From: Acidobacteriota bacterium
GTDB taxonomy: Bacteria > Acidobacteriota > UBA6911
DNA: 50,109 bases
Assembly: GCA_012729555.1 (NCBI GenBank)
Contig: JAAYCX010000047.1
Location: forward strand, 1-50,109
Direction: 5' to 3'
The position numbers and the translations under genes are program-made. The notes below the pieces were generated by a model. The model had not been told where the DNA came from. It made no database searches and saw only the letters and a program-made list of their open reading frames with translations. How positions within the stretch are numbered: the stretch's first letter is position 1; each line of letters starts with the position of its first letter. Of this stretch, positions 1 through 50,109 are shown in pieces.

Positions 1-76
1 AAACCGCTTTAAAGCTAGGGTTTAGACTTCCATGTTCGAATCGCATGCATGGGCCGGATCCTGATATGAGGATGTC

Positions 77-1042
77 ATGAAACATGGACCGGTAGTCCGA
101 ATCATTATCGTAAACTGGAACACGGGTGATCAACTCCGTGAATGCATGAAGTCGATCGGACGCTGTGTCGAGAGGGGATATGACCTGGAAACGGTCGTAA
201 TTGTCGACAACCATTCCAGTGATGATTCCTGCGCCGGCATTCTGCGAGAGGGTGCCAAGGCCATAACGATTCCTAATCGCTGTAACCGCGGCTTTGCGGC
301 GGCCTGCAATCAGGGGGCGCAGGGAAGCGAGGCGGATTATCTCCTGTTTCTCAATCCCGATATGCTGCTGAACTCGGATTCACTTTCGGTGCCGGTTCAG
401 TATCTATCTGCTCCGGAGAACGGCGACGTGGGGATCTGCGGCATTCAGCTGGTCGATCAGGACGGTGCGATTCAGCGGTCCTGTTCGCGCTTCCCGACAC
501 CGCGGATGTTTCTGGCCGGCGGCGTCGGGTTGGACCGACTTGCGGGATTCCGGCACCTGCAGCCCTTCATGGTCGAATGGGACCATGCGCGCTCGGCTGA
601 GGTGGATCACGTCATCGGCGCCTTCTTCATGGTCCGGAGGTCGCTGTTCGAGGCTCTGGGCGGCTTCGATGAACGGTTTTTCGTCTACTACGAGGAGGTG
701 GATTTCGCGCTGCGTGCGCGCAAGGCCGGATGGAGATGTTTTTACCTGGCCGAGGCCTGCGCCTGCCATCACGGTCAGGGCAGCAGCGAGAGCGTCAGGG
801 GGGACCGTCTCTTCTACATATTGCGCAGCCGGGTCCTCTTCGCCTTCAAGCATTTCGGAAGGTGTCGCGCCCTGGGTGTTGTCCTGGGCGCCCTGTTCCC
901 GGAATTTGTCGCGCGGCTGCTGGGGTCGGGCCTGGAACGGTCGTGGCAGGGCGTCGGGGAAACCCTGGAGGGCTATGCCAAGCTATGGAAATATCTGCTT
1001 TCCCATGCGGGGTCCGATTTGAAATGCGGATTTTCGAGATAG
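77..1042 (+). CDS. Family 2 glycosyltransferase (rhamnosyltransferase-like)
   Basis: A 321-residue GT-A type glycosyltransferase, probably adding one sugar from a nucleotide donor to a lipid-linked glycan on the cytoplasmic face of the membrane. The N-terminus has the GT2 pattern: IIIVNWN near residue 10, VIVDNHSSDDS near 41, the NRGFAAACNQG segment near 70, and an acidic LNPDM motif near 93 in the place of the metal-binding DxD. FDERFFVYYEEVDF near 200 is the usual GT2 acceptor/catalytic region. The ATG at 77 follows a GAGG ribosome site at 68-71. It is the first of three consecutive glycosyltransferase genes; the next starts 10 bases later. The sugar transferred cannot be told from sequence. 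Confidence 0.9.
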   Translation: MKHGPVVRIIIVNWNTGDQLRECMKSIGRCVERGYDLETVVIVDNHSSDDSCAGILREGAKAITIPNRCNRGFAAACNQGAQGSEADYLLFLNPDMLLNSDSLSVPVQYLSAPENGDVGICGIQLVDQDGAIQRSCSRFPTPRMFLAGGVGLDRLAGFRHLQPFMVEWDHARSAEVDHVIGAFFMVRRSLFEALGGFDERFFVYYEEVDFALRARKAGWRCFYLAEACACHHGQGSSESVRGDRLFYILRSRVLFAFKHFGRCRALGVVLGALFPEFVARLLGSGLERSWQGVGETLEGYAKLWKYLLSHAGSDLKCGFSR

Positions 1043-1052
1043 GTGTCGGGGA

Positions 1053-2117
1053 ATGAAGGCATTGTTTCTGTCCCGTTACGATTCCGACGGCGCCAGTTCC
1101 CGATACCGTCTGCTGCAATACCTGCCCGCGCTCCGGGCGCAGGGGATCGAGTGCGATCACCAACCGTTCTTCCCAGCGGGCTATGTTGCGAGGAAATTCA
1201 CGGGAAACCGGTCGGTTCTGCCCTTGCTTCCCGCCGCCTACTGGAACCGTTTGAGGATTCTGGGGCGCGCCAGGCGCTACGACTGCGTGGTGCTGGAAAA
1301 GGAGGCCTTCCCCTTCTTTCCGGCGGCCCTGGAATTCGCCGGCGGCCTTGGCGGGTTGCGCTATGCGGTGGATTACGACGATGCGGTTTTCCATCGCTAT
1401 GAGCGGCATCCGCGTGCGGTTGTAAGGGCTTTATTGGGTGGGAAGATTTCGGGCATCATGGCGCGGGCTTCGAAGGTGATCGTGGGGAGCGACTATTTGT
1501 ATCAATATGCAAGCCGGTTCCACCCCGACGTGCGCTTTATTCCCACGGTAATCGACCTCGGGTTGTACCCGTCCGCACCCCCGCGCAAAAGCTCCGGCTC
1601 GCCCTTCATCATAGGCTGGATAGGATCCCAGGCGACCACCGGGTATCTCAGGGAGGTGGAGGATGCGCTCGATCTGTTCTGCTCCCGGCATGACGCCCAG
1701 GTCTGGATGATCGGGGGAAGACGGATACCGCTAGCCATCCGCAATCTCCGGTGGGTTCCGTGGTCCGGCGAGTCCGAAGTCCTGAATCTTTCCCAGATCG
1801 ATGTCGGGATCATGCCTCTTCCCTCCGGGCGCTGGGAGGCGGGCAAGTGTGCGTTCAAGCTCATTCAATACATGGCGTGCTGGAAACCCGTCATCGCCTC
1901 GGCCGTCGGGGAGAACCGGCGGGTCATCGAGAACGGGCAGGAAGGATACCTGGCCTCGGGAGACGGGGAGTGGCTCGAAGCGCTCGAAAGGCTCATCTCG
2001 TCCCCGCGCCTGTGCGCCGACATGGGGGCGCGGGGGCGGGCCAAGGTCGAGACCACCTATTGTCTCGATGTTGCGGTTCCGAGGATGATGGAGGTGCTGC
2101 GATCCATCGCACAATAG
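1053..2117 (+). CDS. GT4-type glycosyltransferase (group 1)
   Basis: A 354-residue GT-B fold glycosyltransferase. The N-terminal domain opens with a beta strand (MKALFLSRYD) and a SSRYRLLQYLPAL segment as in group 1 transferases that act on cell-surface glycans. The C-terminal domain shows the nucleotide-sugar binding features: FIIGWIGS near residue 188, IMPLPSGRWEAGKCAFKLIQYMA near 255 where the glutamate-containing stretch is expected, then PVIASAVGENRRVI. It follows the GT2 gene by 10 bases and precedes another GT4 gene, so it is almost certainly in the same operon. Donor and acceptor are unknown. Confidence 0.87.
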   Translation: MKALFLSRYDSDGASSRYRLLQYLPALRAQGIECDHQPFFPAGYVARKFTGNRSVLPLLPAAYWNRLRILGRARRYDCVVLEKEAFPFFPAALEFAGGLGGLRYAVDYDDAVFHRYERHPRAVVRALLGGKISGIMARASKVIVGSDYLYQYASRFHPDVRFIPTVIDLGLYPSAPPRKSSGSPFIIGWIGSQATTGYLREVEDALDLFCSRHDAQVWMIGGRRIPLAIRNLRWVPWSGESEVLNLSQIDVGIMPLPSGRWEAGKCAFKLIQYMACWKPVIASAVGENRRVIENGQEGYLASGDGEWLEALERLISSPRLCADMGARGRAKVETTYCLDVAVPRMMEVLRSIAQ

Positions 2118-2158
2118 AAGGCCGGTGCACAGGGAAAGAGGAATTGCGGTATCCGGGC

Positions 2159-3358
2159 GTGGCGAACCGGCGTGCCTTCCGTCTTGTCCACGTCATGACC
2201 GTGGCCAAATCGCTGGGCTTCCTGCGGGGACAGATCGGTTTCATGAAGGAGCGCGGCGTGGAGGTCAGCGCGATCGCGTCTCCCGACGACGGGCTGGAAG
2301 CGTTTGGAAGGCTCGAAGGCATTCGGACGTACGCGGTCGAAATGCCGCGCAGGATCACGCCGGTCAGGGACGTGGTTGCGCTCGCGCGGCTCTGGCGCAG
2401 ACTCCGCCGCCTGCGGCCCGACATCGTCCACGCGCACACCCCGAAAGGGGGATTGCTGGGAACGGTCGCCGCCGCACTTGCAGGCGTGCGCATAAGGATC
2501 TATCATATCCACGGCCTTCCCCTGCTGACGGCGAAAGGATATAGAAAGAGTCTGCTCCGGTGGAGCGAAGCGGCCGCCTGCCGGTTTGCCACCGAGGTGT
2601 GGTGCGTCAGTTTTTCGGTGCGCGATGAGGCCGTGCGCGAGGGACTCTGTCCCTCGGCGAAAATCAGGGTGCTGCGGAGCGGGAGCATCAACGGGGTGGA
2701 TAGCCGGGGGTACTTCAATCCCGGCAGGTTCGGCGAAACGGACAGGCTGGAGGTTCGGAGGCGTTTCGGGATAGATCCCGGGGCGCCCGTGGTCGGATTT
2801 GTGGGGCGCGTCGTCCGGGATAAAGGGGTGCGCGAACTCGTGAAGGCATGGAAGATGGTTCGGAGCGCCATCCCGAACGCACGGTTGCTGGTGATCGGTG
2901 AGTTCGAGGAGCAGGACAGTCCGGGCCGGGACACGATCGAGGCCATGGAAAGTGATCGAAGTCTATGCCTGGTAGGAAAGGTCACGAGCGGCATGGCGCC
3001 CTTCTACGCGGCTATGGATCTGCTCGCGCTCCCCACCTACCGGGAGGGGTTCCCGGTCACGGCCATGGAAGCGGGCTCGATGGGGTTGCCCGTCGTGGCG
3101 ACACGGGTGCCCGGCTGCGTGGATGGGGTCGAGGATGGAGTGACGGGGACCCTGGTGCCCGTGCGCGACGCGGAGGCACTTGCGGGCGCGCTTGAGCGGT
3201 ACCTTCTGGACGAAGAATTGAGAAGGGAACATGGCGCTGCGGGGCGCGCGAGGATGACGCGCGATTTCGGCCAGGCCGAGATGTGGAACGAGGTCCATGC
3301 GCAATATGAACGTCTGTTGCAGAGGTCGGACTCGGGAGGGACGACGGTGTGCGAGTGA
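2159..3358 (+). CDS. GT4-type glycosyltransferase
   Basis: About 399 residues, GT-B fold. The N-terminal domain has the family's opening strand (RLVHVMTVAKSLGFLRGQ) followed by DIVHAHTPKGGLLG and IYHIHGLPL. The C-terminal domain has VVGFVGRVVRDKGVRELV, then LPTYREGFPVTAMEAGSMGLPVVAT, the E-x7-E donor-binding motif of GT4 enzymes. I chose the GTG at 2159 because it keeps the first beta strand. A TTG at 2144 is also possible, and an ATG at 2195 would cut into the fold. The open frame extends upstream but there it only shadows the previous gene. The stop overlaps the start of the sugar transferase gene. Likely a glycan-assembly enzyme; specificity unknown. Confidence 0.87.
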   Translation: MANRRAFRLVHVMTVAKSLGFLRGQIGFMKERGVEVSAIASPDDGLEAFGRLEGIRTYAVEMPRRITPVRDVVALARLWRRLRRLRPDIVHAHTPKGGLLGTVAAALAGVRIRIYHIHGLPLLTAKGYRKSLLRWSEAAACRFATEVWCVSFSVRDEAVREGLCPSAKIRVLRSGSINGVDSRGYFNPGRFGETDRLEVRRRFGIDPGAPVVGFVGRVVRDKGVRELVKAWKMVRSAIPNARLLVIGEFEEQDSPGRDTIEAMESDRSLCLVGKVTSGMAPFYAAMDLLALPTYREGFPVTAMEAGSMGLPVVATRVPGCVDGVEDGVTGTLVPVRDAEALAGALERYLLDEELRREHGAAGRARMTRDFGQAEMWNEVHAQYERLLQRSDSGGTTVCE

Positions 3359-3972
3359 GTAAGCGGATATTCGACCTCGCCTTGGTGGTTCCCGCGCTCG
3401 TGGTTCTGTCGCCGTTGCTTTTGGCCCTGATGGTATTGAGCCGGGTGCTGCTGGGGCGGCCGGTGTTTTACCGTCAGGCGAGGCCGGGCCTGGATGGAAA
3501 GCCATTTTATATCTATAAATTCCGGACGATGACGGACGCCCGGAACCCCGACGGCGGGTTGTTACCCGACCGGGAGCGGCTGACGCGGTTCGGCCGGTTT
3601 TTGCGCAGCAGCAGCCTCGACGAGCTGCCGGAACTCTGGAACATCCTCAGGGGGGAGATGAGCTGGGTGGGGCCGCGGCCGCTGCTCGTGAAGTACCTGC
3701 CGCGCTATTCGGCGGAGCAGGCGCGGCGGCACGAGGTGAAGCCGGGGCTGACGGGGTGGGCGCAGGTCAATGGCCGCAACGCCATCGGCTGGGAGGAGCG
3801 GCTCAGGCTCGACGTCTGGTACGTCGATCACCGGTCGCTGGCTTTGGACGCGAAAATCCTGTTTTTGACCGTCTGGAAGGCCCTGCGGCGCGACGGCATC
3901 CAGCAGGAAGGGTACGCGACGATGCCGGAGTTCCTGGGATCGGAGCCGCCGCAGAAGGCGCGGCCGGGTTGA
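3349..3972 (+). CDS. PglC-like monotopic phosphoglycosyl transferase
   Basis: At 207 residues this is the size of Campylobacter PglC, the minimal form of the bacterial sugar transferase family. It should move a phospho-sugar from a UDP-sugar onto undecaprenyl phosphate, the first membrane step of glycan assembly. One hydrophobic segment at about residues 8-30 fits the re-entrant membrane helix. [20 protein letters not shown] follows, then the catalytic Asp-Glu pair D91-E92 in [13 protein letters not shown], then the WVGPRPLL and [14 protein letters not shown] signatures. GTG start at 3349, overlapping the end of the previous gene by 10 bases. The dehydratase, aminotransferase and acyltransferase further along suggest its substrate is a UDP-bacillosamine-type sugar. 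Confidence 0.92.
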
Positions 3973-4009
3973 CAGAGTGTGACCGCGCGCACAGTTGCTT
4001 CCTCGCTTC

Positions 4010-4015
4010 TATAAT
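4010..4015 (+). promoter_or_regulatory. Candidate -10 element for the aminotransferase/acyl operon
   Basis: A consensus TATAAT in a short AT-rich patch between the sugar transferase and the aminotransferase genes. It predicts a transcript start near 4022, about 20 bases before the preferred ATG at 4042. There is no good -35 at normal spacing: a perfect TTGACA at 3969-3974 lies 35 bases away, about twice the usual distance. It may be an internal promoter or a chance match. Confidence 0.4.
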
Positions 4016-4041
4016 ATAAACTTTAACAAATGGAAAGCCTC

Positions 4042-5196
4042 ATGAGCCAGACTGTCGGCCGTCCGCGCATCTACCTGTCGCCCCCCAACCTGGACGGGCG
4101 GGAAAAGGAACTGATGCTCGCGGCCTTCGATTCGAACTGGATCACCACCATGGGGCCCCAGGTCGAGCTGTTCGAGCGGGAGATGTGCCTCGAGCTCGGA
4201 GTCGGGCACGCCGTGGCGCTCTCGAGCGGCACGGCCGGGCTGCACCTCGCGCTCATGATCCTGGGGGTCGGGCCCGGGGACGAGGTGATGTGCGCCGACC
4301 TGACCTTCGCGGCCAGCGTCAACGCCGTCAAGTACTGCGGCGCCCACCCCGTGCTCATCGACGCCGACCCGGCGACGTGGAACCTCGACCCCGGCCTCGT
4401 CGAGGACGAACTCCGCCGGCGGGCGCGCGCGGGGGACTCGATGCCCCGGGCGATCATGGCGGTCGACCTGTACGGGCAGTGCGCCGATTACGACGCCATC
4501 CTCGCCGTCGCCGGCCGGTACGGCGTCCCCGTCGTCGAGGACGCCGCGGAGGCGCTGGGGGCGGAGATGCGCGGCAGGCGGGCCGGGGCGTTCGGCGCGA
4601 TGGGCGTCCTCTCCTTCAACGGGAACAAGATCATCACCACCTCGGGCGGGGGGATGCTGGTCTCCGACGACGGGGCCTGCATCGAGCGGGCGCGCTACCT
4701 GGCGACCCAGGCGCGGGAGCCGGTGGTCCACTACCAGCACTCGGAAGTCGGGTACAACTACCGGCTGAGCAACATCCTGGCCGGCATCGGGCGGGGGCAG
4801 CTGGAGCGGCTCGGGGAAAAGGTCGATAAGAAGCGGGAGGTGAACCGGTACTACCGGGAGGCGCTCGGGCATCTCCCCGGGATCCGGTTCATGCCGGAGG
4901 CCCCTTACGGAAAATCGAACTGCTGGCTCACCGTCATCCTGATCGACCCGGACGCGTTCGGGACGGACCGGGAGGGGGTGCGGCTCGCGCTCGAGCGGGA
5001 GAACATCGAGTCGCGCCCCGTATGGAAGCCGATGCACCTGCAGCCCGCCTTCCGCGACTGCCGTTTCCTGGGCGGCGGCGTTGGGGAGGGCTTTTTCGAG
5101 CGGGGACTCTGCCTCCCCTCGGGAACCCGGTTGGAAGAGGGCGACCTCGAGCGGATCGTCGGGATCGTCGCCGGCGCCTGCGGGGTCCGTCCATGA
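4042..5196 (+). CDS. DegT/DnrJ/EryC1-family sugar aminotransferase (PglE-like)
   Basis: A PLP-dependent aminotransferase of about 384 residues that should convert a UDP-4-keto-6-deoxy sugar to the 4-amino sugar using glutamate. Family landmarks are ALSSGTAGLHLAL (phosphate binding), DLYGQCADYDAI, VEDAAEALGA (the Asp that contacts the pyridine nitrogen) and SFNGNKIITTSGGGM with the cofactor lysine K196, then YNYRLSNILAGIG. I prefer ATG 4042 because GGAAAG lies just upstream; ATG 4030 would add four residues. With the PglC-, PglD- and PglF-like genes nearby it fits the bacillosamine pathway. The next gene, an ACP, begins at or just after its stop. Confidence 0.93.
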   Translation: MSQTVGRPRIYLSPPNLDGREKELMLAAFDSNWITTMGPQVELFEREMCLELGVGHAVALSSGTAGLHLALMILGVGPGDEVMCADLTFAASVNAVKYCGAHPVLIDADPATWNLDPGLVEDELRRRARAGDSMPRAIMAVDLYGQCADYDAILAVAGRYGVPVVEDAAEALGAEMRGRRAGAFGAMGVLSFNGNKIITTSGGGMLVSDDGACIERARYLATQAREPVVHYQHSEVGYNYRLSNILAGIGRGQLERLGEKVDKKREVNRYYREALGHLPGIRFMPEAPYGKSNCWLTVILIDPDAFGTDREGVRLALERENIESRPVWKPMHLQPAFRDCRFLGGGVGEGFFERGLCLPSGTRLEEGDLERIVGIVAGACGVRP

Positions 5197-5213
5197 CTTC
5201 CGGAGAGCGGAAT

Positions 5214-5441
5214 ATGCGGGAAAAGGTCGCTGAAATCCTGTCGACCCTCCTCGGGAGGGAGATCGCCCCGGGGGAGGAATGTTCCATGGAGAGTGAGAGA
5301 GCCTGGGATTCCATGAAGCATATCGAGATCATCCTGACGGTCGAGGAGGAGACGGGCGTTTCGTTCGAGGCGGAGGAGATCCCGAAACTGACGAGCATGG
5401 CCCGGATCGTGGCCCGGCTCGAGGACGGCGGGCAAGCGTGA
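5214..5441 (+). CDS. Acyl carrier protein (first of two)
   Basis: A 75-residue ACP. The phosphopantetheine attachment serine is S33 in AWDSMKHIEIIL, followed by the usual acidic helix (VEEETGVSFEAEEIPKL) and a C-terminal helix. It should be activated by a phosphopantetheinyl transferase and carry the acyl intermediate made by its neighbours. ATG 5214 has a GGAGAG site six bases upstream; an ATG at 5193 overlapping the aminotransferase stop is the alternative. The FkbH-like gene begins inside its stop codon, so the two are probably translated together and this ACP is the likely partner of FkbH. Confidence 0.9.
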   Translation: MREKVAEILSTLLGREIAPGEECSMESERAWDSMKHIEIILTVEEETGVSFEAEEIPKLTSMARIVARLEDGGQA

Positions 5442-7054
5442 AGGGAATGATGAGGCACCTGTTTGCCGAGGAATTGAGGCGGCTCCAGCTGCTCCGGCAG
5501 GCCCCGGATCCCGGGGCGGAGGCGGTACGGATCGCCGTCTACCGCAACCACGCCTTCGAAACGGTGGCCTCCGTGCTCGATCCCTTTCTCGCCTTTTCCG
5601 GCCTCCGGGCCGAAACCTCCTGCAGCGGCTACGACGACACCTTCGGCTTCGGGCGTGTGTTCGACGCCGATCTGAACCTGATATGGGTCGACGCCGCGCG
5701 CTACCGGGCGATCGACCTGGGAGAGTGGCTCGGGGAGCGCGCCGCGGCCCTGCGCGAGCGGAGCCCGGCGCCGATCCTGCTCCTGGTCGCCGGCGGCGCG
5801 GATCGGCGGGCGACGGAGGGCGTTCCGGACCTGTGGGATTTCGCGGTGGAGGACCTGCTCCCCCCCGGCGGGGGCGGAATCTACGACCCCGCCCGGGAAG
5901 CGGCCACCGGCACCCGGCTGTCGGGCAGGGCGTGCCTCGAGGTGGCCCGAGCCCTCGGCCTGCGCCTCATCCCCGCCGTGCTGCGCCCGGCGCTGAAGGC
6001 CGTCGTCCTCGACCTGGACCAGACCCTGTACGAGGGGGTCCTGGGGGAGGACGGGCCGGAGGGGGTCCGGTTGACGGCGGCGCATGCGGAGCTGCAGCGG
6101 CATGTCCGGGGGCTGAAGGAGGAGGGCTTTCTTCTCGCCGTCGCTTCCCGGAACGAGGAGGAGGATGTCCGGCGGCTTTTCGAGCGGCGTCCCGATTTCG
6201 GGTTGAGGTGGGACGATTTCGCCGCCGTGAGGATCAACTGGAAGGACAAGGCGGAAAACCTGGCGGAGCTGGCGTCGGAGCTGCATATCGGCGCCGACGC
6301 CATGCTCTTCGTCGACGACAATCCCGCCGAGATCCTGAACGCCGAGGCCTCGGGGCTGGGGGTGCGCACCCTGCTGGCGGGCGATCCCGCCGACACCCTG
6401 CGGATGCTCCGCTTTTACCCGGGCCTGCTGCGCCTGAGGACTTCGTCCGAAGACGGGCTCCGGACCGCGGATATCCGGGCCAACCGGGAGCGGACGGCGC
6501 TCGGCGAAACCCTGGCCCCCCGGGACTACTTCGCCCGGCTGCGGATCCGGCTGCAGTTCGGCCTGGACGACGAAAGCATGGCGCCCCGGGTCGCCGAACT
6601 GGCCGGCAAGACCAACCAGTTCATCCTCGGCTACCGCCGGTATACGGAGGCGGAGGTCCGGCGGTTGATGGGGGCGGGCGACGGCTGCGTGGTTACCGTG
6701 CGCATGTCCGACCGCCTCTCCGAAAGCGGCATGATCGCCCTCCTGGCGGCTCGCGCCGAAGGGGAGAGGCTCCTGTGCGAGGAACTGGCCGTCAGCTGCC
6801 GCGCCCTGGGGAGACACCTGGAGAACGTCATGCTGCCCGAGATGATGCGCCTGGCGGCCGCGCACCTGGGGACGGGGAAAGGGGCCCTTGTCGCCTACCG
6901 CCGGGGGGAACGGAACGGGCCGGCCCTCGAGTGGCTCCGCTCCCTGACGGGGGACGCGCTCGTGGCCGATGAAGGCCGGGTGCCCTGGGCGGTCCCTGGG
7001 AGGGTCGATCTGGAGGGCCTGGAGACGGAGGTGCGCCGGTGGGCAAAACGGTAA
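5438..7054 (+). CDS. FkbH-like HAD-family glyceryl-ACP synthase/phosphatase
   Basis: A full-length (538 residue) FkbH-family protein. Characterised members take a glyceryl group from 1,3-bisphosphoglycerate, remove the phosphate and load it onto an ACP. The HAD IIIC core starts with VVLDLDQTLYEGVLGEDG (D192, D194) and continues through LAVASRNEEEDV, NWKDKAENLAEL and MLFVDDNPAEI. The C-terminal part has GKTNQFILGYRRYTEAEV and SCRALGRHLENVMLPEM, both typical of FkbH. The family's DLDNTLW is DLDQTLY here. GTG 5438 overlaps the ACP stop; ATGs at 5447 and 5450 are alternatives. It sits between an ACP and a KAS III, a grouping known from tetronate pathways. The exact starter unit is inferred, not shown. 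Confidence 0.9.
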   Translation: MKGMMRHLFAEELRRLQLLRQAPDPGAEAVRIAVYRNHAFETVASVLDPFLAFSGLRAETSCSGYDDTFGFGRVFDADLNLIWVDAARYRAIDLGEWLGERAAALRERSPAPILLLVAGGADRRATEGVPDLWDFAVEDLLPPGGGGIYDPAREAATGTRLSGRACLEVARALGLRLIPAVLRPALKAVVLDLDQTLYEGVLGEDGPEGVRLTAAHAELQRHVRGLKEEGFLLAVASRNEEEDVRRLFERRPDFGLRWDDFAAVRINWKDKAENLAELASELHIGADAMLFVDDNPAEILNAEASGLGVRTLLAGDPADTLRMLRFYPGLLRLRTSSEDGLRTADIRANRERTALGETLAPRDYFARLRIRLQFGLDDESMAPRVAELAGKTNQFILGYRRYTEAEVRRLMGAGDGCVVTVRMSDRLSESGMIALLAARAEGERLLCEELAVSCRALGRHLENVMLPEMMRLAAAHLGTGKGALVAYRRGERNGPALEWLRSLTGDALVADEGRVPWAVPGRVDLEGLETEVRRWAKR

Positions 7055-8124
7055 CGTTCCGGCATGCCGGGATCACGGGCATCTCCTCCGTCTACGGTGC
7101 GAGGAGGATCTCCATCGACGACGAGGCCGGTTACTATGAAAGCGGCGAACAGCTCGAGCGCCTGAAACGGACGATCGGTTTCGACCGGCGCTGGGTGGTG
7201 GACGGTCCGGTCACCGCCGCCGACCTCTGCCTCGAAGCCGCCCGCGCGCTGATGGCGGGATGCCGCCTGTCGGCGGCCGATTTCGACGCCGTCGTTTTCG
7301 TCACCCAGACCCCCGATTACGGCATGCCCGGGAACGCCCACGTCGTGCACCGGGCGCTTTCGTTGCCGCGATCGTGCATCGCCTTCGACCTGGTCTACGG
7401 CTGTTCCGGGTACGTCAAGGGGCTGCTGCAGGCCTTCATGCTGGCGGAGCAGGGATTCCGGCGGGTTCTGCTGCTGACGGGCGACACCCTGAGCCGTATC
7501 ATCGACGTCCGGAACCGGGCGGACGCCCCCGTCTTCGGGGACGCCGGCTGTGCCACCGTCGTCGAGCGCTGCGAAGGGGAGCGCCCCTCTTGGTTCCGCC
7601 TCTATTCCGACGGCGGCGGGCTGGAAATCATGTGGCAGCAGGCGGGGGCCTACCGCCACCCCTCCTCGGAGGAGACCCGGAGGGAAATGGTCGACGAGAA
7701 GGGGAACGTGCGCCGCCTGGAAGATTTCTGCATGAAGGGTTTCGAGGTGTTCAACTTCACCCTCACCGAGCAGCCCAGACTGCTCCGGGAGATCCTCGAG
7801 GTTTCGGGGTGCGCGGCGGAAGAGGTCGATTATTTCGTGTTCCACCAGGCCAACCGGTACATCATCGAGACGATAGCGAAGAAGTCGGGCATCCCGCTGG
7901 AAAAGGCGCCGCGGCGGACTTTTTCGGAATTCGGCAACCAGAGTTCGGCCTCCATCCCCTTCACGATCTCCAACGAGCTGTCCGAACAGATCGGGGGAAA
8001 GGGGGCGCGGGTCGTGCTGCAGGGGTACGGCATAGGGTTGTCCTGGGGCGCGTGCCTGCTCGACCTCGGGCGGGTGAGGGTCCTGAAACCGCGGGTCTAC
8101 GGAGCGGGGGAACCCGATGAGTAA
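7039..8124 (+). CDS. 3-oxoacyl-ACP synthase III family protein (first copy)
   Basis: A 361-residue thiolase-fold condensing enzyme of the FabH/KAS III group. The complete Cys-His-Asn triad is present: C122 in VYGCSGYVKGL, H269 in VFHQANRYI and N300 in FGNQSSASIP. It should therefore be able to form an acyl-enzyme and condense or transfer it to an ACP-bound partner. GTG start at 7039, overlapping the FkbH gene by 16 bases; its stop overlaps the second KAS III. This is unlikely to be the housekeeping FabH, which normally sits with fatty-acid genes. It is more probably a specialised enzyme making an acyl decoration. Confidence 0.92.
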   Translation: MGKTVTFRHAGITGISSVYGARRISIDDEAGYYESGEQLERLKRTIGFDRRWVVDGPVTAADLCLEAARALMAGCRLSAADFDAVVFVTQTPDYGMPGNAHVVHRALSLPRSCIAFDLVYGCSGYVKGLLQAFMLAEQGFRRVLLLTGDTLSRIIDVRNRADAPVFGDAGCATVVERCEGERPSWFRLYSDGGGLEIMWQQAGAYRHPSSEETRREMVDEKGNVRRLEDFCMKGFEVFNFTLTEQPRLLREILEVSGCAAEEVDYFVFHQANRYIIETIAKKSGIPLEKAPRRTFSEFGNQSSASIPFTISNELSEQIGGKGARVVLQGYGIGLSWGACLLDLGRVRVLKPRVYGAGEPDE

Positions 8125-9256
8125 AGCGCTCCTGAACCACGTGCGGGTCCGTGGGATCAAGACGATCGTACCCGACCGGTTCATCGACATCGACGACGAG
8201 ATCGAGTATTTCGGCAACAACGTCCGGCAGCTCGAGCGGGCGAAGAAGATGGTGGGTTTCGGGCGCCGCCCCGTCGTTCCCGAAGGGGTCACCGTGGTCG
8301 ACCTGTGCGAAAGGGCGGCGTCCGACCTGCTCGGGGAGCTCGGGACCGACAGGGGGGGGATCGACGCCCTCATCCTGGTCAACCAGAGCCCCGACTATAT
8401 CTTTCCGGCTTCTTCCTATATCCTGCACGACCGCCTCGGGCTCGGCGAGGAGTGCGCGGTGTTCGACGTGGGGCTCGGTTGCTCGGGCTACGTCTACGGC
8501 CTCTGGCTCGCCCACTCCCTCATCGCCTCCGGCGCGTCGACGCGGGTGCTCCTCGTGGCCGGGGATGCCGCCAGCACCCATGCGGACCCGCGCAACCGGC
8601 TCTACTACCCGCTCTTCGGCGACGCGGCCTCGGCCACCCTGCTCGAGCACGAACCGGGGGACAACCCCGCCTGGTTCGCCCTGGGGGCCAGGGGGGCAGG
8701 GTGGGACAAAATTGTCGCCCCGGCCGGGGGGCGCCGCCTGCCGATCCGCAAGGACATGTGCGACGTCGAGGTGCGGGACGCGGCCGGCAACGTCTGGCAC
8801 CCCTGGGACGGCATCATCCGTGGAATGGACGTCTTCAACTTCACGATGGAGGTCGCCCCGGCGAACATCCGCGAACTCCTCCTCTTCGCCGGAATCGGGA
8901 TGGAGGAGATCGATTTTTTCGCGCTGCACCAGGCCAACCGGCAGATCGTGGAGGCGATCGCGGCCAAGACGGGCATCCCGAAGGAGAAGACGACGTGGGA
9001 GACCTTTTCCCGGTACGGCAACAACTCCACCACCTCGGTGGCCACCGTCCTGTGCGACCAGCGGGACGCGCGGCCGAAGCTCGGCCGCTGCCTGCTTTCG
9101 GCCTTCGGGGTGGGGCTCTCCTGGGGGGCGGCGGTCGTAGGCCTGGAGGGGTGCCATAACGGGGGGATCGGGCTCCTCGCGGCGCCCGCGGGCCTTCCGG
9201 CGCGCGAAGACCAGGTGGAAGGGTGGATCCGTCATTTCAAGGGGGAGAAGCGATGA
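8117..9256 (+). CDS. 3-oxoacyl-ACP synthase III family protein (second copy)
   Basis: 379 residues and clearly a paralogue of the preceding gene, with the catalytic cysteine at the same residue number. The triad is C122 (LGCSGYVYGL), H271 (ALHQANRQI) and N302 (YGNNSTTSVA), so both copies look catalytically competent. There is a longer C-terminal tail of about 30 residues after the GVGLSWGAA end motif. It overlaps the first KAS III by 8 bases and the second ACP by 4 bases. Two active KAS III enzymes side by side suggest either two successive condensations, a heterodimer, or one condensing and one acyl-transferring role; the sequence alone does not decide this. Confidence 0.92.
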   Translation: MSKALLNHVRVRGIKTIVPDRFIDIDDEIEYFGNNVRQLERAKKMVGFGRRPVVPEGVTVVDLCERAASDLLGELGTDRGGIDALILVNQSPDYIFPASSYILHDRLGLGEECAVFDVGLGCSGYVYGLWLAHSLIASGASTRVLLVAGDAASTHADPRNRLYYPLFGDAASATLLEHEPGDNPAWFALGARGAGWDKIVAPAGGRRLPIRKDMCDVEVRDAAGNVWHPWDGIIRGMDVFNFTMEVAPANIRELLLFAGIGMEEIDFFALHQANRQIVEAIAAKTGIPKEKTTWETFSRYGNNSTTSVATVLCDQRDARPKLGRCLLSAFGVGLSWGAAVVGLEGCHNGGIGLLAAPAGLPAREDQVEGWIRHFKGEKR

Positions 9257-9477
9257 CGCACGAGGAGTTTCTGGAAAAATTTCAGGATGTCCTGCAGACG
9301 GAGGAGCCGCTCGGGATGGACACGGTGCTCGAGGACCTCGTCGAGTGGGACTCGCTCGCCCGGATGGCCACGGTCGCGTTTCTGGACTCCGATTTCGGCG
9401 TCGGCGCGACCTTCGAGGACTTCGCCGGGATGCGGACGGTGGCCGATGTCGCCCGCAAGGCCGGGGTGGCGTCGTGA
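9253..9477 (+). CDS. Acyl carrier protein (second of two)
   Basis: A 74-residue ACP with phosphopantetheine serine S34 in VEWDSLARMATVAF. The ATG at 9253 overlaps the previous stop (ATGA) and has a strong GGGGGAGAAG ribosome site. It is only distantly similar to the first ACP: the helix II region reads LARMATVAF rather than MKHIEIIL. The two carriers may therefore serve different partner enzymes, for example one loaded by FkbH and one used by the KAS III and reductase. Its stop overlaps the GTG start of the reductase. Confidence 0.9.
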   Translation: MTHEEFLEKFQDVLQTEEPLGMDTVLEDLVEWDSLARMATVAFLDSDFGVGATFEDFAGMRTVADVARKAGVAS

Positions 9478-10214
9478 CGCCGCCCGACGGCGAGCGGCTC
9501 TTCCTTGTCACCGGCGCGAGTTCCGGCATCGGGAGGGGGATCGCCCTGCGCCTCTCGGCGACGGGCGCCCGCGTCGTCGCGGTCGGCCGGGACGCCGGCC
9601 GGCTCGGGGAACTGGTGCGGGAATGCGGGTGCCCGGAGCGGATGCACCCCGAAATCAGGGACCTGGCCGCGGATATCGAACTGCTGCCGCAATATGTGAA
9701 GGGGCTGAAGGAAAAGTACGGCAAATTCCACGGGATGGTCTCGTGCGCCGGGATCTCCGAGATCCGCCCGCTGCAGGTCCTGCGATACGAGGACTGCAAA
9801 AGGATATTTGATATCAACTATTTCGCCCCCCTGATGCTGGCCAAGGGCCTCCTCGACCGGCGCCACAACGCCGGCCGGGGCGCCTCGCTGGTCTTCATCG
9901 CCTCCATCGAGGCCCACCTGGCCGACAAGGGGATGGCGTCCTACGCGGGGTCCAAGGCCGCGCTCGTCGCGTCGGTGCGCTCGATCTCCCGGGAGGTGGC
10001 CGCCTCGGGCATACGGGTCAACGCGATCAGCCCGGGCGACGTCCTGACGCCGATGACGGCGAAGGTGGAGGGGATGCGCAACGACCGGTCGCACCTGTAC
10101 CCGCTGGGGTTCGGGACGGTGGACGACGTGGCCGCCCTGGCCCTCTTCCTCCTTTCGGACGAGGCGAAGTGGATCACGGGGCAGAACTACATCCTCGACG
10201 GGGGGCATCCCTGA
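9474..10214 (+). CDS. SDR-family 3-oxoacyl-ACP reductase-like protein (FabG-like)
   Basis: A 246-residue classical short-chain dehydrogenase. It has the NADP(H) motif TGASSGIG near residue 14, catalytic serine S144 in VFIASIEAHL, and the Y157-x3-K161 pair in SYAGSKAAL, and ends with the common ITGQNYILDGG. GTG 9474 overlaps the ACP stop; the open frame extends upstream only as a shadow of the ACP gene. Given the two KAS III enzymes and ACPs before it, the likely role is reduction of a 3-keto acyl-ACP to a 3-hydroxyacyl-ACP. Reduction of a sugar keto group is a less likely alternative. Confidence 0.88.
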   Translation: MTPPDGERLFLVTGASSGIGRGIALRLSATGARVVAVGRDAGRLGELVRECGCPERMHPEIRDLAADIELLPQYVKGLKEKYGKFHGMVSCAGISEIRPLQVLRYEDCKRIFDINYFAPLMLAKGLLDRRHNAGRGASLVFIASIEAHLADKGMASYAGSKAALVASVRSISREVAASGIRVNAISPGDVLTPMTAKVEGMRNDRSHLYPLGFGTVDDVAALALFLLSDEAKWITGQNYILDGGHP

Positions 10215-10858
10215 TGAAGAGGATTTTCGTCGTGGGGGGGGATTGTTTCGCCCGGGAATGCTGCGTCTATGTAGAGCGGATGGCCGAGCGGGATCCCCGG
10301 TGGAGCCTGGGCGGGATCCTGGGTCACAACGGACACGGGCGCACGAACGACTACAGGGATTACCAGGGCGTGTTCCGGGGGGAGATGGAGGAATTCGAGT
10401 TCGGGGAGGGGGACGGCGCCGTGATCGGCGCGGCGGCCCCCGCCATCCGGGAACTCATCTACCGGGACCTCAAAAGAAAAAATGTTCCCCTGGTGAACCT
10501 CCTGGACCCCTCCTGTATCGTATATCCATACGCGCAGGTGGGGGAGGGGAACATCTTCGCCCCCTTCTGCACGATATCCACCCAGACCAGGATAGGGAAT
10601 GGCAACGTGTTCAACGGATTCATCCCGGTGGGGCACGACGCCGTCATCGGCGATTTCAATTTTTTCGGGCCCCATTCACAGGTCCTGGGCGGGGTGCGGG
10701 TGGGCGACGGCAACCAGCTGGGCGCGGGTTCCATCCTCCTGCCCCTCAGCCGGGTCGGGAGCCGCAACCGGATCGCCCCCCTCTCGGCCGTTTACAAGGG
10801 GTGCGGGGACAATTCCTATTACCTGGGAAACCCCGCGCGCAGGGTGGGAGGCGTCTGA
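10214..10858 (+). CDS. PglD/NeuD-like sugar O/N-acyltransferase
   Basis: 214 residues. An N-terminal Rossmann-like UDP-sugar binding part (RIFVVGGDCFARE) is followed by a left-handed beta-helix of hexapeptide repeats from about residue 105. H141 in PVGHDAVIGDF is the expected catalytic base, and GNPARRV closes the protein as in this family. PglD acetylates the 4-amino group of the bacillosamine precursor from acetyl-CoA. Here the gene follows directly (ATGA overlap) on an acyl-ACP assembly module, so an ACP-bound acyl donor is a reasonable inference. ATG 10214 is clear, with upstream in-frame sequence being shadow. Confidence 0.9.
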   Translation: MKRIFVVGGDCFARECCVYVERMAERDPRWSLGGILGHNGHGRTNDYRDYQGVFRGEMEEFEFGEGDGAVIGAAAPAIRELIYRDLKRKNVPLVNLLDPSCIVYPYAQVGEGNIFAPFCTISTQTRIGNGNVFNGFIPVGHDAVIGDFNFFGPHSQVLGGVRVGDGNQLGAGSILLPLSRVGSRNRIAPLSAVYKGCGDNSYYLGNPARRVGGV

Positions 10859-10984
10859 CCATGGGCGCGCTGCAACGGGAATTGCTGGAGAGGTAATATG
10901 TTGTTGAAAATGTAGCTCCTTGGAATAATGATAGGAGCACCATCGGCGCTCCGGCGCCGCATGCATCCTGGGGAATTGCAGCAG

Positions 10985-12997
<2,013 letters not shown>

Positions 12998-13019
12998 TCC
13001 CCGTTTTCCCTCCCGATCC

Positions 13020-13053
13020 GGGCCGCGGACGGCGGCGGCCCCTTCTCTCTTTT
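13020..13053 (+). terminator. Probable rho-independent terminator after the glycan locus
   Basis: A 7-bp GC stem (13020-13026 with 13035-13041) with an 8-base loop, followed by a pyrimidine run containing TTTT at 13050-13053. It lies 22 bases after the dehydratase stop. The tail is interrupted by cytosines, so efficiency is uncertain. Confidence 0.45.
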
Positions 13054-13082
13054 CCCCCCCCGTGGAGGCTGGCGCGGCGCGG

Positions 13083-13111
13083 TTTGCATCCCCGCCCGCC
13101 CGGGGTATGAT
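13083..13111 (+). promoter_or_regulatory. Probable sigma-70-type promoter for acnA
   Basis: TTTGCA at 13083-13088 and TATGAT at 13106-13111 with a 17-base spacer. The predicted start is near 13118, about 27 bases before the acnA ATG. It lies between a probable terminator and acnA, as expected for an independent unit. Confidence 0.55.
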
Positions 13112-13144
13112 GAAAAAGGGGATCACGATACGCGGGGAGAGACC

Positions 13145-15856
<2,712 letters not shown>

Positions 15857-15865
15857 GGGAGCGGT

Positions 15866-16744
15866 CTACCGGACCAGCCGGATCGCCAGCCCCTGGGCCC
15901 CGGCCGGGTCGAGGGTGAGGCCTCCTGCCTCCGCCTTTCCCCGCAACCCTTCCTTGTCGAGAAACGCCCGCGCCCGCTCGAGCGAGCTCACCTCGAGGAC
16001 CAGTCCCCGGATCCGGTCCGCCCCGCCCCCGGAAAGGCGGATGGAGGGGCCTGCCATGACCGTGTTCCAGAGCCCCGCGGCTTTCGGACGGCCCAGCAGT
16101 TTTGTCCACTCCACCGCGCGGGCCTCCGGGTCGACCGCGGTGACGACCACTTCCGCCACCCGGCGGATCCCGAGCGGCCCTCCCCTGTCGAGCGCCAGCC
16201 TGTTGGCCAGCTGCGTCCTGCGGATGCGCGGGTTGAGGTAGGCGGGGCTCGTTTCGTAGAGGAAGAGCGACATGCCCGGCCGCGAAAGGGAAGAGAGCGC
16301 GACGGTGGTCCAGAGGGTTCCCGTATCCCCCCCGGGCAGGGGGCCGACCTCGGGGTCCGGGGGGGCGTGGGGGATGCCGCGGACCTTGAGTTCCCTGAGC
16401 GCGTCGGCCAGGGGGTAGGGTTCGAACGCCAGGCCCGTGCAGCGCGCCCTCCCCTTTCCGGCCGTTTTGGCGCCCGCGGCCGGCAGGATCGCCAGGGTGA
16501 CATTCCCGGCCCCCACCCCCCCCGTTTGAAAGGTGCCGCCGTCGCCCGCGCTCCATGCCACGGGCAGGCCGAGCGTCCGGCTGAAAAAACGGAAGAGCCC
16601 CGCCGGGTCGTCCGACTCCACGACGATGTGGTCCACCTGCCGGACGATGTGGCTCCGCATGCGTCCCTCTTCGGAGTCCCCTCCCGCGCCCCGTCCGAGC
16701 GCCGACACGAGGAGCAGCAGGGTCAACGCGAAGCGGCGGATCAT
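15866..16744 (-). CDS. Secreted VOC-fold (glyoxalase-like) protein
   Basis: 292 residues. An N-terminal signal peptide is likely (MIRRFALTLLLLVSALGRGAGG). It is followed by two vicinal-oxygen-chelate modules: one beginning VRQVDHIVVESDDPAGLFRFFSRTLGLPV, a second beginning IRRVAEVVVTAVDPEARAVEWTKLLGRP. The usual metal-ligand pattern (H and E pairs) is only partly visible, so catalysis is uncertain. ATG 16744 overlaps the stop of the AmgK-like gene (ATGA), so it is the last gene of the OmpA-VWFA-MurU-AmgK operon. No specific function can be assigned; a link to cell-wall recycling is suggested only by position. Confidence 0.8.
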   Translation of the reverse strand: MIRRFALTLLLLVSALGRGAGGDSEEGRMRSHIVRQVDHIVVESDDPAGLFRFFSRTLGLPVAWSAGDGGTFQTGGVGAGNVTLAILPAAGAKTAGKGRARCTGLAFEPYPLADALRELKVRGIPHAPPDPEVGPLPGGDTGTLWTTVALSSLSRPGMSLFLYETSPAYLNPRIRRTQLANRLALDRGGPLGIRRVAEVVVTAVDPEARAVEWTKLLGRPKAAGLWNTVMAGPSIRLSGGGADRIRGLVLEVSSLERARAFLDKEGLRGKAEAGGLTLDPAGAQGLAIRLVR

Positions 16745-17793
16745 GATCCCTCCCCCCCGGGCGGGACACCCTCCGGCGCCTCCCCTTTTTCCCCGAGCGC
16801 GGCGGCGCACCGGCCGCAGAGCCGCTCGAGAAGGGGGAGGGAGCGGGCCCGGTCCGCCGCCAGGCGCAGGTTCGCGAGCCCCGGGGGGACATGCGCGAGA
16901 TAGCGCCCCAGTCCCCGCTCCCGGGCCAGGAACCCGTAGGCCCCGAGCGCCTGCATCAACCGCTGGGCCGAAGCCTCCCAGAAAGCTTTCCGGAACTCCT
17001 CCGGGCCCTCCCCCGGCCCCCGGCAGAAATCGATCAGCTCCTGCCGCTCCGGGCGCGTGAAGGAGACGTAGGGGTCGCAAAGGAGCGAACCCAGGTCGTA
17101 GAAACGGCTCCCGAACCGCATCCCCTGGTAATCGATCAGCACCGGGCCCCCCTCCCGGATCATGACGTTCTGCGACTGCAGGTCGCGGTGGACCAGGCAC
17201 CTCCGGTGCCGCGTCAGCCGGAGCGCCAGCGCCGCCAGTTCGCGCTCCAGCGCGTCCTCTTCCGCGGGGGGGAGGGCGACGCCGCAGAGCCCGAGGACGA
17301 AGTGCTCCCGGAAATAATCCCGCTCCCAGCGATACAGGTCGGGGGAGAAGCCCTCCATCAGGGGGACGGGGTCGCGCAGGAACTCCTCCTCGGGCCAGGA
17401 GTGCAGCACCGCGACGACCTCGAGTGTCTTCCGGTAGAGGGGGCCGCGGACCTCCCACGGCTCGTTCCGGAGCGTGTAGAGATCTTCGTCCCCCAGGTCT
17501 TCCTGGAGGATCAGGCCCCGGGCGGGGTCGTGGTGGAGGATGCGGGGGACCGGTATCCCGATCTCCTCCAGGAACCAGCCGATAGCGGCATGGTAGCCGT
17601 TCTCCTTCCTGTCCTGCCCGTACCGGACCAGGATCGCCGAGTCCCCGCTCCCCCAGCGGAGGCGGAAGTAGGCCCGGTCGGACCCCCTCCCCGCGAAAGG
17701 GATCCATTCGACCTCCGTTGCGGCGGGGATATCCAGGACCTCCCGGGCGCGCGCCTTGATCCCGGCTTCCGTCATCTCCGCTTCCGTCACCAT
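16741..17793 (-). CDS. amgK: AmgK-like sugar kinase (aminoglycoside phosphotransferase family)
   Basis: About 350 residues with an APH/choline-kinase fold. Visible motifs are DRAYFRLRW (N-lobe), LILQEDLGDEDLY (hinge), the catalytic loop CLVHRDLQSQNVMI and the metal-binding LIDYQGMRFGSRFYDLGSLL. The directly upstream gene is a sugar-1-phosphate nucleotidyltransferase. This is the arrangement of AmgK and MurU, which phosphorylate MurNAc at the anomeric position and convert it to UDP-MurNAc, bypassing de novo peptidoglycan precursor synthesis. ATG 17793 overlaps the MurU stop by 7 bases; ATG 17775 is an alternative. The assignment rests on family plus pairing, since APH folds are used for many substrates. 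Confidence 0.75.
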   Translation of the reverse strand: MVTEAEMTEAGIKARAREVLDIPAATEVEWIPFAGRGSDRAYFRLRWGSGDSAILVRYGQDRKENGYHAAIGWFLEEIGIPVPRILHHDPARGLILQEDLGDEDLYTLRNEPWEVRGPLYRKTLEVVAVLHSWPEEEFLRDPVPLMEGFSPDLYRWERDYFREHFVLGLCGVALPPAEEDALERELAALALRLTRHRRCLVHRDLQSQNVMIREGGPVLIDYQGMRFGSRFYDLGSLLCDPYVSFTRPERQELIDFCRGPGEGPEEFRKAFWEASAQRLMQALGAYGFLARERGLGRYLAHVPPGLANLRLAADRARSLPLLERLCGRCAAALGEKGEAPEGVPPGGEGS

Positions 17794-18515
17794 TTCATGG
17801 TCTCCAGGCCCCCCCGTATCCGGTCGTAGGCTTCGGGCGATCCGATATCGGTCCAGGTGCCCCCGTCGATCACGGCCGCGCGGATCGATCCCGGCTGCAC
17901 CCGGATCCGCCGGAGGAAGAGGTCGATGACGGACGAGGGGCGGGCCGGCTCGATATGCCGAAGCAGGGCCGTTTCCACGACATAGATCCCGGTGAAGAGG
18001 CACCGGCGGCTCCCGCGGGTCCCCAGCTCCCCCCGCAGGTCGCATACCTCCCCGCCGTCGTTGACGTCGACGTTCAGGAGCGGCCCCGTGCTGCGCAGGG
18101 CCAGGGTGGCCTCCGGCCGCCGCCGCTCGTGCCGCTCGAGCAGGTCGCCGAGGGGAAGATCGGAGATCACGTCGCCATTGTAGCAGACGATGGCCTCGTC
18201 GTCCGCGAGGAGATCCTCGATGTTTTTCAAGCCTCCGGCCGTGTCGAGCAGCACCGGTTCGTGGCGGAAGAGAACGGGTTTCCCCCTCCAGGCGCCGTCG
18301 GGGAATTTCTCCCGGTACCTTTCGGGGCAGTGGTGGGTGTTGACGATGAAGCGGTCGACCCCGGCCGAGATCAGGTGGTCCATGGCGCAGGTGATGACGC
18401 TGCGTCCGCCCGCGGGCAACAGGGGCTTGGGGCACCTTTCCGTCAGCGGCCGGAGACGCAGGCCGAGCCCGGCTCCGGGGATGAAGGCGGTGGTGTAACG
18501 GCGTTTCTGTCCCAT
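17787..18515 (-). CDS. murU: MurU-like sugar-1-phosphate nucleotidyltransferase
   Basis: A 242-residue GT-A-like nucleotidyltransferase. The signature near the N-terminus is IPGAGLGLRLRPLTERCPKPLL, where the usual G-T-R is G-L-R. It is followed by VDRFIVNTHH, DTAGGLKNIEDLL, the metal-binding CYNGDVI and WTDIGSPEAYDR near the end. With the downstream kinase it should make UDP-MurNAc from recycled MurNAc-1-phosphate. I chose ATG 18515 because it gives the family N-terminus; an ATG at 18611 would run into the previous gene. It sits 58 bases after the VWFA gene in the same orientation. Confidence 0.8.
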   Translation of the reverse strand: MGQKRRYTTAFIPGAGLGLRLRPLTERCPKPLLPAGGRSVITCAMDHLISAGVDRFIVNTHHCPERYREKFPDGAWRGKPVLFRHEPVLLDTAGGLKNIEDLLADDEAIVCYNGDVISDLPLGDLLERHERRRPEATLALRSTGPLLNVDVNDGGEVCDLRGELGTRGSRRCLFTGIYVVETALLRHIEPARPSSVIDLFLRRIRVQPGSIRAAVIDGGTWTDIGSPEAYDRIRGGLETMKW

Positions 18516-18573
18516 CCGTTCATAGTAGCCCGACAGGGGGAAAGCACAAGCGGTTTTCGCCCGGCGGGGTCCC

Positions 18574-19566
18574 TCAGCGGGAGGCGTAGTAGCCCAGCCG
18601 GGCGCGCACACTCAGCTCGGGCCGCGCCGGGATGGAAACGCGGATGGCCCGGAAGACCCCGTCGTTGCGCGCACTGGGGGAGTAGTAGCTCAGCAGGTAC
18701 TGGGCCCGGAGCTCCGCCGCGATCCGGCCGAGCACCGAGTCGAGGTCGTCCGACGGATCGGAAACGAAGGCGGTCCCGCCGGTGGCCGAGGCCAGCAGCG
18801 ACAGGTCCTCCTGCCCCTTGCGGTTGATGGCGTTCAGCCGGACCGAGGCGCCGCTGGGGTTGATGGCGTAAAAGAGGGTGTCGGAGCGCTGGAGCGCCTC
18901 CGCGGCCGCCGCCAGCCCGTGATCGCTCTGGTTGTCCGCCCCGTCGGAGATCACGATCTGCGCCTGGCGCGTTTCCGGTGTCGAGCCCCTGCTCAGCAAC
19001 CGCGCGGCGCGCACGACCGAATCGAAGAACGCGGTCCCGGTCTTGGTGGGCTCGAGCCGCGCGAGTTCTCCCAGCGCCGCCTCGAGGCCGGGTTCCCGCT
19101 CGAGGTGGATGCGCGGACGGTCGCTGAAGGTGACGAGGGTGATGGTGTCCCCCGGCGTCCACACTTTTTCGAGGAAGCGCGCGGCGGCCCGCCGCTCGAA
19201 CTCGAAGCGGGAATGGACGCTGCCGGACAGGTCGAAGAGGAGGGCGAGGTGCAGCGGCGACTGCCGGGATTCGGCTACGCGGCTGATTTCCACCGGCCGC
19301 CCGCTTTCGAAAATCCGGAAATCCCCCGGGGAGAGGTCCCGGATGATGCGGCCGTCCGGGTCGGTGACCGACACGGGGACGGAGACCAGGCTCGAACTGA
19401 CCCGGATCGTGTGCGGGGAATGGATCCCGGCCGCGTCGGCGCGCGCCGGCCCGTCCGCACGGGGCTGCGCGCGCAGGTTGCCGGCGGGGGGCAGCAGGAG
19501 CAGCCCACAGACCGCGGCCGTAAGCGGGGGGACGCGTTTCGCTCTGTGCCGCGGTCTGTGGGCCAT
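18574..19566 (-). CDS. Secreted VWFA-domain protein, acidobacterial type (first of two)
   Basis: About 330 residues. A short signal peptide (LTAAVCGLLLLPPAGNLRAQ) is followed by the beta-rich SLVSVPVSVTDPDGRIIRDLSPGDFRIFESGRP module, then a von Willebrand A domain with an intact MIDAS motif DLSGS. It ends with AQYLLSYYSPSARNDGVFRAIRVSI and RARLGYYA, the closing pattern of the 'VWFA-related Acidobacterial' family. The family is exported and has no firmly known function; metal-dependent protein binding is expected. ATG 19566 lies 19 bases after the ompA-like stop, and the longer upstream frame is shadow. Confidence 0.88.
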   Translation of the reverse strand: MAHRPRHRAKRVPPLTAAVCGLLLLPPAGNLRAQPRADGPARADAAGIHSPHTIRVSSSLVSVPVSVTDPDGRIIRDLSPGDFRIFESGRPVEISRVAESRQSPLHLALLFDLSGSVHSRFEFERRAAARFLEKVWTPGDTITLVTFSDRPRIHLEREPGLEAALGELARLEPTKTGTAFFDSVVRAARLLSRGSTPETRQAQIVISDGADNQSDHGLAAAAEALQRSDTLFYAINPSGASVRLNAINRKGQEDLSLLASATGGTAFVSDPSDDLDSVLGRIAAELRAQYLLSYYSPSARNDGVFRAIRVSIPARPELSVRARLGYYASR

Positions 19567-19585
19567 GCCGGTTCCCCGTCCCGGG

Positions 19586-20632
19586 CTATTCGGCCGAAGC
19601 CGAGGTCGCCGTCCCGGGGGCCGACATCCCCTTGCTGACGAGGAGGCGGACCTCGACGCGGCGGTTTTCCCTGCGGCCGGCCACGGTCGTGTTGTCCGCC
19701 ACGGGCTGGGTTTCGCCATAGCCCATCGGCGTGACGAAGCGCCGGAGCGGGATCTGGTGGTTTTCGACCAGGTACTGGGTGACCGCGTCGGCCCGCCTCC
19801 GGCTCAGCCGGCGGTTCAGTTCGACGTCGCCGTCGGCGGAGGCGAAGCCGGCCACCTCGACCACGAAGCCGCGTTCCGCCCCGGTCATTTGGGCGAAGGC
19901 GTCCAGGTCGGCCTTGTTCTCGGGGGTGAGCGCCGCGCTCCCCGCCCGGAAATTGACCGTCACCATTTCCTTCACTTCATAATCGTCGAGCAGGGTGATC
20001 CGCTCGTTGGCGGCGCTGACGCCGGCCCGGGCGCGGTCGGCCGCGGACTGGGCGCCGGCTGCGGCCGTGAGCGCCGAGTCGGCGGTCTCCTGGGCCGCCT
20101 TGGCCCCGCCGCGGGCGGAGTTGGAGATGGCGGAGAGCTCCTGGACCTGGCCCGAGAGCCGTTCGGCGTTCTGCTCGGTTTCCCCCAGCCGCGTCCGGGT
20201 CTGGCGGAGGTCCTCCTCCACGGGATCGACCCGGACGTCCATCGCCTGGGCGACGATGAGGTCGTCATCCCTGAAGCGGATCTCCCACGCGGTGACGGCG
20301 CCCGAACTCCCGCCCGTTCCCTTCACCTCCACCCGCAGGCCCGGGACCAGGTCCGATGCGGAGTAGGTCTTGGCGCCGCGGAAGATGTTGCTCTTCTTTT
20401 CCTTCAGCCGGGTGTCCGGCTGCACCTCCACCCGGTAGGCCTGGCCCGAGAGCGAGCGCACCGTCAGGGTATCCCCCTGGTGGTCCAGAATGACCCCGTC
20501 GATTTCCATCTTCTGGCCGGTGGAGACCTCGGTAATGTCGGCCTCCTGCGCGGCGTAGCCCGCGGCCGTGAGCGCAAGGGCGAAAACCATAACCAGAAGG
20601 GCCGCTCCCTTCCCCTGTATCATCGCTTTCAT
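19586..20632 (-). CDS. OmpA-family outer-membrane/periplasmic protein
   Basis: 348 residues. A signal peptide (cleavage likely after AGYAA) leads to a small beta-rich module (MEIDGVILDHQGDTLTVRSLSGQAYRVEV, DUF5666-like). An alanine-rich coiled coil follows at about residues 135-195, then a C-terminal OmpA domain (VNFRAGSAALTPENKADLDAF, then AGFASADGDVELNRRLSRRRADAV and RRENRRVEVRLL). The OmpA domain should bind peptidoglycan non-covalently. A GAGGAGGTG ribosome site precedes ATG 20632. It is the first gene of a minus-strand operon running into the VWFA protein and MurU/AmgK. Confidence 0.9.
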   Translation of the reverse strand: MKAMIQGKGAALLVMVFALALTAAGYAAQEADITEVSTGQKMEIDGVILDHQGDTLTVRSLSGQAYRVEVQPDTRLKEKKSNIFRGAKTYSASDLVPGLRVEVKGTGGSSGAVTAWEIRFRDDDLIVAQAMDVRVDPVEEDLRQTRTRLGETEQNAERLSGQVQELSAISNSARGGAKAAQETADSALTAAAGAQSAADRARAGVSAANERITLLDDYEVKEMVTVNFRAGSAALTPENKADLDAFAQMTGAERGFVVEVAGFASADGDVELNRRLSRRRADAVTQYLVENHQIPLRRFVTPMGYGETQPVADNTTVAGRRENRRVEVRLLVSKGMSAPGTATSASAE

Positions 20633-20832
20633 AACACCTCCTCGATTTCTGGATGAGCCCCGGTCTGCAAATGGGCTCCGTTGCTTTCCAACGCAAGTTC
20701 CGTGCCAATACCCAAATCCATGTAAGTTATTGTTTAAAAGTGGCTAACGGATTCGATCGATCCCCGGGGGAGGGGTGGCCCGGGAAAGTTTCCCTGATTC
20801 GGCCCCCGCTTCCTGGCTCCCCACCGTAATTC

Positions 20833-20861
20833 TTGGATCCGGGGGCGGTTTCGCTTAACAT
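20833..20861 (+). promoter_or_regulatory. Weak candidate promoter for aceE
   Basis: TTGGAT at 20833-20838 and TAACAT at 20856-20861 with a 17-base spacer, 33 bases before the aceE start. Both hexamers deviate from consensus. The 261-base gap between the ompA-like gene and aceE also holds an AT-rich patch at about 20715-20755 that may carry the ompA promoter, but I could not define one. Confidence 0.35.
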
Positions 20862-20893
20862 AGCAGTCAGAAGAAATCAAAGGGGTGGAGACC

Positions 20894-23578
20894 GTGATCA
20901 TTCAGAATCAGCAGCTTCCGGATATGGATCCCGAGGAGACCCAGGAATGGCTCGATTCGCTCCAGGCGGTGGTGCGCGACCGGGGGAAGGCGCGCGCCCG
21001 TTCGCTCGTGCGCCTGCTCGTGGATCGCGCCCGGTCGATGGGACTGGAGGTCCCCGAGCTGGTCCAGACCCCGTATATCAACACGATCGATCCCCGGTCC
21101 GAGCCCCCTTTCCCCGGCGATGAAGCGATGGAAAAGCGCCTCCGGCGGATCGACCGCTGGAACGCGGTGGTGATGGTGACGCGGGCGAACCGGCGCCATG
21201 ACGGCATCGGCGGCCACATCTCCACCTACGCCTCCTCGGCCGCCCTATACGGGGTGGGGTTCAACCACTTTTTCCGAGGCAAGGACGACGGGAGGGCGGG
21301 CGACCAGGTCTTTTTCCAGGGGCACGCCTCCCCCGGCATTTACGCACGGGCGTTTCTCGAGGGGCGCATTTCGGAAGCGCAGATGGACCGCTTCCGCCGG
21401 GAGGTGGAGCCGGGGCAGGGGCTTTCGTCCTACCCGCATCCGCGCCTCATGCCCGATTTCTGGGAGTTTCCCACGGTCTCCATGGGACTCGGCCCGCTGA
21501 CGGCCCTGTACCAGGCGCGTTTCAACCGCTACCTGCAGGCACGGGGGATCGCCCGCACGGAGGACTCGCGCGTCTGGTGCTTTCTCGGCGACGGGGAGTG
21601 CGACGAGCCGGAAGCCCTGGGCTCCCTCTTTCTCGCCTCGCGCGAGAAGCTCGACAACCTCATCTTCGTGGTCAACTGCAACCTCCAGCGGCTGGACGGC
21701 CCGGTGCGGGGGAACGGGAAGATCATCCAGGAACTGGAGATGGTTTTCCGCGGCGCCGGCTGGAACGTCCTCAAGGTGATCTGGGGGCGCGAGTGGGACG
21801 CGCTCCTCGCGGCGGACCGTGACGGCCTGCTCGTGGAGAAGATGAACGGCACCGTCGACGGTGCCTACCAGAAATACGCCACCGCCGGGGGCGATTATAT
21901 CCGGGAGCATTTTTTCGGCCCCGATCCCCGGCTGCGGAAGATGGTGGAGCATCTCGAGGACCGCGACCTGGAGAACCTGCGCCGGGGGGGGCACGACTAC
22001 GTGAAACTGTACGCCGCCTACCGGCGGGCGGTGGAACACAAGGGCTCCCCCACCGTGATCCTCGCCAAGACGGTCAAGGGCTGGGCGCTGGGGGAGGGTT
22101 TCCTGGGGAAGAACGTCACCCACCAGCTGAAGAAGATGAATCTCGATCAGCTGCGGGAGTTCCGCGACCTGCTCGAACTCCCCATCACCGACCGGCAGCT
22201 GGAGGACGCCCCCTACTACCACCCCGGTCCCGGCAGCCCCGAGCTCGCGTATCTCCGGGAGAGGAAGGAGGCGCTGGGGGGGAGCCTGCCGCGGCGCCTG
22301 GTCCGGGGCGGGAGCCTGCGCCTCCCGCCCGACGACGTGTACGCCGAATTCAGGGAAGGGACCGCGCCGGGGCGCGAGGTTTCGACGACCATGGTCTTCG
22401 TGCGCCTCCTGCGGCAGCTGCTGCGCGACCCGGAGATCGGCCGGCGCATCGTTCCCATCATTCCGGACGAGGCCCGGACCTTCGGCATGGACGCCATGTT
22501 CAAGGAGTTCGGGATCTACTCCTCGCTGGGGCAGCTGTACGAGTCGGTCGACGCCGGGATGCTCCTGAGCTACCACGAGTCCAAGGAGGGCCAGATCCTG
22601 GAAGAGGGGATCACGGAGGCGGGGAGCGTGGCCAGTTTCACCGCGGCGGGCACCAGCTACGCCACCCACGGCGAAGCCGTCATCCCTTTTTATATTTTCT
22701 ATTCCATGTTCGGGTTCCAGCGCACGGGCGACCTCTTCTGGGCCTTCGGCGACGCCCGGGGGCGCGGTTTCGCCCTCGGCGCCACGGCGGGGAGGACCAC
22801 CCTCAACGGCGAGGGGCTCCAGCACCAGGACGGGCACAGCCACGTGCTGGCTTCGACGGTGCCCAACATCCTGGCCTACGACCCGGCCTTCGCCTTCGAA
22901 CTGGCCGCCATCGTCCGGGACGGCCTCCGGCGCATGTACGGGCGGGGGGAGGACGTGTTTTACTACCTCACCCTCTACAACGAGAACATCCCCCACCCCG
23001 CCATGCCGGAGGGGCCGGAGGACCCGGTGGAGGGAATTCTCAAGGGGCTCTACCTCTTCAGGCCGGCGGAGGAGAAACGGGACCGCCATGTCACCCTCTT
23101 CGGCAGCGGGTCGATCATGCGCTCCGTCCTCGCGGCGCAGGAGACGCTCTCGGAGCGCTTCGGGATCTCGTCCGATGTCTGGAGCGCGACCAGCTACCAG
23201 CAGCTGCGCCAGGAGGCCCTCGCGACCGACCGCTGGAACCGGCTCCACCCGGAATCGGAACCGCGCCTCCCCTGGGTCAGCCGGGCGCTCGAAGGGGTGG
23301 CGGGGCCCTTCGTCGCCGCCACCGATTTCATGAAGATCGTGCCCGATTTCATCCGCCCCTGGGTCCCCGGGCTTTACGTCACCCTGGGGACGGACGGCTA
23401 CGGGCGCAGCGACACCCGCGAGCGGCTGCGGCGTCATTTCGAGGTCGACGCCGAGAGCATCGCCGTCGCCGCGCTCCACGCGCTCTGCCGGGAAGGCCGG
23501 CTGCCGGCGGCGGAGGCGGCGCGCGGCATCCGCGACCTCGGCGTGGACCCGGAGGCTCCCGACCCGCTCCATGCGTGA
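20894..23578 (+). CDS. aceE: Pyruvate dehydrogenase E1 component, homodimeric type
   Basis: About 894 residues, the length of E. coli AceE. It decarboxylates pyruvate with thiamine diphosphate and acetylates the lipoyl domain of E2. The start region (MDPEETQEWLDSL) matches the family's N-terminal helix. The thiamine site is FLGDGECDEPEALGSL followed by NCNLQRLDGPVRGNG. Later landmarks are SYHESKEGQILEEGI, LQHQDGHSH and TDGYGRSDTRERLRRHFEVD. I prefer GTG 20894 with AAAGGGG upstream; GTG 20885 would add three residues. No E2 or E3 gene lies in this window, so the rest of the complex is encoded elsewhere. Confidence 0.97.
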   Translation: MIIQNQQLPDMDPEETQEWLDSLQAVVRDRGKARARSLVRLLVDRARSMGLEVPELVQTPYINTIDPRSEPPFPGDEAMEKRLRRIDRWNAVVMVTRANRRHDGIGGHISTYASSAALYGVGFNHFFRGKDDGRAGDQVFFQGHASPGIYARAFLEGRISEAQMDRFRREVEPGQGLSSYPHPRLMPDFWEFPTVSMGLGPLTALYQARFNRYLQARGIARTEDSRVWCFLGDGECDEPEALGSLFLASREKLDNLIFVVNCNLQRLDGPVRGNGKIIQELEMVFRGAGWNVLKVIWGREWDALLAADRDGLLVEKMNGTVDGAYQKYATAGGDYIREHFFGPDPRLRKMVEHLEDRDLENLRRGGHDYVKLYAAYRRAVEHKGSPTVILAKTVKGWALGEGFLGKNVTHQLKKMNLDQLREFRDLLELPITDRQLEDAPYYHPGPGSPELAYLRERKEALGGSLPRRLVRGGSLRLPPDDVYAEFREGTAPGREVSTTMVFVRLLRQLLRDPEIGRRIVPIIPDEARTFGMDAMFKEFGIYSSLGQLYESVDAGMLLSYHESKEGQILEEGITEAGSVASFTAAGTSYATHGEAVIPFYIFYSMFGFQRTGDLFWAFGDARGRGFALGATAGRTTLNGEGLQHQDGHSHVLASTVPNILAYDPAFAFELAAIVRDGLRRMYGRGEDVFYYLTLYNENIPHPAMPEGPEDPVEGILKGLYLFRPAEEKRDRHVTLFGSGSIMRSVLAAQETLSERFGISSDVWSATSYQQLRQEALATDRWNRLHPESEPRLPWVSRALEGVAGPFVAATDFMKIVPDFIRPWVPGLYVTLGTDGYGRSDTRERLRRHFEVDAESIAVAALHALCREGRLPAAEAARGIRDLGVDPEAPDPLHA

Positions 23579-23622
23579 TCGCGGCGCGGGACGGACTCCA
23601 TGACAGCGAGACGGAGAAGGAT

Positions 23623-25350
23623 ATGAGACGAAACCTGGCGGTCTTCTGGATGTGGCTCCTGTGCGCGCCCGGGCTCCTGGCGCAGCAGGTAGCCGTCGAG
23701 GAATACGTGCTGCCCAACGGGCTGCGCCTCCTGATGGTGCCCAGGAAGGGGGACCCCAACATCGCCGCCGGGTGGATCGCGCGGGTGGGTTCGGTCAACG
23801 AGCGCCAGGGCATCACCGGCATCTCCCACCTGCTCGAACACATGATGTTCAAGGGGACGCGCGTCGTCGGGACCACCGACATCGAACGGGACCTCCGCCT
23901 GCTGGCGGAGATGGACGCGCTGAAGGCCGAGATCGGCCGGGAGGAGCGGGCGCAGATCGAGCGCCTCCGGCTGGGCGAGATCGCCGACCTCGGCGACCCG
24001 GACAGCCGGACCGGGCGGCACGCCGAGCTCCTCGAGAAGTTCGCCCGGCTCGAGGCGGAGGCCGCGGAGCTGATCGTGCGCAACGAGTTCGACCGGATCT
24101 ACACCCACGCGGGCGCCAGCGGCATGAACGCGGGGACGGGGCGCGACTACACCGTCTATTTCATCAACGTTCCCGCCAACAAGCTGGAACTCTGGTTCTG
24201 GATGGAGTCGGACCGGCTGCTGAACCCCGTCTTCCGCGAGTTCTACCCGGAGCGGGAAGTGGTCCAGGAGGAACGGCGCATGACGGTCGACAGCACCCCC
24301 ACCGGCCGGCTCGAGGAGCAGTTCGACGCGCTCTTTTTCAGCTCCTCCCCCTACGCCTGGCCCGTCATCGGGTGGCCCAGCGACCTGGGCGGGATCACGC
24401 GGGAGGAGGCCGAGGCCTACTTCGGGCTCCACTACGCCCCCAACAACCTGAGCGCCTGCCTCGTGGGGGACTTCGACCCCGCCGAGGCCCGCCGCCTGGC
24501 GGACCGCTATTTCGGCCGCCTCCGGCCGAACCCCCGGGGACGCCCGGTGGTCCGGACCCGCGAAATCGAGCAGACGGCCGAAAAGCGGATGGTCGCGCAT
24601 GCCGAAACCCGTCCCCAGGTGGAGGTCCGCTACCATTCCGTGGCCGACGGGCACGTGGACGAGCCGGCGCTCCTGGTCCTGGGCGCCCTGCTGAGCGGGG
24701 AGACCGGGCGGCTTCACAAGGCGCTGGTCCTGGACAAGAAGATCGCCAACAGCGCCTCCGCCGGCCAGAACGGGATGAAGTACGAGGGATACTTCGCCCT
24801 GGGAGGCGTGGCCAGGCCCGAGAGCAGCCCCGAGGAGGTGGAGCGGGCGCTCTACGCCGAAATCGAAAGACTGCAGCGGGAGCCGGTCGGGGAGAGGGAA
24901 CTGGAGAAGGTGAAGAACCAGTTCGCGGCCGACAACCTGCGGAGGATGGAAAGCCGGCTCTACCTCATGCTGCAGCTCCTGGTGGCCGACAGCAACCGGG
25001 GCTGGCAGAGCTTCAACGAGGACCCGCGGCGGGTGGCGGCCGTCACCGCGGAGGACGTCCGGCGGGTGGCCGGCCGCTATTTCCGGCCGGAAAACCGGGC
25101 GGTCGCCCTCTACTACACGAAGGAGGCGGAGGGCGGCGACGACCCGCTGCTCGAGGGGCTGGACCCGCAGGAGCGGGCGGAACTGGGGCAGTTCAGGGGG
25201 GCGGTGGCCGGGATGGGGAGCGAGGAGGCGCGGGCGATCCTCGGGAAGGTCCGGGCCCAGGAGGGTTCGGCGCCGCCCGAAAAACGGAAATACGTGGCCG
25301 CCCTCATCCGCCTGCTCGAGGAGAGGATCGCGAAGGAGGGAGACCGATGA
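23623..25350 (+). CDS. Secreted M16 zinc metallopeptidase (catalytic subunit)
   Basis: 575 residues. A signal peptide (MRRNLAVFWMWLLCAPGLLAQQ) leads to an M16 peptidase domain with the inverted zinc motif HLLEH (H69, E72, H73) in GISHLLEHMMFKGT. A long helical insertion of about 75 residues separates this from the NEFDRIYTHAGASGMNAGTGRDYTVYF segment and the downstream VVQEERRMTVDSTP. The second, non-catalytic M16 domain follows. It probably degrades or processes peptides outside the cytoplasm. ATG 23623 has a GGAGAAGG site. Its stop overlaps the start of an M16 partner lacking the zinc motif, the usual arrangement of two-subunit M16B peptidases. Confidence 0.93.
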   Translation: MRRNLAVFWMWLLCAPGLLAQQVAVEEYVLPNGLRLLMVPRKGDPNIAAGWIARVGSVNERQGITGISHLLEHMMFKGTRVVGTTDIERDLRLLAEMDALKAEIGREERAQIERLRLGEIADLGDPDSRTGRHAELLEKFARLEAEAAELIVRNEFDRIYTHAGASGMNAGTGRDYTVYFINVPANKLELWFWMESDRLLNPVFREFYPEREVVQEERRMTVDSTPTGRLEEQFDALFFSSSPYAWPVIGWPSDLGGITREEAEAYFGLHYAPNNLSACLVGDFDPAEARRLADRYFGRLRPNPRGRPVVRTREIEQTAEKRMVAHAETRPQVEVRYHSVADGHVDEPALLVLGALLSGETGRLHKALVLDKKIANSASAGQNGMKYEGYFALGGVARPESSPEEVERALYAEIERLQREPVGERELEKVKNQFAADNLRRMESRLYLMLQLLVADSNRGWQSFNEDPRRVAAVTAEDVRRVAGRYFRPENRAVALYYTKEAEGGDDPLLEGLDPQERAELGQFRGAVAGMGSEEARAILGKVRAQEGSAPPEKRKYVAALIRLLEERIAKEGDR

Positions 25351-26843
25351 TGCGACGAAGCGGACGGGTGTGCCTTTCCTGCATTGTCTGGATGTTCGGA
25401 GCGTCGATCCTGTTCGGCCAGGGGGAGGGGGCGGTACCGCCGCATCCCCGGGACATCGTCTACCAGCCGCTCGACTACGTCCCTCCGAAGGCGGCGGACC
25501 ACCGGCAGGCCGTGGCCCCGGGCGTGCCGGTATTCTTCGTCGAGGACCACGATCTCCCGCTCGTTCACGTGTCGGCCTACATCCGCACGGGCGCCTACCT
25601 CGACCCCGCCGGGAAGGCGGGGCTCGCGGCCGCCGTGGGGAACCAGCTGCGCTCGGGCGGCACGACGGGCCGCCGGGCGGAGGAATTCGACGAGGAGGCC
25701 GATTTCCTGGCCGCGGTCCTCGAAAGTTCGGTCGGTCCGACCGCGGGACGGGCCTCGGTCAATTTCATGGCCAAGGACACGGACCGGGCGCTCGACCTTT
25801 TCTTCGACATGCTGCGCCGCCCCGCCTTCGAGCAGGACCGGCTCGACCTCTACAAGGGGCGGCAGCTGCAGGCCATGGAGCGGCGCAACGACCAGACGAA
25901 TGAGATCGAGAGCCGGGAATGGAGCCGCCTCCTCTTCGGGGAGGACCACTTCTCCAACCGCCACAGCACGCGGGAGTCGATCTCCTCGCTCACCCGGGAG
26001 GACCTGATCGAGTTTCACCGGCGCTGCTTTCATCCCGGGAACCTGATCCTGGCCGTCTCGGGCGATTTCCGGACCGCGGAGATGAAAGCGGCGCTGGAGC
26101 GGGCGATGTCCGGTTGGGAGAAGGGCGAGGGCGCGCCCCCGGTCCCCCCGCCGGACGCGTCTCCCTCCCCCGGAATCTACATGGTCGACAAGCCGGATGT
26201 GAACCAGGCCCGGGTTTCGCTCGGACACCGCGGGATCCGGCGCGGGGACCAGGACGAGATCGTCGTGGACGTCATGAACGACATCCTGGGCGGCTCCGGG
26301 TTCACCTCCCGGATCATGAGCCGGGTGCGGACCGAGGAGGGGCTGGCCTACGACACCGGCTCCCGCTACGCGGCGGGCATTTATTACCCGGGGGATTTCC
26401 GGGCCTGGTTCCAGACCAAAAGCGCGGCCGCGGCCCGGGCGGCGCGCATCGTGATCGAGGAGATCGAGCGGATGCGCCGGACCAGGGTGGATCCCGGGGA
26501 GCTGGAAACCGTGAAGAACCAGGCGGTGGAGATCTTCCCCCGCATCTTCGCCACGGCGCGCGCCACGGCCGACACCTTCGCCGCGGACGCCTACACCGGG
26601 CGCGACCCCCGTTTCTGGGACACCTACCGGGACAGGGTCCGGGCGGTCACCGTCGACGACGTTCATCGTGCGGCCAATGCCCACCTCCATCCGGACGGCC
26701 TCGTGATCCTCGCGGTCGGCAATGTCGACGAGGTGCTCCGGGGGGACCCGGCCCGGCCCGAGGACTCGTTCGGGAAGATGGGGAGGGGCGGCATCGTCCG
26801 CATCCCGCTCCCCGACCCGATGACGATGGAGTACCCGAAGTAG
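25347..26843 (+). CDS. Secreted M16-family partner subunit without zinc motif
   Basis: 498 residues. A signal peptide (CIVWMFGASILFGQ) leads to an M16 fold. Where the active subunit has HLLEH this protein reads GLAAAVGNQLRSGGTT, so it cannot bind zinc in the normal way. The C-terminal half keeps family features: HPGNLILAVSGDF, the RVSLGHRGIRRGDQDEIVVDVMNDILGG segment and SRIMSRVRTEEGLAY, the last corresponding to the R/Y substrate-binding pair found in the non-catalytic domain. It starts at ATG 25347, overlapping the catalytic subunit by 4 bases, and probably forms an obligate heterodimer with it. The stop is 13 bases from a convergent gene. Confidence 0.92.
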   Translation: MMRRSGRVCLSCIVWMFGASILFGQGEGAVPPHPRDIVYQPLDYVPPKAADHRQAVAPGVPVFFVEDHDLPLVHVSAYIRTGAYLDPAGKAGLAAAVGNQLRSGGTTGRRAEEFDEEADFLAAVLESSVGPTAGRASVNFMAKDTDRALDLFFDMLRRPAFEQDRLDLYKGRQLQAMERRNDQTNEIESREWSRLLFGEDHFSNRHSTRESISSLTREDLIEFHRRCFHPGNLILAVSGDFRTAEMKAALERAMSGWEKGEGAPPVPPPDASPSPGIYMVDKPDVNQARVSLGHRGIRRGDQDEIVVDVMNDILGGSGFTSRIMSRVRTEEGLAYDTGSRYAAGIYYPGDFRAWFQTKSAAAARAARIVIEEIERMRRTRVDPGELETVKNQAVEIFPRIFATARATADTFAADAYTGRDPRFWDTYRDRVRAVTVDDVHRAANAHLHPDGLVILAVGNVDEVLRGDPARPEDSFGKMGRGGIVRIPLPDPMTMEYPK

Positions 26844-26856
26844 GGGCGCGGGCCCG

Positions 26857-27828
26857 TCAGCGGTCCACGTACCCCCCCCGGGTGCGGGCCTTGAGCCCCG
26901 GGCGGGTGACGACGGCCTTCACCTCGCGGAAGGAGCCGTCGTGCTTCAGGTTCCGGGGGTAGTACCCCAGGCTGTACAGGTTGCGGAGTTCGCGGGCGAT
27001 GCGGGCGAAGGCCGGGCCCAGGTCGGCCTCGCGCGAGGAGTCGACCAGGAGCCCGCCGCTCGATCGCGCCAGGGCCTCGAGGTATTTCCGGCCGGCGTCG
27101 CGCTCGGGGCCGTCGCGCCGCGAGGGGACGGGGATGGGGCTCCAGCGCGGGGCGCGCTTTTTGCCGGGGGCGAAATAGACGCTGTAGATGGGGGCTTCGG
27201 TCCGGCGCGCGAGTTCCAGCGTCTCCTCCCGGCTCACCGATTCGCTCCGGTTGTCGATCCCGTCGCTCAGGATCACCATCGCCTTGCGCCCGTATTCCAG
27301 TTTCAGGACCTGCTCCATCGTGAGCCAGACCGCTTCGTAGACCGCGCTCAGCCCCCCCGGACGGATTTTCCGGATCGCTTCCGGGTTCTTCCGGTGATAG
27401 ATGCTGAAGGGTTCGATCAGGGTGACCTCGTCCGCGAAGGAGACGACGGCGGCCGCATCGTCCTCCCGCAGGAGCCTCACGAAGCGCATCGCCTCCGCCT
27501 GGATCCGGGAGAGCTGCGACTCGGTGCTCCCGCTCGTGTCGATCACGAGCGCCACCGAGATGGGGTCCTCCACCGCGGCGAAGGCTGCGATCTCCTGCGG
27601 AACGCCGTCCTCGAAAACCCGGAAGTCTTCCCTCGTGAGCCCCGTGACGTAGCCGCCGTCGCCCGAGGTGACCACCACCGGCAGGGACACCATCTCCACG
27701 GCCGCCCGGATCGTGCTCCCGGCCCGCGGCGGGGGGGCATCGGGCGGCTCGGTCCGGGCCGCCGGCCCCTGACCGAGTCCGGCGAGCGTGGCGATCAAAA
27801 CCGCCGTCAGTTTCAGGGTGCGTTTCAT
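26857..27828 (-). CDS. Secreted VWFA-domain protein, acidobacterial type (second of two)
   Basis: 323 residues with the same architecture as the VWFA protein at 18574-19566. After the signal peptide comes VEMVSLPVVVTSGDGGYVTGLTREDFRVFEDG, then the VWA domain with intact MIDAS DTSGS, MVILSDGIDN, and the ending NLYSLGYYPRN plus RTRGGYVD. It has an insertion (GKKRAPRWSPIPVPSRRDGPE) before the last conserved block. The gene is last in an operon with DAHP synthase, an epimerase and 3-methyladenine glycosylase, starting 7 bases after the glycosylase stop. That context does not explain its function. Confidence 0.88.
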   Translation of the reverse strand: MKRTLKLTAVLIATLAGLGQGPAARTEPPDAPPPRAGSTIRAAVEMVSLPVVVTSGDGGYVTGLTREDFRVFEDGVPQEIAAFAAVEDPISVALVIDTSGSTESQLSRIQAEAMRFVRLLREDDAAAVVSFADEVTLIEPFSIYHRKNPEAIRKIRPGGLSAVYEAVWLTMEQVLKLEYGRKAMVILSDGIDNRSESVSREETLELARRTEAPIYSVYFAPGKKRAPRWSPIPVPSRRDGPERDAGRKYLEALARSSGGLLVDSSREADLGPAFARIARELRNLYSLGYYPRNLKHDGSFREVKAVVTRPGLKARTRGGYVDR

Positions 27829-27835
27829 GGCGTTG

Positions 27836-28462
27836 TCATCCCCGGTTCAGGCGGGCGGGGCCCGAAACCGCGCGGGAGTGCGCGTCGAAAAAGCGCAGCG
27901 GCCACCCGGCCGCCTCGCCCGCGTAGGCCACGCCGATGCGGGGGGTCGCCCGGATGGTGCGCGGCCGGTCCGGGCCGCGGGCGAGGCGCACCTTTCCCCC
28001 CGCGAGCAGGTCCATGCCGCTCGCGGCGGTGGTGATTCCCAATCCCCGGCAGAGGCGTCCCGGGCCGCTCAGGAGTTTTTCCGGGGCCCCCGCCGGGGCT
28101 TCGGCCGCCCGCAGCAGCACCGCCTCGGCCAGCCCCTCGGTCCTCGTGACGACGTTGGCGCAGTGATGCATGCCGTAGACCAGGTAAACGTACAGGTGCC
28201 CCCCGTCCCGGTACATCGGCTCCACGCGCGGCGTGCGCCTCCCCCGGCAGGAATGGGCCGCCGGGTCGTCCCGTCCGAGGTAGGCCTCCGTCTCCACGAT
28301 CCGCGCCCCGTACCAGTGGCCCCCGTGCCGGCACGCGATCCAGGCGCCGATGAGCCCGCGTGCCGCCCTGGCGGTGTCCCCGCGCAGGAAGGAGCGGGGG
28401 ATCTCCTCCAGCCCCGCGAACGTTTCGTCGAAGCGGAGCCGGGGATCGGGCGCCGGCGTCAT
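27836..28462 (-). CDS. DNA-3-methyladenine glycosylase (AAG/MPG type)
   Basis: 208 residues. This is the AAG-fold glycosylase that flips out and excises alkylated purines, starting base-excision repair. Family landmarks are ARGLIGAWIACR, the catalytic glutamate region ARIVETEAYLGRDDPAAHSCRG, MYRDGGHLYVYLVYGMHHCANVV with the DNA-intercalating tyrosine region, and LLSGPGRLCRGLGI. ATG 28462 overlaps the stop of the upstream epimerase gene by 4 bases. The final part (SRAVSGPARLNRG) is normal length for the family. Confidence 0.93.
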   Translation of the reverse strand: MTPAPDPRLRFDETFAGLEEIPRSFLRGDTARAARGLIGAWIACRHGGHWYGARIVETEAYLGRDDPAAHSCRGRRTPRVEPMYRDGGHLYVYLVYGMHHCANVVTRTEGLAEAVLLRAAEAPAGAPEKLLSGPGRLCRGLGITTAASGMDLLAGGKVRLARGPDRPRTIRATPRIGVAYAGEAAGWPLRFFDAHSRAVSGPARLNRG

Positions 28463-29363
28463 TTCGACCCCGGCCCGAACAGCCGACCGAGGATCTCCTC
28501 CAGGCGCGGGTAGCGGAACCGGTAGCCCGACCGCTCGAGCTTGCCCGGCGAGACGCGGGCGCTGGCCAGGAGAAGCTCATCGGCCATCTGCCCGAAGGCC
28601 AGGCGCGCGGCGAAGGCCGGAAGGGCCGTGAAGGCCGGGCGGCCGAGCGCGCGTGCCAGGACCCGGGCAAACTCCGCGTTGGTGACCGGATGGGGCGAGA
28701 CCGTGTTGACGGGGCCGTGCAGGTCGTCGTGCCCGATCGCGTGGAGGATGACGCCGACCAGGTCGTCGAGCGCAATCCAGCTCATGTACTGCCGGCCGCT
28801 GCCGATGCGGCCCCCGAAACCGGCGCGAAAGGCCGGGAGCATCCGGTCGAGCGCCCCCCCCGCGCGCTCAGGACCATGCCGAGCCGGGGGTGGACCACCC
28901 GGATGCCGCGCGCGGCGGCCGGGGCGGCTTCCGCCTCCCACGCCCGGCATACCTCGGCGAGAAAACCGGTTCCCGGGCCGCTCTCCTCGTCGAGCGCCTC
29001 CTCCCCCCGGTTTCCGTAATACCCCACGGCCGAAACGCTGACCAGCACCCGGGGGGGGCGATCCGTCCGGGCGAGCGCCCCGGCCAGGAGCCGCGTCCCC
29101 AGGACGCGGCTCTCGAGGATCCGGCGTTTCCGCTCCGCCGTCCAGCGCCCGGAGGCGATGTTTTCGCCGGCAAGGTGGACCACCGCGTCCAGCCCCTCCA
29201 GGGAAGAGGGGTCCAGGGTCCCGGCTTCGATGTCCCAGCGGATTTCATCGGCCCCCCGGGGGGGGCGGCGGACCATGTGCAGGGCGCGGTGCCCGTTTGC
29301 GGCCAGGTGGGAGACCAGGGCGGACCCGACGAGCCCGGTGGATCCCGTGATCAGGATTTTCAT
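28459..29363 (-). pseudogene. TIGR01777-type NAD-dependent epimerase, frameshifted
   Basis: The gene begins with MKILITGSTGLVGSALVSHL (Rossmann motif GxTGxxG) and DAVVHLAGENI, and continues through SVSAVGYYGNRGEE and VVHPRLGMVLSARGG. The reading frame then breaks at a run of eight C on the plus strand (28854-28861; eight G in the coding sense). The rest of the protein continues in another frame as ALDRMLPAFRAGFGGRIGSGRQYMSWI and ends at 28459. One extra G would restore one continuous protein of about 300 residues, the normal length. It is either a homopolymer sequencing error or a real disruption. The function of this YfcH-like family is poorly known. Confidence 0.85.
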
Positions 29364-29396
29364 GGCGGCCTCGCGTTCCGGCATCCGCTCCCGGTT

Positions 29397-30416
29397 TCAG
29401 GCCATGGACCGGCCCAGGACCGGGGCGATCTGCCCGATTTCCCTCATCAGCTGCTCGAACTCGACCGGGTCGAGGGACTGGTTCCCGTCCGACATCGCCT
29501 GTTCGGGGTGGGAATGCACCTCGATGATCAACCCGTCGGCGCCGACGGCGACGGCCGCCCGGGACATGGGGATCACCTTCTCCCGGCGGCCGGTGCCATG
29601 GCTGGGATCGACGATGATGGGGAGGTGGCTGGCGTGCTGCACCGCGGGGACGACGCTCAGATCGAGGGTGTTGCGCGTGTGATCGGCGAAGGTCCGTATC
29701 CCCCGTTCGCACAGGATCACGCGGTAATTCCCCTCGGAGAGGATGTACTCGGCCGCCATGAGCAGCTCGTCCAGGGTCGCCGCATTGCCCCGCTTGAGCA
29801 GCACCGGGCTGCTTGAGCGGCCCACCCGTTTCAGGAGCGAGAAATTCTGCATGTTGCGCGCGCCGACCTGGATGATGTCGGCGTAGCGCTCCACCAGGTC
29901 GACGCTCTCGACGTCGACCGCCTCGGTGACGATCTTGAGACCGAACTCCTCCCGCACCTCGGCCAGGATCTGGAGTCCCTCCAGGGCGAGGCCCTGGAAG
30001 CTGTAGGGCGAGGTCCTCGGCTTGAAGGCCCCTCCCCGGAAGAGGCGGGCGCCCGCGGCGGCGACCCGGGAGGCCGTTTCCCGGGCCTGCTGCCGGCTTT
30101 CCACGGCGCACGGCCCCGCGATGACGGCCAGTTGCCCGCCCCCGATGCGGACCCCGTCCCCGAGGTCGATGACGGTCGTGTCTTCCTTGAGTTCGCGTCC
30201 CACCAGCTTGTAGGGCTTCGATACCGGGACGCATTCACCGACGCCGGGGAGCGCCTCCAGCGCAAAGGGTTCCACCGGCGCCCGGTTGCCGGTGATGCCG
30301 ATCGCGGTCCGGGTGCTTCCGGGGATCGGGTGGGGCTTGAACCCCATCGACTCGATCTTGCGGCATACGGCGTCGATCTCCTCCCGGGTCGCGTTCGACT
30401 TCATCATGACCAGCAT
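29397..30416 (-). CDS. aroF: 3-deoxy-7-phosphoheptulonate synthase, type I-beta with N-terminal regulatory domain
   Basis: 339 residues. It condenses phosphoenolpyruvate and erythrose 4-phosphate, the first step of aromatic amino acid synthesis. Residues 1-75 form a ferredoxin-like regulatory domain ([22 protein letters not shown]) as in the Thermotoga enzyme, where it mediates feedback inhibition by Tyr/Phe. The catalytic barrel shows [10 protein letters not shown] (metal cysteine), [29 protein letters not shown] and [23 protein letters not shown] precedes the ATG, and TAGAAT (30450-30455, minus strand) may be its -10. First gene of a four-gene minus-strand operon. Confidence 0.95.
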
Positions 30417-30507
30417 CGGGCACTCTCCTCCAGTGGGTCTTAAAGCCCCATTCTAATACAATCCGGGTGGAGGGGACAGCGGCCATTTTGCGGCCGCGGG
30501 GGAGGGA

Positions 30508-31668
30508 TCAGAGCGCGCTCTCGAGGATGGCGCAGAGCTCTTCCCGCTCGAGCGGGAGGGGGTTCCCCCGCATGCTGCTCGATCGGACCCCCTGCGAGGC
30601 GACGGCGCCCAGATCCTCGCGCGTGAGCCCGAAGGCGCCGAGGCGCGGCAGCCCGAGGTCCGCGACCAGCCGCTCGAGCCATTCTATCCCGTCCTCGGCG
30701 CCGGCGCGGCCGTCGCCCGTCAGCAGCCGGGCGACTTCGTCCATGCGCGCGAGCGCCGGGGACCCGGGCGCCCGGGAGCGCAGGGCCGAAAGGTTGACGC
30801 CGAGCGCACCCGGCAGCAACCGGGCGCAGACGATCCCGTGTGGCACGGGAAACATGCCGCCGAGGGGGGCGGCCAGCCCGTGCACGGCGCCGAGCCCGGC
30901 ATTGGCCAGCGCCAGGCCGCCGAACAGGCTGGCCAGCGCCATGTTTTCGCGCGCTTCCATGTCGTCGCCGTCCGCGCAGGCCGCGCGCAGCCAGCGGGCG
31001 GCGCGGCGGATCCCGTCGCGGCAGAGACCGTCGGTCAGGGGATGGGAGCGCACGCTCAGCAACGGTTCCACGAGCTGCGTCAGCGCGTCCAGGCCGGTGG
31101 AGGCCGTCAGGGAAGGGGGGAGGGAGCGGGTGAGTTCCGGGTCCACGACGGCCAGGCGCGGGAGCATCATGGGGCTGCGCAGGCTGACTTTGACGCGCTG
31201 TTCGGGCGCGATGAGGACGGCGTTGCGGGTGACCTCGCAGCCGGTTCCGGCCGTGGTGGGGAGGCAGATGCAGGGGGCCGGGGGATGGGGGAGGGGGTTG
31301 CCCCGTCCGACCACCTCCAGGTAATCGAGCGGGTCCCCGGGATTGGTGAGGAGCGCCGCGATCGCCTTGGCGGCGTCGAGCACGCTCCCCCCGCCGCACC
31401 CGATGACGGCCGCGCACCCTTCCGCCCCGGCCCGCGCGACCCCCGCCGATACCACGGGGAGGGTCGGCTCGCCGGGAACGGAGAAAAGGGTGAAGCCGAC
31501 GCGCGCGGCGCGCAGTTTTTCCAGAAGCGGTTGGAGCCGCCCGGGCCGGCTTCCGCCGACCACCAGGGCACGGAGGCCGAGGGACGCGGCTTCGGAGGCG
31601 GCCTCCGACACCTTTCCGGGGCCGAAGACGATGCGGGTGGCGGTGGCGAACTCGAAGGCGAGGGTCAT
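30508..31668 (-). CDS. Iron-containing (group III) alcohol dehydrogenase-like protein
   Basis: 386 residues. The N-terminal NAD(P) domain has IVFGPGKVSE, VIGCGGGSVLDAAKAIAAL (the family's GGGSxxDxAK) and PTTAGTGCEVTRNAV. The C-terminal metal-binding part has the expected Asp in STGLDALTQLVEP and histidines in AVHGLAAPLGG and VPHGIVCARLLP. It probably oxidises or reduces a short alcohol/aldehyde; substrate cannot be predicted. ATG 31668 gives the normal start, with the longer upstream frame running into the rhomboid gene's leader. It is divergent from the rhomboid gene. Confidence 0.9.
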   Translation of the reverse strand: MTLAFEFATATRIVFGPGKVSEAASEAASLGLRALVVGGSRPGRLQPLLEKLRAARVGFTLFSVPGEPTLPVVSAGVARAGAEGCAAVIGCGGGSVLDAAKAIAALLTNPGDPLDYLEVVGRGNPLPHPPAPCICLPTTAGTGCEVTRNAVLIAPEQRVKVSLRSPMMLPRLAVVDPELTRSLPPSLTASTGLDALTQLVEPLLSVRSHPLTDGLCRDGIRRAARWLRAACADGDDMEARENMALASLFGGLALANAGLGAVHGLAAPLGGMFPVPHGIVCARLLPGALGVNLSALRSRAPGSPALARMDEVARLLTGDGRAGAEDGIEWLERLVADLGLPRLGAFGLTREDLGAVASQGVRSSSMRGNPLPLEREELCAILESAL

Positions 31669-31683
31669 AGGCGACGATCCGGG

Positions 31684-31713
31684 CTGAAACTTCCGGCTCC
31701 CGGCTGGTACTAT
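31684..31713 (+). promoter_or_regulatory. Candidate extended -10 promoter for the rhomboid gene
   Basis: TACTAT at 31708-31713 preceded by TGG makes an extended -10. CTGAAA at 31684-31689 is a moderate -35 with an 18-base spacer. It lies in the 103-base gap between the divergent alcohol dehydrogenase and rhomboid genes. Confidence 0.4.
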
Positions 31714-31771
31714 AGCAGATTGAAGGGAGGAGAGGCGGATTTCCCGTCGCGGGTGCCGCCCGGCGAGCGTC

Positions 31772-32494
31772 ATGTTTCCTTTGAAGGACGACAACCCGAC
31801 CCAAAGCACGCCCGTGGTCACGATCTCCCTGATCGCGGTCAACCTGGTCGTCTTCCTCTACCAGCTGTCCCTTCCCCCGGGATCGGCCGAACGGTTCATT
31901 TACCAGTACGGGAGCATCCCCGCGGTGGTGACCGGGCTCGGCCGGCTGTCGGCCGACCTGGCCGCCGTCCCCCCGCTCGCGAGCGTGCTGACCAGCATGT
32001 TCCTTCACGGCGGCTGGATGCACCTCGTCGGAAACATGTGGTTCCTCTGGATCTTCGGCAACAACATCGAGGAGGCGACGGGCCGTTTCCGGTTCGTCCT
32101 CTTTTACCTGGCGTGCGGCCTGGCGGCGGGAGCGGCCCACATCCTGGCCAACCCCGATTCGGTCATCCCCGCCATCGGCGCCAGCGGCGCCATCGGCGGC
32201 GTGCTGGGCGCCTACATCATGCTGTACCCCAGGGCGCGCGTGCATACCCTGATCTTTCTCTTCGTCTTCATCCGGGTCCTGTATCTCCCCGCCGGGGTCA
32301 TCCTGGGGTACTGGTTCGTTCTTCAGCTCCTCGGCGGCAGCACCACGGCGGGGGCGGCGGGCGGGGTGGCGTTCTGGGCCCATGTCGGCGGGTTCGTCGC
32401 GGGGGTGGTGTTGGTGGGGGCGTTCAAGAAAAGAAGCGTGAGGTTTTTCAACCCGCCCCATGGCGCGCCGCTGATGCGGGCGATGGGAGATTGA
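31772..32494 (+). CDS. Rhomboid-family intramembrane serine protease
   Basis: 240 residues with about six hydrophobic helices. It cleaves transmembrane substrates within the bilayer. The catalytic serine is S138 in the GASGAIGG motif and the histidine is H204 in WAHVGGFVAG. The GWMHLVGNMWFLWIFGNNIEEATG stretch provides the conserved helix 2 histidine/asparagine region. It is the short form without extra cytoplasmic domains. The ribosome site before ATG 31772 is weak (GCGAGCG). Likely substrates are unknown. Confidence 0.92.
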   Translation: MFPLKDDNPTQSTPVVTISLIAVNLVVFLYQLSLPPGSAERFIYQYGSIPAVVTGLGRLSADLAAVPPLASVLTSMFLHGGWMHLVGNMWFLWIFGNNIEEATGRFRFVLFYLACGLAAGAAHILANPDSVIPAIGASGAIGGVLGAYIMLYPRARVHTLIFLFVFIRVLYLPAGVILGYWFVLQLLGGSTTAGAAGGVAFWAHVGGFVAGVVLVGAFKKRSVRFFNPPHGAPLMRAMGD

Positions 32495-32519
32495 GCCCGC
32501 CGGCCAGGCATAGTATAGT
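32491..32519 (+). promoter_or_regulatory. Probable sigma-70-type promoter for the cytochrome c gene
   Basis: TTGAGC at 32491-32496 and TATAGT at 32514-32519 with an exact 17-base spacer. The start would be near 32526, about 21 bases before the ATG, with AAGGAGGAGG in between. The -35 overlaps the rhomboid stop codon. Confidence 0.55.
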
Positions 32520-32546
32520 GAAGACTCTCAAGGAGGAGGATTTCGA

Positions 32547-32867
32547 ATGAAAGCTGCCGCCATCATCATCTGCGGGGCCGTGCTCCTGGCCGTCGGCGTG
32601 GCCGTCACGCTCGGACTGGACTCGACGGCGGACCAGGGGAGGGAGGTCTACGCCATGCAGAAATGCGCCCTCTGCCACTCCGTTTCCGGCATCGGTGGGA
32701 AGAAGATGGCGCTCGACGGGGTCGGGTCCCGGCTCAAGCCGGAAGAGATCCGGAAATGGATCCAGAGCCCCAGGAGCATGAAAGCGGACACCACCATGAA
32801 GGCCTACCCGAACCTCCCCGAAAAGGCTCTCCGCGACCTGGTCGCCTACCTGGCGACCCTGAAATAA
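32547..32867 (+). CDS. Small class I cytochrome c, exported
   Basis: 106 residues. An N-terminal hydrophobic segment (AAIIICGAVLLAVGVAVTLGL) is a signal peptide or membrane anchor. It is followed by one heme c site, C40-x2-C43-H44, in MQKCALCHSVSG. A methionine near residue 84 (TTMKAYPNLPEKALRDLVAYLATL) is the likely sixth iron ligand, and the final helix is typical of mono-heme class I cytochromes. It is probably a periplasmic electron carrier; its redox partner is not visible here. A strong AAGGAGGAGG site precedes the ATG. The gene ends where the terminator of the convergent hcp gene begins. Confidence 0.9.
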   Translation: MKAAAIIICGAVLLAVGVAVTLGLDSTADQGREVYAMQKCALCHSVSGIGGKKMALDGVGSRLKPEEIRKWIQSPRSMKADTTMKAYPNLPEKALRDLVAYLATLK

Positions 32868-32893
32868 AAAGGGGGCGGCCGCCGGCCGCCCCC
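32862..32893 (-). terminator. Rho-independent terminator of hcp
   Basis: A 10-bp perfect GC stem (32871-32880 with 32884-32893) and a 3-base loop. Read on the minus strand it is followed by TTTTTATTT (32870 down to 32862). It lies 23 bases after the hcp stop. The T-tract overlaps the stop codon of the convergent cytochrome c gene, and no T-tract exists in the plus direction, so it serves hcp. Confidence 0.85.
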
Positions 32894-32916
32894 CTGGCGT
32901 TCCTCCCGTCTTCGAT

Positions 32917-34572
32917 CTAGGCGTTGGCCAGCGCGGCTTCGAGGTCCGCCTCGACGGTCGTGATCGGCTTGATGTTGAACTTTTCCACCAGAACGTTGAG
33001 CACGGGCGGCGTGACGAAGGCCGGCAGAGTCGGGCCGAGACGGATGTTCCTGATCCCCAGGTGCAGGAGCGAGAGGAGGATGACGCACGCCTTCTGCTCG
33101 TACCAGGAGAGGATGAGCGACAGCGGCAGGTCGTTGACGCCGCAGCCGAAGGCCTCGGCCAGGGCCCCGGCCACCTTGATGGCCGAATAGGCGTCGTTGC
33201 ACTGGCCGCAGTCGAGCAGCCTGGGGATGCCGCCGATGTCGCCGAACTCCAGCTTGTTGAAGCGGTACTTGCCGCAGGCCAGGGTCAGGATGGCGCAGTC
33301 CTTCGGGACGGCCTCGGCGAACTCGGTGTAGTAGTTGCGCCCCGATTTGGCCCCGTCGCAGCCGCCGATGAGGAAGAAGTGGCGCAGCTGCCCCCCCTTG
33401 ACCGCCTCGATGACCTTGTCGGCGACCCCCAGGATGGCGTTGTGGCCGAAGCCCACGAGAATCGTCTTTTCCGGTTCGTCCGCTTCGAACCCCGGCTCGG
33501 CCAGGGCGGCCGCGATGACGGGGGAGAAGTCCCGATCGGAGATGTGGGTGACCCCGGGCCAGGCGACCAGGCCGCAGGTGAAGATGCGGCCCTTGTAGGA
33601 GTCGCGCGGGGCCTGGATGCAATTGGTGGTCATGAGAATGGCGCCCGGGAAGGCGGCGAATTCCTTCGCCTGGTCCTGCCAGGCCCCGCCGTAGTTCCCG
33701 ACGAGGTGGGGGAATTTCTTGAGTTCGGGGTAGCCGTGGGCCGGAAGCATCTCGCCGTGCGTGTAGACGTTGATCCCCTTCCCGCTGGTCTGCTCGAGCA
33801 GGGCGGCCAGGTCCTTGAGGTCATGGCCCGATACCAGGATCGCCTTCCCCTTGACCGGGGTGACGCGGACCGGGGTCGGGACGGGGTCGCCAAAGGTGCC
33901 GGTGTGGACCGCATCGAGCATCCCCATCACGGAGAGGTTGACCTCTCCGCATTTCAGGTTCAGTTCCAGGAGCCGGCCCAGGTCGAGGGCGGGCCGGGCT
34001 ATGTAGTCCATGGCCTCATGGATGAAGGCGTAGACCTTGTCGTCCTCCTTTCCCAGGATGTAGGCGTGATCCACGTAAGCGGCCATCCCCTTCAGGCCGT
34101 AGGTCAGCAGTTCTCGGAGCCCGGTCAGGTCGTCCCCCAGCGACGCCTTCGCGGCCGCGATGCCGATCCCCGCCGCCTGGTCGAGGAGGCCGTCGCGGGT
34201 TTGGGCCGGCGTCCATGCGGCCGGCCCCTGCACGATCTCGGGGGTTTTCCCCTCCTTTTTGCAGGCGTCCTCGTACAGGGCCCGGGTCGCGTCCTTCACG
34301 CCCGCCCCTTTGCGGATCAGGGCTTCCACCCGCGCGGCGTCGAAGTTGACGTTCGTGACCGTGGTGAAGAGGGCCTCGACCACGAAGGTATCGGCCTGCG
34401 GGGTCTTCATCCCGCACTGTCGCGCCCGGACGGCATACTGGCTGATCCCCTTGGCGGCGTACAGGAGGAGATCCTGCAACGCCGCCGTGACCGGGTCTTT
34501 CCCGCAAACGCCCACCTTCTCGCAACCGCGGCCGGCGGCCGTCTGTTCACATTGGTAGCAAAACATGTTCAT
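32917..34572 (-). CDS. hcp: Hybrid cluster protein (hydroxylamine reductase family)
   Basis: 551 residues. It carries a hybrid Fe-S-O cluster and is linked to nitric oxide and hydroxylamine detoxification. The N-terminal cysteines are C5-x2-C8-x8-C17-x5-C23, the spacing of class I Hcp, which binds a [4Fe-4S] cluster and is typical of strict anaerobes. Hybrid-cluster ligand regions include [62 protein letters not shown] and [20 protein letters not shown] 34572 follows GGGAG. It is transcribed away from a Crp/Fnr regulator that is probably its activator, and ends at a strong terminator. Confidence 0.96.
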
Positions 34573-34616
34573 AGTCTCGTCTCCCGGAAATTATTGGTTG
34601 TCCGCGTACGATCGAT

Positions 34617-34622
34617 AGCATA
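34617..34622 (-). promoter_or_regulatory. Predicted -10 element of the hcp promoter
   Basis: TATGCT on the minus strand. It predicts transcription starting at about 34610, a 38-base leader before the hcp ATG. There is no good -35. The FNR-type palindrome at 34645-34658 is centred exactly 41.5 bases upstream of this start, the position from which Crp/Fnr proteins activate class II promoters. Confidence 0.6.
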
Positions 34623-34644
34623 CTTTGAGCTGTGCGGGACGACA

Positions 34645-34658
34645 TTGACCCAGATCAA
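34645..34658. promoter_or_regulatory. FNR-type operator between hcp and the Crp/Fnr gene
   Basis: TTGACCCAGATCAA is a dyad with TTGA/TCAA half-sites. It differs from the FNR consensus (TTGAT-N4-ATCAA) at one base of ten. The adjacent regulator carries the matching E-x2-S-R recognition helix, so it is likely to bind here, activating hcp and perhaps controlling its own gene. Confidence 0.75.
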
Positions 34659-34704
34659 GAAATCGCCATTTTTCCTGTCCTGGCGTCCGGCACGGGGGGG
34701 GCTC

Positions 34705-35355
34705 ATGGATGTTTACAGCATACTCGATCAGGCACGGTTTTTCGACGGCATTTCCGAGGCCAGCAAGAGAATCCTGACCCGGTTCTGCCGGCCGCTCGAG
34801 CGCCCCCGGCAGTCGGTGCTGTTCCGGGAGGGGGAGACGGGGGAGGCGATGTACCTGCTGGCGCGGGGGCGCATCTCGCTGGGCAAGGTGTCGGAAGCGG
34901 GGGACGAAACCGTCATCAAGGTGCTCAAGCCGGGCGAGGCCTTCGCGGAAGTGGTCCTGTTCGAACGGAGGGTGTACCCGGTGACGGCGGTGGCGCTCAC
35001 CGACGTCCTCGTGATGCGGATCCTGCGGCGCGACATGCTCGACCTGCTCGGCCAGGAGGATTTCCGCAACGATTTCATCGCCATGCTCCTTCGCAAGCAG
35101 CGGTACCTCACCGACCGGATCCAGCACCTGACGCGCCACGATGTCGCCGAGCGGCTGCGGGCGTTTCTGGCGGAGCAGTACGGGGAGAGGCTCGACATCC
35201 GGGTGGAAATGAACAAGAAACAGCTGGCCGCCGCCATCGGCGCCACCCCGGAGACCCTGTCGCGGCTGCTTCAGGACCTGAAGCGGCGCGGGCTCCTCTC
35301 CTGGAAGCAGAGCGAGATCAGGGTTTCCCCCCGATTCTGGAAGCCGGATGCGTGA
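34705..35355 (+). CDS. Crp/Fnr-family transcriptional regulator (HcpR/Dnr-like)
   Basis: 216 residues: a cyclic-nucleotide-binding-type beta-barrel (ETGEAMYLLARGRISLGKV, LKPGEAFAEVVLFERRVYPVTAVAL), a dimerisation helix, and a winged helix-turn-helix (NKKQLAAAIGATPETLSRLLQDLKRRGLL). The recognition helix has E183-x2-S186-R187, the FNR-type code for TTGA half-sites. It lacks the FNR N-terminal cysteine cluster, so oxygen sensing by an Fe-S centre is unlikely. Nitric oxide or redox sensing, as in HcpR or Dnr, fits the divergent hcp. ATG 34705 starts the domain; the long upstream frame is shadow of hcp. The 3' end overlaps the convergent MATE gene by 38 bases. Confidence 0.88.
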   Translation: MDVYSILDQARFFDGISEASKRILTRFCRPLERPRQSVLFREGETGEAMYLLARGRISLGKVSEAGDETVIKVLKPGEAFAEVVLFERRVYPVTAVALTDVLVMRILRRDMLDLLGQEDFRNDFIAMLLRKQRYLTDRIQHLTRHDVAERLRAFLAEQYGERLDIRVEMNKKQLAAAIGATPETLSRLLQDLKRRGLLSWKQSEIRVSPRFWKPDA

Positions 35356-36754
35356 CCCCGGTCTCCCCGGCGGGGCCCTCCGGGGCCGCGCCCCCCGCCA
35401 TGCGGGAAAGGCGGCGCAGTTCGCGGACCACCATGGCGTAGGTGACGACGAACGCGACCACGTCGGACACCGGAAAGGAGAGCCAGACCCCCCGCAGCCC
35501 GAGCAGTTTCGACAGGAGGATCACCGCGGGGATCAGGAACAGGACCTGGCGCGAGAAGGCGAGGAAGATGGCGGGTTTCGCCTTTCCGATCGCCTGGAAG
35601 AGGCTGGTCCCGATGTTCTGATACCCGACCAGCGGGAGGCCGAGGACCAGCCAGCGCATGGCCGAGGACCCCATCTCGATGAGCTTCGGGTCGGTGCTGA
35701 ATATGCCGAGGATGGGCGCCGGGAAGGCGAGGAACACCGCGAAGCCGACCAGGGCCAGGGCGGTGGTGCTCCGGTTCGCCAGGCTGAGCCCCTCCCGGAT
35801 GCGGTCGAACTGGCGGGCGCCGTAATTGAACCCGAGGATCGGCTGCACCCCCTGGGCGATGCCGATCATGGGCATGAAGACGAAGCTGATGATGCGGAAG
35901 ATGATGCCGAACGCGGCGATCGGGAGTTCCCCCCCCAGGGCGCGGAGGATGTTGTTGAAGATGGCCGAGGTCACGCTCATGGCCGCCGTCCGGGCGAAGT
36001 CGGAGGAGCCCACGGCGAAGATCTCCCGGACGATGGGTGACCGGAGCCGCATGTGGCCCCAGTCCAGCCGGATCTCGCTCTTGCCGCTCCGCAGGTAGAG
36101 GAGGAGAAAGACGCAGGACGCGCCCATGGAGATCACCGTGGCGATGGCGGCGCCCTTGACGCCCAGGTCCAGGGCGATGATGAAGATGGGGTCGAGAATG
36201 ACGTTGAGGATGCCGCCGATCAGGAGGGTGTTCATGGCGACCTTGGCGTTTCCCTCCGCCCGGGCGGCCGAACTGGCGACCATGGAAAAGGTGAACAGGG
36301 GGCTCCCCATCAGGATCACCGTGATGTAATCGGTGGCGTAGGGCATCAGGGCGTCGTTGGCTCCGAACAGGCGCAGGAGGGGGGTGACGCCGGCGAGGCC
36401 GGCGGCGGCGCACGCGACGCCGGTGACGAGGGAAAGGAGGATCATGTTCCCGAGCGCGGTGGAGGCGCCTTCGTGGTCCCGCTCCCCCATGCGGCGGGAA
36501 AGGATGGAGGCCCCCCCGATCCCGATCGTCATCCCGATTCCCATGACGATCATCTGGATGGGGAAGGCGACGGCCGTCCCCCCGATGCCGAGGGTCCCGG
36601 TGTAGCGTCCCACGAAGAACGTGTCCACGATGTTGTACAGCCCGTGGACCATCATCCCGATGATGGCGGGGAAGGACAGTTTCCACAGGAGCCTGCCGAT
36701 CCTTTCGCGCGCAAGCATGTCGCTTCGGGTTTTGATCTCCCTGTCTTCCCTCAC
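35318..36754 (-). CDS. MATE-family multidrug/cation antiporter
   Basis: 478 residues with about twelve hydrophobic helices in two related halves. The first half has LSFPAIIGMMVHGLYNIVDTFFVGRYTGTLGIGGTAVAFP and the MGERDHEGASTALGN loop. The second half has FARTAAMSVTSAIFNNI and GIAQGVQPILGFNYGARQFDRI. MATE proteins export organic cations using sodium or proton gradients; the substrate here is unknown. GTG start at 36754 with AAGGGA upstream, and a good promoter lies 41 bases before it. The last 38 bases overlap the convergent Crp/Fnr gene. Confidence 0.93.
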   Translation of the reverse strand: MREDREIKTRSDMLARERIGRLLWKLSFPAIIGMMVHGLYNIVDTFFVGRYTGTLGIGGTAVAFPIQMIVMGIGMTIGIGGASILSRRMGERDHEGASTALGNMILLSLVTGVACAAAGLAGVTPLLRLFGANDALMPYATDYITVILMGSPLFTFSMVASSAARAEGNAKVAMNTLLIGGILNVILDPIFIIALDLGVKGAAIATVISMGASCVFLLLYLRSGKSEIRLDWGHMRLRSPIVREIFAVGSSDFARTAAMSVTSAIFNNILRALGGELPIAAFGIIFRIISFVFMPMIGIAQGVQPILGFNYGARQFDRIREGLSLANRSTTALALVGFAVFLAFPAPILGIFSTDPKLIEMGSSAMRWLVLGLPLVGYQNIGTSLFQAIGKAKPAIFLAFSRQVLFLIPAVILLSKLLGLRGVWLSFPVSDVVAFVVTYAMVVRELRRLSRMAGGAAPEGPAGETGVTHPASRIGGKP

Positions 36755-36801
36755 TGGTTCCCTTCTTCCGGGCGAGCGGTCCCGCAGGCAAAAAAAGGGG
36801 T

Positions 36802-36829
36802 ATTATATCTTCTTTGGGGGCGCGGCCAA
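36802..36829 (-). promoter_or_regulatory. Probable promoter for the MATE transporter gene
   Basis: On the minus strand, TTGGCC (36829-36824) and a consensus TATAAT (36807-36802) with a 16-base spacer. Predicted start near 36795, giving a leader of about 41 bases that contains a run of seven T. Confidence 0.55.
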
Positions 36830-36836
36830 GGAGCAA

Positions 36837-37361
36837 TTACCGGGATTCGCGTTCGCGCAGGATCGAAAGCCCCTCATCGGCCCCGTCGCGGGCGGCCCGG
36901 GTGATTTCGTCGGCCTCGTGGACGAGGTTCCAGAGCGCTTCCTTCCGCTTCTCTTCCGAGAGCCGCCTGAGCTCCTGGAGCGGCTTGAGGAGGTCTCCGG
37001 TCCGGCCCTTGAGCCTCCTGAGCGCCGTGGGGATGTCGCCCTTCGCCCTCTTCGGTTCCTGGAAGGCGTCGTCCACCGCCAACATCACGCTGCGGAGGAT
37101 CCGGAGATAGTCCTCGAGCAGATCCTCGGCCGTGAGCAGCTCAAGCGGGTCCCCCTCCCGAGGTTCCTCGCCCGTCAGCCGCTCATCGGCCGAACGGAGG
37201 CGCCGCCCGGCCGCGTCCATGTAGATATTCACCCGGGCGTCGATGCCCGGGCTCTCGCGCAGGATCTCGATCTCCTTTTCGGTGAGGAAGTCCCGGGCAG
37301 GGGCGCACGGCGCCGGAACGATGAGGAAAACGAGCAGCGGTGCCAGGCATTTGACGAACAT
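36837..37361 (-). CDS. Secreted protein of unknown function (first of a paralogous pair)
   Basis: 174 residues that I do not recognise. It has an N-terminal signal peptide (MFVKCLAPLLVFLIVPAPCAPA) and is otherwise highly charged and helical, with no cysteine after the signal region and no obvious catalytic motif. Its block LTEKEIEILRESPGIDARVNIYMDAA resembles FTPSESARLARADSLDDRIRVYESAS of the neighbouring gene, and both then run into a heptad-like helical region, so the two are probably tandem paralogues. It lies 32 bases after its neighbour, behind argS. A periplasmic helical protein is the most that can be said. Confidence 0.75.
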   Translation of the reverse strand: MFVKCLAPLLVFLIVPAPCAPARDFLTEKEIEILRESPGIDARVNIYMDAAGRRLRSADERLTGEEPREGDPLELLTAEDLLEDYLRILRSVMLAVDDAFQEPKRAKGDIPTALRRLKGRTGDLLKPLQELRRLSEEKRKEALWNLVHEADEITRAARDGADEGLSILRERESR

Positions 37362-37393
37362 CGCACTCCCCTCCGATCGAGCCGTCCGGGGGG

Positions 37394-37906
37394 CTATCTC
37401 CCCAGGAACAGGATCTCCATGAATCCCTTGCGGACCTCCTCCGCTTCGAGGAGAAAGGCGTCGAAGGCGTCGGCCAGTTCGATCGGTGACTTGATCTTCA
37501 GGTCCCGCATGCCGTCGACCGATTTGCGCACCTGGATCTCGTACTTGATGAGGCGCTTCGATTTCTTGCGGTCCGGCGGGGTGTTGGCGCCGATGTCTTC
37601 GAGCGACCGCCCGAGCAGGGAGGCCCAGGTTTCGAGTGCGGCCGGTATCGCCCCGAAAGCGTCCTTTCCCGCCATCCGCTCGATCTCCTCCCGCATCCTC
37701 TTGGACGCGGATTCGTAGACCCGGATCCTGTCGTCCAGGCTGTCGGCGCGGGCGAGCCGGGCGCTCTCCGAAGGGGTGAACAGCGGCTTCTCCTCCGGTG
37801 CGAGCCCCTCCGCAGGGGGGAGCCCCTCCGCAGGGGGGAGCCCCTCCGGCGGGGAGCCGAGCAGCAGCGCGAGAAACAGTGAGAGCGCAAACGTCATGAC
37901 CGTCAC
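37394..37906 (-). CDS. Secreted protein of unknown function with PPAEGL repeats (second of the pair)
   Basis: 170 residues, not recognised. A signal peptide (MTFALSLFLALLLGSPP) is followed by a short proline-rich repeat (PPEGL, PPAEGL, PPAEGL, APEE) encoded by an 18-bp tandem DNA repeat. The rest is a charged helical domain with DDRIRVYESASKRMREEIERM and a later RLIKYEIQVRKSVDGMRDLKI. It resembles the adjacent 174-residue protein. GTG 37906 overlaps the argS stop; ATG 37897 would also keep the signal peptide. Co-transcription with argS is likely but gives no functional clue. Confidence 0.75.
   Translation of the reverse strand: MTVMTFALSLFLALLLGSPPEGLPPAEGLPPAEGLAPEEKPLFTPSESARLARADSLDDRIRVYESASKRMREEIERMAGKDAFGAIPAALETWASLLGRSLEDIGANTPPDRKKSKRLIKYEIQVRKSVDGMRDLKIKSPIELADAFDAFLLEAEEVRKGFMEILFLGR
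37803..37850. repeat. 18-bp tandem repeat (2.7 copies) in the unknown secreted protein gene
   Basis: Two identical 18-base units (37803-37820 and 37821-37838) plus a partial third. Each unit is itself a near-palindrome, CCCCTCCGCAGGGG. The period equals six codons, so copy-number change would lengthen or shorten the PPAEGL linker without breaking the frame. Confidence 0.85.
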
Positions 37907-39903
37907 ATCTTGGCCGGCACCTCGCAGCCGAGCAGATCGAGCGCTTTTTCGAGCTGGCGGCGGACCAGATCCGCCACCAGCAGGAGATGGCTCTTCTTCA
38001 GCGGGTCCGTTTCCGAAAGAATATGGTGTTTATGATAGAAGAGATTGAACTTCTGTGCCAGCGAGAAAGCGTATTTGCACAGCTGGCCCAGTTCCAGGTT
38101 CTGGGAGATCTGGCGCACGATTTCGGGGAAGCGCGCCGCCTGGCAGACGAGGTCCCAGATTTCGTCGTTTTCGTCCAGAAACGCGTCCAGCCCGGGGAAC
38201 TCTCCCTCCAGCGCCGGCGCCCTTTCCCCCGACTCCTCGAGCTTTCGGAAGATGTTGCCCGCCCGCACGGCGGCGTACTGAACGTAGGGGCCCGTTTCCC
38301 CGTCGAAGCTGAGCGCCTCCCTGAGATCGAAGGCGATGACGGTGTTGCGGGAAAAACGGAGCAGGAAATAGCGCAGGGCGCCCACGGCGATCGTCCGCGC
38401 GATCCGCCGCGCCTCCTCTTCGGGCAGGGAGTGCCGCGCCCGGACCTCTCCGAGGGCCTTTTCCTCGAGCGCGTCGAGCAGGTCGTCGGCCTTGACCCCC
38501 AGCCCCTTCCGCCCGGACACCTCGACGTAGGGGCGTTTCCGGTCCTCGTCGGAAAGGGGGAAGCCGAGTTCGTCGCAGCATGCCGGGCTGAGGGCGACCA
38601 TTTCGTAGGAAAAGTGAATCGAGTTGTCCGCCTGGGCCGTGTACCCGAGCGCCCGCAACCCCTGGACCACGATCGACTGCAGGTAGGCCTGTCGGCTGTC
38701 GATGACGTTGTAGACGCGCTCGGCATGCCCGAACCGGGGCGCATCGGCGCCGCCCCCCTCCGCGACGGTGATCCAGAGCGGGTGCCCGGGTCCTCCCGGG
38801 TGCCCGGGTTCGCCCGGGTGCCCGGTCTCCCGGGGGTACCTCCGGTACTGGAAATCCAGGCCCAGCAGCCCGAATTTCCAGAGCTGGTAGGCGATGTCCT
38901 TGCCGACGTAGGTGACGGTCCCGTCGGATCGGACGATGATCTTCTCGTCGTCTTCCGCCTCCGCGCGCGCCGCCTCCGGTTGCGTCTCGCCGGTGTTCAT
39001 GACCCAGCAGCCGCGGTTTTTTCCCTCGTCGACGTAGTAGACGGCCCCCCGCTCCTTCAGGAGCCGGAAGGCGGTGTCCCAGAAGTGCAGGTGGAGGATT
39101 TCGCTTTCGCGCGGGAGGAGGTCGTACCGGACGTTGATGCGCTCCATGGTCGCCAGGTGGGCGTCGACGATGCGCATCGCCACGTGCTCGGCCAGCTCCG
39201 CGGTGGGGTTGCCCCCCGCCTCCACCGCCTGCAGCGTCCGGCTGCGCCACTGTTTGTTTTCCTCCGACCGCTGGTAGAAATCGGACACCTGGGCGTAGAC
39301 GTCCCAGCAGAAATAGTCGAATTTCCCCCCGATCGCGGCCACCTCCGCGAGCGTCCGGTTCTGCATCCGCTCGAGTCCCACGACGACGTCGGCGACCTGG
39401 ACGCCGGTGTTGTCGAGATAGTTCTGCGCCTCGACCTGCCGCCCCAGGAACCGGAGACAGCGGACGAAGGAATCCCCCAGGGTGGCGTTGCGCAGATGCC
39501 CGATGTGGGCCGCCTTGTTGGGGTTGATGTTGGTGTGTTCGACGATGATCTTGCCGCCCGGGTCCGGTTCCGTTTCGCGCCCGAACCGCTTCCGCCCGAT
39601 GCTGCGCGCCAGGAGGCGCGCCAGGGACCCCCGGTCGAGATGGAAGTTCAGATACCCCCCGCCGGCGACATCCACCCTCCCGATCCCGGGGAGGCTCCCG
39701 GCGTCCGCGGCCAGTTCCCCGGCGATCTGGGCGGGCGGGCGCCGCACCTTGCGGGCCAGGTCGAAGGCCACGGGAAGCGCCAGTTCGCCCAGCTCGATCT
39801 TCGGGGGGACCGTGAAACTCAGGGAGTCGTACCGGATGCCGTATCTTTCGGAAATGCTTCGCAGCAAGGTCTTTTCGAGGTTTCTGGTAATGGTCAGCAG
39901 CAT
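37903..39903 (-). CDS. argS: Arginyl-tRNA synthetase
   Basis: 666 residues, class I synthetase. The HIGH motif is intact: H133 in NPNKAAHIGHLRNATLGD. The KMSKS position is replaced (VSGRKGLGVKADDLL), which is common in ArgRS. The N-terminal tRNA-binding domain (PPKIELGELALPVAFDLARK) and the C-terminal anticodon domain (KYAFSLAQKFNLFYHKHHIL) are present. The protein is longer than many ArgRS. An unusual GHPGEPGHPGGPGHP insertion lies in the catalytic domain, encoded by an 18-bp DNA repeat. ATG 39903 follows GGAAAG. It is divergent from larC and heads a small operon with two unknown secreted proteins. Confidence 0.95.
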   Translation of the reverse strand: MLLTITRNLEKTLLRSISERYGIRYDSLSFTVPPKIELGELALPVAFDLARKVRRPPAQIAGELAADAGSLPGIGRVDVAGGGYLNFHLDRGSLARLLARSIGRKRFGRETEPDPGGKIIVEHTNINPNKAAHIGHLRNATLGDSFVRCLRFLGRQVEAQNYLDNTGVQVADVVVGLERMQNRTLAEVAAIGGKFDYFCWDVYAQVSDFYQRSEENKQWRSRTLQAVEAGGNPTAELAEHVAMRIVDAHLATMERINVRYDLLPRESEILHLHFWDTAFRLLKERGAVYYVDEGKNRGCWVMNTGETQPEAARAEAEDDEKIIVRSDGTVTYVGKDIAYQLWKFGLLGLDFQYRRYPRETGHPGEPGHPGGPGHPLWITVAEGGGADAPRFGHAERVYNVIDSRQAYLQSIVVQGLRALGYTAQADNSIHFSYEMVALSPACCDELGFPLSDEDRKRPYVEVSGRKGLGVKADDLLDALEEKALGEVRARHSLPEEEARRIARTIAVGALRYFLLRFSRNTVIAFDLREALSFDGETGPYVQYAAVRAGNIFRKLEESGERAPALEGEFPGLDAFLDENDEIWDLVCQAARFPEIVRQISQNLELGQLCKYAFSLAQKFNLFYHKHHILSETDPLKKSHLLLVADLVRRQLEKALDLLGCEVPAKM
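38785..38836. repeat. 18-bp tandem repeat inside argS
   Basis: Three near-identical 18-base units (38785-38802, 38803-38820 and a shorter third from 38821), rich in CCCGGG. They encode the HPGEPG/HPGGPG insertion of ArgRS on the minus strand. The period of six codons keeps the frame. Confidence 0.8.
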
Positions 39904-40037
39904 GGGTGTCTTTCCGTCCTTGGTCTGTTTGCCGTCGAGCGACGGCATCCATGATACACGATTCCTCCACCCGGTTACAGGCCGCGGGGGGTGTGCGCGG
40001 GCCACGGCGGCGCGGCGGGGCTTCCGCAACGGCCGCC

Positions 40038-40066
40038 TTGACTTGGGGGCGGTTGGCCCATAGACT
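40038..40066 (+). promoter_or_regulatory. Probable sigma-70-type promoter for larC
   Basis: TTGACT at 40038-40043 and TAGACT at 40061-40066 with a 17-base spacer. Predicted start near 40073, about 22 bases before the larC GTG, leaving room for its AGAGGAG ribosome site. It lies in the 191-base gap between divergent argS and larC. Confidence 0.55.
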
Positions 40067-40094
40067 CAGTCTGAAAGTTTGGAGAGGAGTAGGT

Positions 40095-41336
40095 GTGGGC
40101 ACGGTACCCTCGGTTTCCACGGACACGATTCTGTTCATCGAACCGGTTTCGGGCGCTAGCGGTGACATGTTCATCGGCGCGCTGCTCGACCTCGGTTTCG
40201 GTTTCGGGGAGCTGCGGGAGAAGCTTCGGCTCCTCCCCCTCGAGGGGTACGAGCTCGCGACCGAGAAGCTCCTCCGCTGCGGGATCCAGGCGACCCGGTT
40301 CCACGTGAAGGTGGAGCACTCGCACCATCACCGGACCTTCAAGGGCATCCGGGAGATGATAGCGTCGAGCCCCCTGTCGCCCTGGGTCCGGGAGAGGTCG
40401 ATCGACGCCTTCCGGGTCCTGGCCGGGGCCGAGGGGGCGATCCACGGCCTCCCCCCGGAAGAGGTCCATTTCCACGAGGTCGGCGCGGTCGATTCGATCG
40501 TGGATATCGTGGGGACGATGATCGCCATGGAGCCGCTCCGCTCCGCCCGCGTCGTTTCCTCCGCCGTGAACGTGGGGAAGGGGACGCTCCAGTGCCAGCA
40601 CGGCACCTACCCGGTTCCCGGCCCGGCGGCCCAGGCGCTGCTCCGTAACGTCCCGGTCTTTTCCAACAGCGTCGACGGGGAACTGACCACCCCGACGGGG
40701 GCGGCGCTGCTCGTCACGCTCGTCGGGAGTTTCGGCGACCGCCCGGCGATGAGGATCTCGGCCACGGGGTACGGGGCCGGGACCCGCGAGACTCCGGGGA
40801 ACGCGAATGTCCTGAGGATGAGCCTGGGCGAGCCGGCCGCCGCGGCGGCCCCCGGGCCCGACGAGCAGGTGGCGGTGATCGAGGCGACGATCGACGACAT
40901 GAGCCCGCAGCTTTACGGCCATTTCCTGGAGAAGGCCCTCGAGGCGGGGGCCCTGGACGTTTACGCGACCCCGGTGCAGATGAAGAAGAACCGGCCGGGA
41001 CAGAAGGTGACGTGCGTGTGCGCCCCCGGGGAGATCGATCGCATGACGGCGCTGATGTTCCGGGAGACCACCACGATCGGGGTGCGCTGCACCCTGCAGC
41101 GGCGCCGGACGCTCCGGCGCGAGTTCGTGAAGGTCGAAACGCCCTTCGGCCCCGTCGCCGTGAAGCGATCGCTCCTCGACGGGCGGGAGGTCAACTTCGT
41201 GCCCGAATTTGAAGACTGCCGCCGCCTGGCCGACCTGGCCGGCGCCGCCCTGAAGGAGGTCCAGGCCGCGGCCGTGCACGCATATCTCGGGGCCCGGGTC
41301 GATCCGGGGAACCCCGTCGGGAAGGACATCGAATGA
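40095..41336 (+). CDS. larC: LarC-type nickel insertion protein (DUF111 family)
   Basis: About 413 residues. LarC inserts nickel into the pyridinium dithiolate precursor to finish the nickel-pincer cofactor of lactate racemase and related enzymes. Landmarks are LFIEPVSGASGDMFIGALLDLG at the N-terminus, a histidine-rich HVKVEHSHHHRTF near residue 75, EEVHFHEVGAVDSIVDIVG, and ATIDDMSPQLYGHFLEKALEAGALDVY starting the C-terminal domain. Both domains are in one continuous frame, unlike Lactobacillus where a programmed frameshift joins LarC1 and LarC2. GTG 40095 has AGAGGAG upstream. No larA, larB or larE is in the window. Confidence 0.9.
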   Translation: MGTVPSVSTDTILFIEPVSGASGDMFIGALLDLGFGFGELREKLRLLPLEGYELATEKLLRCGIQATRFHVKVEHSHHHRTFKGIREMIASSPLSPWVRERSIDAFRVLAGAEGAIHGLPPEEVHFHEVGAVDSIVDIVGTMIAMEPLRSARVVSSAVNVGKGTLQCQHGTYPVPGPAAQALLRNVPVFSNSVDGELTTPTGAALLVTLVGSFGDRPAMRISATGYGAGTRETPGNANVLRMSLGEPAAAAAPGPDEQVAVIEATIDDMSPQLYGHFLEKALEAGALDVYATPVQMKKNRPGQKVTCVCAPGEIDRMTALMFRETTTIGVRCTLQRRRTLRREFVKVETPFGPVAVKRSLLDGREVNFVPEFEDCRRLADLAGAALKEVQAAAVHAYLGARVDPGNPVGKDIE

Positions 41337-41701
41337 GTGAAGAAACGCCGAATCCGGTCAAGAGTGAAGAGACGCCGAACAGGATCGGCATCGAGGAGTT
41401 TGCCAGGGTGCAGTTGCGGGTGGGGCAGGTGCTGGAGGCGGAAAAGATCGAAGGTTCCCGCAAGCTCCTGAAGCTCAGGGTGGATATCGGGACGGAGGTG
41501 CGCCAGGTCGTGGCGGGGATCGCCGAGGCCTACGAACCGGAAAGCCTGCTCAGCAGGAAGATAGTGATCGTGGCCAACCTGAAGCCGGCCAGGCTCATGG
41601 GGGTCGAATCCGACGGCATGGTGGTCGCGGCCACCGCGGACGGGAAACCGGTCCTGGCCACCTTCGCCGAGGACGTTCCGAACGGCGCCTTGCTCAAATA
41701 G
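41333..41701 (+). CDS. Free-standing MetRS-type tRNA-binding domain protein
   Basis: 122 residues forming one OB-fold tRNA-binding domain of the kind found at the C-terminus of methionyl-tRNA synthetase and in CsaA/Trbp111. Landmarks are FARVQLRVGQVLEAEKIEGSRKLLKLRVDIG, VVAGIAEAYEPESL and IVIVANLKPARLMGVESDGM. The first 20 residues are a repeated linker (SEETPNPVK, SEETPNRIG) encoded by a 27-base tandem duplication. It probably dimerises and binds tRNA, acting as a separate MetRS beta subunit or a chaperone-like protein. ATG 41333 overlaps the larC stop; the polyprenyl synthase gene follows 17 bases later. Confidence 0.88.
   Translation: MSEETPNPVKSEETPNRIGIEEFARVQLRVGQVLEAEKIEGSRKLLKLRVDIGTEVRQVVAGIAEAYEPESLLSRKIVIVANLKPARLMGVESDGMVVAATADGKPVLATFAEDVPNGALLK
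41336..41383 (+). repeat. 27-base tandem duplication at the start of the tRNA-binding protein gene
   Basis: The unit at 41336-41362 is repeated, with a few changes, from 41363. Both copies begin AGTGAAGA and contain ACGCCGAA, so codons 2-10 and 11-17 encode the same SEETPN sequence. The duplication is in frame. Confidence 0.8.
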
Positions 41702-41718
41702 ACGGGACCGGGGGCTCC

Positions 41719-42693
41719 TTGACTCCTCACGAAATCTACAGACTGATCGAAAGCGGAATGGCCGAGGTCGAGGCGGAGCTCGCGCGCCAGTCCAGTTCCG
41801 TGATCCCCCTGGTTCACGATATCGGGCAGTACGTGTGCCACGGCGGCGGCAAGCGGGTGCGCCCCGCCATTCTGCTGCTCGGGGCGCAGATGTGCGGCTA
41901 CGACGGCCCGGTCGGGCCCCGGCTGGGCGCGGTGGTGGAAATGATCCACGCCGCCACGCTGGTCCACGACGACATCATCGACAACGCCTCCACGCGCCGC
42001 GGCCGGCCGAGCGTCAACGCCCGGTGGGGGAACGAAATCACCGTGCTGATGGGGGACTGGCTGTACATGACCTCCTTCCGCCTGGCGCTGGGGGAGCGCC
42101 GGATCGAGGTGATGGACGTCCTCATCGAGGTCACGCGCAAGATGGTGGAGGGGGAGCTCATCCAACTCACCCTGAACGGCAATCTGGACATCACCGAGGC
42201 GCAGCACCTGGATATCTCGACCCGCAAGACGGCCGTGCTTTTCTCCGCCTGCTCCCAGCTCGGCGGGGTCCTGGGCGCGGTCGGGAAGGAGGGGGAGGAG
42301 AGGCTGAGGCTGTACGGGCTCAACGTCGGGCTGGCGTTCCAGTTGGTCGACGACGTGCTGGATCTCACCTCGGACGAGACGACGCTGGGCAAGCCGGTAC
42401 GGAGCGACCTCAAGGAGGGAAAGCTGACGCTCCCCCTGATTTACCTGATGCGGGAGGGGGACCCCGGGCACCGGGAACTGATACGGAATGTCCTGCAATC
42501 GGCGAACCCGGACGCGGAGGGGCAGGAAAGGATCTCGCGCCTGGTGCGGGAGCACCGGACGGCCGAACGCGTCATGGAAAAGGCCCAGGATTACGCCCGC
42601 AAGGCCAAAGCGTGCCTCGAAGGTTTCCCCCCGGGCCGGGCCCGGGAGGCCCTCCTCTCCATCCCCGATTTCCTCGTGGAACGCGACCGCTGA
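41719..42693 (+). CDS. Trans-polyprenyl diphosphate synthase (IspB/octaprenyl type)
   Basis: 324 residues. It elongates farnesyl or geranylgeranyl diphosphate with isopentenyl diphosphate to make the side chain of a respiratory quinone. The first Asp-rich motif starts at D84 (LVHDDIIDNASTRRG) and the second at D211 (QLVDDVLDLTSD). GGGKRVRPAILLLGAQMCG and GEIIQL-like GELIQLTLNGN are also present. The small residues ahead of the first motif fit a long-chain product, but chain length is not certain. The start is TTG at 41719 with a GGGGGCT site; the next ATG, 41758, would lose the N-terminal helix. It ends 4 bases from the convergent PBP gene. Confidence 0.92.
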   Translation: MTPHEIYRLIESGMAEVEAELARQSSSVIPLVHDIGQYVCHGGGKRVRPAILLLGAQMCGYDGPVGPRLGAVVEMIHAATLVHDDIIDNASTRRGRPSVNARWGNEITVLMGDWLYMTSFRLALGERRIEVMDVLIEVTRKMVEGELIQLTLNGNLDITEAQHLDISTRKTAVLFSACSQLGGVLGAVGKEGEERLRLYGLNVGLAFQLVDDVLDLTSDETTLGKPVRSDLKEGKLTLPLIYLMREGDPGHRELIRNVLQSANPDAEGQERISRLVREHRTAERVMEKAQDYARKAKACLEGFPPGRAREALLSIPDFLVERDR

Positions 42694-42697
42694 CCCC

Positions 42698-44956
42698 TCA
42701 CGGAAGGTCCTCGATGAAGATGCGCTTCCGTTCGTAGGGCGCGGACCCGGAAACCTCGTCCGACATCTGGTCGGTGACCTCGGGCTCGGGGAACCGCTCG
42801 ACCGGCGTGCCCTCGAGGATCTCGCGCATGCAGTCGATCCAGATCGGCAGGGCGACGGCGGAGCCGGACTGCCGGTTTCCCAGGTTGCGCGTCTTGTCGT
42901 ACCCAACCCAGACGGCGGCCGTCAGCGAGGGGGTGAACCCCACGAACCACGCATCGGTGAAGTCGTTCGTCGTTCCCGTCTTCCCGCCGATCGGCCGGCC
43001 GAGGCCCCTGGCCGCTCTCGCGGTGCCGTTTTGAACCACGTTCTCGAGCACTCCCAGCATCGCGGCCGCGTGATGCGGTTGGAGCACCCGGTGGACCTGC
43101 GGCTCGTGCTCCTCCCTTTTCACGCGGTCGTAGTCTTCGACCCGGCGCAGGAACCAGGGCTGGGCCTGGTTCCCCAGGTTGGGGAAGACCGTGAAGGCCG
43201 AGGCCATTTCGAGCGGCGTGGCTTCGCAGGCGCCGAGCGCCAGCGGCAGGTAGGGGTCGAGCGGTCCGGCGAGGCCGAACCGGCGCGCCATGACGACGAC
43301 GTTCTTGATCCCGATCATGGACGCCACCTTGACCGTCGGGACGTTGCGCGATTCCGTCAGGGCCTGCCGGACGGTGATCTCCCCCTTGAACACGCCGTCG
43401 TAATTCCGGGGGCTCCAGGGGCGCCCGTCCGATGAGTCGAAGCTGACCGGGGTGTCGAGCAGGGGGCTCTCGGGCCCGAGGCCCTGTTCGAAAGCGGCCG
43501 AGTAGACGATCGGCTTGAAGGTCGATCCGACCTGGCGCATGGCCTGGGTCGCCCGGTTGAATTCGCTCGAGGCGAAATCGTAGCCCCCCACCAGGGCACG
43601 GACCTTCCCCGTGGCGTTTTCGAGGATGACCAGGGCCCCCTCCACCTCCGGTTGCTGCTCGAGCCGGAGGGCGGCGCTCAGCGTGCCCTCGTCCAGCGAC
43701 ACGATCCGGAACCAGGCCAGGTCCCCCGCCCCGAGGATGGCGCCGGGGGCCTTGGCCCCCGTCCAGGCGATCTCCCGGGCTCCGATTTCGGCGCGGTAAC
43801 TCCCGATGCGCACGGCGGCCGTGGCGCCGCCGACCTCCTCGACCAGTCCGACGACGATGTCGCCCGGGCGCAGGGGGGTGCGCCATCCCGGGTGCTCGTA
43901 GGCGCCCGCGTCGGCGGAAGCGTCCGCGAAGGCGTTCCCGATGGGACCCCGCCACCCGGTCCTCTTGTCAAACTCGCGGAGCCCTTCGGCGAGCGCCCGG
44001 CGGGCCGCGGTCTGCATGCGGATGTCGAGGGTGGTGTAGACCCGCATCCCCCTTCTCCAGATCTCGTCGGTCGAATAGCGGCCGGCCAGCGTCTCCCGCA
44101 CCCACTCCACGAAATGCGGGGCCAGGTCGCGTTCGTTCCGGCGGGGGGGGGCGAGCACGATCGGCTTTTTCTTCGTCTCCTCGGCCAGTTGGAGGGAGAT
44201 CATCCGCTCGTCCGCCATCCGGTCGAGCACCAGGTTCCGCCGGGCCATGGCCTCCCGTGGGTGCCTGCGCGGGTTGTACCTCCCCGGGCTGCGCGGCAGC
44301 CCGGCGATCAGGGCGCATTCCTCGAGCGTCAGTTCCTTCGGCTGTTTCCCGAAGTAATAGTCCGCCGCCGCCGCGACGCCGTAGATGCCGGGGCCCATGT
44401 TGTGCAGGTTGGCGTAGAGCGTCAGGATCTGGTGCTTCGAGTAGCGTTTTTCGATTTTCCAGGCGATCAGGATGTCCTTGATCTTGCGGTCCCAGGTCTT
44501 TTCGTAGCGGCCGGTGAGCATGCGGGCCAGCTGCAGCGTTATGGTGCTGGCCCCTTTGCCGATGGGAAAGCTGCGGCGGATCGTGTCCTTCACGACGGCC
44601 CTGAGGATGGAGTAGTAGTTGAGCCCCGAGTGGTTGTAGAACTGGGCGTCTTCGACCGCGATGATGGCCAGCTGAAGGTAGGGGGGGATCTCCTCGAAAG
44701 AGACGATGATGCGCCTTTCGACGGCGAATTCGCCGATGACGCTGTCGTCGGCGGAATAGATGCTCGTGATGACGTCGGGACGGTAATCCTCGAGACTCTG
44801 GATCGGGGGGAGGTTGTACTCGTAGCCCAGAAAAATCCCCAGCCCCAGCCCGGCCGTGATGAAGAGGAGGGCCAGGAAGAGGAAGAAACCCCATAGCCCG
44901 AGCCTGTCCCTGCGGGCCGACAGTGTGCCGTCTGCTTTTTTTCCGGAGGCCGTCAT
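42698..44956 (-). CDS. Class A penicillin-binding protein (PBP1A type)
   Basis: About 752 residues. A cytoplasmic tail and one transmembrane helix (GLWGFFLFLALLFITAGLGLGIFLG) lead to the GT51 glycosyltransferase domain (IIAVEDAQFYNHSG, GASTITLQLARML, KIKDILIAWKIEK). Next comes an OB-like segment, then the transpeptidase domain with S478-x2-K481 in GSTFKPIVYS, SRN in LTESRNVPTVK, and KTGT in IGGKTGTTNDFTDAWFVG. It polymerises and cross-links peptidoglycan. ATG 44956 gives the normal N-terminus. A consensus extended -10 promoter predicts a transcript starting only about 3 bases before this ATG, and no ribosome site is visible. Confidence 0.95.
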   Translation of the reverse strand: MTASGKKADGTLSARRDRLGLWGFFLFLALLFITAGLGLGIFLGYEYNLPPIQSLEDYRPDVITSIYSADDSVIGEFAVERRIIVSFEEIPPYLQLAIIAVEDAQFYNHSGLNYYSILRAVVKDTIRRSFPIGKGASTITLQLARMLTGRYEKTWDRKIKDILIAWKIEKRYSKHQILTLYANLHNMGPGIYGVAAAADYYFGKQPKELTLEECALIAGLPRSPGRYNPRRHPREAMARRNLVLDRMADERMISLQLAEETKKKPIVLAPPRRNERDLAPHFVEWVRETLAGRYSTDEIWRRGMRVYTTLDIRMQTAARRALAEGLREFDKRTGWRGPIGNAFADASADAGAYEHPGWRTPLRPGDIVVGLVEEVGGATAAVRIGSYRAEIGAREIAWTGAKAPGAILGAGDLAWFRIVSLDEGTLSAALRLEQQPEVEGALVILENATGKVRALVGGYDFASSEFNRATQAMRQVGSTFKPIVYSAAFEQGLGPESPLLDTPVSFDSSDGRPWSPRNYDGVFKGEITVRQALTESRNVPTVKVASMIGIKNVVVMARRFGLAGPLDPYLPLALGACEATPLEMASAFTVFPNLGNQAQPWFLRRVEDYDRVKREEHEPQVHRVLQPHHAAAMLGVLENVVQNGTARAARGLGRPIGGKTGTTNDFTDAWFVGFTPSLTAAVWVGYDKTRNLGNRQSGSAVALPIWIDCMREILEGTPVERFPEPEVTDQMSDEVSGSAPYERKRIFIEDLP

Positions 44957-44965
44957 CGGAACGGC

Positions 44966-44974
44966 ATTATAGCA
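44966..44974 (-). promoter_or_regulatory. Extended -10 promoter for the PBP gene
   Basis: On the minus strand, TGCTATAAT: a perfect -10 preceded by TGn, which can work without a -35. It predicts transcription from about 44959, only 3 bases before the ATG. It lies 8 bases after the ssb stop codon. Confidence 0.6.
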
Positions 44975-44982
44975 CAGCTCCT

Positions 44983-45357
44983 TCAGTTCGGGGCGTCCGA
45001 AGCCTCCTCCGGCGGGCGGGGCGCGGAGTCGGAACCGGGGGACCCGAGAAACGTCACGCGGGAGGCGACGACGTCGGTGAAATAATGCTTCTCCCCCGGA
45101 CCCTTTTCCCAGCAGCGGGTCTGAAGCGAGCCCTCCACGCAGACCAGGCGTCCCTTCTTGAGGTACTGGTTGCAGAGCCCCGCGACCTTGCCGAACACCA
45201 CCACCCGGTGCCACTCGGCCGTCTTCTCGGCGTTGTTGCCCCGGTAGCCGTCGGTGGCCAGGCTGAAGCTGGACACGCAGGTGCCCCCCGCCGTGGTCCG
45301 TTCTTCCGGGTCTTTCCCCAGCCTTCCGATGAGCAGGACTTTGTTGATGGTTCCCAT
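44983..45357 (-). CDS. ssb: Single-stranded DNA-binding protein
   Basis: 124 residues with a bacterial SSB OB fold. It starts MGTINKVLLIGRLGKDPEERTT and contains WHRVVVFGKVAGLCNQYLKKGRLVCVEGSLQTRCW and VASRVTFLG. The C-terminal tail is very short and ends PPEEASDAPN, without the usual DDDIPF-like tip that recruits repair and replication proteins. It may therefore be an accessory SSB rather than the replicative one, or a lineage variant. ATG 45357 has AAAGGAGGAGG upstream. The gap to the divergent PatB-like gene holds an AT-rich patch (TATATA at 45376-45381), but no -35 at good spacing. Confidence 0.92.
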   Translation of the reverse strand: MGTINKVLLIGRLGKDPEERTTAGGTCVSSFSLATDGYRGNNAEKTAEWHRVVVFGKVAGLCNQYLKKGRLVCVEGSLQTRCWEKGPGEKHYFTDVVASRVTFLGSPGSDSAPRPPEEASDAPN

Positions 45358-45474
45358 GACGCCTCCTCCTTTCCCTATATAAATGAAACGGAGCCGATTT
45401 GAGCCAAAAAATCGCTCCCGGCGGCCCGCGTTGGCCCTTGCGGCCGGCGGCCGGAAACCTGTAACCTCTGGGGA

Positions 45475-46626
45475 ATGAGGTACGATTTCGACGAAAGGGT
45501 CGACCGCCGGGGGAGCGACAGCGTCAAGTGGTCGCACTATCCCGGGGACGTCCTCCCCCTGTGGGTGGCGGACATGGATTTCCGCTCCCCGCAGCCGGTC
45601 ATCGAGGCGCTCAGGGAACGGGCGGAGCATGGGATCTTCGGCTACAGCCGGCCGTCCCCCAGGCTGACACAGTTGCTGCGCGCCCGGCTGGGGAAGCTCT
45701 ACGGCTGGGAGGTGGCGGAGCCCGACGTCGTCTATCTCCCCGGCATCGTCACAGGCCTCAACGTGGCCATCCAGGCCTTTACCGCCCCGGGGGAGGGGGT
45801 GCTGGCGCAGCCGCCGGTCTATTTCCACCTCCTGCGGGACCCGGTGCAGCACGGGCGGGTGCTGGCGGACCCGCCCCTGGCCCCGAGCGGCGACGGCTAC
45901 GAGATCGATTTCGAGCGTTTCGAACGGGCGATCACCCCCGCGACCCGTCTCTTCCTCCTCTGCAACCCCCACAACCCCGTCGGGCGCGTCTGGACCAGGG
46001 CCGAACTGGAGACGCTGGCGGAAATCTGCCTCCGCCACCGGCTCGTTCTCTGCTCGGATGAAATCCACTGCGAGCTCCTCTACCCCCCGCACCGCCATAT
46101 TCCGATCGCCACGCTCGACCGGGAGGTGGCGGACCGCACCGTCACCCTGATGGCGCCCAGCAAGACCTACAACATCGCCGGGCTCGATTGCGGTTTTGCC
46201 GTCATCCCCAACCCGCGGCTGCGGCGGCGCTGGATGGAGGTGAGCGCCGGAATCGTACCGTGGGTCAACATCATGGGGCATACGGCGGCGCTCGCGGCCC
46301 TGTCCGAGGGGGAGGAGTGGCTCGGCCAGGCGCTCGCCTACCTGCGGGCCAACCGGGACTTCCTGTCCGGGTTCCTGCCGCGGGAGATCCCCCGGGTCCG
46401 GATGTGCCGGGTGGAAGCCACCTACCTCGCCTGGCTCGACTGCTCCGCGGCCGGGGTGGCGGGAAAATTGTCCGAATTTTTCCTCGAGCGGGGGAGGGTG
46501 GCGCTCAGCGACGGGACCGATTTCGGGAAGGGGGGGGAGGGTTTTGTCCGGCTGAATTTCGCCTGTCCCCGGGAAAAACTGGCCGAAGCGCTCAGGCGGA
46601 TGAAAAAAGCGCTGGAAATTTCCTAA
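45475..46626 (+). CDS. patB: PatB/MalY-type cystathionine beta-lyase (fold type I aminotransferase family)
   Basis: 383 residues. PLP enzyme expected to cleave the C-S bond of cystathionine or cysteine conjugates, giving homocysteine, pyruvate and ammonia. The opening YDFDERVDRRGSDSVKW and PLWVADMDFRSPQPVIEAL are diagnostic of the MalY/PatB group. LLCNPHNPVGRVWTRAEL, SDEIHCEL and the cofactor lysine K230 in MAPSKTYNIAGLDCGF complete the active site. The C-terminal KGGEGFVRLNFACP holds the carboxylate-binding arginine. The ribosome site is poor (GGGGA directly against the ATG). The gene is single, between ssb and the str operon promoter. Confidence 0.92.
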   Translation: MRYDFDERVDRRGSDSVKWSHYPGDVLPLWVADMDFRSPQPVIEALRERAEHGIFGYSRPSPRLTQLLRARLGKLYGWEVAEPDVVYLPGIVTGLNVAIQAFTAPGEGVLAQPPVYFHLLRDPVQHGRVLADPPLAPSGDGYEIDFERFERAITPATRLFLLCNPHNPVGRVWTRAELETLAEICLRHRLVLCSDEIHCELLYPPHRHIPIATLDREVADRTVTLMAPSKTYNIAGLDCGFAVIPNPRLRRRWMEVSAGIVPWVNIMGHTAALAALSEGEEWLGQALAYLRANRDFLSGFLPREIPRVRMCRVEATYLAWLDCSAAGVAGKLSEFFLERGRVALSDGTDFGKGGEGFVRLNFACPREKLAEALRRMKKALEIS

Positions 46627-46703
46627 ATTTTTCGGGGACGGGGCGAATTCCGGGGGATTCCCGGGCCGGCCCGGATAAAAGAATCTCCAAATATTTCATT
46701 TGC

Positions 46704-46732
46704 TTGACAGGATTAGGGGGCTTTGCTATATT
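46704..46732 (+). promoter_or_regulatory. Main promoter of the str (rpsL-rpsG-fusA-tuf) operon
   Basis: Consensus TTGACA at 46704-46709 and TATATT at 46727-46732, 17-base spacer, with TG one base before the -10 (extended). It is the best sigma-70 match I found in the window, in an AT-rich stretch. Predicted start near 46739, leaving a leader of about 88 bases before rpsL. Confidence 0.85.
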
Positions 46733-46755
46733 CGTCAGGTTTTTCGCTGTATCCG

Positions 46756-46800
46756 GCACGGCTCGGAAATACTGTAATGGTGGAGTTTTTCTGGCCGTGC
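46756..46800 (+). other. Possible stem-loop in the rpsL leader
   Basis: GCACGGC at 46756-46762 pairs with GCCGTGC at 46794-46800 across a 31-base loop, within the predicted 5' leader. The loop is long, so stability is uncertain. It could take part in ribosomal-protein feedback but could also be chance. Confidence 0.3.
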
Positions 46801-46826
46801 GTTGACTTTTATAAGGAGAGCAAAGT

Positions 46827-47201
46827 TTGCCGACCTTCAATCAGCTGGTAAGATCTGGCCGAAAGAAGATTCGTTACAAGACGAAGAGTCCGGCTTTGCA
46901 GGGGAGTCCTCAGCGGAGGGGAGTATGCACGAGGGTGTACACATCTACGCCCAAAAAGCCAAACTCTGCTCTGCGAAAAGTTGCGCGTGTCCGGCTGACC
47001 AACGGGATCGAGGTTACGACCTACATCCCGGGGATCGGGCACAACCTGCAGGAGCACTCCATCGTGTTGATTCGCGGTGGGCGTGTCAAGGACCTCCCCG
47101 GGGTTCGGTATCATGTGGTTCGTGGGACGCTGGATTCGGTTGGAGTTCAGGATCGCAAGAATTCCCGTTCCAAGTATGGTGCCAAGCGGCCTAAAAGCTA
47201 A
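46827..47201 (+). CDS. rpsL: 30S ribosomal protein S12
   Basis: 124 residues, normal length. It sits at the decoding centre. The sequence is canonical: [48 protein letters not shown] with the lysine associated with streptomycin sensitivity in TPKKPNSA, and [20 protein letters not shown] holding the second one. The start codon is TTG at 46827, preceded by AAGGAG at 46813-46818; there is no in-frame ATG nearby. First gene of the str operon. Confidence 0.98.
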
Positions 47202-47260
47202 TCACTTCTTCATAACCACTGTTTCAGGGCGAGCGATCTGCTCCCGACAATGATCCTCAA

Positions 47261-47282
47261 TCGGCCCCCGCGGGGGGGCCGA
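47261..47282 (+). other. Stem-loop in the rpsL-rpsG spacer
   Basis: A 9-bp stem, 47261-47269 with 47274-47282, and a GCGG loop, in the 155-base gap between rpsL and rpsG. No T-tract follows, so it is not a standard terminator. In E. coli this spacer binds S7 for translational feedback; a similar role is possible here but unproven. Confidence 0.55.
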
Positions 47283-47356
47283 CGGGATTCGGTATCGACG
47301 GGCGTGCCGACCCTGTGCAGTTGAGTATGCGCAGATCTTGGGGAGAATCTTTAAGT

Positions 47357-47827
47357 ATGCCGAGGCGAAGAGAAATACCGAAGAGAGAGGCGCTGCCCGA
47401 TCCGATTTACGGAAGCACCCTCATCAGCAAGTTTGTCAATTGCATGATGATCCAGGGCAAGAAAAGCGTTGCCGAAGGAGCCTTCTACGGCAGTCTCGAT
47501 ATTGTCAAGGAAAGGACCAAGGACGATCCCGTCAAGGTCTTCAAGAAGGCGATGGACAACGTCAAGCCTCTCCTGGAAGTGAAGTCGCGCCGCGTGGGCG
47601 GGGCGACCTATCAGGTGCCGATCGAGGTCGCCGCCGACCGCAGGACCTCGCTGGCGATCCGGTGGATCATTCTGAACGCCCGGAACCGCGGCGAGAAGAC
47701 CATGCGTGAAAAGCTGGCCGCCGAGATCCTGGACGCCTCGAACAACCGCGGCGGCGCCATCAAGAAAAAGGAAGACACGCACCGGATGGCGGAGGCCAAC
47801 AAGGCTTTTGCCCATTATCGCTGGTAA
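47357..47827 (+). CDS. rpsG: 30S ribosomal protein S7
   Basis: 156 residues, canonical length and sequence: [61 protein letters not shown] and [20 protein letters not shown]. It nucleates assembly of the 30S head. The ATG at 47357 gives the family start; GGGGAG lies 12 bases upstream, a rather long spacing. An unusually long 155-base spacer with a stem-loop precedes it. Confidence 0.98.
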
Positions 47828-47875
47828 TTTGTGCATTTCCGCTTTCAAGTGGAAGCGGATAAAGAGGTTTCCTCT

Positions 47876-49969
47876 GTGGGACGCTTGGTACCCTTAGAAC
47901 GGACTCGGAATATCGGCATCATGGCCCACATCGATGCCGGTAAGACCACGACCACCGAGCGCGTTCTCTATTACACGGGAATCACGCACAGGCTGGGCGA
48001 GGTGCACGAGGGTACGGCTACCATGGACTGGATGGAGCAGGAGCAGGAGCGGGGGATCACGATCACGTCCGCCGCCACCACCTGCTTCTGGAAGGACCAC
48101 CGGGTCAACATCATCGACACGCCCGGCCACGTCGATTTCACCGCCGAGGTGGAACGCAGCCTGCGGGTGCTCGACGGCGCGGTGGGGATCTTCGGGTCGG
48201 TCGAGGGGGTGGAGCCGCAATCGGAGACGGTGTGGCGCCAGGCGGACAAGTACCGCGTGCCCCGCATCGGTTTCGTGAACAAGATGGACCGGACCGGGGC
48301 GGACTTTCCCCGGGTGCTGGACATGATGCGCTCGCGGCTCGGCACCGTGCCCGTGGCGATCCAGCTGCCGCTCGGGGCGGAGGATGCCTTCCGCGGCATC
48401 ATCGACCTGGTCGCGAAAAAGGCCATCGTCTTCAACGAGGAGACCCTCGGGTCGGACTTCGCGATGGAAGAGATTCCGGCTGAGTACGAGGCGGAAGCGG
48501 CCGCCTACCGGGACCGGATGATCGAAACGGCCTCGGAGGCCGACGACGGGCTGATGGAGAAGTACCTGGAAGGGAAACCGGTCACGGAGGAGGAACTCCG
48601 GCGGGCCCTGCGCAAGGGGACGATAGAGCTGAAATTCGTGCCCGTCCTCTGCGGTTCGGCCTTCAAGAACAAGGGGATCCAGCAGCTGCTCGACGCCATT
48701 ATCGCCTATCTTCCGTCGCCGCTGGACGTTCCGCCGGTGACGGGCGTCGCCGGGGAGGGGGAGACCCCGCCGGTGAGGCGCGCCTCGGACGAGGAGCCCT
48801 TTGCCGGGCTGATCTTCAAGATCATGACCGACCCCTTCGTCGGGCACCTGGCCTTCTTCCGGGTGTACTCGGGGAAGCTCCAGTCGGGGAGCGGCATCTA
48901 TAATTCCACCCGGGATTCGGTGGATCGGGTGGGACGGCTGCTGAAGATGCACGCCAACAAGCGGGAGGAGATCAAGGAAGTCTACTCGGGCGACATCGCC
49001 GCGGCCGTCGGGCTCAAGAACGTCTCGACCGGCGACACGATCTGCGACCGGCGGCATCCCGTCGTTCTCGAGGCCATCGAGTTCCCGGCTCCCGTGATTT
49101 CGGTCGCCGTCGAGCCGAAGACCAAGAGCGACCAGGAGAAACTGGGCATTTCGCTGGAAAAGCTGATCCGTGAGGATCCCACCTTCAAGGTGCATACGGA
49201 CCCGGACACGGGCCAGACGATCCTCTCGGGGATGGGGGAACTGCACCTGGAAATCCTGGTGGACCGGATGATCCGGGAATTCGGAGTGGCCGCCAACATC
49301 GGCAGGCCGCAGGTGGCGTACCGGGAGACCATCCGCCAGCGGGCGGAAGCCGAAGGAAAATTCGTGCGGCAAACCGGGGGGCGCGGGCAGTACGGTCATG
49401 TTAAAATCATCCTGGAGCCGGCCGAGGCCGGGTCCGGCTGCGAGTTCGTCAACGAGATCGTGGGCGGCGCCATCCCGAGGGAATACATCGCCCCGGTGGA
49501 AAGCGGCATCCGCGAGGCCCTGACCGCGGGCGTGCTGGCGGGGTACGAAACGGTCGACGTGAAGGTCACGCTCACGGACGGCTCCTACCACGAGGTGGAT
49601 TCCTCGGAAATGGCGTTCAAGATCGCCGGCTCCATGGCCCTCAAGGACGCCGCGAAGCGGGCCCGTCCCGTCCTGCTGGAACCGATGATGCGGGTGGAGG
49701 TCGTGGTCCCGGAAGAGTACATGGGGAGCGTGACCGGGGACCTGCATTCCCGCCGGGGGCGGGTCGAGTCGGCGGAAAACAGGCTGGGCTCGACCGTGAT
49801 TCAATGCAGGGTGCCGCTTTCGGAAATGTTCGGCTATTCGACCGATCTGCGTTCCATGACCCAGGGGCGGGCGACCTACTCGATGCACTTCTCCCATTAC
49901 GAGGAAGCGCCCAAGACGGTCAGCGAAGAGGTGATTTCGAAGATCCGCGGAAAGTCGTCAGTCAACTAG
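47876..49969 (+). CDS. fusA: Elongation factor G
   Basis: About 697 residues. GTPase that drives translocation on the ribosome. GTP-binding motifs are [12 protein letters not shown] (P-loop), [11 protein letters not shown] (switch I), DTPGHVDF and [10 protein letters not shown]. Domains II-V follow, including [20 protein letters not shown] and the catalytic-loop region near the C-terminus. I chose GTG 47876 ([20 protein letters not shown]) with AAAGAGG 8 bases upstream; the longer frame from 47831 adds an untypical N-terminus. Third gene of the str operon. Confidence 0.97.
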
Positions 49970-49983
49970 GTTCGGAGGGAGAT

Positions 49984-50109
49984 ATGGCCAAGGAGAAATT
50001 TGATCGCAGCAAACCGCATGTCAACATCGGGACGATCGGACACATCGATCACGGCAAGACGACCTTGACCGCGGCGATCACGATAGTGATGAACAAGCTG
50101 GATCCGAAG
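49984..50109 (+). CDS. tuf: Elongation factor Tu (N-terminal part; cut by window end)
   Basis: The first 42 codons of tuf: [20 protein letters not shown] followed by [12 protein letters not shown], the P-loop of EF-Tu. GGAGGGA precedes the ATG, 14 bases after the fusA stop. The gene continues beyond the window. This completes the rpsL-rpsG-fusA-tuf order. Confidence 0.96.

Follow-up and report, generated by a model that had tools for sequence, protein, structure and literature searches.

E. coli FNR combines a TTGAT-N4-ATCAA box, an E-x2-S-R helix and a class II site at −41.5 with the four cysteines of a [4Fe-4S] oxygen sensor. DNR and NnrR of denitrifiers have a box of the TTGAT-N4-ATCAA type, NO-related targets (DNR regulons are nir/nor/nos) and no cysteine cluster. 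HcpR1 of the delta-proteobacteria was predicted computationally by Rodionov et al. in 2004–2005, with an FNR-like palindrome, ATTTGACCNNGGTCAAAT or wyTTGACnnnnGTCAArw, and a target list of hcp paralogues, frdX, yccM and hemerythrins (PMC545781, PMC1274295). HcpR1 lacks the FNR cysteines, and its gene often adjoins hcp. CRP Arg180, which is tied to the G of TGTGA, is replaced in HcpR1 by Ser or Pro, a change tied to TTGAC half-sites, while Glu181 and Arg185 are kept (PMC545781, PMC1274295). The P. gingivalis HcpR/HcpR2 group (PDB 9day) also controls hcp, has the Crp fold and responds to NO, but its motif is GTAACnnnnGTTAC; the P. gingivalis protein holds haem through Met68 and perhaps His149 (PMC12750200).

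The window analysed here, a 50,109-nucleotide stretch that constitutes contig C47 of an Acidobacteriota genome (3.83 Mb, 98.9% complete), carries a further, well-supported instance of the HcpR system already known, not a system of a new kind. Very likely, its regulator is an HcpR1-type Crp/Fnr activator that acts from a class II position on boxed hcp and partner genes, probably in response to NO. The hcp gene, which serves in defence against nitric oxide, and the regulator gene are divergent, with start codons at 34572 (minus) and 34705 (plus) and a 132-bp gap between them. Direct reading of the sequence bears out the coordinates originally given for the box and for the −10 element TATGCT. The features of the locus are as follows.

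32917..34572, minus strand: hcp, full-length hybrid cluster protein of 551 aa (hydroxylamine reductase profile NCBIfam PRK05290, 814 bits; TIGR01703, 754 bits; Pfam Prismane)
34581..34585, minus strand: Shine-Dalgarno GGGAG of hcp, read from the sequence
34590..34595, minus strand: alternative −10-like hexamer AATAAT, 59 bp from the box centre, rejected as the main −10
34609..34612, minus strand: predicted hcp transcription start; 34610 would give −41.5, with purines at 34609 and 34612
34617..34622, minus strand: −10 element TATGCT of hcp, centred 32 bp from the box centre
34645..34658, no strand: predicted regulator box, TTGACCCAGATCAA as numbered and TTGATCTGGGTCAA as read on the hcp strand, centred on 34651.5, from sequence and conservation in orthologous intergenic regions
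34705..35355, plus strand: HcpR-type Crp/Fnr regulator of 216 aa, with a cNMP-binding domain and a Crp HTH; AlphaFold2 model with the CRP fold
35248..35286, plus strand: recognition helix, residues 182–194 (P182 E183 T L S186 R187 ...), a helix in the model and conserved in the family

The same hcp-regulator arrangement is found in a congener (L053, Acidobacteria bacterium), whose regulator is 94% identical, and the two genes are also divergent in other relatives. The box fits the FNR-like HcpR1 palindrome TTGACnnnnGTCAA, as do the 49 sites tallied below and the second hcp box of the same genome. Unlike HcpR1, the system here is hosted by the Acidobacteriota, and the fifth base of the half-site is C or T, whereas in HcpR1 it is mostly C. 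The HcpR1-group placement, tested indirectly, is suggested by the motif, the residues, the regulon and four relatives from Deltaproteobacteria/Syntrophaceae (L088, L097, L100, L128; 43–49% identity) that have hcp nearby and TTGAC-N4-GTCAA boxes.

The box itself is a real, confirmed observation. A perfect copy lies in 7 of 7 hcp-adjacent orthologous regions of Acidobacteriota, although the flanks have diverged. When 42 hcp upstream regions from several phyla were reduced to 37 distinct ones, 33 contained a perfect TTGA-N6-TCAA, against 0.27 expected from first-order Markov shuffles. Such conservation and recurrence rule out a chance palindrome. Base counts over 49 sites, TTGA[C 33/T 16]..[A 34/G 15]TCAA, give the consensus TTGA[C/T]N4[A/G]TCAA. 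Within its own genome, the pattern TTGAN6TCAA has 19 perfect matches (11 for a reversed-pattern control), and the narrower TTGAYCNNGRTCAA occurs exactly six times, four of them ahead of the two hcp genes, a ferredoxin gene and a polyferredoxin gene. Perfect boxes on contigs C65 and C89 fall inside predicted genes, and those on C10, C72 and C88 have no related gene alongside. Allowing one mismatch gives 58 boxes in the genome, exact ones included; one of these, at 31829 in the window, falls in a rhomboid reading frame.

The distance from box to −10 element is as conserved as a class II activator would need. The original prediction placed the box at exactly −41.5 of hcp, and the class II position stands: the spacing is 32 bp in the window, and a −10 at 31–32 bp is conserved across phyla. 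The solid fact is this spacing, because the start base is unmapped; by the convention that transcription starts 6 nt past the hexamer, 32 bp converts to −41.5 and 31 bp to −40.5, and the last half base is convention. On the hcp strand, position 34610 reads C, and the nearest purines are 34609 (G, −42.5) and 34612 (A, −39.5). Hexamers matching TATAAT in at least four of six positions were found at 31 bp in 15 of 33 hcp sites and at 32 bp in 11, with at most 5 at every other distance from 14 to 61 bp. Under a stricter definition, with position 2 fixed as A and position 6 as T, 26 of the 33 hcp sites had a −10-like hexamer 31 or 32 bp away, compared with 1.7 in shuffles. As the shuffles kept base composition and not relatedness, a set thinned of similar sequences was also scored, and it gave 17 of 24 against 1.3. 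For ferredoxin genes, which have a wider spread of spacings (29–38 bp), the count was 10 of 16 against 0.9. In all three sets, every one of the 5000 shuffles fell short of the observed count. Relative to the HcpR1 description, the class II spacing shown here over many genomes is a point of difference.

The rest of the hcp promoter fits dependence on an activator. Its −35 is poor (3/6 by inspection), and a simple promoter scan of the window did not report the hcp −10, as expected of an activator-dependent promoter with no good −35. The hexamer AATAAT (34595–34590) was rejected as the hcp −10: a spacing of 59 bp is not a general feature of the related promoters, and its start would hit the Shine-Dalgarno. 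Crp/Fnr proteins are also able to repress, and for the D. desulfuricans protein called HcpR2 a model exists in which NO destroys or changes a cofactor and the repressor leaves the hcp promoter (PMC5701242). A repressor of that kind is improbable here: its site ought to cover part of the −10 or the start, but the box is found upstream of a −10 that has good spacing and no good −35, and 26 of 33 hcp promoters have it at the class II position. The regulator also has no cysteines for a cluster. The box position and the poor −35 instead suggest activation.

The nearly symmetric box is also only ~53 bp from the start of the regulator gene, so that it might mainly drive that gene. This is very improbable given that no −10 lies at 31–32 bp toward the regulator, that L039 and L040, regulators that do not adjoin hcp, lack the box, and that hcp is boxed in 8 of 8 close copies, including two (L136 and L138) where no regulator adjoins it. 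The box would thus serve hcp and probably does not drive the regulator's own gene.

The predicted DNA-contacting side of the regulator is nearly invariant in its family. The original prediction took E183-x2-S186-R187 as the code for TTGA half-sites. The residues are present, but as a code they are insufficient, because a paralogue (C80) has R-E-T-L-S-R and hence the same E-x2-S-R; the informative one is Pro182, the counterpart of Arg180 in CRP. P182, E183, S186 and R187 correspond to CRP positions 180, 181, 184 and 185, and P182, E183 and R187 match the HcpR1 description. Across 81 family members, P182 is kept in 80 (Ser in one) and E183, S186 and R187 in all 81. The 80 relatives, which represent the near part of the family only, were found via conserved peptide patterns of the sensor domain and not via the recognition helix, so helix conservation was not built in by the search. 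As the original prediction held, the regulator lacks the FNR cysteine cluster, a property shared with HcpR1: it has a single Cys (C28) and two His (H141, H145), and 15 of the 81 members have no Cys at all.

The genome has three Crp/Fnr proteins, and the box could in principle be read by another of them, with the adjacency of regulator and hcp accidental. The motif shared by C80 (ARETLSR) leaves room for this, but in C80 and C25 (R-E-T-V-T-R) the residue at CRP position 180 is Arg, which is associated with TGTGA half-sites (PMC1274295) and predicts such sites for both. The window regulator's family, by comparison, accompanies hcp or frdX plus the box across phyla, and a different reader is therefore hardly credible. 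The C80 paralogue (L002, 1399–2109) contains seven cysteines in an arrangement unlike the FNR cluster. A fourth match to HTH_Crp_2 (C44) looks like an ArsR-type repressor and was set aside as not Crp/Fnr.

Comparisons of the whole protein were less telling. The modelled structure has a generic CRP fold with M. tuberculosis CRP and GlxR as best matches, a comparison that does not discriminate among Crp/Fnr types. P. aeruginosa DNR (3dkw) was among the better profile matches of the regulator, not the best. P. gingivalis HcpR (9day) is distant and no closer than the CRPs, scoring 62 bits by profile where M. tuberculosis CRP scores 99, and the motif of its group is unlike the window box. A tblastn search against plasmids found distant Crp/Fnr proteins only, none of them suitable as an HcpR or DNR reference.

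The original prediction had proposed scanning the genome for the palindrome. The scan and comparison with other genomes yield a small predicted regulon of the same target kinds as that of HcpR1: two hcp genes, an FrdX-like ferredoxin and a YccM/NapH-like polyferredoxin. The second hcp (L025, contig C69, 1879–3519), the only other hcp of the genome, is 46% identical to the first; its box at 3609–3622 is fully symmetric (TTGACCCGGGTCAA), with TAATAT 31 bp away, and both family genomes that carry the gene have it boxed. The ferredoxin is a two-cluster protein of 281 aa, and all 8 of the intact family copies that were tested are boxed. The polyferredoxin gene (L023, contig C13, 4919–5983) has the box TTGACCCGGATCAA at 4875–4888 and TATCCT 32 bp away; the same boxed arrangement was found in one congener (L163), and the other congeners tested had no box. 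Across 13 family genomes, regulator and ferredoxin were both present in eight and both absent in four, and one, which is 81% complete, had the ferredoxin only (Fisher p = 0.007). In the congener G009 (L153, 81% complete), the ferredoxin is boxed, the regulator was not found, and the sole hcp is distant and has no box.

In other phyla, where a regulator has the box upstream but does not lie beside hcp, the divergent gene usually encodes the same ferredoxin or a hemerythrin/PAS protein. The boxed ferredoxin is the divergent neighbour in L068, L092, L095, L110, L113, L121, L122 and L124. Additional targets may exist among the Spirochaetes, where boxed regulators adjoin a gene for a transporter/cNMP-domain fusion (L118) and genes for PAS/hemerythrin-type proteins (L125, L127). 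The window genome also encodes NrfA, from which NO might arise as a by-product. The perfect-match scan of the genome found no box at nrfA or at the gene for a NorB-like NO reductase. The latter (L023, contig C13, 7140–9413) lies a few kb from the polyferredoxin box and has none of its own. The box type, missing cysteine cluster and NO-related targets recall DNR and NnrR; in contrast to the nir/nor/nos regulons of DNR, the boxed genes here are hcp, ferredoxin and polyferredoxin.

The locus had been predicted to be an HcpR/Dnr-like nitrosative-stress switch in this lineage. Its HcpR type is well supported, as are the box, spacing, regulator and regulon, and both the regulon and the studied HcpR proteins suggest NO as the signal. 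The restriction to one lineage does not hold: the system is spread across several phyla, its type was predicted in 2004–2005 (PMC545781, PMC1274295), and the HcpR-type clade extends over Acidobacteriota, Verrucomicrobia/Kiritimatiellales, Lentisphaerae, Fibrobacteres, Spirochaetes and delta-proteobacteria. A literature search found no treatment of hcpR in Acidobacteria, an absence that is not proof.

How the signal is perceived is less clear than how the DNA is read. In the alignment of 81 members, no column keeps His, Met or Cys throughout; other residues, such as Pro, Tyr or Lys, could serve as ligands. Met129 comes closest, kept in 69 of 81 members although the window protein has Leu there, followed by Met127 (51) and Cys28 (49). 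H141 and H145 of the window regulator are not conserved, and the Met68/His149 haem site of P. gingivalis HcpR has no counterpart among conserved His/Met/Cys columns. The same regulator, box and class II activation could therefore answer to redox state, nitrite, hydroxylamine or another small ligand instead of NO, and a regulon of iron-sulphur electron carriers and hemerythrins would fit redox or anaerobiosis as well. We consider such a signal unlikely, though worth keeping in mind: hcp-frdX regulons are induced by NO or nitrite where tested (PMC12750200, PMC5701242), the regulator has no FNR cysteine cluster, and P. gingivalis HcpR binds haem despite a poorly conserved second ligand (PMC12750200). 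Since the family conserves none of the residues His, Met and Cys that might ligate haem, non-haem chemistry is possible. Tentatively, and with more doubt than confidence, a clade with a rigid DNA side (P-E-x2-S-R, TTGA box and class II spacing) may sense nitrosative stress without a haem like that of P. gingivalis HcpR.

In the NO-responsive activator model, nitrosative stress, most likely NO, would change the sensor domain of the regulator. The dimer would then bind the box, each half-site being read by E183, S186 and R187, with P182 where CRP has its arginine. From its class II position it would bring RNA polymerase to the adjoining promoter, whose −35 is poor. Levels of Hcp and of its partners in electron transfer would rise, and NO would be removed. 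The model poses a puzzle, namely how regulators of this family can sense NO when no haem ligand (His/Met/Cys) is conserved among them. The class II geometry shared across phyla turns the computational HcpR prediction of 2004–2005 into a precise mechanistic statement, that of an activator at a fixed 31–32 bp. For anaerobic Acidobacteriota, most of which are available as assembled genomes only, the system provides a concrete, testable nitrosative-stress regulon.
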